A stretch of DNA of 38,375 nucleotides, taken from assembly GCA_012837925.1 (NCBI GenBank), contig DUQE01000175.1, positions 1 through 38,375 on the forward strand. The letters are read 5' to 3'. This DNA is from Bacillota bacterium. GTDB taxonomy: Bacteria; Bacillota; Limnochordia; Darwinibacteriales; Darwinibacteriaceae. Below, piece by piece: positions 1 through 38,375 of this stretch. Within the stretch, counting starts at the first letter, position 1. Each line of letters opens with the position of its first letter. The notes beneath the pieces were generated by a model that was not told the origin of the DNA, ran no database searches, and saw nothing but the letters and a program-made list of their open reading frames with translations. The translations under genes were made by a program, and so were the position numbers.

Positions 1-1087
1 CGCGTACAATAGTATACTCATCAACGGGTGTTGTCTCCTCTTTGGGCAGCACCAGATGCGGTACCTGCGTTTCTACGGGATCAGACGCTTTCATCTCCCT
101 GATAAGCTGATCGCAACGCCGCATCAGCTCATGCGTTCCCTTCTGTGTAGCGGCCGAAATCACGAAAAATTCCTGTTTGTGATCGGCTGCAAGTTGACGT
201 AGACGTTCCACGTTCTCCTCGGCTTCTGGAAGGTCCGCCTTGTTGGCAACCAGGATTTGAGGACATTCGGCCAATTTTGCACTATACAAACGCAACTCTT
301 CGTTAATCTTGGCGTAGTCCTCCACAGGATCCCGACCATCAACACCTGCTGCGTCCACCAAATGCAAAATCAAGCGCGTCCGTTCAATATGGCGCAAGAA
401 ATCCGTACCTAGGCCAACGCCGCTGTGTGCTCCTTCAATGAGACCCGGGATATCGGCCACGACAAATGCATGTCCGGGTTCTAAGGAGACGACTCCTAAG
501 TTGGGAACGAGTGTAGTGAAAGGGTAGTTCGCCACTTTCGGTCTCGCCGCAGAGACGACGGAGAGTAATGTGGATTTTCCTACGTTGGGGTAACCTACAA
601 GGCCAACATCAGCTAGAAGCTTGAGTTCCAGCTGCAGCCACAGCTCCTTACCGGGTTCGCCACGTTCCGCAAAGGAGGGGGCTTGACGAGTGGCTGTTGT
701 AAAGTGTGGGTTTCCCCTTCCGCCGCGTCCCCCTGGTAGAGCCAAGACACGACTATTGGGAACCGTAAGGTCCAAGAGCACTTCGCCCGTTTCCGCATCC
801 TTGACCAAGGTGCCGGGAGGCACTCGAATTTCCAGGTCTTCCCCATCTTTACCCGCCATCTTCTTCGACTGGCCATCTTGGCCACGAGGAGCTATAAACT
901 TGCGTCGATATCGAAAGTCAATCAAAGTCGAGATTCCCTCGTCGACAACAAAGTAGATACTCCCGCCCTTACCTCCATCACCGCCTGCTGGACCACCTGC
1001 CGGAACGTATTTCTCGCGCCGAAAACGAACGACGCCATCACCACCGTCCCCCGACTTCACATAGATGCGGGCCTGATCAATAAACAT
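1..1087 (-). CDS. obg: GTPase Obg/CgtA, partial (3' end cut by window)
   Basis: Essential ribosome-associated GTPase acting in 50S assembly and stress control. The ATG at 1087 follows a GGGAGGA Shine-Dalgarno; 362 codons are present and the C-terminus runs off the left edge. The first ~158 residues form the glycine-rich Obg fold (GGDGG and GGRGGRGN motifs). The G domain follows: P-loop GYPNVGKST near residue 165, DIPG (G3) and NKAD (G4). The start of the C-terminal OCT domain is only just reached. It is the last gene of the rplU-prp-rpmA-obg cluster, separated from rpmA by a terminator-like hairpin, so its expression probably depends on read-through. Identification is by family motifs and conserved gene order. 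Confidence 0.97.
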
Positions 1088-1103
1088 AAACGGTCCTCCC
1101 TTG

Positions 1104-1139
1104 AAAAAATCCCCTTTGCACCGGAGCACAAAGGGGATT
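1104..1139 (-). terminator. Rho-independent terminator or attenuator between rpmA and obg
   Basis: On the minus strand an 11-bp perfect stem (arms 1129-1139 and 1108-1118, AATCCCCTTTG with its complement) encloses a 10-base loop and is followed by six T residues. It lies just after the rpmA stop and directly before the obg Shine-Dalgarno, so it probably lowers obg transcription relative to the ribosomal protein genes. Confidence 0.88.
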
Positions 1140-1143
1140 ATCA

Positions 1144-1431
1144 CTACGCAAGTGCGGCCTCAGTTACTATGCTAACCGCTTTACCTGTTTTTCCTCGGCG
1201 TTCGAAGGAAACATAGCCATCTGTCAGAGCAAACAGGGTATCGTCCTTGCCAAGACCTACGTTGACACCAGGTTTTACCTTGGTTCCGCGCTGTCTAATG
1301 ATGATACTGCCTGCGGTAACAAATTGCCCATCATGACTTTTCACACCTAGACGTTGAGCAGCAGAGTCTCTACCGTTCTTCGTGCTTCCGCCACCCTTTT
1401 TTGAGGCGAAAAATTGCAGATTCATTCTCAC
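1144..1431 (-). CDS. rpmA: 50S ribosomal protein L27, with cleavable N-terminal extension
   Basis: L27 sits near the peptidyl-transferase centre. The protein begins [16 protein letters not shown]. The LQFF/A segment is the Firmicutes-type extension that the cysteine protease Prp removes between F and A, exposing the functional ASKKGGGS tail (established for the family; the site is visible here). The rest is a typical L27 body ([16 protein letters not shown]), 95 residues in total. The GTG start at 1431 has an AGGAGGTG site at 7-base spacing, placed inside the prp coding frame. The first 62 bases overlap the 3' end of prp in another frame. A terminator follows the stop. Confidence 0.97.
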
Positions 1432-1771
1432 GGTATGGCACCTCCTTCACACTGACATGTTTTCCGTATTCCTTCTCTGTGGCCAAAAGGCCCACATGAA
1501 GGACATCAAGTACGAGTTGAGCCTGTTTCCACTCTTCATTGGAGAGTTGATCAGGCAATAGACACAGCATTGTTCCATCACGTTCATCGGCTTGCACCAG
1601 GCAATCAATGGCCAAGACCTTTTCTAAACCAAGGATGGCTGTCTGCGTTAATACGGACACGGCGGCACAGACAATATCCTCCCCATGTGTGGCATAGTCA
1701 GAATGTCCTTGAGCTCGAAAGCCCAGCCAACCATTACCTTCCTCAGTCATGTAGAACTCAACCTTAGTCAT
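1370..1771 (-). CDS. prp: Ribosomal-processing cysteine protease Prp (YsxB family)
   Basis: Prp cleaves the N-terminal extension of L27, encoded by the next gene. The family signature [18 protein letters not shown] is present, with the catalytic pair expected at His23 and Cys35 counting from the ATG at 1771. That ATG is 4 bases past the rplU stop and has no clear Shine-Dalgarno, so translational coupling to rplU is likely. At 133 residues the protein is longer than the usual ~105-115. The extra C-terminal basic tail ([13 protein letters not shown]) is encoded in frame overlap with the start of rpmA. A TTG at 1795 could extend the N-terminus but would overlap rplU. Confidence 0.92.
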
Positions 1772-1775
1772 GGCA

Positions 1776-2087
1776 TTAAGCGGTGATGGATTCAATCACC
1801 AATTTGGTGTAGGGTTGCCGATGGCCTTTTTTCTTGCGATAGTTTTTCTTCGCTTTGTACTTGAAGACAATGATCTTCTTCTGTTTTCCTTGTTTAGCGG
1901 CTTTGGCAACTACCTTGGCCCCTTCAACATAGGGTGTACCAACTGTGGTCTTACCATCTTGGCTCACAAGAAGAACGCGATCGATAACAACTTCATCGCC
2001 TTCATTGACATCGAGCTTCTCAACATAAATGGCATCACCTGTGGACACACGATATTGCTTACCACCAGTTTCGATAACGGCGTACAA
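1776..2087 (-). CDS. rplU: 50S ribosomal protein L21
   Basis: Structural 50S protein, 103 residues, beginning with the family-typical [13 protein letters not shown] and ending in the basic [19 protein letters not shown] segment. The start is a TTG at 2087, chosen because AAGGAGGTG lies about 7 bases upstream and because the family starts exactly here; the open frame extends further upstream but has no homology. It is first in the rplU-prp-rpmA-obg cluster, behind its own sigma-A promoter and a structured leader. Use of TTG in a highly expressed ribosomal protein gene is notable. Confidence 0.96.
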
Positions 2088-2226
2088 TACGTCCACCTCC
2101 TTCTCTAGACTCGCCATACAGGTACACAATGAGGGTAACACCCCAAGAGTGTTTTAAGGGAAACCTGTTCTGAGCGGTTTCAATGCCCAGACCTACCGAT
2201 CATAATCGAAGACACGGACATCTACC
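2088..2226 (-). promoter_or_regulatory. Candidate rplU (L21) leader RNA
   Basis: About 138 untranslated bases lie between the predicted transcription start and the rplU TTG. Two hairpins are visible on the minus strand: GAAACC/GGTTTC with a 10-base loop (around 2161-2182) and AACAC/GTGTT with a 7-base loop (around 2136-2153). Firmicutes rplU operons often carry an L21 leader with autoregulatory structure. Assignment here rests on position and hairpins only, not on a covariance match. Confidence 0.5.
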
Positions 2227-2231
2227 CAATC

Positions 2232-2260
2232 ATTCTAACACCAAGGCCGGGCCCTGTCAA
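2232..2260 (-). promoter_or_regulatory. Sigma-A promoter for rplU-prp-rpmA-obg
   Basis: TTGACA (2255-2260), a 17-base spacer and TAGAAT (2232-2237) on the minus strand. This is a near-consensus promoter directly upstream of the rplU leader. The TGA inside the -35 box is also the stop codon of rng. Confidence 0.88.
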
Positions 2261-3672
2261 TCAATAGTGTAGCTTTCCACCCGATAATCCTGACGGGGCA
2301 GCGACTCGTCTCCCTGGACAGTTACCGTTTTCCCAATGTACTTCTCCAACTCACGCAGGTTGCTCCCCCCGGGACCGATCACATGACCAGCCACAGACGG
2401 ATGACAACGTACCTCAATAGCTTCAACGTCTTCCAGGGCCAAGGAGTTGACTTCTCGGGCGATCTGAAAGGCCACTGTCTCGTCGGAAGGAACTCGGCCT
2501 CTGCCCTTGCAGTGGGGGCAATCGACGTCCAAGATATGCGAGAGGAGTCTATCTGTTTTCTTACGAGTCAGCTCCACTAAGCCCAGGCGAGTGAATCCAA
2601 GCAGATTTGTTCTAGTCTTATCGGCGCTAAGGCTAGTGGCGAGCTGCTGTAAGACGGCTTCTCTATGACTGGGATCCGCCATGTCAATAAAGTCAATAAT
2701 AACGATTCCACCCGTGTTGCGCAAGCGGAGCTGGTGGGCTATCTCAGCAGCAGCTTCCAGGTTCGTCTTTAGGACCGTGTCTTGCAGGTTCTTGCTTCCC
2801 ACGTATTTCCCTGTGTTTACATCAATGCTCAACAATGCTTCCGTCTGATTGAATACCAAATAACCTCCGCAGTCAAGCCACACACGGTTGTTGCCCGCCC
2901 GTTCCAGTTCCTTCTTGAGCCCAAGGTGAGTAAACACGTCGACTTTACCTTGATGCAGATCAACTTGCACGGGTTCCTTGACGCCAAGGCTTGCCAGTTC
3001 ATCTTGTACTCGCTTTTGCATGTCGGCATTGTCCACAACGATCGTGGTGTTGCCCGACGCATAAAGGTCGCGCAAAATGCGATGGACCAGGTCATAGTCT
3101 TGATAAAGCAGCCGAGACGAAGACTTGCCCCTGTGCTTGTTGGTGATCCGGGACCACTCTTCTAGAAGGTCCGCTACATCGGCTTCAAGTTCTTCGTGCG
3201 TGCAGTGTTCTGCTACAGTACGAACGATCAGCCCCATGTTCTCGGGCCGGATTTCTTCAGCAATCTCCTTGAGCCGAGCACGTTCCGTCTCGTCTGTAAT
3301 CTGGCGCGAGATTCCTGTATGCTCTTGAAAGGGCATCAGAACTAAGTAGCGTCCTGGCAAAGATACTCTTGTCGTGACTCTGGGGCCCTTAGTGCCAACG
3401 GCCTCTTTGGAAACCTGCACCATGACGGAATCGCCGATCTTGAGTTCATCGATGGAGTCCGCCAAGAACAAGAATGCGTTCTTGGCCATGCCAATATCGA
3501 CAAACGCAGCACCCATGCCAGGCAGAATGTTCTCTACCCGGCCCTTGTATATATTGCTGCCAAGACGGTCTCTGCTGTCTCTCTCCAGATAATACTCCAC
3601 CAAACGACCATTCTCAACAATACCTACTTGCACTTGATTCAGTAACGCAGAAATCACTATTTTTCTTTTCAT
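2257..3672 (-). CDS. rng: Ribonuclease G/E family endoribonuclease
   Basis: Single-strand-specific endoribonuclease for rRNA maturation and mRNA decay. The 471 residues resemble RNase G in length (no RNase E C-terminal scaffold). An S1 RNA-binding domain spans about residues 38-105 (NIYKGRVENILPGMGAAFVDIG). The DNase I-like catalytic part has the metal-binding aspartates D284 (SIDVNTGK) and D327 (IIDFID), spaced 43 residues as in E. coli RNase E (D303/D346). The Zn-link CPHCKGRG follows, with C385 and C388. ATG at 3672, 2 bases after the stop of the upstream gene. It directly follows the radical-SAM pair, a common Clostridia order. The stop codon lies within the rplU -35 box. Confidence 0.96.
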   Translation of the reverse strand: MKRKIVISALLNQVQVGIVENGRLVEYYLERDSRDRLGSNIYKGRVENILPGMGAAFVDIGMAKNAFLFLADSIDELKIGDSVMVQVSKEAVGTKGPRVTTRVSLPGRYLVLMPFQEHTGISRQITDETERARLKEIAEEIRPENMGLIVRTVAEHCTHEELEADVADLLEEWSRITNKHRGKSSSRLLYQDYDLVHRILRDLYASGNTTIVVDNADMQKRVQDELASLGVKEPVQVDLHQGKVDVFTHLGLKKELERAGNNRVWLDCGGYLVFNQTEALLSIDVNTGKYVGSKNLQDTVLKTNLEAAAEIAHQLRLRNTGGIVIIDFIDMADPSHREAVLQQLATSLSADKTRTNLLGFTRLGLVELTRKKTDRLLSHILDVDCPHCKGRGRVPSDETVAFQIAREVNSLALEDVEAIEVRCHPSVAGHVIGPGGSNLRELEKYIGKTVTVQGDESLPRQDYRVESYTID

Positions 3673-3674
3673 TA

Positions 3675-4355
3675 CTAGCCTCGATCCTCTAGAGGCGGGA
3701 CGTATAGGTTCCCAACCTTCTTAAACTGCCCCATTCTGGTAATCGTTGCCTCCAGATGGGCAAAACATAACAACTGGCCCAACTCTTCCATACGAAGATT
3801 CGCTTCATTACCCAGACCGGCCAAGCAGTCAAACACTACTCCCGTTGGGCTCTGCACAATAGCACCCACCGAGAACAGAAAGTGACGAACATCCACATCC
3901 CTGCTCCCTTTCTTAGTTTCCCGCCTTACGACAAAGCTATCCACTTCTTGGAGCCACTGCCAACGCTCCTTAATAGCGTCCGCACTCACTTTAGGCAGGG
4001 AGACCCTCCACGACGCCGCGTTGATCTGAGCCTGAAGAGTTGGTGCGTGATCCGGTAATCGTTGGGCACGCAGCACCTCAAAGCCTTTGGGCAAATGCTG
4101 GTTATAGATCTTCACAAACTCCTCAGGATCAAGTTCCTCCGTCAAGGCAAAGTCCCCATACTCAGCCTCACTCAAGAGGCCCACCGACAAAGCATAGCTA
4201 TAGCTCATGATGGGCCTTGGCGTAAATCCTTCGGAGTAGGCCATGGGAAGACCAGCCCTGCGCACCGCGCGCTCCATCGTTCTCACCACATCGAGGTGCG
4301 AAAGAAACTGGACCTCGGGACCTTTTCTAAACTGAAAACGAATGACATTACTCAA
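3675..4355 (-). CDS. TIGR03936/DUF2344 family radical-SAM-linked protein
   Basis: 226 residues. The opening VIRFQFRKGPEVQFLSHLDVVRTMERAVRRAGLP, split here as a family landmark (FRKGPEVQFLSHLD), and the GFTPRPIMSYSYALSVGLLSEAEY region (GFTPRP, ALSVGL) are typical of the DUF2344 family. These proteins are found next to, or fused to, the TIGR03960 radical SAM protein; function unknown. The start is TTG at 4355 with AAGGAG seven bases upstream, overlapping the end of the upstream gene by 8 bases, which argues for coupled translation. No membrane segment or metal cluster motif is seen. The operon position beside RNase G and ribosomal genes suggests, but does not show, a role in RNA or ribosome modification. 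Confidence 0.9.
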   Translation of the reverse strand: MSNVIRFQFRKGPEVQFLSHLDVVRTMERAVRRAGLPMAYSEGFTPRPIMSYSYALSVGLLSEAEYGDFALTEELDPEEFVKIYNQHLPKGFEVLRAQRLPDHAPTLQAQINAASWRVSLPKVSADAIKERWQWLQEVDSFVVRRETKKGSRDVDVRHFLFSVGAIVQSPTGVVFDCLAGLGNEANLRMEELGQLLCFAHLEATITRMGQFKKVGNLYVPPLEDRG

Positions 4356-6204
4356 CGTTCTTCTCCTTCACGATGGCATTGGCCACGCGTAAGCTCGGAC
4401 AGACACCACACCGACTACACTCGTCCCAGCGACAGTCGGGCGTCGGCACCCCTTTTTGCGCCAACTCCCACTCTCTCTGCAAAAAGTCGTAGTCAATGCC
4501 TGCGCTCAAATGCGTCCAAGGTAAGGCTTCACCTATGTCTCTAGTCCGTCCTGCATAGTCTTGAGGATCGATCCCTGCATCACCAAAGGCCTGTTCCCAA
4601 AGATCAAAACGGAAGGAATCTGTCCAGCTGTCAAACTGGCAGCCTAGGTCAACAGCTCTCTCTAGTACAGCCGCCAAGCGACGATCGCCCCTGGCGAAAA
4701 CGGCCTCTAAAAAGCTCTCTTCGACTCTCGGGTAGCTAAAGTGTATGGCAGGATGCCGCAGACGGTCCTGGAGAAAACGCTGTTTTGAACGCAAGATCTC
4801 CATCGATTCCTGGGCCATCCATTGAAACGGCGTGTGAGGTTTGGGAACAAAAGAGGCAACGCTGATGGAAACCTCGGGTCGCCTTCTGGCACTGCGAAAC
4901 TCCTTGCCCCACTCCAGTACCTTGTGCGCCAACTCAACAATGCCTTCTAGATCCTCTTCTGTCTCGGTCGGTAGACCAATCATGAAATAAAGCTTGATTC
5001 GCGACCACCCCGCGGCAAAGGCACTTTGCACTACGTCCTTTAAATCATCATCGGACACATTCTTGTTAATGACATTCCTTAGCCGTTGGGTTCCCGCCTC
5101 GGGGGCGAAGGTAAGTCCTGTCTTCCTGGCTTTTTGAATCTCTTGAGCAAGTTCAATACCGAAAGAATCTAGCCGCAGCGAGGGCAGAGAAACCGAAATG
5201 CCACAGTCTTGATAATGCACTATGAGATCTCTAACGAGGGGACCGATCTGTCCGTAATCGCCGCTGGACAAGGAGGATAACGATATCTCCTCATACCCGG
5301 TGCTTTCTACCAAACGGGCGATCTGCTCCTTAAGAACCCGGGGTTCCCTCTCCCTAACCGGCCTATAGATCATGCCAGCCTGGCAAAAGCGACAACCCCT
5401 GGTACAGCCACGCATGATCTCGCCCATCACGCGATCATGGACTACTTCTACATAAGGAACGACAAACTCCTCGGGATAGGGAAGACGATTGAAGTCTCTA
5501 ACCACGCGCTTTTGAATCTGTGTTGCAGCGTTCGGGACTTGTGATTCTAAGGCCTCAAACCTACCATCCACTCCGTAGATAGGCTTATACCACTTCGGCA
5601 CATAAATCCCCTCAAGGCGAGACAGTTCGGTGAGGAGTTGGTCCTTGGTCAGCCCCTGTGCTTTGCCATCCTTCACTACGTCAAGGATTTCGTGCATCAC
5701 TTCTTCACCTTCACCAAGAACGACAAAATCCAGGAAATCGGCTACTGGTTCTGCGTTAAAGGCCGCAGGTCCACCTGCCATGATCAAAGGCAGCATCTCA
5801 TCTCTCTCCGTACTTCTGCGACGAATGCCCGCCAAATCCAGCATCTTCAGGATATTCGTGAAGCTAAGTTCATGCTGCAGTGTGAACCCCACCAAATCAA
5901 ACTTTGTCAATGTAGAACCCGATTCTAAAGCTGTCAAAGGAATGCCATGTTCCTCCATGAGCTCCTGCATATCAACCCACGGAGCATAAACTCGCTCAGC
6001 TAGAGCGTCGTGTCTTCCATTAATGAGTGCATACAATATCTTAAAGCCTAAATGGCCCATGCCCACATCATAAATGTCAGGAAAGGCAAGCGCGACTTTA
6101 ACGGCTACCTCGCTCCAATTCTTGTGTTGGGCATTGAGTTCATGATTCGTATAGCGAGCTGGTTTTGTGACCAGCGGTAAGAGTGGCACAAGACGCTTGT
6201 CCAT
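4348..6204 (-). CDS. TIGR03960 family B12-binding-like radical SAM protein
   Basis: 618 residues. The N-terminal ~200 residues look like a B12-binding-type Rossmann region (FPDIYDVGMGHLGFKILY, then GGPAAFNAEPVADFLDF, GEGEE). The radical SAM core carries C267-xxx-C271-xx-C274 (GCTRGCRFCQAG) for a 4Fe-4S cluster. The C-terminus has a further cysteine group, DCRWDECSRCGVC, which could bind a second cluster or zinc. The family is widespread in Clostridia with no established substrate. ATG at 6204 preceded by GGGGGTGG. Overlaps the DUF2344 gene by 8 bases; the two are probably partners. Family assignment is firm, the reaction unknown. Confidence 0.93.
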   Translation of the reverse strand: MDKRLVPLLPLVTKPARYTNHELNAQHKNWSEVAVKVALAFPDIYDVGMGHLGFKILYALINGRHDALAERVYAPWVDMQELMEEHGIPLTALESGSTLTKFDLVGFTLQHELSFTNILKMLDLAGIRRRSTERDEMLPLIMAGGPAAFNAEPVADFLDFVVLGEGEEVMHEILDVVKDGKAQGLTKDQLLTELSRLEGIYVPKWYKPIYGVDGRFEALESQVPNAATQIQKRVVRDFNRLPYPEEFVVPYVEVVHDRVMGEIMRGCTRGCRFCQAGMIYRPVREREPRVLKEQIARLVESTGYEEISLSSLSSGDYGQIGPLVRDLIVHYQDCGISVSLPSLRLDSFGIELAQEIQKARKTGLTFAPEAGTQRLRNVINKNVSDDDLKDVVQSAFAAGWSRIKLYFMIGLPTETEEDLEGIVELAHKVLEWGKEFRSARRRPEVSISVASFVPKPHTPFQWMAQESMEILRSKQRFLQDRLRHPAIHFSYPRVEESFLEAVFARGDRRLAAVLERAVDLGCQFDSWTDSFRFDLWEQAFGDAGIDPQDYAGRTRDIGEALPWTHLSAGIDYDFLQREWELAQKGVPTPDCRWDECSRCGVCPSLRVANAIVKEKNVE

Positions 6205-6229
6205 GAGCCCACCCCCTTCATCAACTGTG

Positions 6230-7114
6230 CTAAATTTTGTGTACGTTTACTGCCCCTACTTTGTGCAACAATCCATGTTCAAAAAGGGCTCCAATCAACT
6301 CGATTTCTCCAATGAAACCGATTACTTTTCCATCAAGATCAAGAACCCAGATCCTATGGTAACATGGTGGTTGAAAATGCTCGAGAACCTCACCTAACGA
6401 TGACTCTACGGTGGCCACCAAATCTCTTGCCACTAACACGCGCTTCAAACGCAGTTCCTGTTTTTTGTGGGTCAGATAGCGCATGAAGACATAGCTCGCG
6501 TTCTTTTGTTCTTTTCTGGCTACCGAAAAGAGCATGACACCGGAAAAAGCAAAGATAAGTCCCTGATACTCCGACTGAACTGTCAAGTAGGCCCCCCATC
6601 CCACCAGGGCGATACTGAGAATCTGGCCAAGTAGAGCCGCCGTACGTGTAGCTTCCTTGAATCCCCGACCCCGTGCGAGCAGGCTGCGCAAAACCCGTCC
6701 TCCGTCCAAAGGAAGGGCAGGTATGAGATTGAACACCGCCATACCAAGGTTGGCCTGAATGAAGAAGTCAAACCACTGGGGATCGAGTGAGTAATACGGC
6801 GCCAAACCGTAGGCAAAAAAGATAAGCAAACCATTGCCAAGTGGACCTGCTATGGCTACGATCCATTCTATCTGTGGGTTAAGTTGCAGAAAAGCATCAA
6901 TTCGCGTGACACCGCCGAAGGGTAAGAGTTCGACATCGGTGATAGGAAGACGATATACTTTGGCCATTAGAATGTGGCAACTCTCATGCCAGAGCACGAT
7001 AGCAAAGAGTAAAAGCGCTTCGGTCAGTCTCCCGTAGAGAAACGCCATACCCAAAAGCAGAATGAAAAAGGGATTCACTTTAAGGGGAATCCCAAAATAG
7101 TTGCCTATCCGCAT
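6230..7114 (-). CDS. spoIVFB: SpoIVFB-type intramembrane M50 metalloprotease
   Basis: Multi-pass site-2 protease family member; in Bacillus the orthologue cleaves pro-sigma-K at the forespore membrane. 294 residues from the ATG at 7114. The zinc motif is H43-E44-S-C-H47, and the third ligand D137 is in ALPLDGGR, exactly the positions known for B. subtilis SpoIVFB. The usual HELGH is HESCH here. Several hydrophobic segments span residues 15-200; residues from ~220 form a CBS-like cytosolic domain (LVARDLVATVESSLGEV ... VLDLDGKVIGFIGE). The start follows the upstream stop by 4 bases, with GGTGAGGAG overlapping that stop. Next to a short spoIVFA-like gene, fitting a sporulation-signalling role, though vegetative M50 roles are possible. 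Confidence 0.88.
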   Translation of the reverse strand: MRIGNYFGIPLKVNPFFILLLGMAFLYGRLTEALLLFAIVLWHESCHILMAKVYRLPITDVELLPFGGVTRIDAFLQLNPQIEWIVAIAGPLGNGLLIFFAYGLAPYYSLDPQWFDFFIQANLGMAVFNLIPALPLDGGRVLRSLLARGRGFKEATRTAALLGQILSIALVGWGAYLTVQSEYQGLIFAFSGVMLFSVARKEQKNASYVFMRYLTHKKQELRLKRVLVARDLVATVESSLGEVLEHFQPPCYHRIWVLDLDGKVIGFIGEIELIGALFEHGLLHKVGAVNVHKI

Positions 7115-7118
7115 CTCC

Positions 7119-7358
7119 TCACCATCCAGAGGTAGCTTCAGACCACCCTTCGAAGAGAGACCCCAAATCCCAGGTATCCCACTTCTGTTCGAATCCCACC
7201 TTTTCGAGAATGGGCTGCACGGAGAAATTCGTAGAAACAACAAAAGAAACGTATTCTGTTACTGGTTCGGCAAACTCCACATTCGTGTACGCCAAGATCA
7301 TTACTACTACAAAAATACTCAGGGCCATTACCAAGTTCCTGATAAAGCTCTTAGCCAC
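7119..7358 (-). CDS. Small membrane protein, SpoIVFA-like N-terminal part without M23 domain
   Basis: 79 residues. GTG start at 7358 with AAGGAGGTG seven bases upstream. A single transmembrane helix covers about residues 8-24 (LVMALSIFVVVMILAY), followed by ~55 extracytoplasmic residues (YVSFVVSTNFSVQPILEKVG, then FEQKWDTWDLG). In other Firmicutes the gene just before spoIVFB is spoIVFA, a one-helix protein that anchors and inhibits the protease and usually ends in an M23/LytM domain. Topology and position fit, but there is no LytM domain, and no remnant of one in the other frames before spoIVFB. Inference: a minimal SpoIVFA-type partner. It could also be an unrelated small membrane protein. 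Confidence 0.72.
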   Translation of the reverse strand: MAKSFIRNLVMALSIFVVVMILAYTNVEFAEPVTEYVSFVVSTNFSVQPILEKVGFEQKWDTWDLGSLFEGWSEATSGW

Positions 7359-7427
7359 GATTACGCACCTCCTTCGCCTACTACAATATATTACCGAAGG
7401 AGTCGAATCATGAATACTGTCACGAAC

Positions 7428-7691
7428 TCAGATGTTACGCTTCACGTTCTTCACAGGAATGTTGGCGATGAGTGCAACAGAGTCATCACCCTCGTCAAAT
7501 GTAACCTCCAAGCCTTCTTCGTCGATCTCTAGATACTTAGAAATCACCTGAATCAGCTCCGCCTCTAGTGCCTCTACAAGACCAGGAGAGAGGCTGGCCC
7601 GGTCGTGTACTAAGACTAACCGAAGTCGTTCCTTAGCCTTGTTCTTACTACCTTCTGAGCCACCAAATAGTTTCGAAATAAACTCGAACAT
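7428..7691 (-). CDS. minE: Cell division topological specificity factor MinE
   Basis: MinE stimulates the MinD ATPase and makes the Min inhibitor oscillate or relocate away from midcell. 87 residues. The N-terminal amphipathic MFEFISKLFGG is the membrane-targeting segment; AKERLRLVLVHDRASLSPG is the MinD-binding region; the C-terminal part (LEVTFDEGDDSVALIANIPVK) is the dimerisation domain. ATG at 7691 with GGAGGGAAAGGC upstream. Completes minC-minD-minE. The presence of MinE rather than only DivIVA-type placement is typical of many Clostridia. Confidence 0.96.
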   Translation of the reverse strand: MFEFISKLFGGSEGSKNKAKERLRLVLVHDRASLSPGLVEALEAELIQVISKYLEIDEEGLEVTFDEGDDSVALIANIPVKNVKRNI

Positions 7692-7704
7692 GCCTTTCCC
7701 TCCT

Positions 7705-8505
7705 TTACTGGGCTTCCCCGCTGAGGATTTTCTTGAACCAATGCATCACTTTTCGCTCCTGGAGGTCCATAAAGGGAACATCCTCACCTAGGATGCGACG
7801 AACAACATTGCGATACGCTTGACCAGGACGAGACTTTTTGTCGGTAACGACAGTCTCTCCCCGGTTCGTTGACACGATGATATCTTGATCATCGGGAATA
7901 ACACCCAGGATGGAGATGGCTAAAATGTCATCAATATCATTGATGTCCATCATGTCTCCCTTGCGAACCATATCAGGGCGTACGCGGTTAATGATCAGCT
8001 GAGGATCATAGAGCTCGGCTGCTTCCAAAAGACCAATGATGCGGTCGGCATCACGCACAGCCGATATTTCGGGCGTAGTAACAACGATGGCTGCATCGGC
8101 ACCGGCTATGGCGTTCTTAAAGCCGTGTTCAATGCCTGCCGGGCTGTCCAAGATAATGAAATCATAGTCTTCGCGTAACTGTGCCATCAGGTCAACCATT
8201 TGCTGAGGCGTTACAGCATCCTTTTCCCTGGTTTGGGCCGCGGGAAGCAAGACCAAACTCTCGCCAAAGTTCTTGTCCTTAATCAGTGCCTGGCGAAGTC
8301 TGCAGTTTCCTTCCACAACGTCTAGGAGATCATAGACAATGCGATTCTCCAGACCCAAGACAACATCAAGATTTCTCAGACCAATATCGGTGTCGACCAA
8401 ACAGACTTTCTTACCTGCTGCTGCCAAGCCAGTGCCCAGATTGGCAGTGGTTGTGGTTTTACCCACGCCGCCTTTTCCACTTGTGATTACTAAGACTTTT
8501 CCCAA
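7705..8505 (-). CDS. minD: Septum site-determining ATPase MinD
   Basis: Membrane-cycling ATPase that recruits MinC and blocks polar septa. Deviant Walker A GKGGVGKTT with signature lysines K11 and K16, counting from the TTG at 8505. The C-terminal amphipathic helix VMHWFKKILSGEA is the membrane-targeting sequence. 266 residues, normal for the family. The TTG at 8505 is preferred over an upstream TTG at 8523 because the GAGGGAGGGG Shine-Dalgarno lies between the two and the family begins GKVLVITSGKGG. Lies between minC and minE. Confidence 0.97.
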   Translation of the reverse strand: MGKVLVITSGKGGVGKTTTTANLGTGLAAAGKKVCLVDTDIGLRNLDVVLGLENRIVYDLLDVVEGNCRLRQALIKDKNFGESLVLLPAAQTREKDAVTPQQMVDLMAQLREDYDFIILDSPAGIEHGFKNAIAGADAAIVVTTPEISAVRDADRIIGLLEAAELYDPQLIINRVRPDMVRKGDMMDINDIDDILAISILGVIPDDQDIIVSTNRGETVVTDKKSRPGQAYRNVVRRILGEDVPFMDLQERKVMHWFKKILSGEAQ

Positions 8506-8526
8506 AACGTGCCCCTCCCTCAACCA

Positions 8527-9162
8527 TTAGTGGTTGTAAACTGAAAGCTGGATACTATTTTCCACAACCCTAGCAATTTCTGGACCTGAAGGTTGGGGAA
8601 GTTTTTCGTCTGGTGCCCGCGAAATGACATGTGCTATACGCAACTGCGTAGGCTCGAGACGGAAAGCAAATACCGTAGCATCGACCTTTCCTTCAGCCCC
8701 TGCATGGGCCACACCTCGTAAACTCCCCAAGACCAGAATATCTCCTGTACACACGATTTCGGCTCCGGGATTTACGTCTCCCATCACAACGACATTGCCA
8801 TCATAATGTAGGCGTTGCCCTGAGCGAATCGTCCGTCGAACTAAAAGCGTATTATCTTCCCGTACTTCAGAAGTCTCGGTCGCAACCTGCTCCGCCTGGG
8901 GACGCGGCATTTGCACGGTGAGTGGCTCTCGATTGAGGCGCATCCCATAGTCGGCAATCAGCCGTTCGATTTCGTCCATTTGACTGTCCGTAAGTGTCCC
9001 TTCCTGAAGATAAAGTTTCGCTGAACTGCCCCTAAAGAAACTCTGGGAGGCCAGAAGTTGTCGCTCTAGCGAAACGAGCACCTCTGAGAACTGAACGGCA
9101 TCCCTAATCGTGATTACTAGCCCTTCACGGGTGCCTTTGATCGCACATAACTCTGTGTTCAT
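8527..9162 (-). CDS. minC: Septum site-determining protein MinC
   Basis: Inhibitor of FtsZ polymerisation that acts with MinD. 211 residues: N-terminal FtsZ-interacting domain (residues 1-~85), a variable linker (PRPQAEQVATETSEVRED), and the C-terminal beta-helix MinD-binding domain with the hallmark RSGQRLHYDGNVVVMGDVN and GDILVLGSLRGVAHAG runs. ATG at 9162 with AAGGAG upstream. First of minCDE, 68 bases after mrdA. Confidence 0.95.
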   Translation of the reverse strand: MNTELCAIKGTREGLVITIRDAVQFSEVLVSLERQLLASQSFFRGSSAKLYLQEGTLTDSQMDEIERLIADYGMRLNREPLTVQMPRPQAEQVATETSEVREDNTLLVRRTIRSGQRLHYDGNVVVMGDVNPGAEIVCTGDILVLGSLRGVAHAGAEGKVDATVFAFRLEPTQLRIAHVISRAPDEKLPQPSGPEIARVVENSIQLSVYNH

Positions 9163-9230
9163 GCACTGCCAACTCCTTACCTAACACCATCTTCTATTTC
9201 TGCAAAACACCGAAGACTCCTGCCACATCT

Positions 9231-11066
9231 TTACTCCAAAGGTACATCGAGGCCAAAATAAGCATCGAAAATCTTGCGTGCGATGGGAGCAGCTGCGGAC
9301 GATCCGCCTCCTCCTTGTTCGACTACGACAGCCACAAGAACCTCAGGGTTCTCTACTGGAGCGTAACCAACGTACAGACCATTGGAGATTCTGCCCGGCA
9401 CTTCCCATGTTCCCGTCTTTCCAGCCATAGAGTACGGAAAACCTGCCATCACTCCTCTGGCAGTACCCCGAGAATGGGTGATAGGAGCCGTCAGGACAGA
9501 ACTCAGGGCATCCCAGGTCGCCTGTGAGGCCTCCACGGTATGGGATATCTCGGGTTGGGCCCGAAATATGACCGTTCCGTCGGGTGCTTCAATCTCCTTA
9601 ACGATCTGGGGAGCAAATACAGTTCCCTTATTAGCAATGGCTGCATAGGCTTGGGCCAACTGGATCAGGGTCATCTGATGAAACCCCTGCCCGATAGAGA
9701 TCTGTTCGGTGTCCGACGGATACCAGTTCTGTTCTGAGGTAGCCCGGTCACTAAAGGCCTGCCTTTTCCACTCCCGACTGGGAACGATTCCACTCACTTC
9801 ACCCGGGAATAAATCGAGACCCGTCGTTTTTCCGAAACCAAGCTTTCTCATCCACTCAGAAATCCGATCAATTCCAACCTTGGCTCCGTTGTCGGCAAAG
9901 TAATGATTACTCGACATACCCATAGCTCCGTACATATCAATCATGCCAAAAGGAGCCAAACCACTATTGATTACCCAATCCTTCACACCATACTGACTTG
10001 TACCCGTGGCATTAAACCGCTCGGTGGCACTCATAACCCCTTCCTCAAGAATGGTTAGAGCAGTAATGGGCTTAAATGTTGATCCCGGGCCAAAAAGAGC
10101 CTGGGTTACACGATTGAAAAATGGTCTGCGCGAATCGTTACTGAGTGATGTGTAATATGCATTGCGCTGCGACTGATCAATGAGGTTTTTGGGTTCAAAA
10201 CCCGGCATACTGGCCATGACCAAAATTTCCCCTGTTTGCGGGTTCAACACAAGAATAGCTCCCGTTTGCGTGCCGGGATTATCTTCTAGATTGAGAATAT
10301 GTTCGTAGAACGCTCTTTCAGCCACTTCCTGCAGGTGAGCGTCGATCGTCAGTGTGATGTTGTGCCCGGGCACCGGTTCGAGCACATTCACTGTGCGAAT
10401 CGGCCGGTTGAGCGCATTAACCTCAACCGTCAAAGTCCCCGTCTCACCACGTAGCAACTCCTCATACGTCTGTTCAATCCCGCTCTTGCCCACTAAATCG
10501 CTTCCACGATACGTCGTGCCGTACCGCTGCAACTCCGACGCAGTAATGATCCCCATGTAGCCCACTACGTGGGAAGCCAGTTCACCATACAAATATTCCC
10601 GTACCGGTTCTTCCTCGATAAAGATCCCTGGTAGGTTCATACGATTCTCTTCTATAGCGACAACCGTCTCTGGCTGGACATCTTGTTTAATGCGCACAGG
10701 CTCATAAGGAAATCCTTTACCTTTCTCGAGAGCCTCAGCCAACTCTTCTGGAGTCAGGCCCAGTACCTCGCAAAGGAGACAAAGACTTTCTTCATCTTCC
10801 TGAAGGTATCCACCTGGAACAACAGATACCGTAAAGGCTGGCTTGCTGCGGACTAAAACTTGCCCGTTGCGATCTGCAATTTCGCCACGGGGAGGAAGCA
10901 AGCGCAGCTGGCGCATTCGGTTGCCGTCGGCTAGGCGCGCATAGTGCTCCCCTCTGGCGAGCTGCAAAAACCAGAGCCTGCCCACGAGAATGAATGTGCA
11001 AAGCAGAATAATGGCAAAAAGAACGAAAAGACGTTTTTCTGTGTTTCTCACTTCCACCGACGTCAC
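9231..11066 (-). CDS. mrdA: Penicillin-binding protein 2, elongasome transpeptidase
   Basis: Class B PBP that cross-links peptidoglycan in the Rod (elongation) complex. 611 residues: N-terminal membrane anchor (about residues 13-30), PBP dimerisation domain with the PPRGEIADRNG signature, and transpeptidase domain with S329-T-F-K332 (active serine), S385-S-N387 and K550-T-G552. The GTG start at 11066 overlaps the mreD stop by 4 bases (GTGA); in-frame GTGs shortly downstream are alternatives. Follows mreBCD as in most rod-shaped bacteria. The partner glycosyltransferase gene rodA, often in this cluster, is not in the window. Confidence 0.95.
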   Translation of the reverse strand: MTSVEVRNTEKRLFVLFAIILLCTFILVGRLWFLQLARGEHYARLADGNRMRQLRLLPPRGEIADRNGQVLVRSKPAFTVSVVPGGYLQEDEESLCLLCEVLGLTPEELAEALEKGKGFPYEPVRIKQDVQPETVVAIEENRMNLPGIFIEEEPVREYLYGELASHVVGYMGIITASELQRYGTTYRGSDLVGKSGIEQTYEELLRGETGTLTVEVNALNRPIRTVNVLEPVPGHNITLTIDAHLQEVAERAFYEHILNLEDNPGTQTGAILVLNPQTGEILVMASMPGFEPKNLIDQSQRNAYYTSLSNDSRRPFFNRVTQALFGPGSTFKPITALTILEEGVMSATERFNATGTSQYGVKDWVINSGLAPFGMIDMYGAMGMSSNHYFADNGAKVGIDRISEWMRKLGFGKTTGLDLFPGEVSGIVPSREWKRQAFSDRATSEQNWYPSDTEQISIGQGFHQMTLIQLAQAYAAIANKGTVFAPQIVKEIEAPDGTVIFRAQPEISHTVEASQATWDALSSVLTAPITHSRGTARGVMAGFPYSMAGKTGTWEVPGRISNGLYVGYAPVENPEVLVAVVVEQGGGGSSAAAPIARKIFDAYFGLDVPLE

Positions 11067-11572
11067 CCCGTTCTTTTCAACAATTCGTCTAAGTAATTCA
11101 ACTGCTTATTCATGGCCACCAAAGGTCGATACAAAAACGCTCCAATAAATCCATTGATCACGCCTGTGCCCAAGATAGCTGACCAGACCGTCCAAGACAA
11201 AGGCCTAGGAGCTCCAAAGGACGCAGCGCCCGACAAGTAGAGCAGCTGTCCGACCACTGTCCCCATAAACAGGGCCATAAAACGCACAAGAAGATTTTCT
11301 TTATACAATCGCTTGGTGATAAATCCCACAAAAATCGCCATTAGTAAGTACGTTCCTGCATACAAGCCTATGAATTTTCCGACAAGCAGATCTTGCAGCA
11401 AGCCGGCTGCAAACCCGAAAGGTCCGGCGACCCTCGGTACCTCCAACATGGCTAGTCCTAAGGTCAAAAGTAACATGAGCTCCGGTCGAAAACCAAAAAA
11501 GATGATTCCAGGTGAAGCCGTCTGCAATGCCAGTCCCAAGATGATGATCAACCCGTAGCCTACGCGTTTCAT
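11063..11572 (-). CDS. mreD: Rod shape-determining membrane protein MreD
   Basis: 169 residues, almost entirely hydrophobic with about five transmembrane helices, the expected MreD topology (GYGLIIILGLALQTASPG at the start; GPFGFAAGLLQDLL is the best-conserved stretch). Links MreC to the elongation complex. ATG at 11572 with GGGGAG upstream inside the end of mreC. The open frame continues further upstream but that part is out-of-frame mreC. Sequence is weakly conserved in this family, so position between mreC and mrdA carries much of the call. Confidence 0.9.
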   Translation of the reverse strand: MKRVGYGLIIILGLALQTASPGIIFFGFRPELMLLLTLGLAMLEVPRVAGPFGFAAGLLQDLLVGKFIGLYAGTYLLMAIFVGFITKRLYKENLLVRFMALFMGTVVGQLLYLSGAASFGAPRPLSWTVWSAILGTGVINGFIGAFLYRPLVAMNKQLNYLDELLKRTG

Positions 11573-11573
11573 G

Positions 11574-12401
11574 CTAATTCTCCCCTTGCGGCATGACAAT
11601 GAGGACATACTCGAGGCGGGTAAAGTCAACAAAGGGGTTTACTACCGCGGCAAACGATAGGTCATACTGGCGAGACTCCACGGCGACCACTTCGCCAATG
11701 GGTAGGTTCTTGGGATAGATCCGGCTCAGCCCCGAAGTAACGATGACGTCACCAACCTCTACAGTAGTATCTCGACTTAGAGGCTTGGCCAACAGTGTAC
11801 TCTGATCCAGTTGGCCACCTTCAACGAGCACCAGGTCGCCACTGGACTGGACGAGACCGCCAGTAGCACTCTGGGCATCGATGATCAAGAGTACTGTACT
11901 GGTGAAGCGCGAGCTATTTATGACAGTACCGACAATTCCCGCGTTCGTGACCACAGCCATGCCACTGGCCACGCCATGGGCTTGTCCCTTGTCAACAACG
12001 ATCGTGCTTTCCCAATTGCTGGGCGAACGTCCGACCACTTCGGCGACGAGGAGATCATGGTTTCCTTCTTCTTTAAAGTCAAGGGCTTCCCTCAGCCATT
12101 CGTTCTCGCGACGATAATTGCGAAGTCCTAATACTTCGGCCTCCAGCTGCAGGACCCGTTCTTCCAACTCATCGTTGCGTTCCTTCAGTCCGCGCCACTT
12201 GTTGACTTCAGCTACCTGCCGCTGAAAGAAGCCTCCGATCGCGCTAAAGAATCGTTGAAATGGCGACAACACATCGCGCCATAAACCTTCCAGTTTGCTG
12301 ATCTCGGGTCGAGGCAAGGATGTGTAATGAATTGTACCTACTAGCACCAAAACCAAGACAATAATCAAAGGGATTTTCCAACGCAACAGGCGATCCAGCA
12401 C
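11574..12401 (-). CDS. mreC: Rod shape-determining protein MreC
   Basis: Bitopic protein of the elongasome that activates PBP2. 275 residues: a short cytosolic N-terminus, one transmembrane helix (about residues 9-24), a coiled coil (about residues 60-110, rich in E, L and R), then the beta-rich periplasmic-type domain with VVGRSPSNWESTIVVDKG and VVTNAGIVGTV. GTG start at 12401 after a GGTGG-containing stretch; a good Shine-Dalgarno is not obvious. Between mreB and mreD. Confidence 0.94.
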   Translation of the reverse strand: MLDRLLRWKIPLIIVLVLVLVGTIHYTSLPRPEISKLEGLWRDVLSPFQRFFSAIGGFFQRQVAEVNKWRGLKERNDELEERVLQLEAEVLGLRNYRRENEWLREALDFKEEGNHDLLVAEVVGRSPSNWESTIVVDKGQAHGVASGMAVVTNAGIVGTVINSSRFTSTVLLIIDAQSATGGLVQSSGDLVLVEGGQLDQSTLLAKPLSRDTTVEVGDVIVTSGLSRIYPKNLPIGEVVAVESRQYDLSFAAVVNPFVDFTRLEYVLIVMPQGEN

Positions 12402-12436
12402 TTCTTTTCACCACCCTGTCATGGGCTGGCCTCACA

Positions 12437-13462
12437 CTAGTAGCGTCGTGGTCCCAACATGATCCGCTGTAATAACTCAAAGTGACGAAGGGCCTCTCCT
12501 GTTCCCTCTACTACAGCTGTCAATGGGCGCTCGGCAATGTGTACCGGCATGCCCGTTTCTCGCATCAAGAGTTCATCTAAGCCATTTAGGAGCGATCCGC
12601 CGCCGGCCATCATGATTCCTCTATCCATGATGTCTGCAGCCAGTTCTGGTGGAGTCTGCTCCAAGGTCACTTTGACAGCGTCCACAATGGTCTGAATTGG
12701 CTCTTCGAGAGCTTTATGAACTTCGGTGGAAGATACGGTGACCGTCTTGGGTAGACCACTCACTAGATCTCTACCCCTGACCTCCATGGTGAGTTCTTCT
12801 TTATGATCGACAAAAGCGTAACCGATTTCTGACTTAATCTTTTCAGCCGTCCTCTCTCCGATGAGGAGGTTATAAGCCCTACGGATGTACTGCACGATAG
12901 AATCATCCATCTCATCACCAGCTACCCGAATAGAACGCTGGGAGACAATACCTCCAAGAGATATCACGGCCACTTCGGTAGTACCTCCCCCGATGTCTAC
13001 AATCATCGTACCCGTGGGTTCTTGTACAGGCAGTCCCGCTCCAATGGCGGCGGCCATAGGCTCTTCGATCACCCTGGCGTCCTTGGCACCAGCTGATAAG
13101 GTCGCATCAATTACAGCTCGTTTCTCTACCTCCGTGACTCCCGAGGGAACAGAGATGATCACTCGAGGCCTCCGTAACCTGGAGCGACGCGTGGCTTTGT
13201 TTAAAAAGTCCTTGAGCAGGCGCTCGGTGACTTCGAAGTCTGCAATGACCCCATCTTTCAATGGGCGAATGGCGATGATGTTCCCGGGGGTTCTTCCCAC
13301 CATTTCCTTAGCCTTGTTTCCTACCGCAAAAATCTCATTCGTATCTCGATCAATGGCTACAACCGAGGGTTCATTAATGACTATGCCACGACCCTCAACT
13401 AAGACGAGTGTGTTCGCAGTTCCCAGATCAATGCCGATGTTTTTGCCAAACCGCCTGAACAT
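12437..13462 (-). CDS. mreB: Rod shape-determining actin homologue MreB
   Basis: Membrane-associated actin-like ATPase that orients lateral wall synthesis. 341 residues. The N-terminus [20 protein letters not shown] contains the phosphate-1 motif (GIDLGTANT); phosphate-2 is [16 protein letters not shown]; the adenosine motif is [25 protein letters not shown] is also typical. ATG at 13462 with GAAGGGG upstream. Standard length; nothing unusual. It follows radC closely. Confidence 0.97.
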
Positions 13463-13482
13463 ACTGTTACCCCTTCCTTCTC

Positions 13483-14169
13483 CTATAGCAATCCTTGTTC
13501 ACGAAAGCTCAAATAACGATTGTCGCCAATGATGATGTGATCTAGTACATCAATGCCGAGCATGTCTCCTACATCCCGAAGTCGCGCCGTAGTCGAAATG
13601 TCGTCTCGACTCGGTGTTAGATCGCCACTGGGATGGTTGTGCACTAAAATGACTGCCGCACTGCTTCGTCTGATGGCTTCTTTGAACATCTCCCTAGGAT
13701 GCACCAGCGACGCATTCAAATGCCCGATAGAAATGGTTTTCTTCGCAATGACACGGTGTTTGGTGTTGAGCATAATAATCATAAAATGTTCTTTATCAGC
13801 AAGGCTTAGTTCTTGTAACACCAAGTGCGCGGCATCCTGAGGACTATTCACAACCCCTTGAAACTCCATGCGAGACTCGCCCAAACGTCTGGCCAGTTCA
13901 AAAGCTGCAAGAATGTCTGTGGCCTTGGCCGGTCCAATGCCCGAAACTGTGAGTAACTCTTCATAACTGGTCGTGGCCAGTTCAGGCAAAGAACCAAAAC
14001 GAGCCAAGAGTTTCTCAGCCAGCATCAGGGCAGAATCCTTCTGCGTACCTGTGCGTAACAGAATGGCCAATAACTCCTTGTTAGACAAACGTTCCGAACC
14101 ATGGCGAATCAGACGTTCTCGAGGGCGTTCTTCCTTGGGTACATCTTTCATTCTAACAATTCTTGGCAA
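13483..14169 (-). CDS. radC: RadC/YsbB-like JAB domain protein
   Basis: About 228 residues. An N-terminal helix-hairpin-helix region ([21 protein letters not shown]) precedes a JAB/MPN metalloprotease-like domain with [14 protein letters not shown], the JAMM zinc motif. The historical DNA-repair role is disputed and the cellular function is unclear. TTG at 14169 is chosen because GGGGAAGGAG lies six bases upstream; a GTG at 14187 or the ATG of [14 protein letters not shown] are alternatives. Lies between maf and mreB, the common Firmicutes arrangement. Confidence 0.93.
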
Positions 14170-14207
14170 TTTATGCTCCTTCCCCACATCCCTGGGAGAA
14201 TCAAGAG

Positions 14208-14780
14208 CTACTTTCTGGAGAATACCTCTATGCCCAGTTCCCTTAAGTGTTCAGCCAAGCTGGGCATGGGTAACCCTACTACATTATAATAACAACCTTT
14301 TATACTTTTAACAAGTAGCCCCCCAAAGCCCTGAATGCCGTAACCCCCAGCTTTATCGAGGGGTTCGCCTGTTAGGACATACGCCTCAATCTCCTGGCGG
14401 GTAAGATGGCGAAACTGCACCTTAGTTGTTTCGCTAAACTCCCTGCGTACTTGACCGTTAGAACACAGGGCCACACAAGTCGTTACCTCATGTTCGCGTC
14501 CGCCCAAAAAATCTAACATTTCCCTGGCTTCTGCTTCATCCACTGGTTTGCCTAAAATGTGTCCATCCAAAGTCACGATGGTATCGGCACCAAGAACAAG
14601 ACAACCAGGATTGGCTAGGCTTACGGGCAAGGCTTTTCGGGAGGCATTCTCTCGAGCCACATATAGGGGATTTCCTGCGCTTTCCTCCGTGGTAGGTATC
14701 ACCTGTACCGAAAAGGTGAGACCAAACTGTTCAAGCAGTGCCTTGCGACGCGGTGATTGTGATGCAAGAATTAGATCCAT
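14208..14780 (-). CDS. maf: Maf/YhdE family nucleotide pyrophosphatase (house-cleaning, septum-linked)
   Basis: Hydrolyses non-canonical or modified NTPs; historically linked to septum formation in Bacillus. 190 residues from the ATG at 14780. Signatures: LILASQSPRRKALLEQFGL at the N-terminus, LGADTIVTLDG (metal/substrate region), and DKAGGYGIQGFGGLLVKSIKGCYYNVVGLP (GGYGIQG core). The open frame extends upstream to 14846 into a terminator, without family similarity. First gene after a rho-independent terminator, so it should have a promoter nearby, but I could not find a convincing one. Confidence 0.94.
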   Translation of the reverse strand: MDLILASQSPRRKALLEQFGLTFSVQVIPTTEESAGNPLYVARENASRKALPVSLANPGCLVLGADTIVTLDGHILGKPVDEAEAREMLDFLGGREHEVTTCVALCSNGQVRREFSETTKVQFRHLTRQEIEAYVLTGEPLDKAGGYGIQGFGGLLVKSIKGCYYNVVGLPMPSLAEHLRELGIEVFSRK

Positions 14781-14844
14781 GAAGGTCGATTCCACCTTAG
14801 CTAAACTACTATCATATTCACCCTTACTCGCCAATTCCCTTCTC

Positions 14845-14871
14845 AAAAAAAGAGAGTCTGTCTAGACTCCC
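14845..14871 (-). terminator. Rho-independent terminator after the small gene downstream of spoIID
   Basis: Minus-strand stem GGGAGTCT/AGACTCTC (8 bp with one G-T pair, loop AGAC), followed by seven T residues. It lies 4 bases past the stop codon of the 70-residue gene and separates the spoIID unit from maf-radC-mre. Confidence 0.85.
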
Positions 14872-14874
14872 TTG

Positions 14875-15087
14875 TCAACGCTGCCAATGGGGTAAAGTGG
14901 TCAAGCCGAGCTCTTTTCCCACTTCAAGTAGGTATGGGTCTTGATGAATTCTGTTTCTGTTAACTTCCCAGCCATCCAGGTGTCGGTAGTGCAGGTACGA
15001 GACACCCCTAGGACGCAGCAACTGTTCTTCTAGGTCGAACCTGCGACGCTCCAGATCATGGTCCACCTTACTCCTCCGTTTCTCCAA
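14875..15087 (-). CDS. Small hypothetical protein downstream of spoIID
   Basis: Up to 70 residues, charged and soluble, not recognised as a known family. The N-terminal part is rich in R, E and K (KRRSKVDHDLERRRFDLEEQLL, shown in pieces: KVDHDLERRRFDLEE); the C-terminus is aromatic (YLHYRHLDGW, QDPYLLEVGKELGL, LPHWQR). TTG at 15087 is 1 base past the spoIID stop; a GTG at 15066 just after GGAGGAG is an alternative start. No membrane segment or cysteines. The ORF fills the gap between spoIID and a terminator exactly, which supports a real gene. Function unknown; co-transcription with spoIID suggests, but does not show, a sporulation link. Confidence 0.6.
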   Translation of the reverse strand: MEKRRSKVDHDLERRRFDLEEQLLRPRGVSYLHYRHLDGWEVNRNRIHQDPYLLEVGKELGLTTLPHWQR

Positions 15088-15088
15088 G

Positions 15089-16051
15089 TTAGTAGGCTTC
15101 TTTCAGCTCTATGCCCTGGTAATAGTATTGGAGGATTTCTGCGTATCCATACCCCTTTTTCGCCATGCCCTGTGCGCCATATTGACTCATACCCACGCCA
15201 TGTCCATAGCCCCAAACCGAAAAGACCATCTCGTTACCTAGAATTTCAGCGGTAAACCAGGTGGAACGCAGCGACAAGCGCTGCCGGATTTCGCGTCCAC
15301 TAAACCATTTCTCGCCCACTTCCACCGTCTTGACTCGTCCAGAGGGATAACGCTCAACAACTTTGAAATTCTTCACGTTGTCTACTTCCAAGACTTTGGC
15401 CAGATTGCTCAACTGAATCGTAGCTGTCGAATAATGCATTGGAGAATCAGAACTGAAGGGATCTTCCACGGATCGCAGATAGGGTAAAGCCTCGCTCCAA
15501 TAGTGTTCGGAATTTTCAGTTCGACCGCCACTAGTAGAGTGGTAGACGGCCAAGATAGGTTCGTCATCGTAAAAAGCAACCACTCCTTCGGTCTGTTTCA
15601 CTGCCTTTCGAATCTTCCTTTGCAGTGTCAGACCACGGGAACCTCCATTACGTTCAAGAAAGGTGTCCCAGGAAATCCAAGCCTGCCCCGATTGATAATC
15701 GGACGACAGATGGGCCTCAGGATGTTCTGGAATTCGTTCATCACGGATTATGCGCCGATAGGCATAGGTACGGGCCGCAACCGCCTGGACCTTGAGCGCT
15801 TCTAGGTCAAAACTAGCAGGCATCTCAGCGGCCACAACGCCTTGTACATACTCCTCCAACGTCATCGATAACAGTCTTTCCTGTCCTACATCCCATAAAC
15901 AGACCAAGGGGACTTCTCGGGGAGAAATAAAAGGAACCGTGCAACTACGTACTAATAATGCCGGTAACCCAACCACTATAATGAATAGGATCATCAGGGG
16001 AAGGCAAGAGCTGCCCCTGGTATGTTTGCGTCTTCTTCGCTTTTTCCTCAA
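15089..16051 (-). CDS. spoIID: SpoIID-type lytic transglycosylase
   Basis: Membrane-anchored peptidoglycan hydrolase; in sporulation it acts with SpoIIM and SpoIIP during engulfment. 320 residues: a very basic N-terminus (RKKRRRRKH), one transmembrane helix (about residues 17-35), then the SpoIID domain with catalytic Glu76 in VVAAEMPASF, AVAARTYAY, YHSTSGGRTENSE and the C-terminal GYGHGVGMSQYGAQGMA. TTG start at 16051 with GGGAGGGAG upstream; this TTG lies inside a run of seven T residues after a hairpin. Could instead be a vegetative SpoIID/LytB-like paralogue, since the usual spoIIR/spoIIQ neighbours are absent. Confidence 0.88.
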   Translation of the reverse strand: MRKKRRRRKHTRGSSCLPLMILFIIVVGLPALLVRSCTVPFISPREVPLVCLWDVGQERLLSMTLEEYVQGVVAAEMPASFDLEALKVQAVAARTYAYRRIIRDERIPEHPEAHLSSDYQSGQAWISWDTFLERNGGSRGLTLQRKIRKAVKQTEGVVAFYDDEPILAVYHSTSGGRTENSEHYWSEALPYLRSVEDPFSSDSPMHYSTATIQLSNLAKVLEVDNVKNFKVVERYPSGRVKTVEVGEKWFSGREIRQRLSLRSTWFTAEILGNEMVFSVWGYGHGVGMSQYGAQGMAKKGYGYAEILQYYYQGIELKEAY

Positions 16052-16060
16052 AAAAACTCC

Positions 16061-16094
16061 CTCCCACCCAATTCATTACTATGAATGGGAGGAG
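16061..16094 (-). promoter_or_regulatory. Hairpin at the spoIID ribosome-binding site
   Basis: On the minus strand ATTCAT/ATGAAT (16081-16086 with 16071-16076, loop AGTA) is extended by CCC/GGG past a one-base bulge, with further imperfect pairing outward. The outer arm runs into the spoIID Shine-Dalgarno, and a T7 run follows it, so it may act as a terminator of the ferredoxin transcript, a translation block for spoIID, or both. Confidence 0.5.
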
Positions 16095-16108
16095 GGCGTT
16101 ATTCCTAC

Positions 16109-16279
16109 TTAAGCCTCACTAATAGCACTTTGCGGACAAACATCGGCACAAGCGCCGCAGTCGATGCAAGCCTCAGCATCAATAGTATATTGATCAGTTC
16201 CTTCGCTAATGGCCTCTACTGCACACTCGGGCATGCAAACACCACAGCTGATGCAAGCATCACTAATCTTGAACGCCAT
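16109..16279 (-). CDS. 2[4Fe-4S] ferredoxin
   Basis: Small electron carrier, 56 residues, bacterial-type. Two full cluster motifs are visible: C9-xx-C12-xx-C15-xxx-C19 (ACISCGVCMPECAVEAI) and C38-xx-C41-xx-C44-xxx-C48 (ACIDCGACADVCPQSAI). ATG at 16279 with AAGGGGGCG seven bases upstream. It has its own sigma-A promoter and sits between the SPOR-domain gene and spoIID. Possible donor to any of several iron-sulfur enzymes; no specific partner is adjacent. Confidence 0.95.
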   Translation of the reverse strand: MAFKISDACISCGVCMPECAVEAISEGTDQYTIDAEACIDCGACADVCPQSAISEA

Positions 16280-16334
16280 CCATCTTCGCCCCCTTTTTCA
16301 CAAAGTTAAAGGGACTTTTTTCTAGCCCCAATTT

Positions 16335-16363
16335 ACCATAACAAACTCCATTAACAGTGTCAA
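16335..16363 (-). promoter_or_regulatory. Sigma-A promoter for the ferredoxin gene
   Basis: TTGACA (16358-16363), 17-base spacer, TATGGT (16335-16340) on the minus strand. Predicted start is about 50 bases before the ferredoxin ATG. The -35 box begins 2 bases after the stop of the SPOR-domain gene. Confidence 0.82.
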
Positions 16364-16365
16364 CC

Positions 16366-16878
16366 TCAGCGCACTACAATGGCTTCAAAACCCTTTTTGA
16401 CTAACTCATCCACAAGCTTGGACGCGTTCTCCTGTGAGCTAAAGGCTCCCGTCTGCACCCGATGTGGAGGTCCGGGGATGACTATGCCTTCATAACCCGC
16501 TTCTTTGAGCATGGCAACCATACGGTCAGCGTTGGCGCGCTCAGAGAAGACACCAACCTGCACTCGGTATAGTGTCCCACTCGAGGACGAAGGTTCGGGT
16601 TGGGTGGACGCCTTGGGCTGTGTTGATTGAACCGGCGTAGAAGAAGTCGGATTCACCGTACTGACCGGCGTTGGATTGGATTCTCTCGCTACGACGGGCG
16701 CACTCGTACTCTGCCGTGCAACTTGCATGCTGGCTTCGTGTTGCTCCTTTAAGGCTCCCACAGCGTATTGCCCAATTAAGTATCCGAAAAATACGAACAC
16801 AATGCTTAGTGTTACCAAGGTTATGACGAAGCTCGTTCCTTGTCCAGAACTCTTCTTCTTTTTCTTCTTGGCACTCAT
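16366..16878 (-). CDS. SPOR-domain membrane protein
   Basis: 170 residues. A lysine-rich cytosolic start (SAKKKKKKSSG) and one transmembrane helix (about residues 16-37) are followed by a low-complexity S/T/P/Q linker (about 50-100) and a C-terminal SPOR domain with its two half-repeats: YRVQVGVFSERANADRMVAML and HRVQTGAFSSQENASKLVDEL. SPOR domains bind denuded peptidoglycan at division sites. ATG at 16878 with GGAGGATGGACG upstream. Lies 24 bases after folC, in the valS-folC transcript; SPOR proteins often occupy this place in Clostridia. Specific role unknown. Confidence 0.9.
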   Translation of the reverse strand: MSAKKKKKKSSGQGTSFVITLVTLSIVFVFFGYLIGQYAVGALKEQHEASMQVARQSTSAPVVARESNPTPVSTVNPTSSTPVQSTQPKASTQPEPSSSSGTLYRVQVGVFSERANADRMVAMLKEAGYEGIVIPGPPHRVQTGAFSSQENASKLVDELVKKGFEAIVVR

Positions 16879-16902
16879 CGTCCATCCTCCTTCACCACAT
16901 AA

Positions 16903-18171
16903 TTACAGACTAGGACGCAAAAACCTTTTTACCGATCCGATTAAGTACAGCGAACCACAAATGCAAAGAGGGGGGGTCCCCTTGGCCTCTTGAACCGCCT
17001 CAGCGAGATCCTCAAAGGCCACTGCTTCTACTCCATGGCCACGGACATAATCCGCCATGCGACTTGGCTCCATAGCGGGCAGTCGACCACTCTCGGCTTG
17101 TGAAAACACAAAACGACGAGCCAGGGGGATCAACGGGTCTAACAAGCTAAAGCTCTTGTTGTTCATCATTCCAAAGAGAAAGGTGAACGTTCCTTCCCCT
17201 TCTTCTCGTTGAATGTGTTGGAGGCTCTCAGCCAAGGCGGCAATTCCCTCCGGATTGTGGGCCCCGTCAAGCAAGATGAGGGGTTTTCTCGAGATGAGCT
17301 CGAGACGCCCAGGCCAGACAACTTCCTTAAACCCCCTGCTGATCGCCTCTTCTGATATGGCATATCCTAAGTCGCGAAGCTCGGTTATGGCCAATAACGC
17401 GGTTGCAGCATTATCCAATTGATGCGCACCTAGAAGGCCTGTATGAACCAGACCTATTCCGGGGAAGGTTAGACTTCCACCATTCAGGTTCCAGCCATGC
17501 CTTGTCCAAGAAACATCGTTGGTACTCCTCCATGGCGCACCCTTTTCAGCCGCTATCCGTTTCAACGTTGCTTGGGCCTCTGGTGCTTGCACTCCACTGA
17601 TAATGGGCACACCGGCCTTAATGATTCCTCCTTTTTCAAAGGAGATCTCTTCGAGGGTAGAGCCCAGTCGATCTTGATGATCATAGCTGATTGTAGTTAT
17701 CACCGTTAGAATCGGACTGACTACATTTGTGGCGTCCAGGCGGCCACCTAATCCCGTTTCAAGCACAACAATGTCAACCTGGCTTTGATGGAAGTACAGG
17801 AAACCTGCTGCTGCTGCCAACTCAAATTCCGTTACTGCACCTACTTCGGGAAACTGTGCTTCCACTTCTTTGCAGGCCCTATCGGCACTGGCAATCACCG
17901 CATCAAGAGTGCCAGAGTCGATGGAGGTACCATTGATTTTGAAGCGCTCATTGTACTGTTCTAGGTGCGGAGAAGTAAATGTTCCTACGTTCATCCCGCT
18001 GCGGCTCAGCACTTCGGTTAGAAGTGCTGAGACCGAGCCTTTACCGCTTGTACCAGCGATGTGAATACATTTAAGTCCCTTTTCCGGGTTTCCCAGGGCG
18101 TCGCAGACAAGTTGAATCCGCTCAAGCCCCAAGTGACTGCCAAAACGTTCCCTCTGACCAATCACTTTCAT
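16903..18171 (-). CDS. folC: Folylpolyglutamate synthase / dihydrofolate synthase
   Basis: Adds glutamate to dihydropteroate and/or folates. 422 residues, Mur-ligase fold. The P-loop is AGTSGKGSVS (residues 39-48), followed by TFTSPHLEQYNERFKING (omega loop), ETGLGGRLDATN, SYDHQDRLGSTLEEISFEKGGIIK and LDGAHNPEG. The N-terminus (MKVIGQRERFGSHLGLERIQ) is ~15-20 residues shorter than in many homologues but includes the FGxxLGLERI landmark. ATG at 18171, 2 bases past the valS stop. Located in the T-box-controlled valS-folC unit, a widespread Firmicutes pair. Confidence 0.96.
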   Translation of the reverse strand: MKVIGQRERFGSHLGLERIQLVCDALGNPEKGLKCIHIAGTSGKGSVSALLTEVLSRSGMNVGTFTSPHLEQYNERFKINGTSIDSGTLDAVIASADRACKEVEAQFPEVGAVTEFELAAAAGFLYFHQSQVDIVVLETGLGGRLDATNVVSPILTVITTISYDHQDRLGSTLEEISFEKGGIIKAGVPIISGVQAPEAQATLKRIAAEKGAPWRSTNDVSWTRHGWNLNGGSLTFPGIGLVHTGLLGAHQLDNAATALLAITELRDLGYAISEEAISRGFKEVVWPGRLELISRKPLILLDGAHNPEGIAALAESLQHIQREEGEGTFTFLFGMMNNKSFSLLDPLIPLARRFVFSQAESGRLPAMEPSRMADYVRGHGVEAVAFEDLAEAVQEAKGTPPLCICGSLYLIGSVKRFLRPSL

Positions 18172-18173
18172 CG

Positions 18174-20807
18174 TTATCCCTGCATCTCCTGGAGAAGACT
18201 CTGCAGTCGCTCAAGTGTGGCTTTGTAGGATTCAAGCTTTTCTCTTTCCTTTTCCACGACCTGGGGCGGTGCCTTCGTAATAAATCCTTCGTTCTGTAAC
18301 TTGCTTTGTGCCCGTTGGAGCTCAGTTTCTGTCGCTTCGAGATCCTTTTTTATTCGCGCAATCTCGGCTTCCATGTCGACCAGGTCAGCTAAGGGCAAGA
18401 AGATGTTGATTCCGTCAACGACCGCGCTCATGGATTGGGTCGGTGCTTGACCAATATCCTCAAGAACCAGGGTTTCAAGACCCGCCAAGTTTCGAATGTC
18501 TTGCTCTAACCCAGCGAGGGTTTCCTGTACCTCCCGGGAGGCTTGGCAAATAGCCGTAATCTTGCGTCCTGGCGGAACGTTTTTCTCGCTGCGCATGGCA
18601 CGAATCTCTGTAATGATCGACATGACGGTATTCATGATCTTTTCGTTGGTCGCCGATGTGAGGCCGCTTGGCGTTGGCCACGGCGCTAACATAATCGTTT
18701 CACCATCATGGGGAAGGTTTTGCCAGATTTCCTCCGTTATGAAGGGCATATAGGGGTGTAGAAGTTCCAGGGTACCTTTGAGTACATACCACAGCACATA
18801 TTGCGCCACATAACGCGACTCTTCTCCCTGTTTGCCATACAGCCTAGGCTTGATCAGCTCGATGTACCAGTCACAGAGTTCATTCCAGAGGAATTCATAC
18901 AGTACGCGAGCCCCTTCTCCCACATCATAGCGTTCGAGAAAGCGCGTGACTTCCTTAGCGGTGAACTCATACCGACTAAGAATCCAGTGATCGGTTGTCG
19001 TTAACTCCAGTGATCCCATGTTCTGTTTTCTGTGGTTAAAGTCCGTCAGGTTCATCAGGGCAAATCGGGAAGCATTCCAGATCTTGTTGGCAAAATTACG
19101 GTACGCTTCTACCTTCTCTGGAATGTATCGCAGGTCGTTTCCTGGTGCTACACCGATCACTAGGTTGAAGCGCAAAGCATCTGCGCCGTATTCCTCAATG
19201 GCATCCAAGGGATCGACCCCATTGTTGAGGGATTTACTCATTTTTCTCCCCTGTGCATCGCGAACGAGACCATGGATCAAGACCTCGTTAAAGGGCCTCT
19301 CACCCATGAACTCATAGCCCATTACGATCATGCGAGCTACCCAGAAAAAGATGATGTCAAATCCGGTAATCAAGACGGATGTCGGGTAGAAATGTTCGAG
19401 TTCGGCTGTTTCGTCGGGCCATCCCAGAGTAGAGAAAGGCCATAGGGATGATGAAAACCAGGTGTCCAAGACATCGGGGTCTTGTTCGATGTTCGTCGAC
19501 CCACATCGTCTGCATTTGTCTGGATCATCCACGCTGGCAAACACTTCTCCGCAATCAGAACAGTACCAGACTGGGATGCGATGCCCCCACCACAGTTGTC
19601 GCGAGATACACCAGTCCCTCAAATTCTCCATCCAACGAAGGTAGTGTTTATTAAAACGCTCGGGAACAAAACGAATCTCTCCATTTTCCACCGCGGCAAT
19701 AGCAGGCTTGGCTAAGGGTTCCATCTTCACAAACCACTGCTTCGACACCACGGGCTCAACCACCGTATTGCAGCGATAACACTGACCCACAGCGTGATCA
19801 TGATCTTCAACCTTGACCAAGAGACCAAGTTCATCGAGGTCTTGGACTACTTGTTTGCGCGCTTCATAACGATCGAGGCCCGCATACTTTCCGGCCTCTT
19901 CCGTCATTCGCGCATCAAGACCAATAACCTGAACCTGTGGTAAGTTATGACGCAACCCAATTTCAAAGTCATTGGGATCATGGGATGGCGTGATTTTTAC
20001 CATGCCGGTGCCGAACTCAAGGTCCACATAGTCATCGGCTACAATCGGAACCTCGCGATCAACCAAAGGCACTGTAACCGTCTTGCCAAGTAGATGCTTA
20101 TAACGTTCATCTTCGGGGTTCACGGCGATAGCTGTATCACCAAGCATCGTTTCAGGCCTTGTGGTGGCAACTTGAATAAACCCACTACCGTCGGTAAATG
20201 GATACTTAACGTGATAGAGCTTACCTGTTGCGTCTTCATGCTCTACTTCAATGTCAGAGAGCGTAGTCGCACAGTGGGGACACCAGTTCACACTATAATT
20301 CCCCTGGTAGATCAGGCCTTTGTCAAATAGGCGAACAAAGACTTCCCGTACAGCTCGGGAACAGCCTTCATCCATCGTAAAACGTTCCCTTTCCCAATCC
20401 AGAGAAGCACCAAGTTTCTTGAGCTGGTTCAGAATCTGATGGCCGTAATCTTCCTTCCACGCCCAGGTACGCTTGAGAAACTCCTCTCGCCCCAGGTCAT
20501 GACGGGTCTTTCCTTCTGTCGCACGAATATGACCTTCAACCCTGGCCTGCGTGGCAATACCAGCGTGGTCGGTCCCGGGAATCCATACCGTATTAAACCC
20601 CTGCATGCGCTTCCAGCGAACAAGGATATCCTGATAGGTGTTATCAAGGGCATGGCCCATGTGCAACTGCCCAGTGATGTTCGGTGGAGGGATGACCACA
20701 CAGAAAGGCTCCTTGTCCTGTTCAACGTCTGCATGGAAAAACCCATTGTCCTCCCAATACGTATACCACTTTTGCTCCACCTGTTTCGGATCGTACGTTT
20801 TCTCCAC
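18174..20807 (-). CDS. valS: Valyl-tRNA synthetase
   Basis: Class I aminoacyl-tRNA synthetase charging tRNA-Val, with an editing (CP1) domain. 877 residues. HIGH motif as HMGH in PPPNITGQLHMGHALDNT, KMSKS as GRKMSKSLNNG near residue 523, an anticodon-binding region, and a C-terminal coiled-coil arm (EAEIARIKKDLEATETELQ). A zinc-type CSDCGEVFAS...CRRCGS cluster is visible. GTG at 20807 is preferred to the in-frame GTG at 20816 because GGGAG is too close to the latter. Expression is controlled by the T-box leader upstream; folC and the SPOR gene follow. Confidence 0.97.
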   Translation of the reverse strand: MEKTYDPKQVEQKWYTYWEDNGFFHADVEQDKEPFCVVIPPPNITGQLHMGHALDNTYQDILVRWKRMQGFNTVWIPGTDHAGIATQARVEGHIRATEGKTRHDLGREEFLKRTWAWKEDYGHQILNQLKKLGASLDWERERFTMDEGCSRAVREVFVRLFDKGLIYQGNYSVNWCPHCATTLSDIEVEHEDATGKLYHVKYPFTDGSGFIQVATTRPETMLGDTAIAVNPEDERYKHLLGKTVTVPLVDREVPIVADDYVDLEFGTGMVKITPSHDPNDFEIGLRHNLPQVQVIGLDARMTEEAGKYAGLDRYEARKQVVQDLDELGLLVKVEDHDHAVGQCYRCNTVVEPVVSKQWFVKMEPLAKPAIAAVENGEIRFVPERFNKHYLRWMENLRDWCISRQLWWGHRIPVWYCSDCGEVFASVDDPDKCRRCGSTNIEQDPDVLDTWFSSSLWPFSTLGWPDETAELEHFYPTSVLITGFDIIFFWVARMIVMGYEFMGERPFNEVLIHGLVRDAQGRKMSKSLNNGVDPLDAIEEYGADALRFNLVIGVAPGNDLRYIPEKVEAYRNFANKIWNASRFALMNLTDFNHRKQNMGSLELTTTDHWILSRYEFTAKEVTRFLERYDVGEGARVLYEFLWNELCDWYIELIKPRLYGKQGEESRYVAQYVLWYVLKGTLELLHPYMPFITEEIWQNLPHDGETIMLAPWPTPSGLTSATNEKIMNTVMSIITEIRAMRSEKNVPPGRKITAICQASREVQETLAGLEQDIRNLAGLETLVLEDIGQAPTQSMSAVVDGINIFLPLADLVDMEAEIARIKKDLEATETELQRAQSKLQNEGFITKAPPQVVEKEREKLESYKATLERLQSLLQEMQG

Positions 20808-20825
20808 AATCTTCACTCCCTGTTG

Positions 20826-20864
20826 AAAAAATAAAGGCTCTTCGTCTCGTAAGGACGAAAAGCC
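20826..20864 (-). terminator. Regulated terminator of the valS T-box
   Basis: 11-bp stem GGCTTTTCGTC/GACGAAGAGCC with one G-T pair (plus-strand arms 20836-20846 and 20854-20864), followed by TTTATTTTTT. The alternative antiterminator uses the T-box bulge next to it. Confidence 0.93.
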
Positions 20865-21098
20865 AACTTCGCGGTACCACCTTAATTCTCCTGATAACGA
20901 TCAGGAGCTCTCAGAGGTTATAACGGAACCACCGTCTCAAGCTACTGCCTGTGCAATCACGCTACACATGACACTTACTTAAGAAGCTCCAGGGCGACTT
21001 CCATGGCCACGTACTTGGAAGGCTCTCAGCTCTAGGCCTTCCTCTCTGAAAGGGTTTGCCATGTACTACTCCCCATCAACGCATTTTTCACGCCAATT
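20826..21098 (-). promoter_or_regulatory. T-box riboswitch (tRNA-Val) upstream of valS
   Basis: T-box leaders sense uncharged tRNA and open transcription of synthetase genes. Seen on the minus strand: GATGGGGAGTAGTA at the stem I base, the stem I apical hairpin GGAAGGC/GCCTTCC, the likely specifier GTC (20996-20998, Val codon, followed by G) in GGAAGTCGCCC, an 8-bp stem III CTCCTGAT/ATCAGGAG (20888-20907), and the T-box sequence AAGGTGGTACCGCG (20870-20883), which pairs with the tRNA 3' end. A terminator follows. This structure fills the 322-base gap before valS. Confidence 0.95.
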
Positions 21099-21104
21099 GC
21101 ACTA

Positions 21105-21133
21105 ATAATACACTTTGAAACGCTCTTTGTCAA
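21105..21133 (-). promoter_or_regulatory. Sigma-A promoter for the valS T-box transcript
   Basis: TTGACA (21128-21133), 17-base spacer, TATTAT (21105-21110) on the minus strand. The TGA within the -35 box is the stop codon of the fur-family gene. Confidence 0.88.
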
Positions 21134-21585
21134 GCGTCATCGGTCTTTTGCTCACGTCGACAGTCCGCACAAAGTCCGAAAAACCTGAGGCAATGATCCG
21201 TGACCTCAAAACCAGTTTCTTCGGTTATGCGTCGCTCTATACTCTCCAGAAGATCACTGTGGAACTCACCAATAGTGCCACATTTTCGGCAGATCAAGTG
21301 ATGGTGATAGTGTTCTTCCACATCTCCCAATTTTATCTCGTAGCGATTCTGGCCATCGCCATAGTCAAACCGATGGATGACCCCAAGCTTCTCCAATAGT
21401 TCAAGATTGCGGTAAACGGTAGCCAGACCGATCTCCGAATGTAGCTTCTTAGTGTGTACATAGATCTCTTCCGCGGAGAGATGATCATCTGCATTGGCAA
21501 TGAGAACATCGACCACAGCTTCACGTTGCGGTGTAAGCCGATGCGAGTCTTGTTCGAGTTGGGTTCTCACCCAATCTTTCAACAT
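21130..21585 (-). CDS. Fur-family metal-dependent transcriptional regulator
   Basis: 151 residues. N-terminal winged helix (RLTPQREAVVDVL ... SAEEIYVHTKKLHSEIGLATVYRNLELLEKLGVI, in which ATVYRNLELL is the recognition region) and C-terminal metal/dimerisation domain with EEHYHHHLICRKCG. Structural zinc cysteines C99-xx-C102 and C139-xx-C142 are intact. Residues that would separate Fur, PerR and Zur cannot be decided by eye. ATG at 21585 with AGGGGGTGG upstream. It follows the Lgt-like gene by 14 bases at the end of the pcrA-gat unit. No recognisable Fur/PerR box was seen nearby. Confidence 0.92.
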   Translation of the reverse strand: MLKDWVRTQLEQDSHRLTPQREAVVDVLIANADDHLSAEEIYVHTKKLHSEIGLATVYRNLELLEKLGVIHRFDYGDGQNRYEIKLGDVEEHYHHHLICRKCGTIGEFHSDLLESIERRITEETGFEVTDHCLRFFGLCADCRREQKTDDA

Positions 21586-21599
21586 GCCGCCACCCCCTG

Positions 21600-22418
21600 T
21601 TAACTAAAACGCCAATAGAAAAACCGTACCATGATTAGGCCAACGCCCAGGATGGAAGCAACATACACCAGCCACGAACGCCAATCACATAAGTTCAGCC
21701 GCCGACGCGAATCCGTGAGCGGTGATTGAAGATGAAGGTAGAGCCAAGCAGATCCGAATAGCAGGAACGCAATGGTGTAAAGCCAGGGATTGGTGGACTC
21801 TCCGAACACCTCACGAAACGGCATCAACAAGCGCTGCGCGAGTGCACTCAACGCTAGGTACCCCAAGAACAACTGACCATCATAGCGTAGATTACGCCGC
21901 AGTCGCCACAAAAGGGAGAAAATGACATAGTACGCAAAGGCCGAGTATAGGGGAAGAGGGTGTAAGACGAACTCACCTAAATCCACACCCCATATACTGG
22001 ACGTTTCGCTTCCTAGGATGCTTGATCCTAAGTATGCGAGGGATTGCATCAAAGCCACAGAAGGAACTAAGGCATCCAAGAAACTCGGAGGGTTCTCTGC
22101 ATGGCGGATCAAGTAGTAGACCGTGTAGAGTCCGGCCACGATGATTCCCTTGTACTCGTCCAGTTGTACACCGGCGAGTAAGGTCCAAGGGTAAATCAGG
22201 GTGCGAAAACCATAGACTTGGAACACCTGGGCAAAACGGCCGGAAACCACAAAAACCACAGCGAGTTTCACTATGAACTGAAAGACAACTTCCGAACCTA
22301 TGCCCTTGCGCTTCCCTTCCCTCTGCGCTAAAAACGATCCAATCAGCAGCCCTAAACCTAACATGAAGCCATAGGAATAGACGGGGAGGTTAGCAAAGAA
22401 AAACATCACATTTTCCAT
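21600..22418 (-). CDS. Lgt-like polytopic membrane protein with degenerate active site
   Basis: 272 residues, about seven transmembrane helices. Family similarity to prolipoprotein diacylglyceryl transferase is visible in VYSYGFMLGLGLLIGSFLAQREGKRKG, HPLPLYSAFAYYVIFSLLWRLRR (cf. HPTPLYE in Lgt) and DGQLFLGYLALSALAQRLLMPFRE. The Lgt signature GRxGNFxNxE, which carries the catalytic Arg and Glu, reads LAYLGSSILGSE here (Arg position is Tyr129), and the HGG motif is missing. It is therefore unlikely to be an active Lgt; the true lgt would lie elsewhere, as this genome encodes a lipoprotein (29929). ATG at 22418 with AGGAG upstream. Adjacent to fur and gatB. Confidence 0.8.
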   Translation of the reverse strand: MENVMFFFANLPVYSYGFMLGLGLLIGSFLAQREGKRKGIGSEVVFQFIVKLAVVFVVSGRFAQVFQVYGFRTLIYPWTLLAGVQLDEYKGIIVAGLYTVYYLIRHAENPPSFLDALVPSVALMQSLAYLGSSILGSETSSIWGVDLGEFVLHPLPLYSAFAYYVIFSLLWRLRRNLRYDGQLFLGYLALSALAQRLLMPFREVFGESTNPWLYTIAFLLFGSAWLYLHLQSPLTDSRRRLNLCDWRSWLVYVASILGVGLIMVRFFYWRFS

Positions 22419-22483
22419 TTCGTGACTCCTGCCCTTCTACGCCATAATTCCCTAAACTCGAGGAAAATCCTGCTAATATCCGA

Positions 22484-23911
22484 TTAATTCACCAGCTCCT
22501 CCTGGAGAAGTGCATTCACAGCCTCGGGGTCAGCTTTCCCTTGTGTAGCACGCATCACCTGGCCCACAAAGAAGCCATGGAGCTTTGTTTCACCAAGTTT
22601 GAACCTCTCCACTAACTGAGGATTGGCCTCCAAGACCTGGTGGACAATGGGTCGAAGCCGCTCAGGATCGCCCACCACTTCCATCCCCTTGTCCTTCACA
22701 ATCTCCCGGGCCGTCTGGGGAGATGAGAACAAGGCATCCAAGACCTCTTTAGCCTGGGTTTGGCTGATCAATCTCTCGTCAAGGATCTGGAATAAACCTG
22801 CAATACGCTCGCTGTCGAGGTGGCCTTTTTCTCTGGCCAAACGCGCATAATCGCCCATCAGAAAATTGACAACCGTCTTGCAGTCCAGACCGCTGTCCGC
22901 TAGTTCTAGGAACAGCTCTCCGAAGTCTGGATAGTTGACAAGGAAGGTTGCTTCATAGCGCGACAGACCATACTCTCCCTCTAAACGATTTAAGCGCTCT
23001 AAAGGAAGCTCTGGGATGGAAGCAGCGATTAGCTCTACCCAAACAGGATCAAGATTCAAGGGAGGCAAGTCGGGTTCAGGAAAAATTCTGTAATCCGGTG
23101 CATCACCCTTCGATCGCATCGATACCGTTTTTCCCGCTCGATCATCCCAGGTGCGGCTCTCTTGCCTCACTTTAGCACCACTGTCTAAAACCTGGCTTTG
23201 CCGGATCTCCTCATACTCCAAGGCCTTCTCTAAAGCCCTGAACGAGTTGAGATTTTTTATCTCCACTTTGGTGCCTAAGACGGGACTACCACTTGGTTTC
23301 AACGAAATATTGGCGTCGCATCGCAAGGAGCCCTCTTCCATCTTGGTGTCCGATACCCCTATATAACTCATCAGTAGCCTCAGTTGCTCCAGAAACAGGC
23401 GAGCCTGTTTGGGCTGGTGAATGTCTGGGGCCGTGACAATCTCAATTAGGGGTATGCCAGCACGGTTGTAGTCTACCAGTGAGTATTCCGACGCAACAAT
23501 GCTTTCACCACTATGAATAAGTTTACCAGCTTCCTCTTCGAGGTGAATGCGGGTGATCGCAGTGCGCACAAGCTGATCATCTACATAGTATTCCAGGTAT
23601 CCGTCATTGCACAGCGGAAACGCATCCTGCGTAATTTGGAACGCCTTCGGTAAGTCGGGATAGAAGTAGTTCTTGCGATCAAATCGGCTATAGTGATTAA
23701 TATTGCACTTCAAGGCCAGGCCTGCCTTTGTGGCGTACTCAACAGCCTTTTCGTTGATCAAGGGTAGTGTGCCCGGCAGTCCGAGGCAAACTGGACAACA
23801 TTGGCTGTTCGGAGGCGCTCCGAAGGATGCTCGGCAACTGCATAAGAACTTACTTTGTGTTAGTAAGGCTACGTGAATTTCTAAACCTATCACAGTATCA
23901 TAGCGTGTCAC
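22484..23911 (-). CDS. gatB: Asp/Glu-tRNA(Asn/Gln) amidotransferase subunit B
   Basis: Kinase and transamidase subunit that, with GatA and GatC, converts Glu-tRNA-Gln (and Asp-tRNA-Asn) to the amides. 475 residues. Signatures: VIGLEIHVAL, the zinc cysteines CSCRASFGAPPNSQCCPVCLGLPG, DRKNYFYPDLPKAFQITQ, HLEEEAGKL and DYNRAGIPLIEIVT, and a C-terminal YqeY-like tRNA-binding tail. GTG at 23911 overlaps the gatA stop as GTGA, with GGAGAGGAG upstream; the longer open frame upstream is gatA in another frame. Its presence implies indirect Gln-tRNA synthesis. Confidence 0.97.
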   Translation of the reverse strand: MTRYDTVIGLEIHVALLTQSKFLCSCRASFGAPPNSQCCPVCLGLPGTLPLINEKAVEYATKAGLALKCNINHYSRFDRKNYFYPDLPKAFQITQDAFPLCNDGYLEYYVDDQLVRTAITRIHLEEEAGKLIHSGESIVASEYSLVDYNRAGIPLIEIVTAPDIHQPKQARLFLEQLRLLMSYIGVSDTKMEEGSLRCDANISLKPSGSPVLGTKVEIKNLNSFRALEKALEYEEIRQSQVLDSGAKVRQESRTWDDRAGKTVSMRSKGDAPDYRIFPEPDLPPLNLDPVWVELIAASIPELPLERLNRLEGEYGLSRYEATFLVNYPDFGELFLELADSGLDCKTVVNFLMGDYARLAREKGHLDSERIAGLFQILDERLISQTQAKEVLDALFSSPQTAREIVKDKGMEVVGDPERLRPIVHQVLEANPQLVERFKLGETKLHGFFVGQVMRATQGKADPEAVNALLQEELVN

Positions 23912-25316
23912 CTGGCAGCACTCCTCTCCACAACATACCCTACCTTGAACAGTAACTCTTCCCTGAAGTGACTGCCCATGATCTGCAAACCTATGGGTAG
24001 ACCCTTGGGGTCCGTACCGCAAGGAACGCTCAGAGCTGGAATACCACTGAGATTTGCCATGGCGGTAAACAAGTCGGAAAGATACATCTCTAGTGGGTTC
24101 CGTTTGGCTCCGATCGTAAAGGCTGTGGTTGGAGTCGTAGGTGTGATGATTACGTCCACCTGTTTAAACGCATCCAAGACATCGAGTTTGATTAAGGTAC
24201 GCACTCGCTGGGCCTGCTCATAATAAGCCTCGTAGTGGCTTGCGCTCAGTACATAGGTCCCTAGCATGATTCGGCGTTTCACCTCTGGACCAAAACCCGC
24301 GGCCCGGCTCTTAGAGAACATGGTGTTCGAATCCGCGGCATGTACGCGCTCACCATAGCGTACGCCGTCATAACGAGCAAGACTCGAGCTAGCCTCGGCG
24401 GTAACCAGTGTAAGATATGTATCAATAGCATAGTCATTTGTTGCTAGAGAAATCGGTACCAGTGTCGCTCCTTGGCCTTCCAAAGTACGCAAACTTCTAC
24501 GCACGGCCTTTTCCACATCAGGATGCAGTCCTTCACCAAAGAATTCTTCTGGAACGCCAATCTTCAAGTCTTTCACGAACTGGTCATCCCAGAAGGGCAC
24601 TTCAAAATTGCGGGCATCGGCTGACGTTGCATCCTTGGGGTCGGGACCTGCTAGAAGAGAAAACAGGATCGCTGCATCTTCCACCGTTCTGGCCATGGGA
24701 CCAACTTGATCCAGGGAGGGCGCTAAAGCCACCACCCCATAGCGTGAAACCCATCCATAGGTCGGTTTGAGCCCTACGACACCGCAAAAGGAAGCCGGTT
24801 GTCGAATCGAACCCCCTGTATCCGTGCCAAGGGACCAAGGAGCCTCACCCGCTGCCACAGCCGCTGCCGAACCTCCACTCGAACCTCCCGACACGCGAGT
24901 ACGATCATGGGGGTTACGCGCTACACCATAAGCTGAATACTCTGTCGAGGATCCCATGGCGAACTCATCGAGGTTCGTCTTTCCAAGGATGGGCATTCCC
25001 GCATCGCGTAAGGAACGCACCACACTTGCATCAAAAAGAGGTTTGTAGTTGCTCAAAAAGCGCGAAGCACAAGTCGTCTTCAAGCCCTTAGTAGAAATAT
25101 TGTCTTTCACCGCAATCGGTATACCGTCCCAAGGCGATAAAGGGTTACCTTGGCTACGGCGCATGTCCGCAGCATCAGCCTGGGCTAGTGCGCCAACATC
25201 GTCCACAGTGATGAATGCATTCAGGTCCGGTTCCTGCTGCTTGATCTCGCCCAAATAGTGCTCAACGATTTCGCGGCTTGAAACCTGCCTGGTCTCCAAT
25301 AAGTGCGCTAGATTTC

Positions 25317-25320
<4 letters not shown>
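23908..25320 (-). CDS. gatA: Asp/Glu-tRNA(Asn/Gln) amidotransferase subunit A (glutaminase)
   Basis: Amidase-signature glutaminase supplying ammonia to GatB. 470 residues. The Ser-cisSer-Lys triad is visible as IAVKDN (Lys ~72) and [18 protein letters not shown] (Ser ~147 and ~171 in [16 protein letters not shown]). ATG at 25320 overlaps the gatC stop by 4 bases (ATGA). The N-terminus is a few residues shorter than in common homologues. Middle gene of gatC-gatA-gatB. Confidence 0.97.
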
Positions 25321-27636
<2,316 letters not shown>

Positions 27637-29790
27637 CTATATCTTGGTTATAGGCGCTAAATGGGCTATCACGGTCTTAATGCCTTGGTTTGGAAAGGCT
27701 ATGCTGAGCTGTAAATCACCACCAGAGTCGGCCACTGAGACTACCATGCCATCACCCCAGGTCTTGTGGCGAACCTTGTCACCCGCCTTATAGGCTGCGT
27801 TTGAAGTGCTGGCTTTCGGTCGGCTGGGGGGAAGGATTCCCTTGAGGCTTGGCATCGAACGAACGGCCCCGACCTGCTCAACATACTCTGAATCGATTTC
27901 CGTCACGAAGGTCGATATGGGGTTCATCTTCGTTGTGCCATAGAGCGTCCTTTGACGACTGCAGGTTAAATACAATCGATCCTCCGCTCTTGTCATCCCC
28001 ACGTAGGCTAAGCGCCTTTCTTCTTCGAGCTGTTCTTCTTCAAAGGACGAACGAGCATGGGGAAAGATTCCTTCCTCTAAGCCGACGATGAAAACAACGG
28101 GAAACTCTAGGCCCTTCGATCCGTGGAGCGTCATCAAACTCACTGCATCGGCTGTGGAGTCATAGGAATCAACCTCGTTAATCAGAGCCACGTGCTCTAA
28201 TAAAGCGCCCAAGTCTGTAGGCGAGACATCTGTTTCAAATTGACTGGTGACCGACAGGAATTCCTGAAGGTTCTCTATCCTTGCCAGCGCTTCACTGTCA
28301 CCTTCAGACTCAAGTTCACGAAGATAACCGCTCTGTTCCAAGACAGATCGGGTCAGTTCAGTCAAAGTAAAATCACCAAGTTGCATGCGAAACCCATCGA
28401 TCAATATGCGAAAGGCTTCCAGAGCATTCTTAAACCTCCCACTTAAGCCATCAATCCCCTCAAGATAGGAGAGGGCCTGAAAGAGGCTGATATCGAACTG
28501 CTCAGCATAGGCCGCCAGTCTAGCGATGGTAGCATCACCTAAGCCCCGTTTTGGGACGTTAACGATCCGCAAAAAAGCCAGGTCGTTGTCGGGATTATGG
28601 ATCAAACGAAGATAAGCCAACAGGTCCTTGATCTCTTTACGTTCGTAGAAACGCAGACCAGCTACAATGCGGTATGGTACTCCCTTGCGCATGAACTCTT
28701 CCTCAAAGACACGGGAGAGGGCATGGGTCCGATACAAAATCGTGAAATCCTTAAAGGATCGCGCTTCTTCGCCCCGCAAACGACTAATCGTATCGGCTAC
28801 AAACCGTGCTTCATCGCGCTCGTTCTCTCCTTGATGAAAAACGACCTGCTCCCCTTGATCTCTGTTCGTCCACAGCGTTTTCTCTTTTCGCTCAGTGTTG
28901 TTGCGAATGACCGAGTTGGCTGCACCAAGAATCGTCTTGGTCGATCGGTAGTTTTCCTCGAGCTTAACGACAACGGCACCGGGGAAGTCTTTTTCAAACT
29001 CCAGGATGTTTCGGATATCTGCGCCTCGAAAGGCATAAATACTCTGGTCTTCATCACCCACAACACAAATATTGCCGCGTTCTTGTGCTAACATTCGAAC
29101 GAGCATGTACTGGGCCATATTGGTATCCTGATACTCATCGACCAGAATGTAGCGAAATCGTTGTTGATACTTTCGCAGGACGTCTGGATGTTTTTGGAAC
29201 ATCTTCACGGTAGCCATGATCAAATCATCGAAGTCTAGTGCATTGCTTCTTTGTAGCTTTTCCTGATACTTCTCGTATACCCTGGACACTGTTTGAGCCC
29301 AAAAGTCGCCTCCAGACACCGGATATTGCTCAGGGGTGATCAGTTCGTCCTTGGCCTTACCAATGCTCGCCAAAATCTGTTTTGGTGCCACCTGCTTGGG
29401 ATCGAGATTAAGTTCCTTCAAGCACTCCTTAAGCACCGAGAGCTGATCGGCTTGATCAAAAATCTGAAAGTTGGGCTGATATCCGCTGTGAGTCACCTCT
29501 ACACGTAGGATGCGCACACAGAGCGAGTGAAAGGTTCCCATAAAGACTTCTGCGCTGCGTGGTCCAACCAGCCCCTCAACTCTTTCCCGCATCTCCTGTG
29601 CCGCTTTGTTTGTAAAGGTAACAGCCGCAATTGCGTAGGGAGGTACCTGGTGTTCGTTAATGAGGTGTGCGATTCGCATCGTTAACACTCTAGTCTTGCC
29701 GCTGCCAGCCCCAGCAATCACGAGTAGAGGTCCTTCGACGGTTGTCACTGCAAGTCTTTGGTTGGGGTTTAGGTTCTGCAAATAATCCAT
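27637..29790 (-). CDS. pcrA: ATP-dependent DNA helicase PcrA (UvrD family)
   Basis: 3'-5' superfamily 1 helicase for repair and plasmid/rolling-circle replication. 717 residues. Walker A IAGAGSGKT (K32), motif Ia TFTNKAAQEMRERV, motif II LVDEYQDTN, motif III GDEDQSIYAFRGAD, motif IV ENYRSTKTI, motif V TLHGSKGLEFPVV, motif VI RRLAYVGMTRAEDRLYLT. The C-terminal GDKVRHKTWGDGMVVSV segment is typical of PcrA (RNA polymerase-binding Tudor-like region). ATG at 29790 with AAAGGAG upstream. First minus-strand gene after the divergent SleB-like gene; no clear promoter seen in 29791-29928. Confidence 0.98.
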   Translation of the reverse strand: MDYLQNLNPNQRLAVTTVEGPLLVIAGAGSGKTRVLTMRIAHLINEHQVPPYAIAAVTFTNKAAQEMRERVEGLVGPRSAEVFMGTFHSLCVRILRVEVTHSGYQPNFQIFDQADQLSVLKECLKELNLDPKQVAPKQILASIGKAKDELITPEQYPVSGGDFWAQTVSRVYEKYQEKLQRSNALDFDDLIMATVKMFQKHPDVLRKYQQRFRYILVDEYQDTNMAQYMLVRMLAQERGNICVVGDEDQSIYAFRGADIRNILEFEKDFPGAVVVKLEENYRSTKTILGAANSVIRNNTERKEKTLWTNRDQGEQVVFHQGENERDEARFVADTISRLRGEEARSFKDFTILYRTHALSRVFEEEFMRKGVPYRIVAGLRFYERKEIKDLLAYLRLIHNPDNDLAFLRIVNVPKRGLGDATIARLAAYAEQFDISLFQALSYLEGIDGLSGRFKNALEAFRILIDGFRMQLGDFTLTELTRSVLEQSGYLRELESEGDSEALARIENLQEFLSVTSQFETDVSPTDLGALLEHVALINEVDSYDSTADAVSLMTLHGSKGLEFPVVFIVGLEEGIFPHARSSFEEEQLEEERRLAYVGMTRAEDRLYLTCSRQRTLYGTTKMNPISTFVTEIDSEYVEQVGAVRSMPSLKGILPPSRPKASTSNAAYKAGDKVRHKTWGDGMVVSVADSGGDLQLSIAFPNQGIKTVIAHLAPITKI

Positions 29791-29928
29791 GCTTGTCTCC
29801 TTTACGCAAAAAGAACCGCACCAAGTGCCTTTGAGGGCTTCCAGCCTTTCCCTGCAGGTCCATGGAGATCCAGAAAGAAAGAACAGTTACAGAGTTACGC
29901 AACATGCTGGAAGAAAGGACGATTCGTT

Positions 29929-30675
29929 TTGCGGAATCATTTATTATTATCAGTTATCATCATACTTGCTCTTGTACTAAGTGGTTGCATCAACACAATA
30001 CCACCTTCGTCAAGTGCGGGTGTAACGCCTTCTGGCAACCAAGAAAAAAATTCGTTGACAGGAATCGTTGAAGACGCCAATTCGGGTCTGGCGCTGTGGA
30101 ACGGCAAAGTATCGCTGACCAATGACAAACACACGTACAGCACGACGATACGTAACGGTGCCTTTGCCTTTACAGGCGTCGCTCCCGGTAAGTACACGTT
30201 AGCCATTGAAAAAGAGTTCTATAAGCCTCTGAAGAGGCAAGTTACCATTACAGGTTCGCCCACGAGCATCATGGAGAAGATGATACCGGAGTTTACCTCA
30301 AACGAACTGGATCTGTTTTCTCGTTTAGTTCATGCCGAAGCCAAGGGCGAAACCTATCGGGGTCAAGTCGCTGTAGCCGCTTCGGTTCTCAACCGAGTCG
30401 TGCACCCCGACTATCCCGATACACTCAGTGCCATCATCAACCAGGTCGTTGTCTCTGGTGGACGTAGATACTACCAGTACGAGCCCGTTTTGAACGGAGC
30501 CATAAGAAAACCTGCCAGCCAAACGGCTAAGGATGCCGTTAACGACGCCCTTGCAGGATGGGATCCGTCGTTGAATGCCACGGGTTTCTTCGCTCCAGCC
30601 AAGGTTGGACCGCGTTCGTGGGTGTGGAACCGCCGGGCAACCACAACCATCGGCAATCATCGGTTCTTCCGGTAA
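29929..30675 (+). CDS. SleB-family cell wall hydrolase lipoprotein with N-terminal regulatory-like domain
   Basis: Only plus-strand gene of the window. 248 residues. A lipoprotein signal peptide with lipobox LVLSGC (Cys20) is followed by a CarboxypepD_reg-like beta-sandwich (residues ~43-108, LTGIVEDANSGLALWNGKVSL ... GAFAFTGVAPGKYTL, split as landmarks), then a Hydrolase_2/SleB domain with catalytic Glu137 in LVHAEAKGETYRGQVAVAASVLNRV and the ending WVWNRRATTTIGNHRFF. Related to spore cortex-lytic enzyme SleB and CwlJ, which act on muramic-lactam cortex during germination; other members act in vegetative cells. TTG at 29929 with AAAGGA upstream. No clear promoter was seen in the 138-base gap shared with pcrA. 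Confidence 0.9.
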   Translation: MRNHLLLSVIIILALVLSGCINTIPPSSSAGVTPSGNQEKNSLTGIVEDANSGLALWNGKVSLTNDKHTYSTTIRNGAFAFTGVAPGKYTLAIEKEFYKPLKRQVTITGSPTSIMEKMIPEFTSNELDLFSRLVHAEAKGETYRGQVAVAASVLNRVVHPDYPDTLSAIINQVVVSGGRRYYQYEPVLNGAIRKPASQTAKDAVNDALAGWDPSLNATGFFAPAKVGPRSWVWNRRATTTIGNHRFFR

Positions 30676-30694
30676 GGTGTATCACGACGACAAA

Positions 30695-30742
30695 ACACCT
30701 TTCTGCTTTGGATGTACCTTAGCAGAAAGGTGTCTTTTCTTT
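30695..30742 (+). terminator. Bidirectional rho-independent terminator between the sleB-like gene and hisIE
   Basis: A perfect 13-bp stem (30695-30707 and 30721-30733, ACACCTTTCTGCT with its complement) with a 13-base loop, followed by CTTTTCTTT on the plus strand and a TTTT run on the minus strand. It separates convergent genes and serves both. Confidence 0.93.
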
Positions 30743-30751
30743 GAATTGCAC

Positions 30752-31393
30752 CTAGTTTCCTGATAGGCTGGAACGTCCGAGCAACTCTTCCCAGATAGTA
30801 TCGAGGCGAATCCGGCGATACACCAACAGGACAAGAAGGTGATACAATAAATCGCTGGCTTCGTAAACTAACTCTTCGTCTCCCTCGTTTTTACCTGCAA
30901 TAATCACTTCGGCTGCTTCTTCCCCGAGGGCTTTAAGAATCTTATCCAACCCATTTTCCATCAGGTAGTTTGTATAGGATCCCACCTTGGGGGAACGTCT
31001 CCGATCCTCAATGGACGCATAGAGCCAGGATAAGGCCTCTCTATTAGGCTGCAGATCCCTTTGATCCGGGCCGTCGGACATGATTAGGTTGTGGAAACAG
31101 CTGAAGTTGTCTGCCCCGCATTCATCGTCGCAAGCACCATGTCCATATTGGTCGACTGTTATCAGAAGGGTATCTCGATCGCAATCGGCCGTTATGCGAC
31201 GGACCTTTTGCACATTACCTGATTCGGCCCCCTTCTTCCAGACTTCCCCGCGTTTACGACTATAGAACCAAGTCTCTCCTGTCTGCAGTGTCTTGTTGAG
31301 TGCCTCCTCATTCATGTAGGCCATCATAAGCACACTGCCCTGAGTGTCTTGGATTACTGCTGGCACCAGACCATTTTCATCATACTTAATCAT
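30752..31393 (-). CDS. hisIE: Bifunctional HisIE: phosphoribosyl-AMP cyclohydrolase / phosphoribosyl-ATP pyrophosphohydrolase
   Basis: Steps 2 and 3 of histidine biosynthesis. 213 residues. The HisI half has WFYSRKRGEVWKKGAESGN and the metal motif DCDRD (DxDxD). Its zinc loop reads GACDDECGADNFSCF, not the usual GACHxGxxSCF: the residue after the first Cys is Asp rather than His, and there is an insert with an extra Cys. The HisE half (from about residue 110) has SPKVGSYTNYL, ALGEEAAEVIIA and SDLLYHLLVLL. ATG at 31393 with GGGGGG upstream, 16 bases after guaA. No other his genes lie in the window. Confidence 0.92.
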   Translation of the reverse strand: MIKYDENGLVPAVIQDTQGSVLMMAYMNEEALNKTLQTGETWFYSRKRGEVWKKGAESGNVQKVRRITADCDRDTLLITVDQYGHGACDDECGADNFSCFHNLIMSDGPDQRDLQPNREALSWLYASIEDRRRSPKVGSYTNYLMENGLDKILKALGEEAAEVIIAGKNEGDEELVYEASDLLYHLLVLLVYRRIRLDTIWEELLGRSSLSGN

Positions 31394-31409
31394 GGCAATA
31401 TCCCCCCAT

Positions 31410-32621
31410 CTATTCCCACTCAATAGTAGCTGGCGGCTTAGAACTTATATCATAAACAACCCGGCTGATTCCCTTTACTTCTGTCACTATACGTTGACTA
31501 ATCGTCTCTAAGAGGTCATAGGGAACTCTCACCCACGTTGCAGTCATAGCATCTGTACTGGCCACAAAACGCAACGCCACAACGTAATCATAGGTTCGTA
31601 CACCATCATAGACTCCAACCGTGCGGGTATCGGTTAACACCACTAGAGCTTGCCAAATCTTGTCGTACCACCCGGCCTTTCGAATTTCTTCCATGGCGAT
31701 GGCATCCGCTTGGCGGAGCATCTCCAGCTTCTCTCTTGTGATCGCCCCTATGAGGCGAATAGCGAGACCTGGACCTGGGAAGGGGTGCCTCCACAGGATT
31801 TCCCCTGGAATCTCCAGCAAAGCACCAAGAGCTCGTACTTCGTTCTTAAAAAGAGGTGCTAAGGGTTCTACGAGTTCAAAAGCCAAGTCTTCCGGTAATC
31901 CTCCGACATTATGGTGCGACTTGACACCGGTGCCCTGTCCCGTGCCACTCTCGATAACATCCGAGTATACGGTACCCTGAACCAAAAAAGCTGCATCCCC
32001 GATTTTCGCGGCCTCTTCTTCAAACACCCGAATGAACTCTGTCCCGATAATTTTCCTCTTCTGCTCCGGATCCTCTATTCCCTGAAGTTTGTCAATGAAA
32101 CGATCGCGGGCATCGACATGAATGAGTGGAATACCGAACTGGTCACGAAAGGTCGTTGTAATCTGTTCGGTTTCTCCAGCACGCATGAACCCATGATCCA
32201 CGTACACACAGGTCAGCTGATCTCCTACGGCTTTATGAACCAAGACCGCAGCCACTGAGGAGTCAACCCCTCCGCTCAGTCCGCAGATGACCTTTCCGGT
32301 ACCTACTTGCACTTTGATGTCTTCGATGGTCTGCTTCAGGACCATCTCCATATTCCACTCTCTAGCATCCCCACATACGGTATCTAGAAACGTCCCCACA
32401 TCCTGGGTTTGGGCAATGGGTAGACCTTGAGCGGCGAGTTCTTCAAGAACCTTGTCAGAAACGGGACCGACAGGAATAATCCCACAAAACTCCTTCTGTT
32501 TGAGCACACGCTCCAGAGAGGATGGAAGAACAATCTCACTGTACACCCCGAGTTGCCGTACCTCGCGGGCAGTATCCTGAACCGTGTTTGAACCATAATC
32601 CACTACAAGAATCCGTTTCAA
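31410..32621 (-). CDS. guaA: GMP synthase with truncated, inactive-looking glutaminase domain
   Basis: GMP synthetase makes GMP from XMP, ATP and ammonia. 403 residues, whereas glutamine-hydrolysing GuaA has ~510. The ATP-pyrophosphatase and dimerisation parts are complete: SGGVDSS (~116-122), CVYVDHGFMRAGE, HHNVGGLP, RHPFPGPGLAIR and the final SSKPPATIEWE. The N-terminal class I glutaminase domain is cut to ~84 residues: RILVVDYGSN and GIIPVGPVSDKVLEEL survive, but the GICYG nucleophile Cys and the His-Glu pair are absent. Start TTG at 32621 is favoured by GGGGGG seven bases upstream; a TTG at 32627 is an alternative. Inference: ammonia-dependent, or fed by a separate glutaminase. Lies between hpt and hisIE. 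Confidence 0.9.
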   Translation of the reverse strand: MKRILVVDYGSNTVQDTAREVRQLGVYSEIVLPSSLERVLKQKEFCGIIPVGPVSDKVLEELAAQGLPIAQTQDVGTFLDTVCGDAREWNMEMVLKQTIEDIKVQVGTGKVICGLSGGVDSSVAAVLVHKAVGDQLTCVYVDHGFMRAGETEQITTTFRDQFGIPLIHVDARDRFIDKLQGIEDPEQKRKIIGTEFIRVFEEEAAKIGDAAFLVQGTVYSDVIESGTGQGTGVKSHHNVGGLPEDLAFELVEPLAPLFKNEVRALGALLEIPGEILWRHPFPGPGLAIRLIGAITREKLEMLRQADAIAMEEIRKAGWYDKIWQALVVLTDTRTVGVYDGVRTYDYVVALRFVASTDAMTATWVRVPYDLLETISQRIVTEVKGISRVVYDISSKPPATIEWE

Positions 32622-32637
32622 GCACAAGCCCCCCGTC

Positions 32638-33153
32638 TTATTCGTTTACCACACCGATATAAGGCAATTCCCTGTACTTGTGGTTGAAGTCTAGACCATA
32701 GCCAATCACAAACTGATCGGGGATGGAAAAACCCACATAGTCAGGGACGAAGTCTGTCTGCCGCCGATCTGGCTTGTCAAGCAACACGGCGGTCTTAATG
32801 CTAGCAGGTTTGCGGGATTGGAGTAGTTGTGATAAATATGACAATGTTAACCCAGAGTCAATGATGTCCTCGACGATGAGTACATCGCGCCCTTCTATAG
32901 GTGTATCGAGGTCTTTGAGTAGTTGCACAACACCAGAGGTTTTTGTTGATTGCCCATAGCTTGATGTAGCCATAAAATCTACTTCCAGTGGGATCGCTAT
33001 TTCCCGAATTAAGTCACTCATAAAGATGACTGCACCCTTTAGGATACCCACTACAATGAGATCCTTGTCGCAAAAGTCGTTACTGATCTGTTCACCAAGT
33101 TCCTTGACTCGCTTGGCTATCTCTTCTTTGCTAATCAACACTTGCACCTGCAA
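32638..33153 (-). CDS. hpt: Hypoxanthine phosphoribosyltransferase
   Basis: Purine salvage enzyme producing IMP and GMP from hypoxanthine/guanine and PRPP. 171 residues. PRPP-binding motif VLIVEDIIDSGLTL, IVVGILKGAVIFMSDLIREI, substrate-loop SSYGQSTKTSG and C-terminal FVIGYGLDFNHKYRELPYIG are all present. The TTG start at 33153 has GGAGGTGG seven bases upstream; the long open frame upstream runs through a hairpin and is not homologous. Followed directly by guaA. Confidence 0.95.
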   Translation of the reverse strand: MQVQVLISKEEIAKRVKELGEQISNDFCDKDLIVVGILKGAVIFMSDLIREIAIPLEVDFMATSSYGQSTKTSGVVQLLKDLDTPIEGRDVLIVEDIIDSGLTLSYLSQLLQSRKPASIKTAVLLDKPDRRQTDFVPDYVGFSIPDQFVIGYGLDFNHKYRELPYIGVVNE

Positions 33154-33231
33154 ACCCAAACCACCTCCGTTTTTCGTAACTACTCTTTCGCCACGATATC
33201 CGCATTCCCCTTGTAAATGCAGTGTTAACTT

Positions 33232-33282
33232 AAAAGGGGACTGCTGCAAAATGAACGTAATGTCCATCCTGCAACAGCCCCC
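33232..33282 (-). terminator. Long hairpin, probable groEL terminator
   Basis: Minus-strand RNA would form a 21-bp stem (33262-33282 with 33236-33256) with a 5-base loop and TTTT after it. Every imperfection is a G-U pair on this strand (C-A on the other), so the structure is RNA-specific for transcription from groEL. It ends the groESL unit and lies 50 bases after the groEL stop. Confidence 0.75.
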
Positions 33283-33331
33283 ACGATCCGGGATCACTTC
33301 CGAATCGCTGAAACATGCTTAGTTCATACTA

Positions 33332-34969
<1,638 letters not shown>

Positions 34970-34986
34970 TCACCTTCCTCGTTTGA

Positions 34987-35274
34987 TTATCCTACAATTG
35001 CAAGTAAGTCAGTTTCCTTGACAATAAGTAGCTCTTCACCGCCATACTTAACTTCGGTTCCGGCGTACTTCGCGAATAAAACGGTGTCGCCTTCCTTTAC
35101 GCTCATGGGCACTAATTTGCCATCTTCACTGTATTTGCCAGGTCCGACAGCTAGAACTTTGCCTTGTTGTGGCTTTTCTTTGGCCGTGTCTGGTAAGACG
35201 ATACCGCTAGCGGTTTTTTCTTCAGCCTCCAGAACTTTTAATACTACTCGATCTCCTAAAGGTTTAATGTTCAA
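34987..35274 (-). CDS. groES: 10 kDa co-chaperonin GroES
   Basis: Lid of the GroEL chamber. 95 residues, standard ([37 protein letters not shown], with the mobile loop [14 protein letters not shown]). The start is TTG at 35274 with AAGGGGG nine bases upstream, and no ATG or GTG lies nearby in frame. First gene behind the CIRCE operator. Confidence 0.97.
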
Positions 35275-35302
35275 TTACGTGTACCCCCTTCAAACTCTTT
35301 TG

Positions 35303-35329
35303 TTAGCACTCATTCAGGGTGAGTGCTAA
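35303..35329 (-). promoter_or_regulatory. CIRCE operator (HrcA-binding) for groESL
   Basis: TTAGCACTC, 9-base spacer, GAGTGCTAA: the exact CIRCE consensus inverted repeat. It lies 12 bases downstream of the -10 box, so HrcA bound here would block initiation. Known function; the match is seen directly. Confidence 0.97.
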
Positions 35330-35340
35330 ATCTATACCAT

Positions 35341-35369
35341 ATATTAATCAACCACACCATTTTTTGCAA
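35341..35369 (-). promoter_or_regulatory. Sigma-A promoter for groESL
   Basis: TTGCAA (35364-35369), 17-base spacer, TAATAT (35341-35346) on the minus strand, directly upstream of CIRCE. An inverted repeat overlaps the whole promoter. Confidence 0.78.
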
Positions 35370-35408
35370 GCATCCTCACCATGCAAAAAAAAGCACAATT
35401 GGTTGATT
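35346..35408. repeat. Imperfect inverted repeat overlapping the groESL promoter
   Basis: Outer arms AATCAACCA (35346-35354) and TGGTTGATT (35400-35408) match perfectly over 9 bp. Inside are T6 and A8 runs and GCAT/ATGC around a 7-base centre. It lies between comB and the groES promoter and could be an operator, a cruciform or a weak terminator of comB. Confidence 0.55.
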
Positions 35409-35445
35409 TTGCCCACAGACTTACTTTATCTTCAAAATGCTAGCG

Positions 35446-36147
35446 TTACCTCGTTAAAGCTCCCCACCCTGTCGTCGGATCCCATATGACAACGCCAGAA
35501 CTGCGGTTTGTCTCCAGGCAAAAGTCCAGATCGTCATGGAGGCCCAGACTCTGCAAGCGCATTCCATGCACAGTGTTAGCCAATTCGTCGCATTTAATCC
35601 CTTCATACACCAAAAGAGCAGTTTTAGCTCCGTCACCTAGCTCTGCTGCTTCCAGGCTATGAATGATCAAACCAGCACACCAAGTGTCTTCGAGAGAATA
35701 TGTTCCGCCTAGACCGGCCGGCAAAATCGCCACATCGCGCCCCAGCTCACGCACATACTTTGCTACAGCGTCAGCGGAACGCAAACAAGCCAAGACAACC
35801 TCTGCAGCATCTTTCGCTGCATGGATCGCCCTTGTTCCATTGGTCGTAGAACAAACCAGCTCACCACCTGCGTAGCGCTGACCGTAGTGCTCCAGGGGTG
35901 AGTTTCCAAAGTCAAAACCAGGTATTGGCAGGGCTTGACGCTCTCCAGCCAAGAGATAGTTGGGATTGCCAGCTTTCAACGCCCAGGCATCCTCTAGATC
36001 GGCAACGGGATAGAATCGTTCTAGACCAGCTTCTAGAGCTGTTAAGACGGTGGTAGTAAAACGAAAGACATCGATAACGATGGCAGTTTGTCCAGATAGA
36101 TCATGGCGTTCAAACTCCCCGGGGCTTAAAATCACTTCTACTCGCAT
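35446..36147 (-). CDS. comB: 2-phosphosulfolactate phosphatase family protein (ComB)
   Basis: ComB removes phosphate from 2-phosphosulfolactate in coenzyme M synthesis in archaea; bacterial members are common outside methanogens and the physiological role is often unclear. 233 residues, normal length. Motifs: VIDVFRFTTTVLTALEAG, LAGERQALPIPGFDFGNSP, VCSTTNGTRAI and PAGLGGTYSLEDTWCAG. ATG at 36147 with GAGGAGG upstream, 18 bases after tsaD. Not followed by other sulfonate genes here; the nearby comA/comC are not in the window. Confidence 0.9.
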   Translation of the reverse strand: MRVEVILSPGEFERHDLSGQTAIVIDVFRFTTTVLTALEAGLERFYPVADLEDAWALKAGNPNYLLAGERQALPIPGFDFGNSPLEHYGQRYAGGELVCSTTNGTRAIHAAKDAAEVVLACLRSADAVAKYVRELGRDVAILPAGLGGTYSLEDTWCAGLIIHSLEAAELGDGAKTALLVYEGIKCDELANTVHGMRLQSLGLHDDLDFCLETNRSSGVVIWDPTTGWGALTR

Positions 36148-36165
36148 AAGGTCCTCCTCGGGCGT

Positions 36166-37185
36166 CTAGTTTTCTCCCAGACGCAAATTGGCAACGGCAT
36201 TGAGCGCATGGTCGCTGCGCTTTCCAGCGAGATAACTGAAGTAGCCTGCGCTCCCAATCATAGCCGCATTGTCCGTGCAGAGGTGTGTAGGCGGATAGAG
36301 TAGTTCCATGCCATTACTCCTGGCGACTTCGGTTACATGGTTTCTAAAGGTACTGTTTGCAGCAACTCCACCTGACAGCACCACCTGATCAACGCGGTAC
36401 TTCTGCGCGGCGAGCATCAGTTTCTGCGTTAGCACATCAATGATGGCCCACTGAAAGCTAGCTGCAAAATCGGCAAGGGGTACGTCTTGCCCCTTCTGTC
36501 TTGCTTCATTCAAATAATTCAGGGCCGCAGTTTTTAGGCCACTGAAGGAGAAATCAAGGTTGTCCTTTTCCAACAAACCTCTAGGGAAGGCTATGGCCTC
36601 ACGATTACCTCCAGTCGCAAGTCTCTCTATTTGCGGTCCTCCAGGATAAGGTAGACCGAGGACACGCGCCACTTTGTCAAACGCTTCTCCCGCCGCATCG
36701 TCTCGGGTGCGCCCCAGGATCTCGTATTCACCAAAACGAGGAATCAAAAGTAGATCGGTATGACCACCCGAAACTGTCAAGCAGACCAAGGGAGCTTTGA
36801 CTTCTTGACCGCTTAAGAAATTGGCGTAAATGTGACCCTCAATGTGATTGACGCCAACCAAGGGAATCCCCGTAGCAAAGGCCAAGGCTTTTGCAGCGGC
36901 GACCCCAACAAGTAGACTACCCACCAAGCCCGGTCCGTAGGCAACGGCAATCACCTCAATGTCGTCCAGCGTGACTTGCGCTTTTTCTAAGGCTTCGTTA
37001 ATAACCGGCATTATGGCCTCAATATGATGGCGTGAGGCAATTTCCGGTACGACTCCCCCGTATTTCTGATGAATGTCTATCTGAGATAAGACAACGTTGG
37101 ACACAATCTCGGTGCCATTCTTAATAACAGCCGCTGCTGTCTCGTCACAACTCGTCTCAATTCCCAGCGTTAGTCCACTCTTCAC
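36166..37185 (-). CDS. tsaD: tRNA N6-adenosine threonylcarbamoyltransferase TsaD
   Basis: Transfers the threonylcarbamoyl group to A37 of ANN-decoding tRNAs, with TsaB and TsaE. 339 residues, ASKHA fold: GIETSCDETAAAVI, metal ligands H114 and H118 in GVNHIEGHIY, SGGHTDLL, GDYVLSGGVAANSTFR-like region (VVLSGGVAANSTFR) and CTDNAAMIG with the third ligand Asp. GTG at 37185 with GGAGGG six bases upstream; overlaps the end of rimI by 29 bases, indicating coupled translation. Confidence 0.97.
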   Translation of the reverse strand: MKSGLTLGIETSCDETAAAVIKNGTEIVSNVVLSQIDIHQKYGGVVPEIASRHHIEAIMPVINEALEKAQVTLDDIEVIAVAYGPGLVGSLLVGVAAAKALAFATGIPLVGVNHIEGHIYANFLSGQEVKAPLVCLTVSGGHTDLLLIPRFGEYEILGRTRDDAAGEAFDKVARVLGLPYPGGPQIERLATGGNREAIAFPRGLLEKDNLDFSFSGLKTAALNYLNEARQKGQDVPLADFAASFQWAIIDVLTQKLMLAAQKYRVDQVVLSGGVAANSTFRNHVTEVARSNGMELLYPPTHLCTDNAAMIGSAGYFSYLAGKRSDHALNAVANLRLGEN

Positions 37186-37636
37186 CTAGTTCCCTCCACA
37201 TGATCAAAGCATCTTCTTTATCGTCCTGGTAATACTCCTTACGAATTCCATTCGGAACAAAGCCAAGTTTGGTGTACAGAGCCTGAGCACCTGTATTGCT
37301 GACCCGCACTTCCAGCGTCATGGCAATAACACCACGTCGTACTGCGGCTTTGGTCAATTCATCAATCAAGCCTTCTCCGATTCCCTGTCTCTGAAAGGCA
37401 GGGTCAACGGCTATGTTTGTAATATGTCCTTCATCGAGGATAATCCAAATACCGGCATAGCCCACAATACGCTCGCCCACCAAAGCAACGAAATAGATGG
37501 CGTTATCATTGCGCGTAACCTCGCTGACAAAAATGTTCCTCGACCAAGGTGTCGTAAAGCACTTGCTCTCCACAAGCTGAACCATGGGTATGTCGTCCAC
37601 GGTCATAACACGATAGACTACATTTGCTCCTGCCAT
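37157..37636 (-). CDS. rimI: Ribosomal protein bS18-type N-alpha-acetyltransferase RimI
   Basis: GNAT-family acetyltransferase; acetylates ribosomal protein S18 in E. coli. 159 residues with the acetyl-CoA P-loop FQRQGIGEGL, the IAVDPAF strand before it, and the EVRVSNTGAQALYTKLGF motif B. ATG at 37636 overlaps the tsaB stop by 19 bases. Sits between tsaB and tsaD, the standard Firmicutes order. Confidence 0.93.
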   Translation of the reverse strand: MAGANVVYRVMTVDDIPMVQLVESKCFTTPWSRNIFVSEVTRNDNAIYFVALVGERIVGYAGIWIILDEGHITNIAVDPAFQRQGIGEGLIDELTKAAVRRGVIAMTLEVRVSNTGAQALYTKLGFVPNGIRKEYYQDDKEDALIMWRELGEEWTNAGN

Positions 37637-38298
37637 TTCCTCTCGGCCTCCGTTTGACGCATGTAGGTAGGATTCAATGAGAAAGCATCACTGTGCTCAC
37701 CCTGCAAATACCGAGTATATCCTAAGTGGGCCACAGCGCTTGGACGAAGCAGGTTTTGGGAAGGTGGAACACTCTGCGAAGCACGAATCTGCTCCCCATA
37801 GTTGATGGCACCGTCGCCAACAAAAAGAAATTGCTCCTCGGAACGTTTGGAGCAGGAACACCAATCCAACACACTCTGATGTGATCCATAGGAGGGATCG
37901 ACGAGTGCGATTCCCTCCCGAAAAGCTTGCCAGAACACATTCTCCCGACGCGCGTCGACCATAGCGACCACAATGCCCGGGAAAAACTTGAACTGCCAAC
38001 CGTAGCCTTCCAGCGTTGTCACACCTACAATTGGAACTCCCAGGGCATAGCTTAGGCCCTTGGCTGTGCCAACACCGATACGAAGTCCCGTAAAGGAGCC
38101 CGGTCCCGTGACCACACTAAGTAAATCCAGTTCTTTGACCGTAATGCCTGCATCGGCCAGGAGCCGTTCTAGCGCGGGCAACAGCCTTTCAGAGTGGGTT
38201 GTACGAATGTTAAGGACAGATTCCCCCACAAGTCGATCATCTGAAAGTAGCGCTACGCCTCCTGTTACGGTTGACGTGTCTATGCCTAAAACGTTCAA
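37618..38298 (-). CDS. tsaB: tRNA threonylcarbamoyladenosine complex dimerisation subunit TsaB
   Basis: Non-catalytic partner of TsaD in t6A synthesis. 226 residues. GIDTSTVTGGVALL, THSERLLPALERLL and TGPGSFTGLRIGVGTAKGLSYALG are the hallmark segments. TTG start at 38298 with GGGGAGGA eight bases upstream; it overlaps the tsaE stop. Has the vestigial ASKHA fold lacking metal ligands, as usual. Confidence 0.96.
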   Translation of the reverse strand: MNVLGIDTSTVTGGVALLSDDRLVGESVLNIRTTHSERLLPALERLLADAGITVKELDLLSVVTGPGSFTGLRIGVGTAKGLSYALGVPIVGVTTLEGYGWQFKFFPGIVVAMVDARRENVFWQAFREGIALVDPSYGSHQSVLDWCSCSKRSEEQFLFVGDGAINYGEQIRASQSVPPSQNLLRPSAVAHLGYTRYLQGEHSDAFSLNPTYMRQTEAERKWQEQM

Positions 38299-38375
38299 GG
38301 AAAAATCCTCCCCAACTGTTCTTCAACTTGTTTACCTCGATCGCCGTAACCTACAATGGACAGCTGTCTCTCTTC
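38295..38375 (-). CDS. tsaE: tRNA threonylcarbamoyladenosine complex ATPase TsaE, C-terminal fragment
   Basis: The last 26 codons plus stop of an open frame entering from the right edge (ends ERQLSIVGYGDRGKQVEEQL, then GRIFP). Its stop overlaps the tsaB start. The 5' part, with the Walker A motif, lies outside the window. Called TsaE by position (tsaE-tsaB-rimI-tsaD) and by the shape of the C-terminal strand-helix; the sequence alone is too short to prove it. Confidence 0.75.
   Translation of the reverse strand, partial: EERQLSIVGYGDRGKQVEEQLGRIFP

Follow-up and report, generated by a model that had tools for sequence, protein, structure and literature searches.

A short SpoIVFA-related protein without a LytM domain is encoded directly before SpoIVFB in a member of the Darwinibacteriaceae

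The window analyzed here is a stretch of 38,375 nucleotides from the draft genome (G000) of a Bacillota bacterium of the family Darwinibacteriaceae. Its minus strand carries, in order, a PBP2 gene (9231-11066), minC, minD, minE, an ORF of 79 amino acids, a protease gene, and genes of the TIGR03960 and TIGR03936 families. The small ORF (7119-7358, minus strand, GTG start) is described below as encoding a LytM-less SpoIVFA-type protein, and the gene after it (6230-7114, minus strand) encodes a SpoIVFB-type site-2 protease of 294 amino acids. The TGA of the small ORF ends at 7119 and the ATG of the protease gene starts at 7114, leaving a gap of 4 bases. The likely ribosome-binding site of the ORF is AGGAGG at 7368-7373 (minus strand) and that of the protease gene is GAGGAG at 7115-7120 (minus strand), which overlaps the stop codon of the ORF. 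Because of this overlap, the last residues of the small protein, GW, may be conserved for the DNA and not for the protein. Membership of the ORF in the min gene cluster was considered and rejected, since a class-level relative (L038) has a rodA-like gene upstream and still has SpoIVFB downstream.

A promoter-like element, TCATGAT-N14-AATATATT (7385-7413, minus strand), precedes the two-gene unit. Its general form, TCATGAT-N14-AATATA(C/T)T between minE and the ORF, is kept in 23 of 29 loci, the same loci from which the pattern was derived, and the pattern occurs once in the window against a mean of 0.0 in 100 mononucleotide shuffles. The element resembles the sigma-E/sigma-K type and would presumably act as a promoter. 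A printed C. difficile example of the sigma-E type is ATA-N16-CATATATA (PMC3789822), and B. subtilis bofA, spoIVFA and spoIVFB are stated to be sigma-E controlled (PMC517825). No strict match occurred at the scanned bofA and sigK loci, where two bofA loci gave two loose matches, so these loci lend the sigma-E assignment no support.

The 79-residue protein has a single hydrophobic stretch near its N-terminus, with hydropathy maxima at residues 5-23 and 9-27. The predicted transmembrane (TM) segment (about residues 5-27; 7278-7346, minus strand) is placed by hydropathy, by the structure model and by alignment with the TM segment of LytM-type SpoIVFA, and a helix at residues 2-24 is the sole confident part of the model (mean pLDDT 83 and 89 in the first two ten-residue blocks). 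The positions of K3 and R7 suggest that the tail faces outward. A conserved juxtamembrane segment (about residues 30-50; 7209-7271, minus strand) aligns after the TM of both LytM-type and Bacillus-type SpoIVFA, and Y36 and T43 are invariant across 30 aligned small-ORF sequences. At most about 8 residues precede the TM, meaning that the cytosolic N-terminal part of about 70 residues is absent. Scans of Pfam and NCBIfam gave the protein no match at E<=1, and M23 was found at E<=0.1 in none of the 30 aligned sequences, this protein included, in agreement with the initial annotation, which had described a protein with no LytM domain.

The neighboring protease matches Pfam M50 (E 4e-17) and the SpoIVFB chain 8vjl_A in the PDB (E 4e-22), and its model compares to 8vjm with a TM-score of 0.76. 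It has the S2P fold, an HExxH site (HESCH) with the NLIPALPLDGGR motif, the N..P.LPLDGG signature of SpoIVFB and a C-terminal CBS domain whose match falls below Pfam's cut-off. It thus has the S2P fold, HExxH, LDGG and CBS domain in common with the SpoIVFB of 8vjl and 8vjm, from which it differs in being only about 28% identical; otherwise nothing about it is unusual. HESCH in place of HELGH had been singled out earlier as a peculiarity. The motif is indeed present, but it is an ordinary HExxH, because the two positions in the middle differ from protein to protein in an alignment of 20 proteases (HELAH, HESAH, HETAH, HESFH and others).

Among 40 genomes compared, 34 were read as having a SpoIVFB ortholog, the window's own included, and the other six (G008, G022, G025, G027, G029, G034) gave only weak M50 matches. 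The small ORF lies directly before SpoIVFB in 31 of these 34 genomes. In 29 of them it stops 2-9 bases short of SpoIVFB, in G031 it likewise lies directly before SpoIVFB, and the 31 include a weak 61-amino-acid match about 31-34 bases before SpoIVFB in G037. A contig end cuts the ORF in G002, leaving its last codons visible, and nothing was found before SpoIVFB in G038 and G039. For pN/pS, six same-genus sequences were used, the other two of the eight being truncated at a contig end or different in length; the value for the ORF was 0.28 in frame versus 0.91 and 2.4 in the shifted frames, and that for SpoIVFB was 0.20. The length is 76-83 amino acids in 28 of the 30 aligned sequences. Constraint in frame only, together with the conserved position, shows that the ORF is more than a chance reading frame, and the small ORF is confirmed as a real gene under purifying selection. 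The one-helix protein first called from the sequence, and its location in the place of spoIVFA 4 bases from spoIVFB, therefore stand, and the lack of conservation in relatives that would have spoken against the call was not seen. No relatives of the protein were found in plasmid records at E<=0.01.

A profile of the 30 aligned small-ORF sequences was searched in 398 genomes of the phylum and gave 133 matches at E<=1. Among the best 24 loci outside the order (L074-L097), 17 have long frames with M23 before SpoIVFB and five have short ones; of the remaining two, L080 has M23 with SpoIVFB in two frames, and L084 has M23 with no SpoIVFB in the stretch. To guard against circularity, LytM proteins for comparison were fetched only by their position before SpoIVFB. 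With hhalign, the profile matched 24 such proteins (set A3) at a probability of 95.7 (E 1e-8) over the TM and the next segment. As set A3 was hand-picked after the profile scores had been seen, the test was repeated on all 42 usable position-fetched LytM proteins, which come from other families (53 loci minus two cut frames and nine already listed by the profile search), and gave a probability of 96.3 (E 1.6e-9). For the 18 among them that are not in set A3, the probability was 92.6. As for the controls, no reversed profile exceeded 12.6 and no SpoIVFB window 0.4. The match to 12 Bacillus-type SpoIVFA proteins was weaker (probability 83, E 8.5e-6; about 1 when reversed), and the label of this set rests on L203, which adjoins a SpoIVFB matching the B. 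subtilis chain 8vjl_A at E 4e-142. A LytM set that was largely profile-found (A4) matched the Bacillus set at a probability of 99.9 over the TM and LytM. Pfam M23 is present in 24 of 24 proteins of set A3, and none of the Pfam and NCBIfam models scanned names either the LytM-bearing or the LytM-less form.

By these sequence comparisons, the 79-residue protein shares the TM and juxtamembrane piece of SpoIVFA, whereas LytM is absent and so is nearly the whole cytosolic part. Like B. subtilis-type SpoIVFA (L194-L205), it has one TM, is encoded directly before spoIVFB in a genome with BofA, and carries the homologous TM and juxtamembrane segment (probability 83). Unlike it, it has neither LytM nor the cytosolic part of about 70 residues, and the alignment shows no counterpart of the later linker. 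It has the locus, the TM and the segment in common with the LytM-bearing SpoIVFA-like proteins (L079, L081-L083, L085-L097, L102 and others; probability 96 for the 42 position-fetched), which differ in an M23/LytM domain at the end (Pfam in 24 of 24 of A3, a home-made profile for the rest). Since the two canonical features, LytM and the cytosolic part, were looked for and are absent, the protein is classed from sequence as a SpoIVFA-related variant, not as canonical SpoIVFA.

A second, full SpoIVFA gene elsewhere in the draft genome, which would also have spoken against the initial call, was considered and discarded: the profile gave the window copy and one weak 58-amino-acid frame (E 0.035). 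Four M23 proteins were found in the genome, of which three are by eye of LysM, peptidoglycan-binding or lipoprotein types. The fourth (L004, on G000:C101) is a 268-amino-acid protein with M23 (Pfam E 8e-11) and one apparent TM, encoded between ATP synthase epsilon and an mreB-like gene, and from this gene place it is probably the SpoIIQ of this genome.

The gene before SpoIVFB was then read at 143 loci (39 from the 40 genomes and 104 from searches of the phylum), of which 70 have a LytM form, 44 a short form and 23 neither, four are without SpoIVFB and two are at contig ends. The 104 phylum loci are a non-random sample, being profile matches or one to few per family from about 150 listed SpoIVFB places. 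The 70 LytM loci were assigned with an M23 profile built for this purpose, and Pfam was run on 24 of them. The 23 loci with neither form became 16 after four unrelated M50 loci and one broken SpoIVFB frame were set aside and two were relabelled: L163 on sequence, and L160 from none to short after BofA had been seen in its genome and the upstream frame read. L145 may be a broken gene, and L039, L101, L162 and L164 are weak profile matches. At L160 (G133), a frame of 125 amino acids (1617-1992) lies directly before SpoIVFB, with one apparent TM and no LytM; unrecognized by the profile, it is possibly a further diverged LytM-less SpoIVFA.

A quick tree was made of 114 SpoIVFB proteins. It leaves out L047, L084, L176 and L177 (no SpoIVFB in the locus), L014, L042-L046, L080, L098 and L106, four LytM loci in which SpoIVFB runs off the end of the locus (L087, L088, L091, L095), and 12 close relatives that were thinned. 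The window's order forms one supported group. On this tree the short state requires 10 changes, five of them forced by well-supported branches. LytM-less versions are thus recurrent by sequence, with at least five changes of state, gain and loss being indistinguishable on the tree. Family f62 contains both states, with LytM in five loci of genus g77 (one in the tree) and none in four loci of genus g155. Like the window protein, the other LytM-less proteins (f11, f15, f19, f62 genus g155, f79, f101, and f65 by eye) are short, with one TM and a SpoIVFB neighbor. They differ in their much diverged sequences, and those of f19 and f79 in a cytosolic part of about 50-60 residues that is kept.

BofA was found in 29 of the 40 genomes. 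In the window's genome, which is among them, it keeps by eye the asparagines, the threonine and the GLPG turn, whose counterparts are reported as important (PMC9042235, PMC12632252). Across the 114 tree rows, BofA is present at 90 of 98 loci with SpoIVFA of either form and at none of the 16 without: 63 of 65 LytM loci, 27 of 33 short loci and 0 of 16 with neither (Fisher p 6e-14, with ancestry ignored). The link comes down to two independent pairs on well-supported branches, or nine on all branches. SpoIVFA of either form thus co-occurs with BofA in these genome sequences, with too few independent pairs to set this apart from shared ancestry. One caveat is that BofA absence was keyed by hand from listings, and that before L160 was relabelled BofA was counted at one of 17 loci without SpoIVFA. 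The loci with SpoIVFB but neither SpoIVFA before it nor a BofA match are L040, L041, L099, L100, L115, L124, L134, L141, L146, L157, L165, L167, L169, L170, L172 and L175; SpoIVB is present in 15 of these 16 genomes and was not found in G306.

The signaling proteases and sigma-K were also surveyed. SpoIVB (S55) is found at full strength in 32 of the 40 genomes and partially in two. It was not found at full strength in the window's draft genome, and six of the seven other same-genus genomes have it. Only a second, weakly matching protein turned up in the SpoIVB search of G000, G007, G025 and G027, and nothing in G022 and G029. Of the 30 genomes whose SpoIVFA is short or absent, 29 have SpoIVB; since it is kept also where SpoIVFA is absent, its presence says nothing about its target. 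S41 peptidases occur in 35 of 36 genomes, with CtpB indistinguishable from other S41 proteins. The sigK gene of the window's genome is in two halves on two contigs (G000:C123 and C6), and the pro-region of the N-terminal half aligns with B. subtilis pro-sigma-K from residue 7. Regarding the initial query whether this genome encodes pro-sigma-K, SpoIVB and BofA, BofA and a two-part pro-sigma-K are thus there, while SpoIVB was not found at full strength in the draft.

In the window's family, sigK is split in 21 of 22 genomes, with both halves listed in 20 and lying about 1.6-4.4 kb apart where they are on one contig; besides the window's own genome, examples are L180 (G005; 1055-1483 and 5407-5766), G017:C1 and G010:C65. 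The L180 insert contains a resolvase/recombinase beside the C-terminal half, a GH65-family enzyme and a HAD-family protein resembling beta-phosphoglucomutase, and looks like a small skin-like element with sugar-enzyme cargo and putative excision. The same short protein is also present in order-level relatives whose sigK is intact. G008, of the window's family, has BofA, SpoIVB and split sigK, and a SpoIVFB ortholog was not found in its draft. Four genomes of families f2 and f5 lack sigK over the cut-off, full SpoIVB, BofA and the small ORF beside an M50 gene. Three f5 genomes (G025, G027, G029) have Spo0A over the cut-off, and neither sigK over the cut-off nor full SpoIVB nor BofA was found in them; these lineages may have lost sporulation and kept Spo0A.

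Work on B. subtilis places SpoIVB cuts in SpoIVFA at 104, 116, 146 and 154 and the CtpB cut at 131, all between the TM (73-90) and LytM (160-255), and its model has CtpB act only once SpoIVB has removed LytM (PMC3808539). The assumption of the initial annotation that SpoIVB and CtpB target LytM itself is therefore incorrect, as the cuts fall in the linker between LytM and the membrane. The conserved segment of the 79-residue protein corresponds to the start of this linker. The supposition of the initial annotation that the checkpoint must work differently here is sound in one respect, as the shedding of LytM should drop out, but the checkpoint need not be absent, because the conserved segment is the start of the cut linker. 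In a structural study (PMC12632252), crosslinks put the SpoIVFA TM on the C-terminal region of BofA. The models of that study for three species position the stretch of SpoIVFA that follows the TM at the gate of SpoIVFB; one crosslink is at odds with this arrangement, and for a fourth species, P. polymyxa, the modeled arrangement is a different one.

Homology to the membrane part of SpoIVFA, linkage to SpoIVFB, coding constraint, co-occurrence with BofA and a promoter-like element of its own favor, with a probability of roughly 0.6, the reading that the 79-residue protein is a minimal SpoIVFA-like lock on SpoIVFB that acts with BofA and is released by cutting of its short tail. The protein would sit in the mother-cell membrane and hold BofA on SpoIVFB, and the two would help to keep SpoIVFB closed to pro-sigma-K. 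A protease from the forespore (SpoIVB, possibly with a CtpB-like tail protease) would then cut or trim the outer tail of about 50 residues, the lock would open and sigma-K would be made, with no LytM to shed. Membership in an inhibition complex, cleavage and the order of these events are inferred. The reading also draws on the important BofA residues kept in this genome, on the published crosslinks and gate models, and on the alignment of the sigma-K pro-region with B. subtilis pro-sigma-K. Several observations count against it: the aligned segment ends before the counterpart of SpoIVFA residues 131-154, the piece said to be most important for inhibition (PMC3808539); BofA had no match at six of 33 short loci compared with two of 65 LytM loci; SpoIVB did not turn up at full strength in this genome; the match to the Bacillus-type set taken by itself has a probability of just 83; the gate models have the discrepancies described above; and the BofA link has few independent pairs behind it.

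The explanation that comes closest is one in which the protein is an uncut scaffold that joins BofA to SpoIVFB, with release through BofA or with timing set elsewhere, for example by excision of the element that splits sigK. A tail of only about 50 residues would suit this, as would the split sigK of nearly all genomes in the window's family and the report that CtpB cuts BofA too (PMC9042235). However, the order-level relatives with intact sigK retain the same short protein, and the near-constant presence of SpoIVB noted above (29 of 30 genomes) is non-discriminating, as that count takes in genomes lacking SpoIVFA; we regard the scaffold as possible but unlikely. It is much less probable that an unrelated one-helix protein displaced SpoIVFA and serves as a partner or stabilizer of SpoIVFB, even though the curated family libraries show no relation and Galperin (2012) proposed non-orthologous displacement of spoIVFA in clostridia (PMC3533761). 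The profile matches LytM-type SpoIVFA at the right place with low reversed controls, and other families have forms that keep the cytosolic part without LytM (L137, L147, L152; their cytosolic parts were read from an alignment whose L074 row was out of frame). That the gene is a decaying, functionless remnant of a full SpoIVFA gene is the least credible explanation of all. In its favor are the small size of the protein relative to SpoIVFA and the lineages in which this position holds no gene, but pN/pS is 0.28 compared with 0.91 and 2.4 in the shifted frames, 28 of 30 aligned sequences keep a length of 76-83 amino acids, and the promoter-like element and ribosome site are conserved.

With the minimal lock as the preferred reading, the data suggest that the sporulation checkpoint can do without the outer (LytM) domain of SpoIVFA. 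A broader proposal, which we hold tentatively and at slightly less than even odds, is that BofA and the TM and juxtamembrane piece of SpoIVFA together make up the core of the sigma-K lock, and that several lineages would have this core only, with one-step trimming of the tail. Galperin (2012) reports no SpoIVFA in clostridia and proposes unrelated replacements (PMC3533761), and Mandal (2025) raises the issue of whether SpoIVFB is controlled, and by what means, in bacteria seemingly without SpoIVFA. No description of a LytM-less SpoIVFA turned up in the search listings of an open-access library, a scope outside which most subscription papers fall. If LytM is optional, the reported rarity of SpoIVFA outside the Bacilli would be largely a failure of detection, and the small-ORF signature finds SpoIVFA-type proteins beyond the curated libraries. 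In lineages that have only the core, forespore signaling would then come down to trimming a short tail in one step, without any shedding of LytM. The piece of SpoIVFA that is kept is the one that the published models place at the protease gate, and the 79-residue protein would be a small natural construct with which to tell the inhibiting from the signal-receiving part of SpoIVFA.
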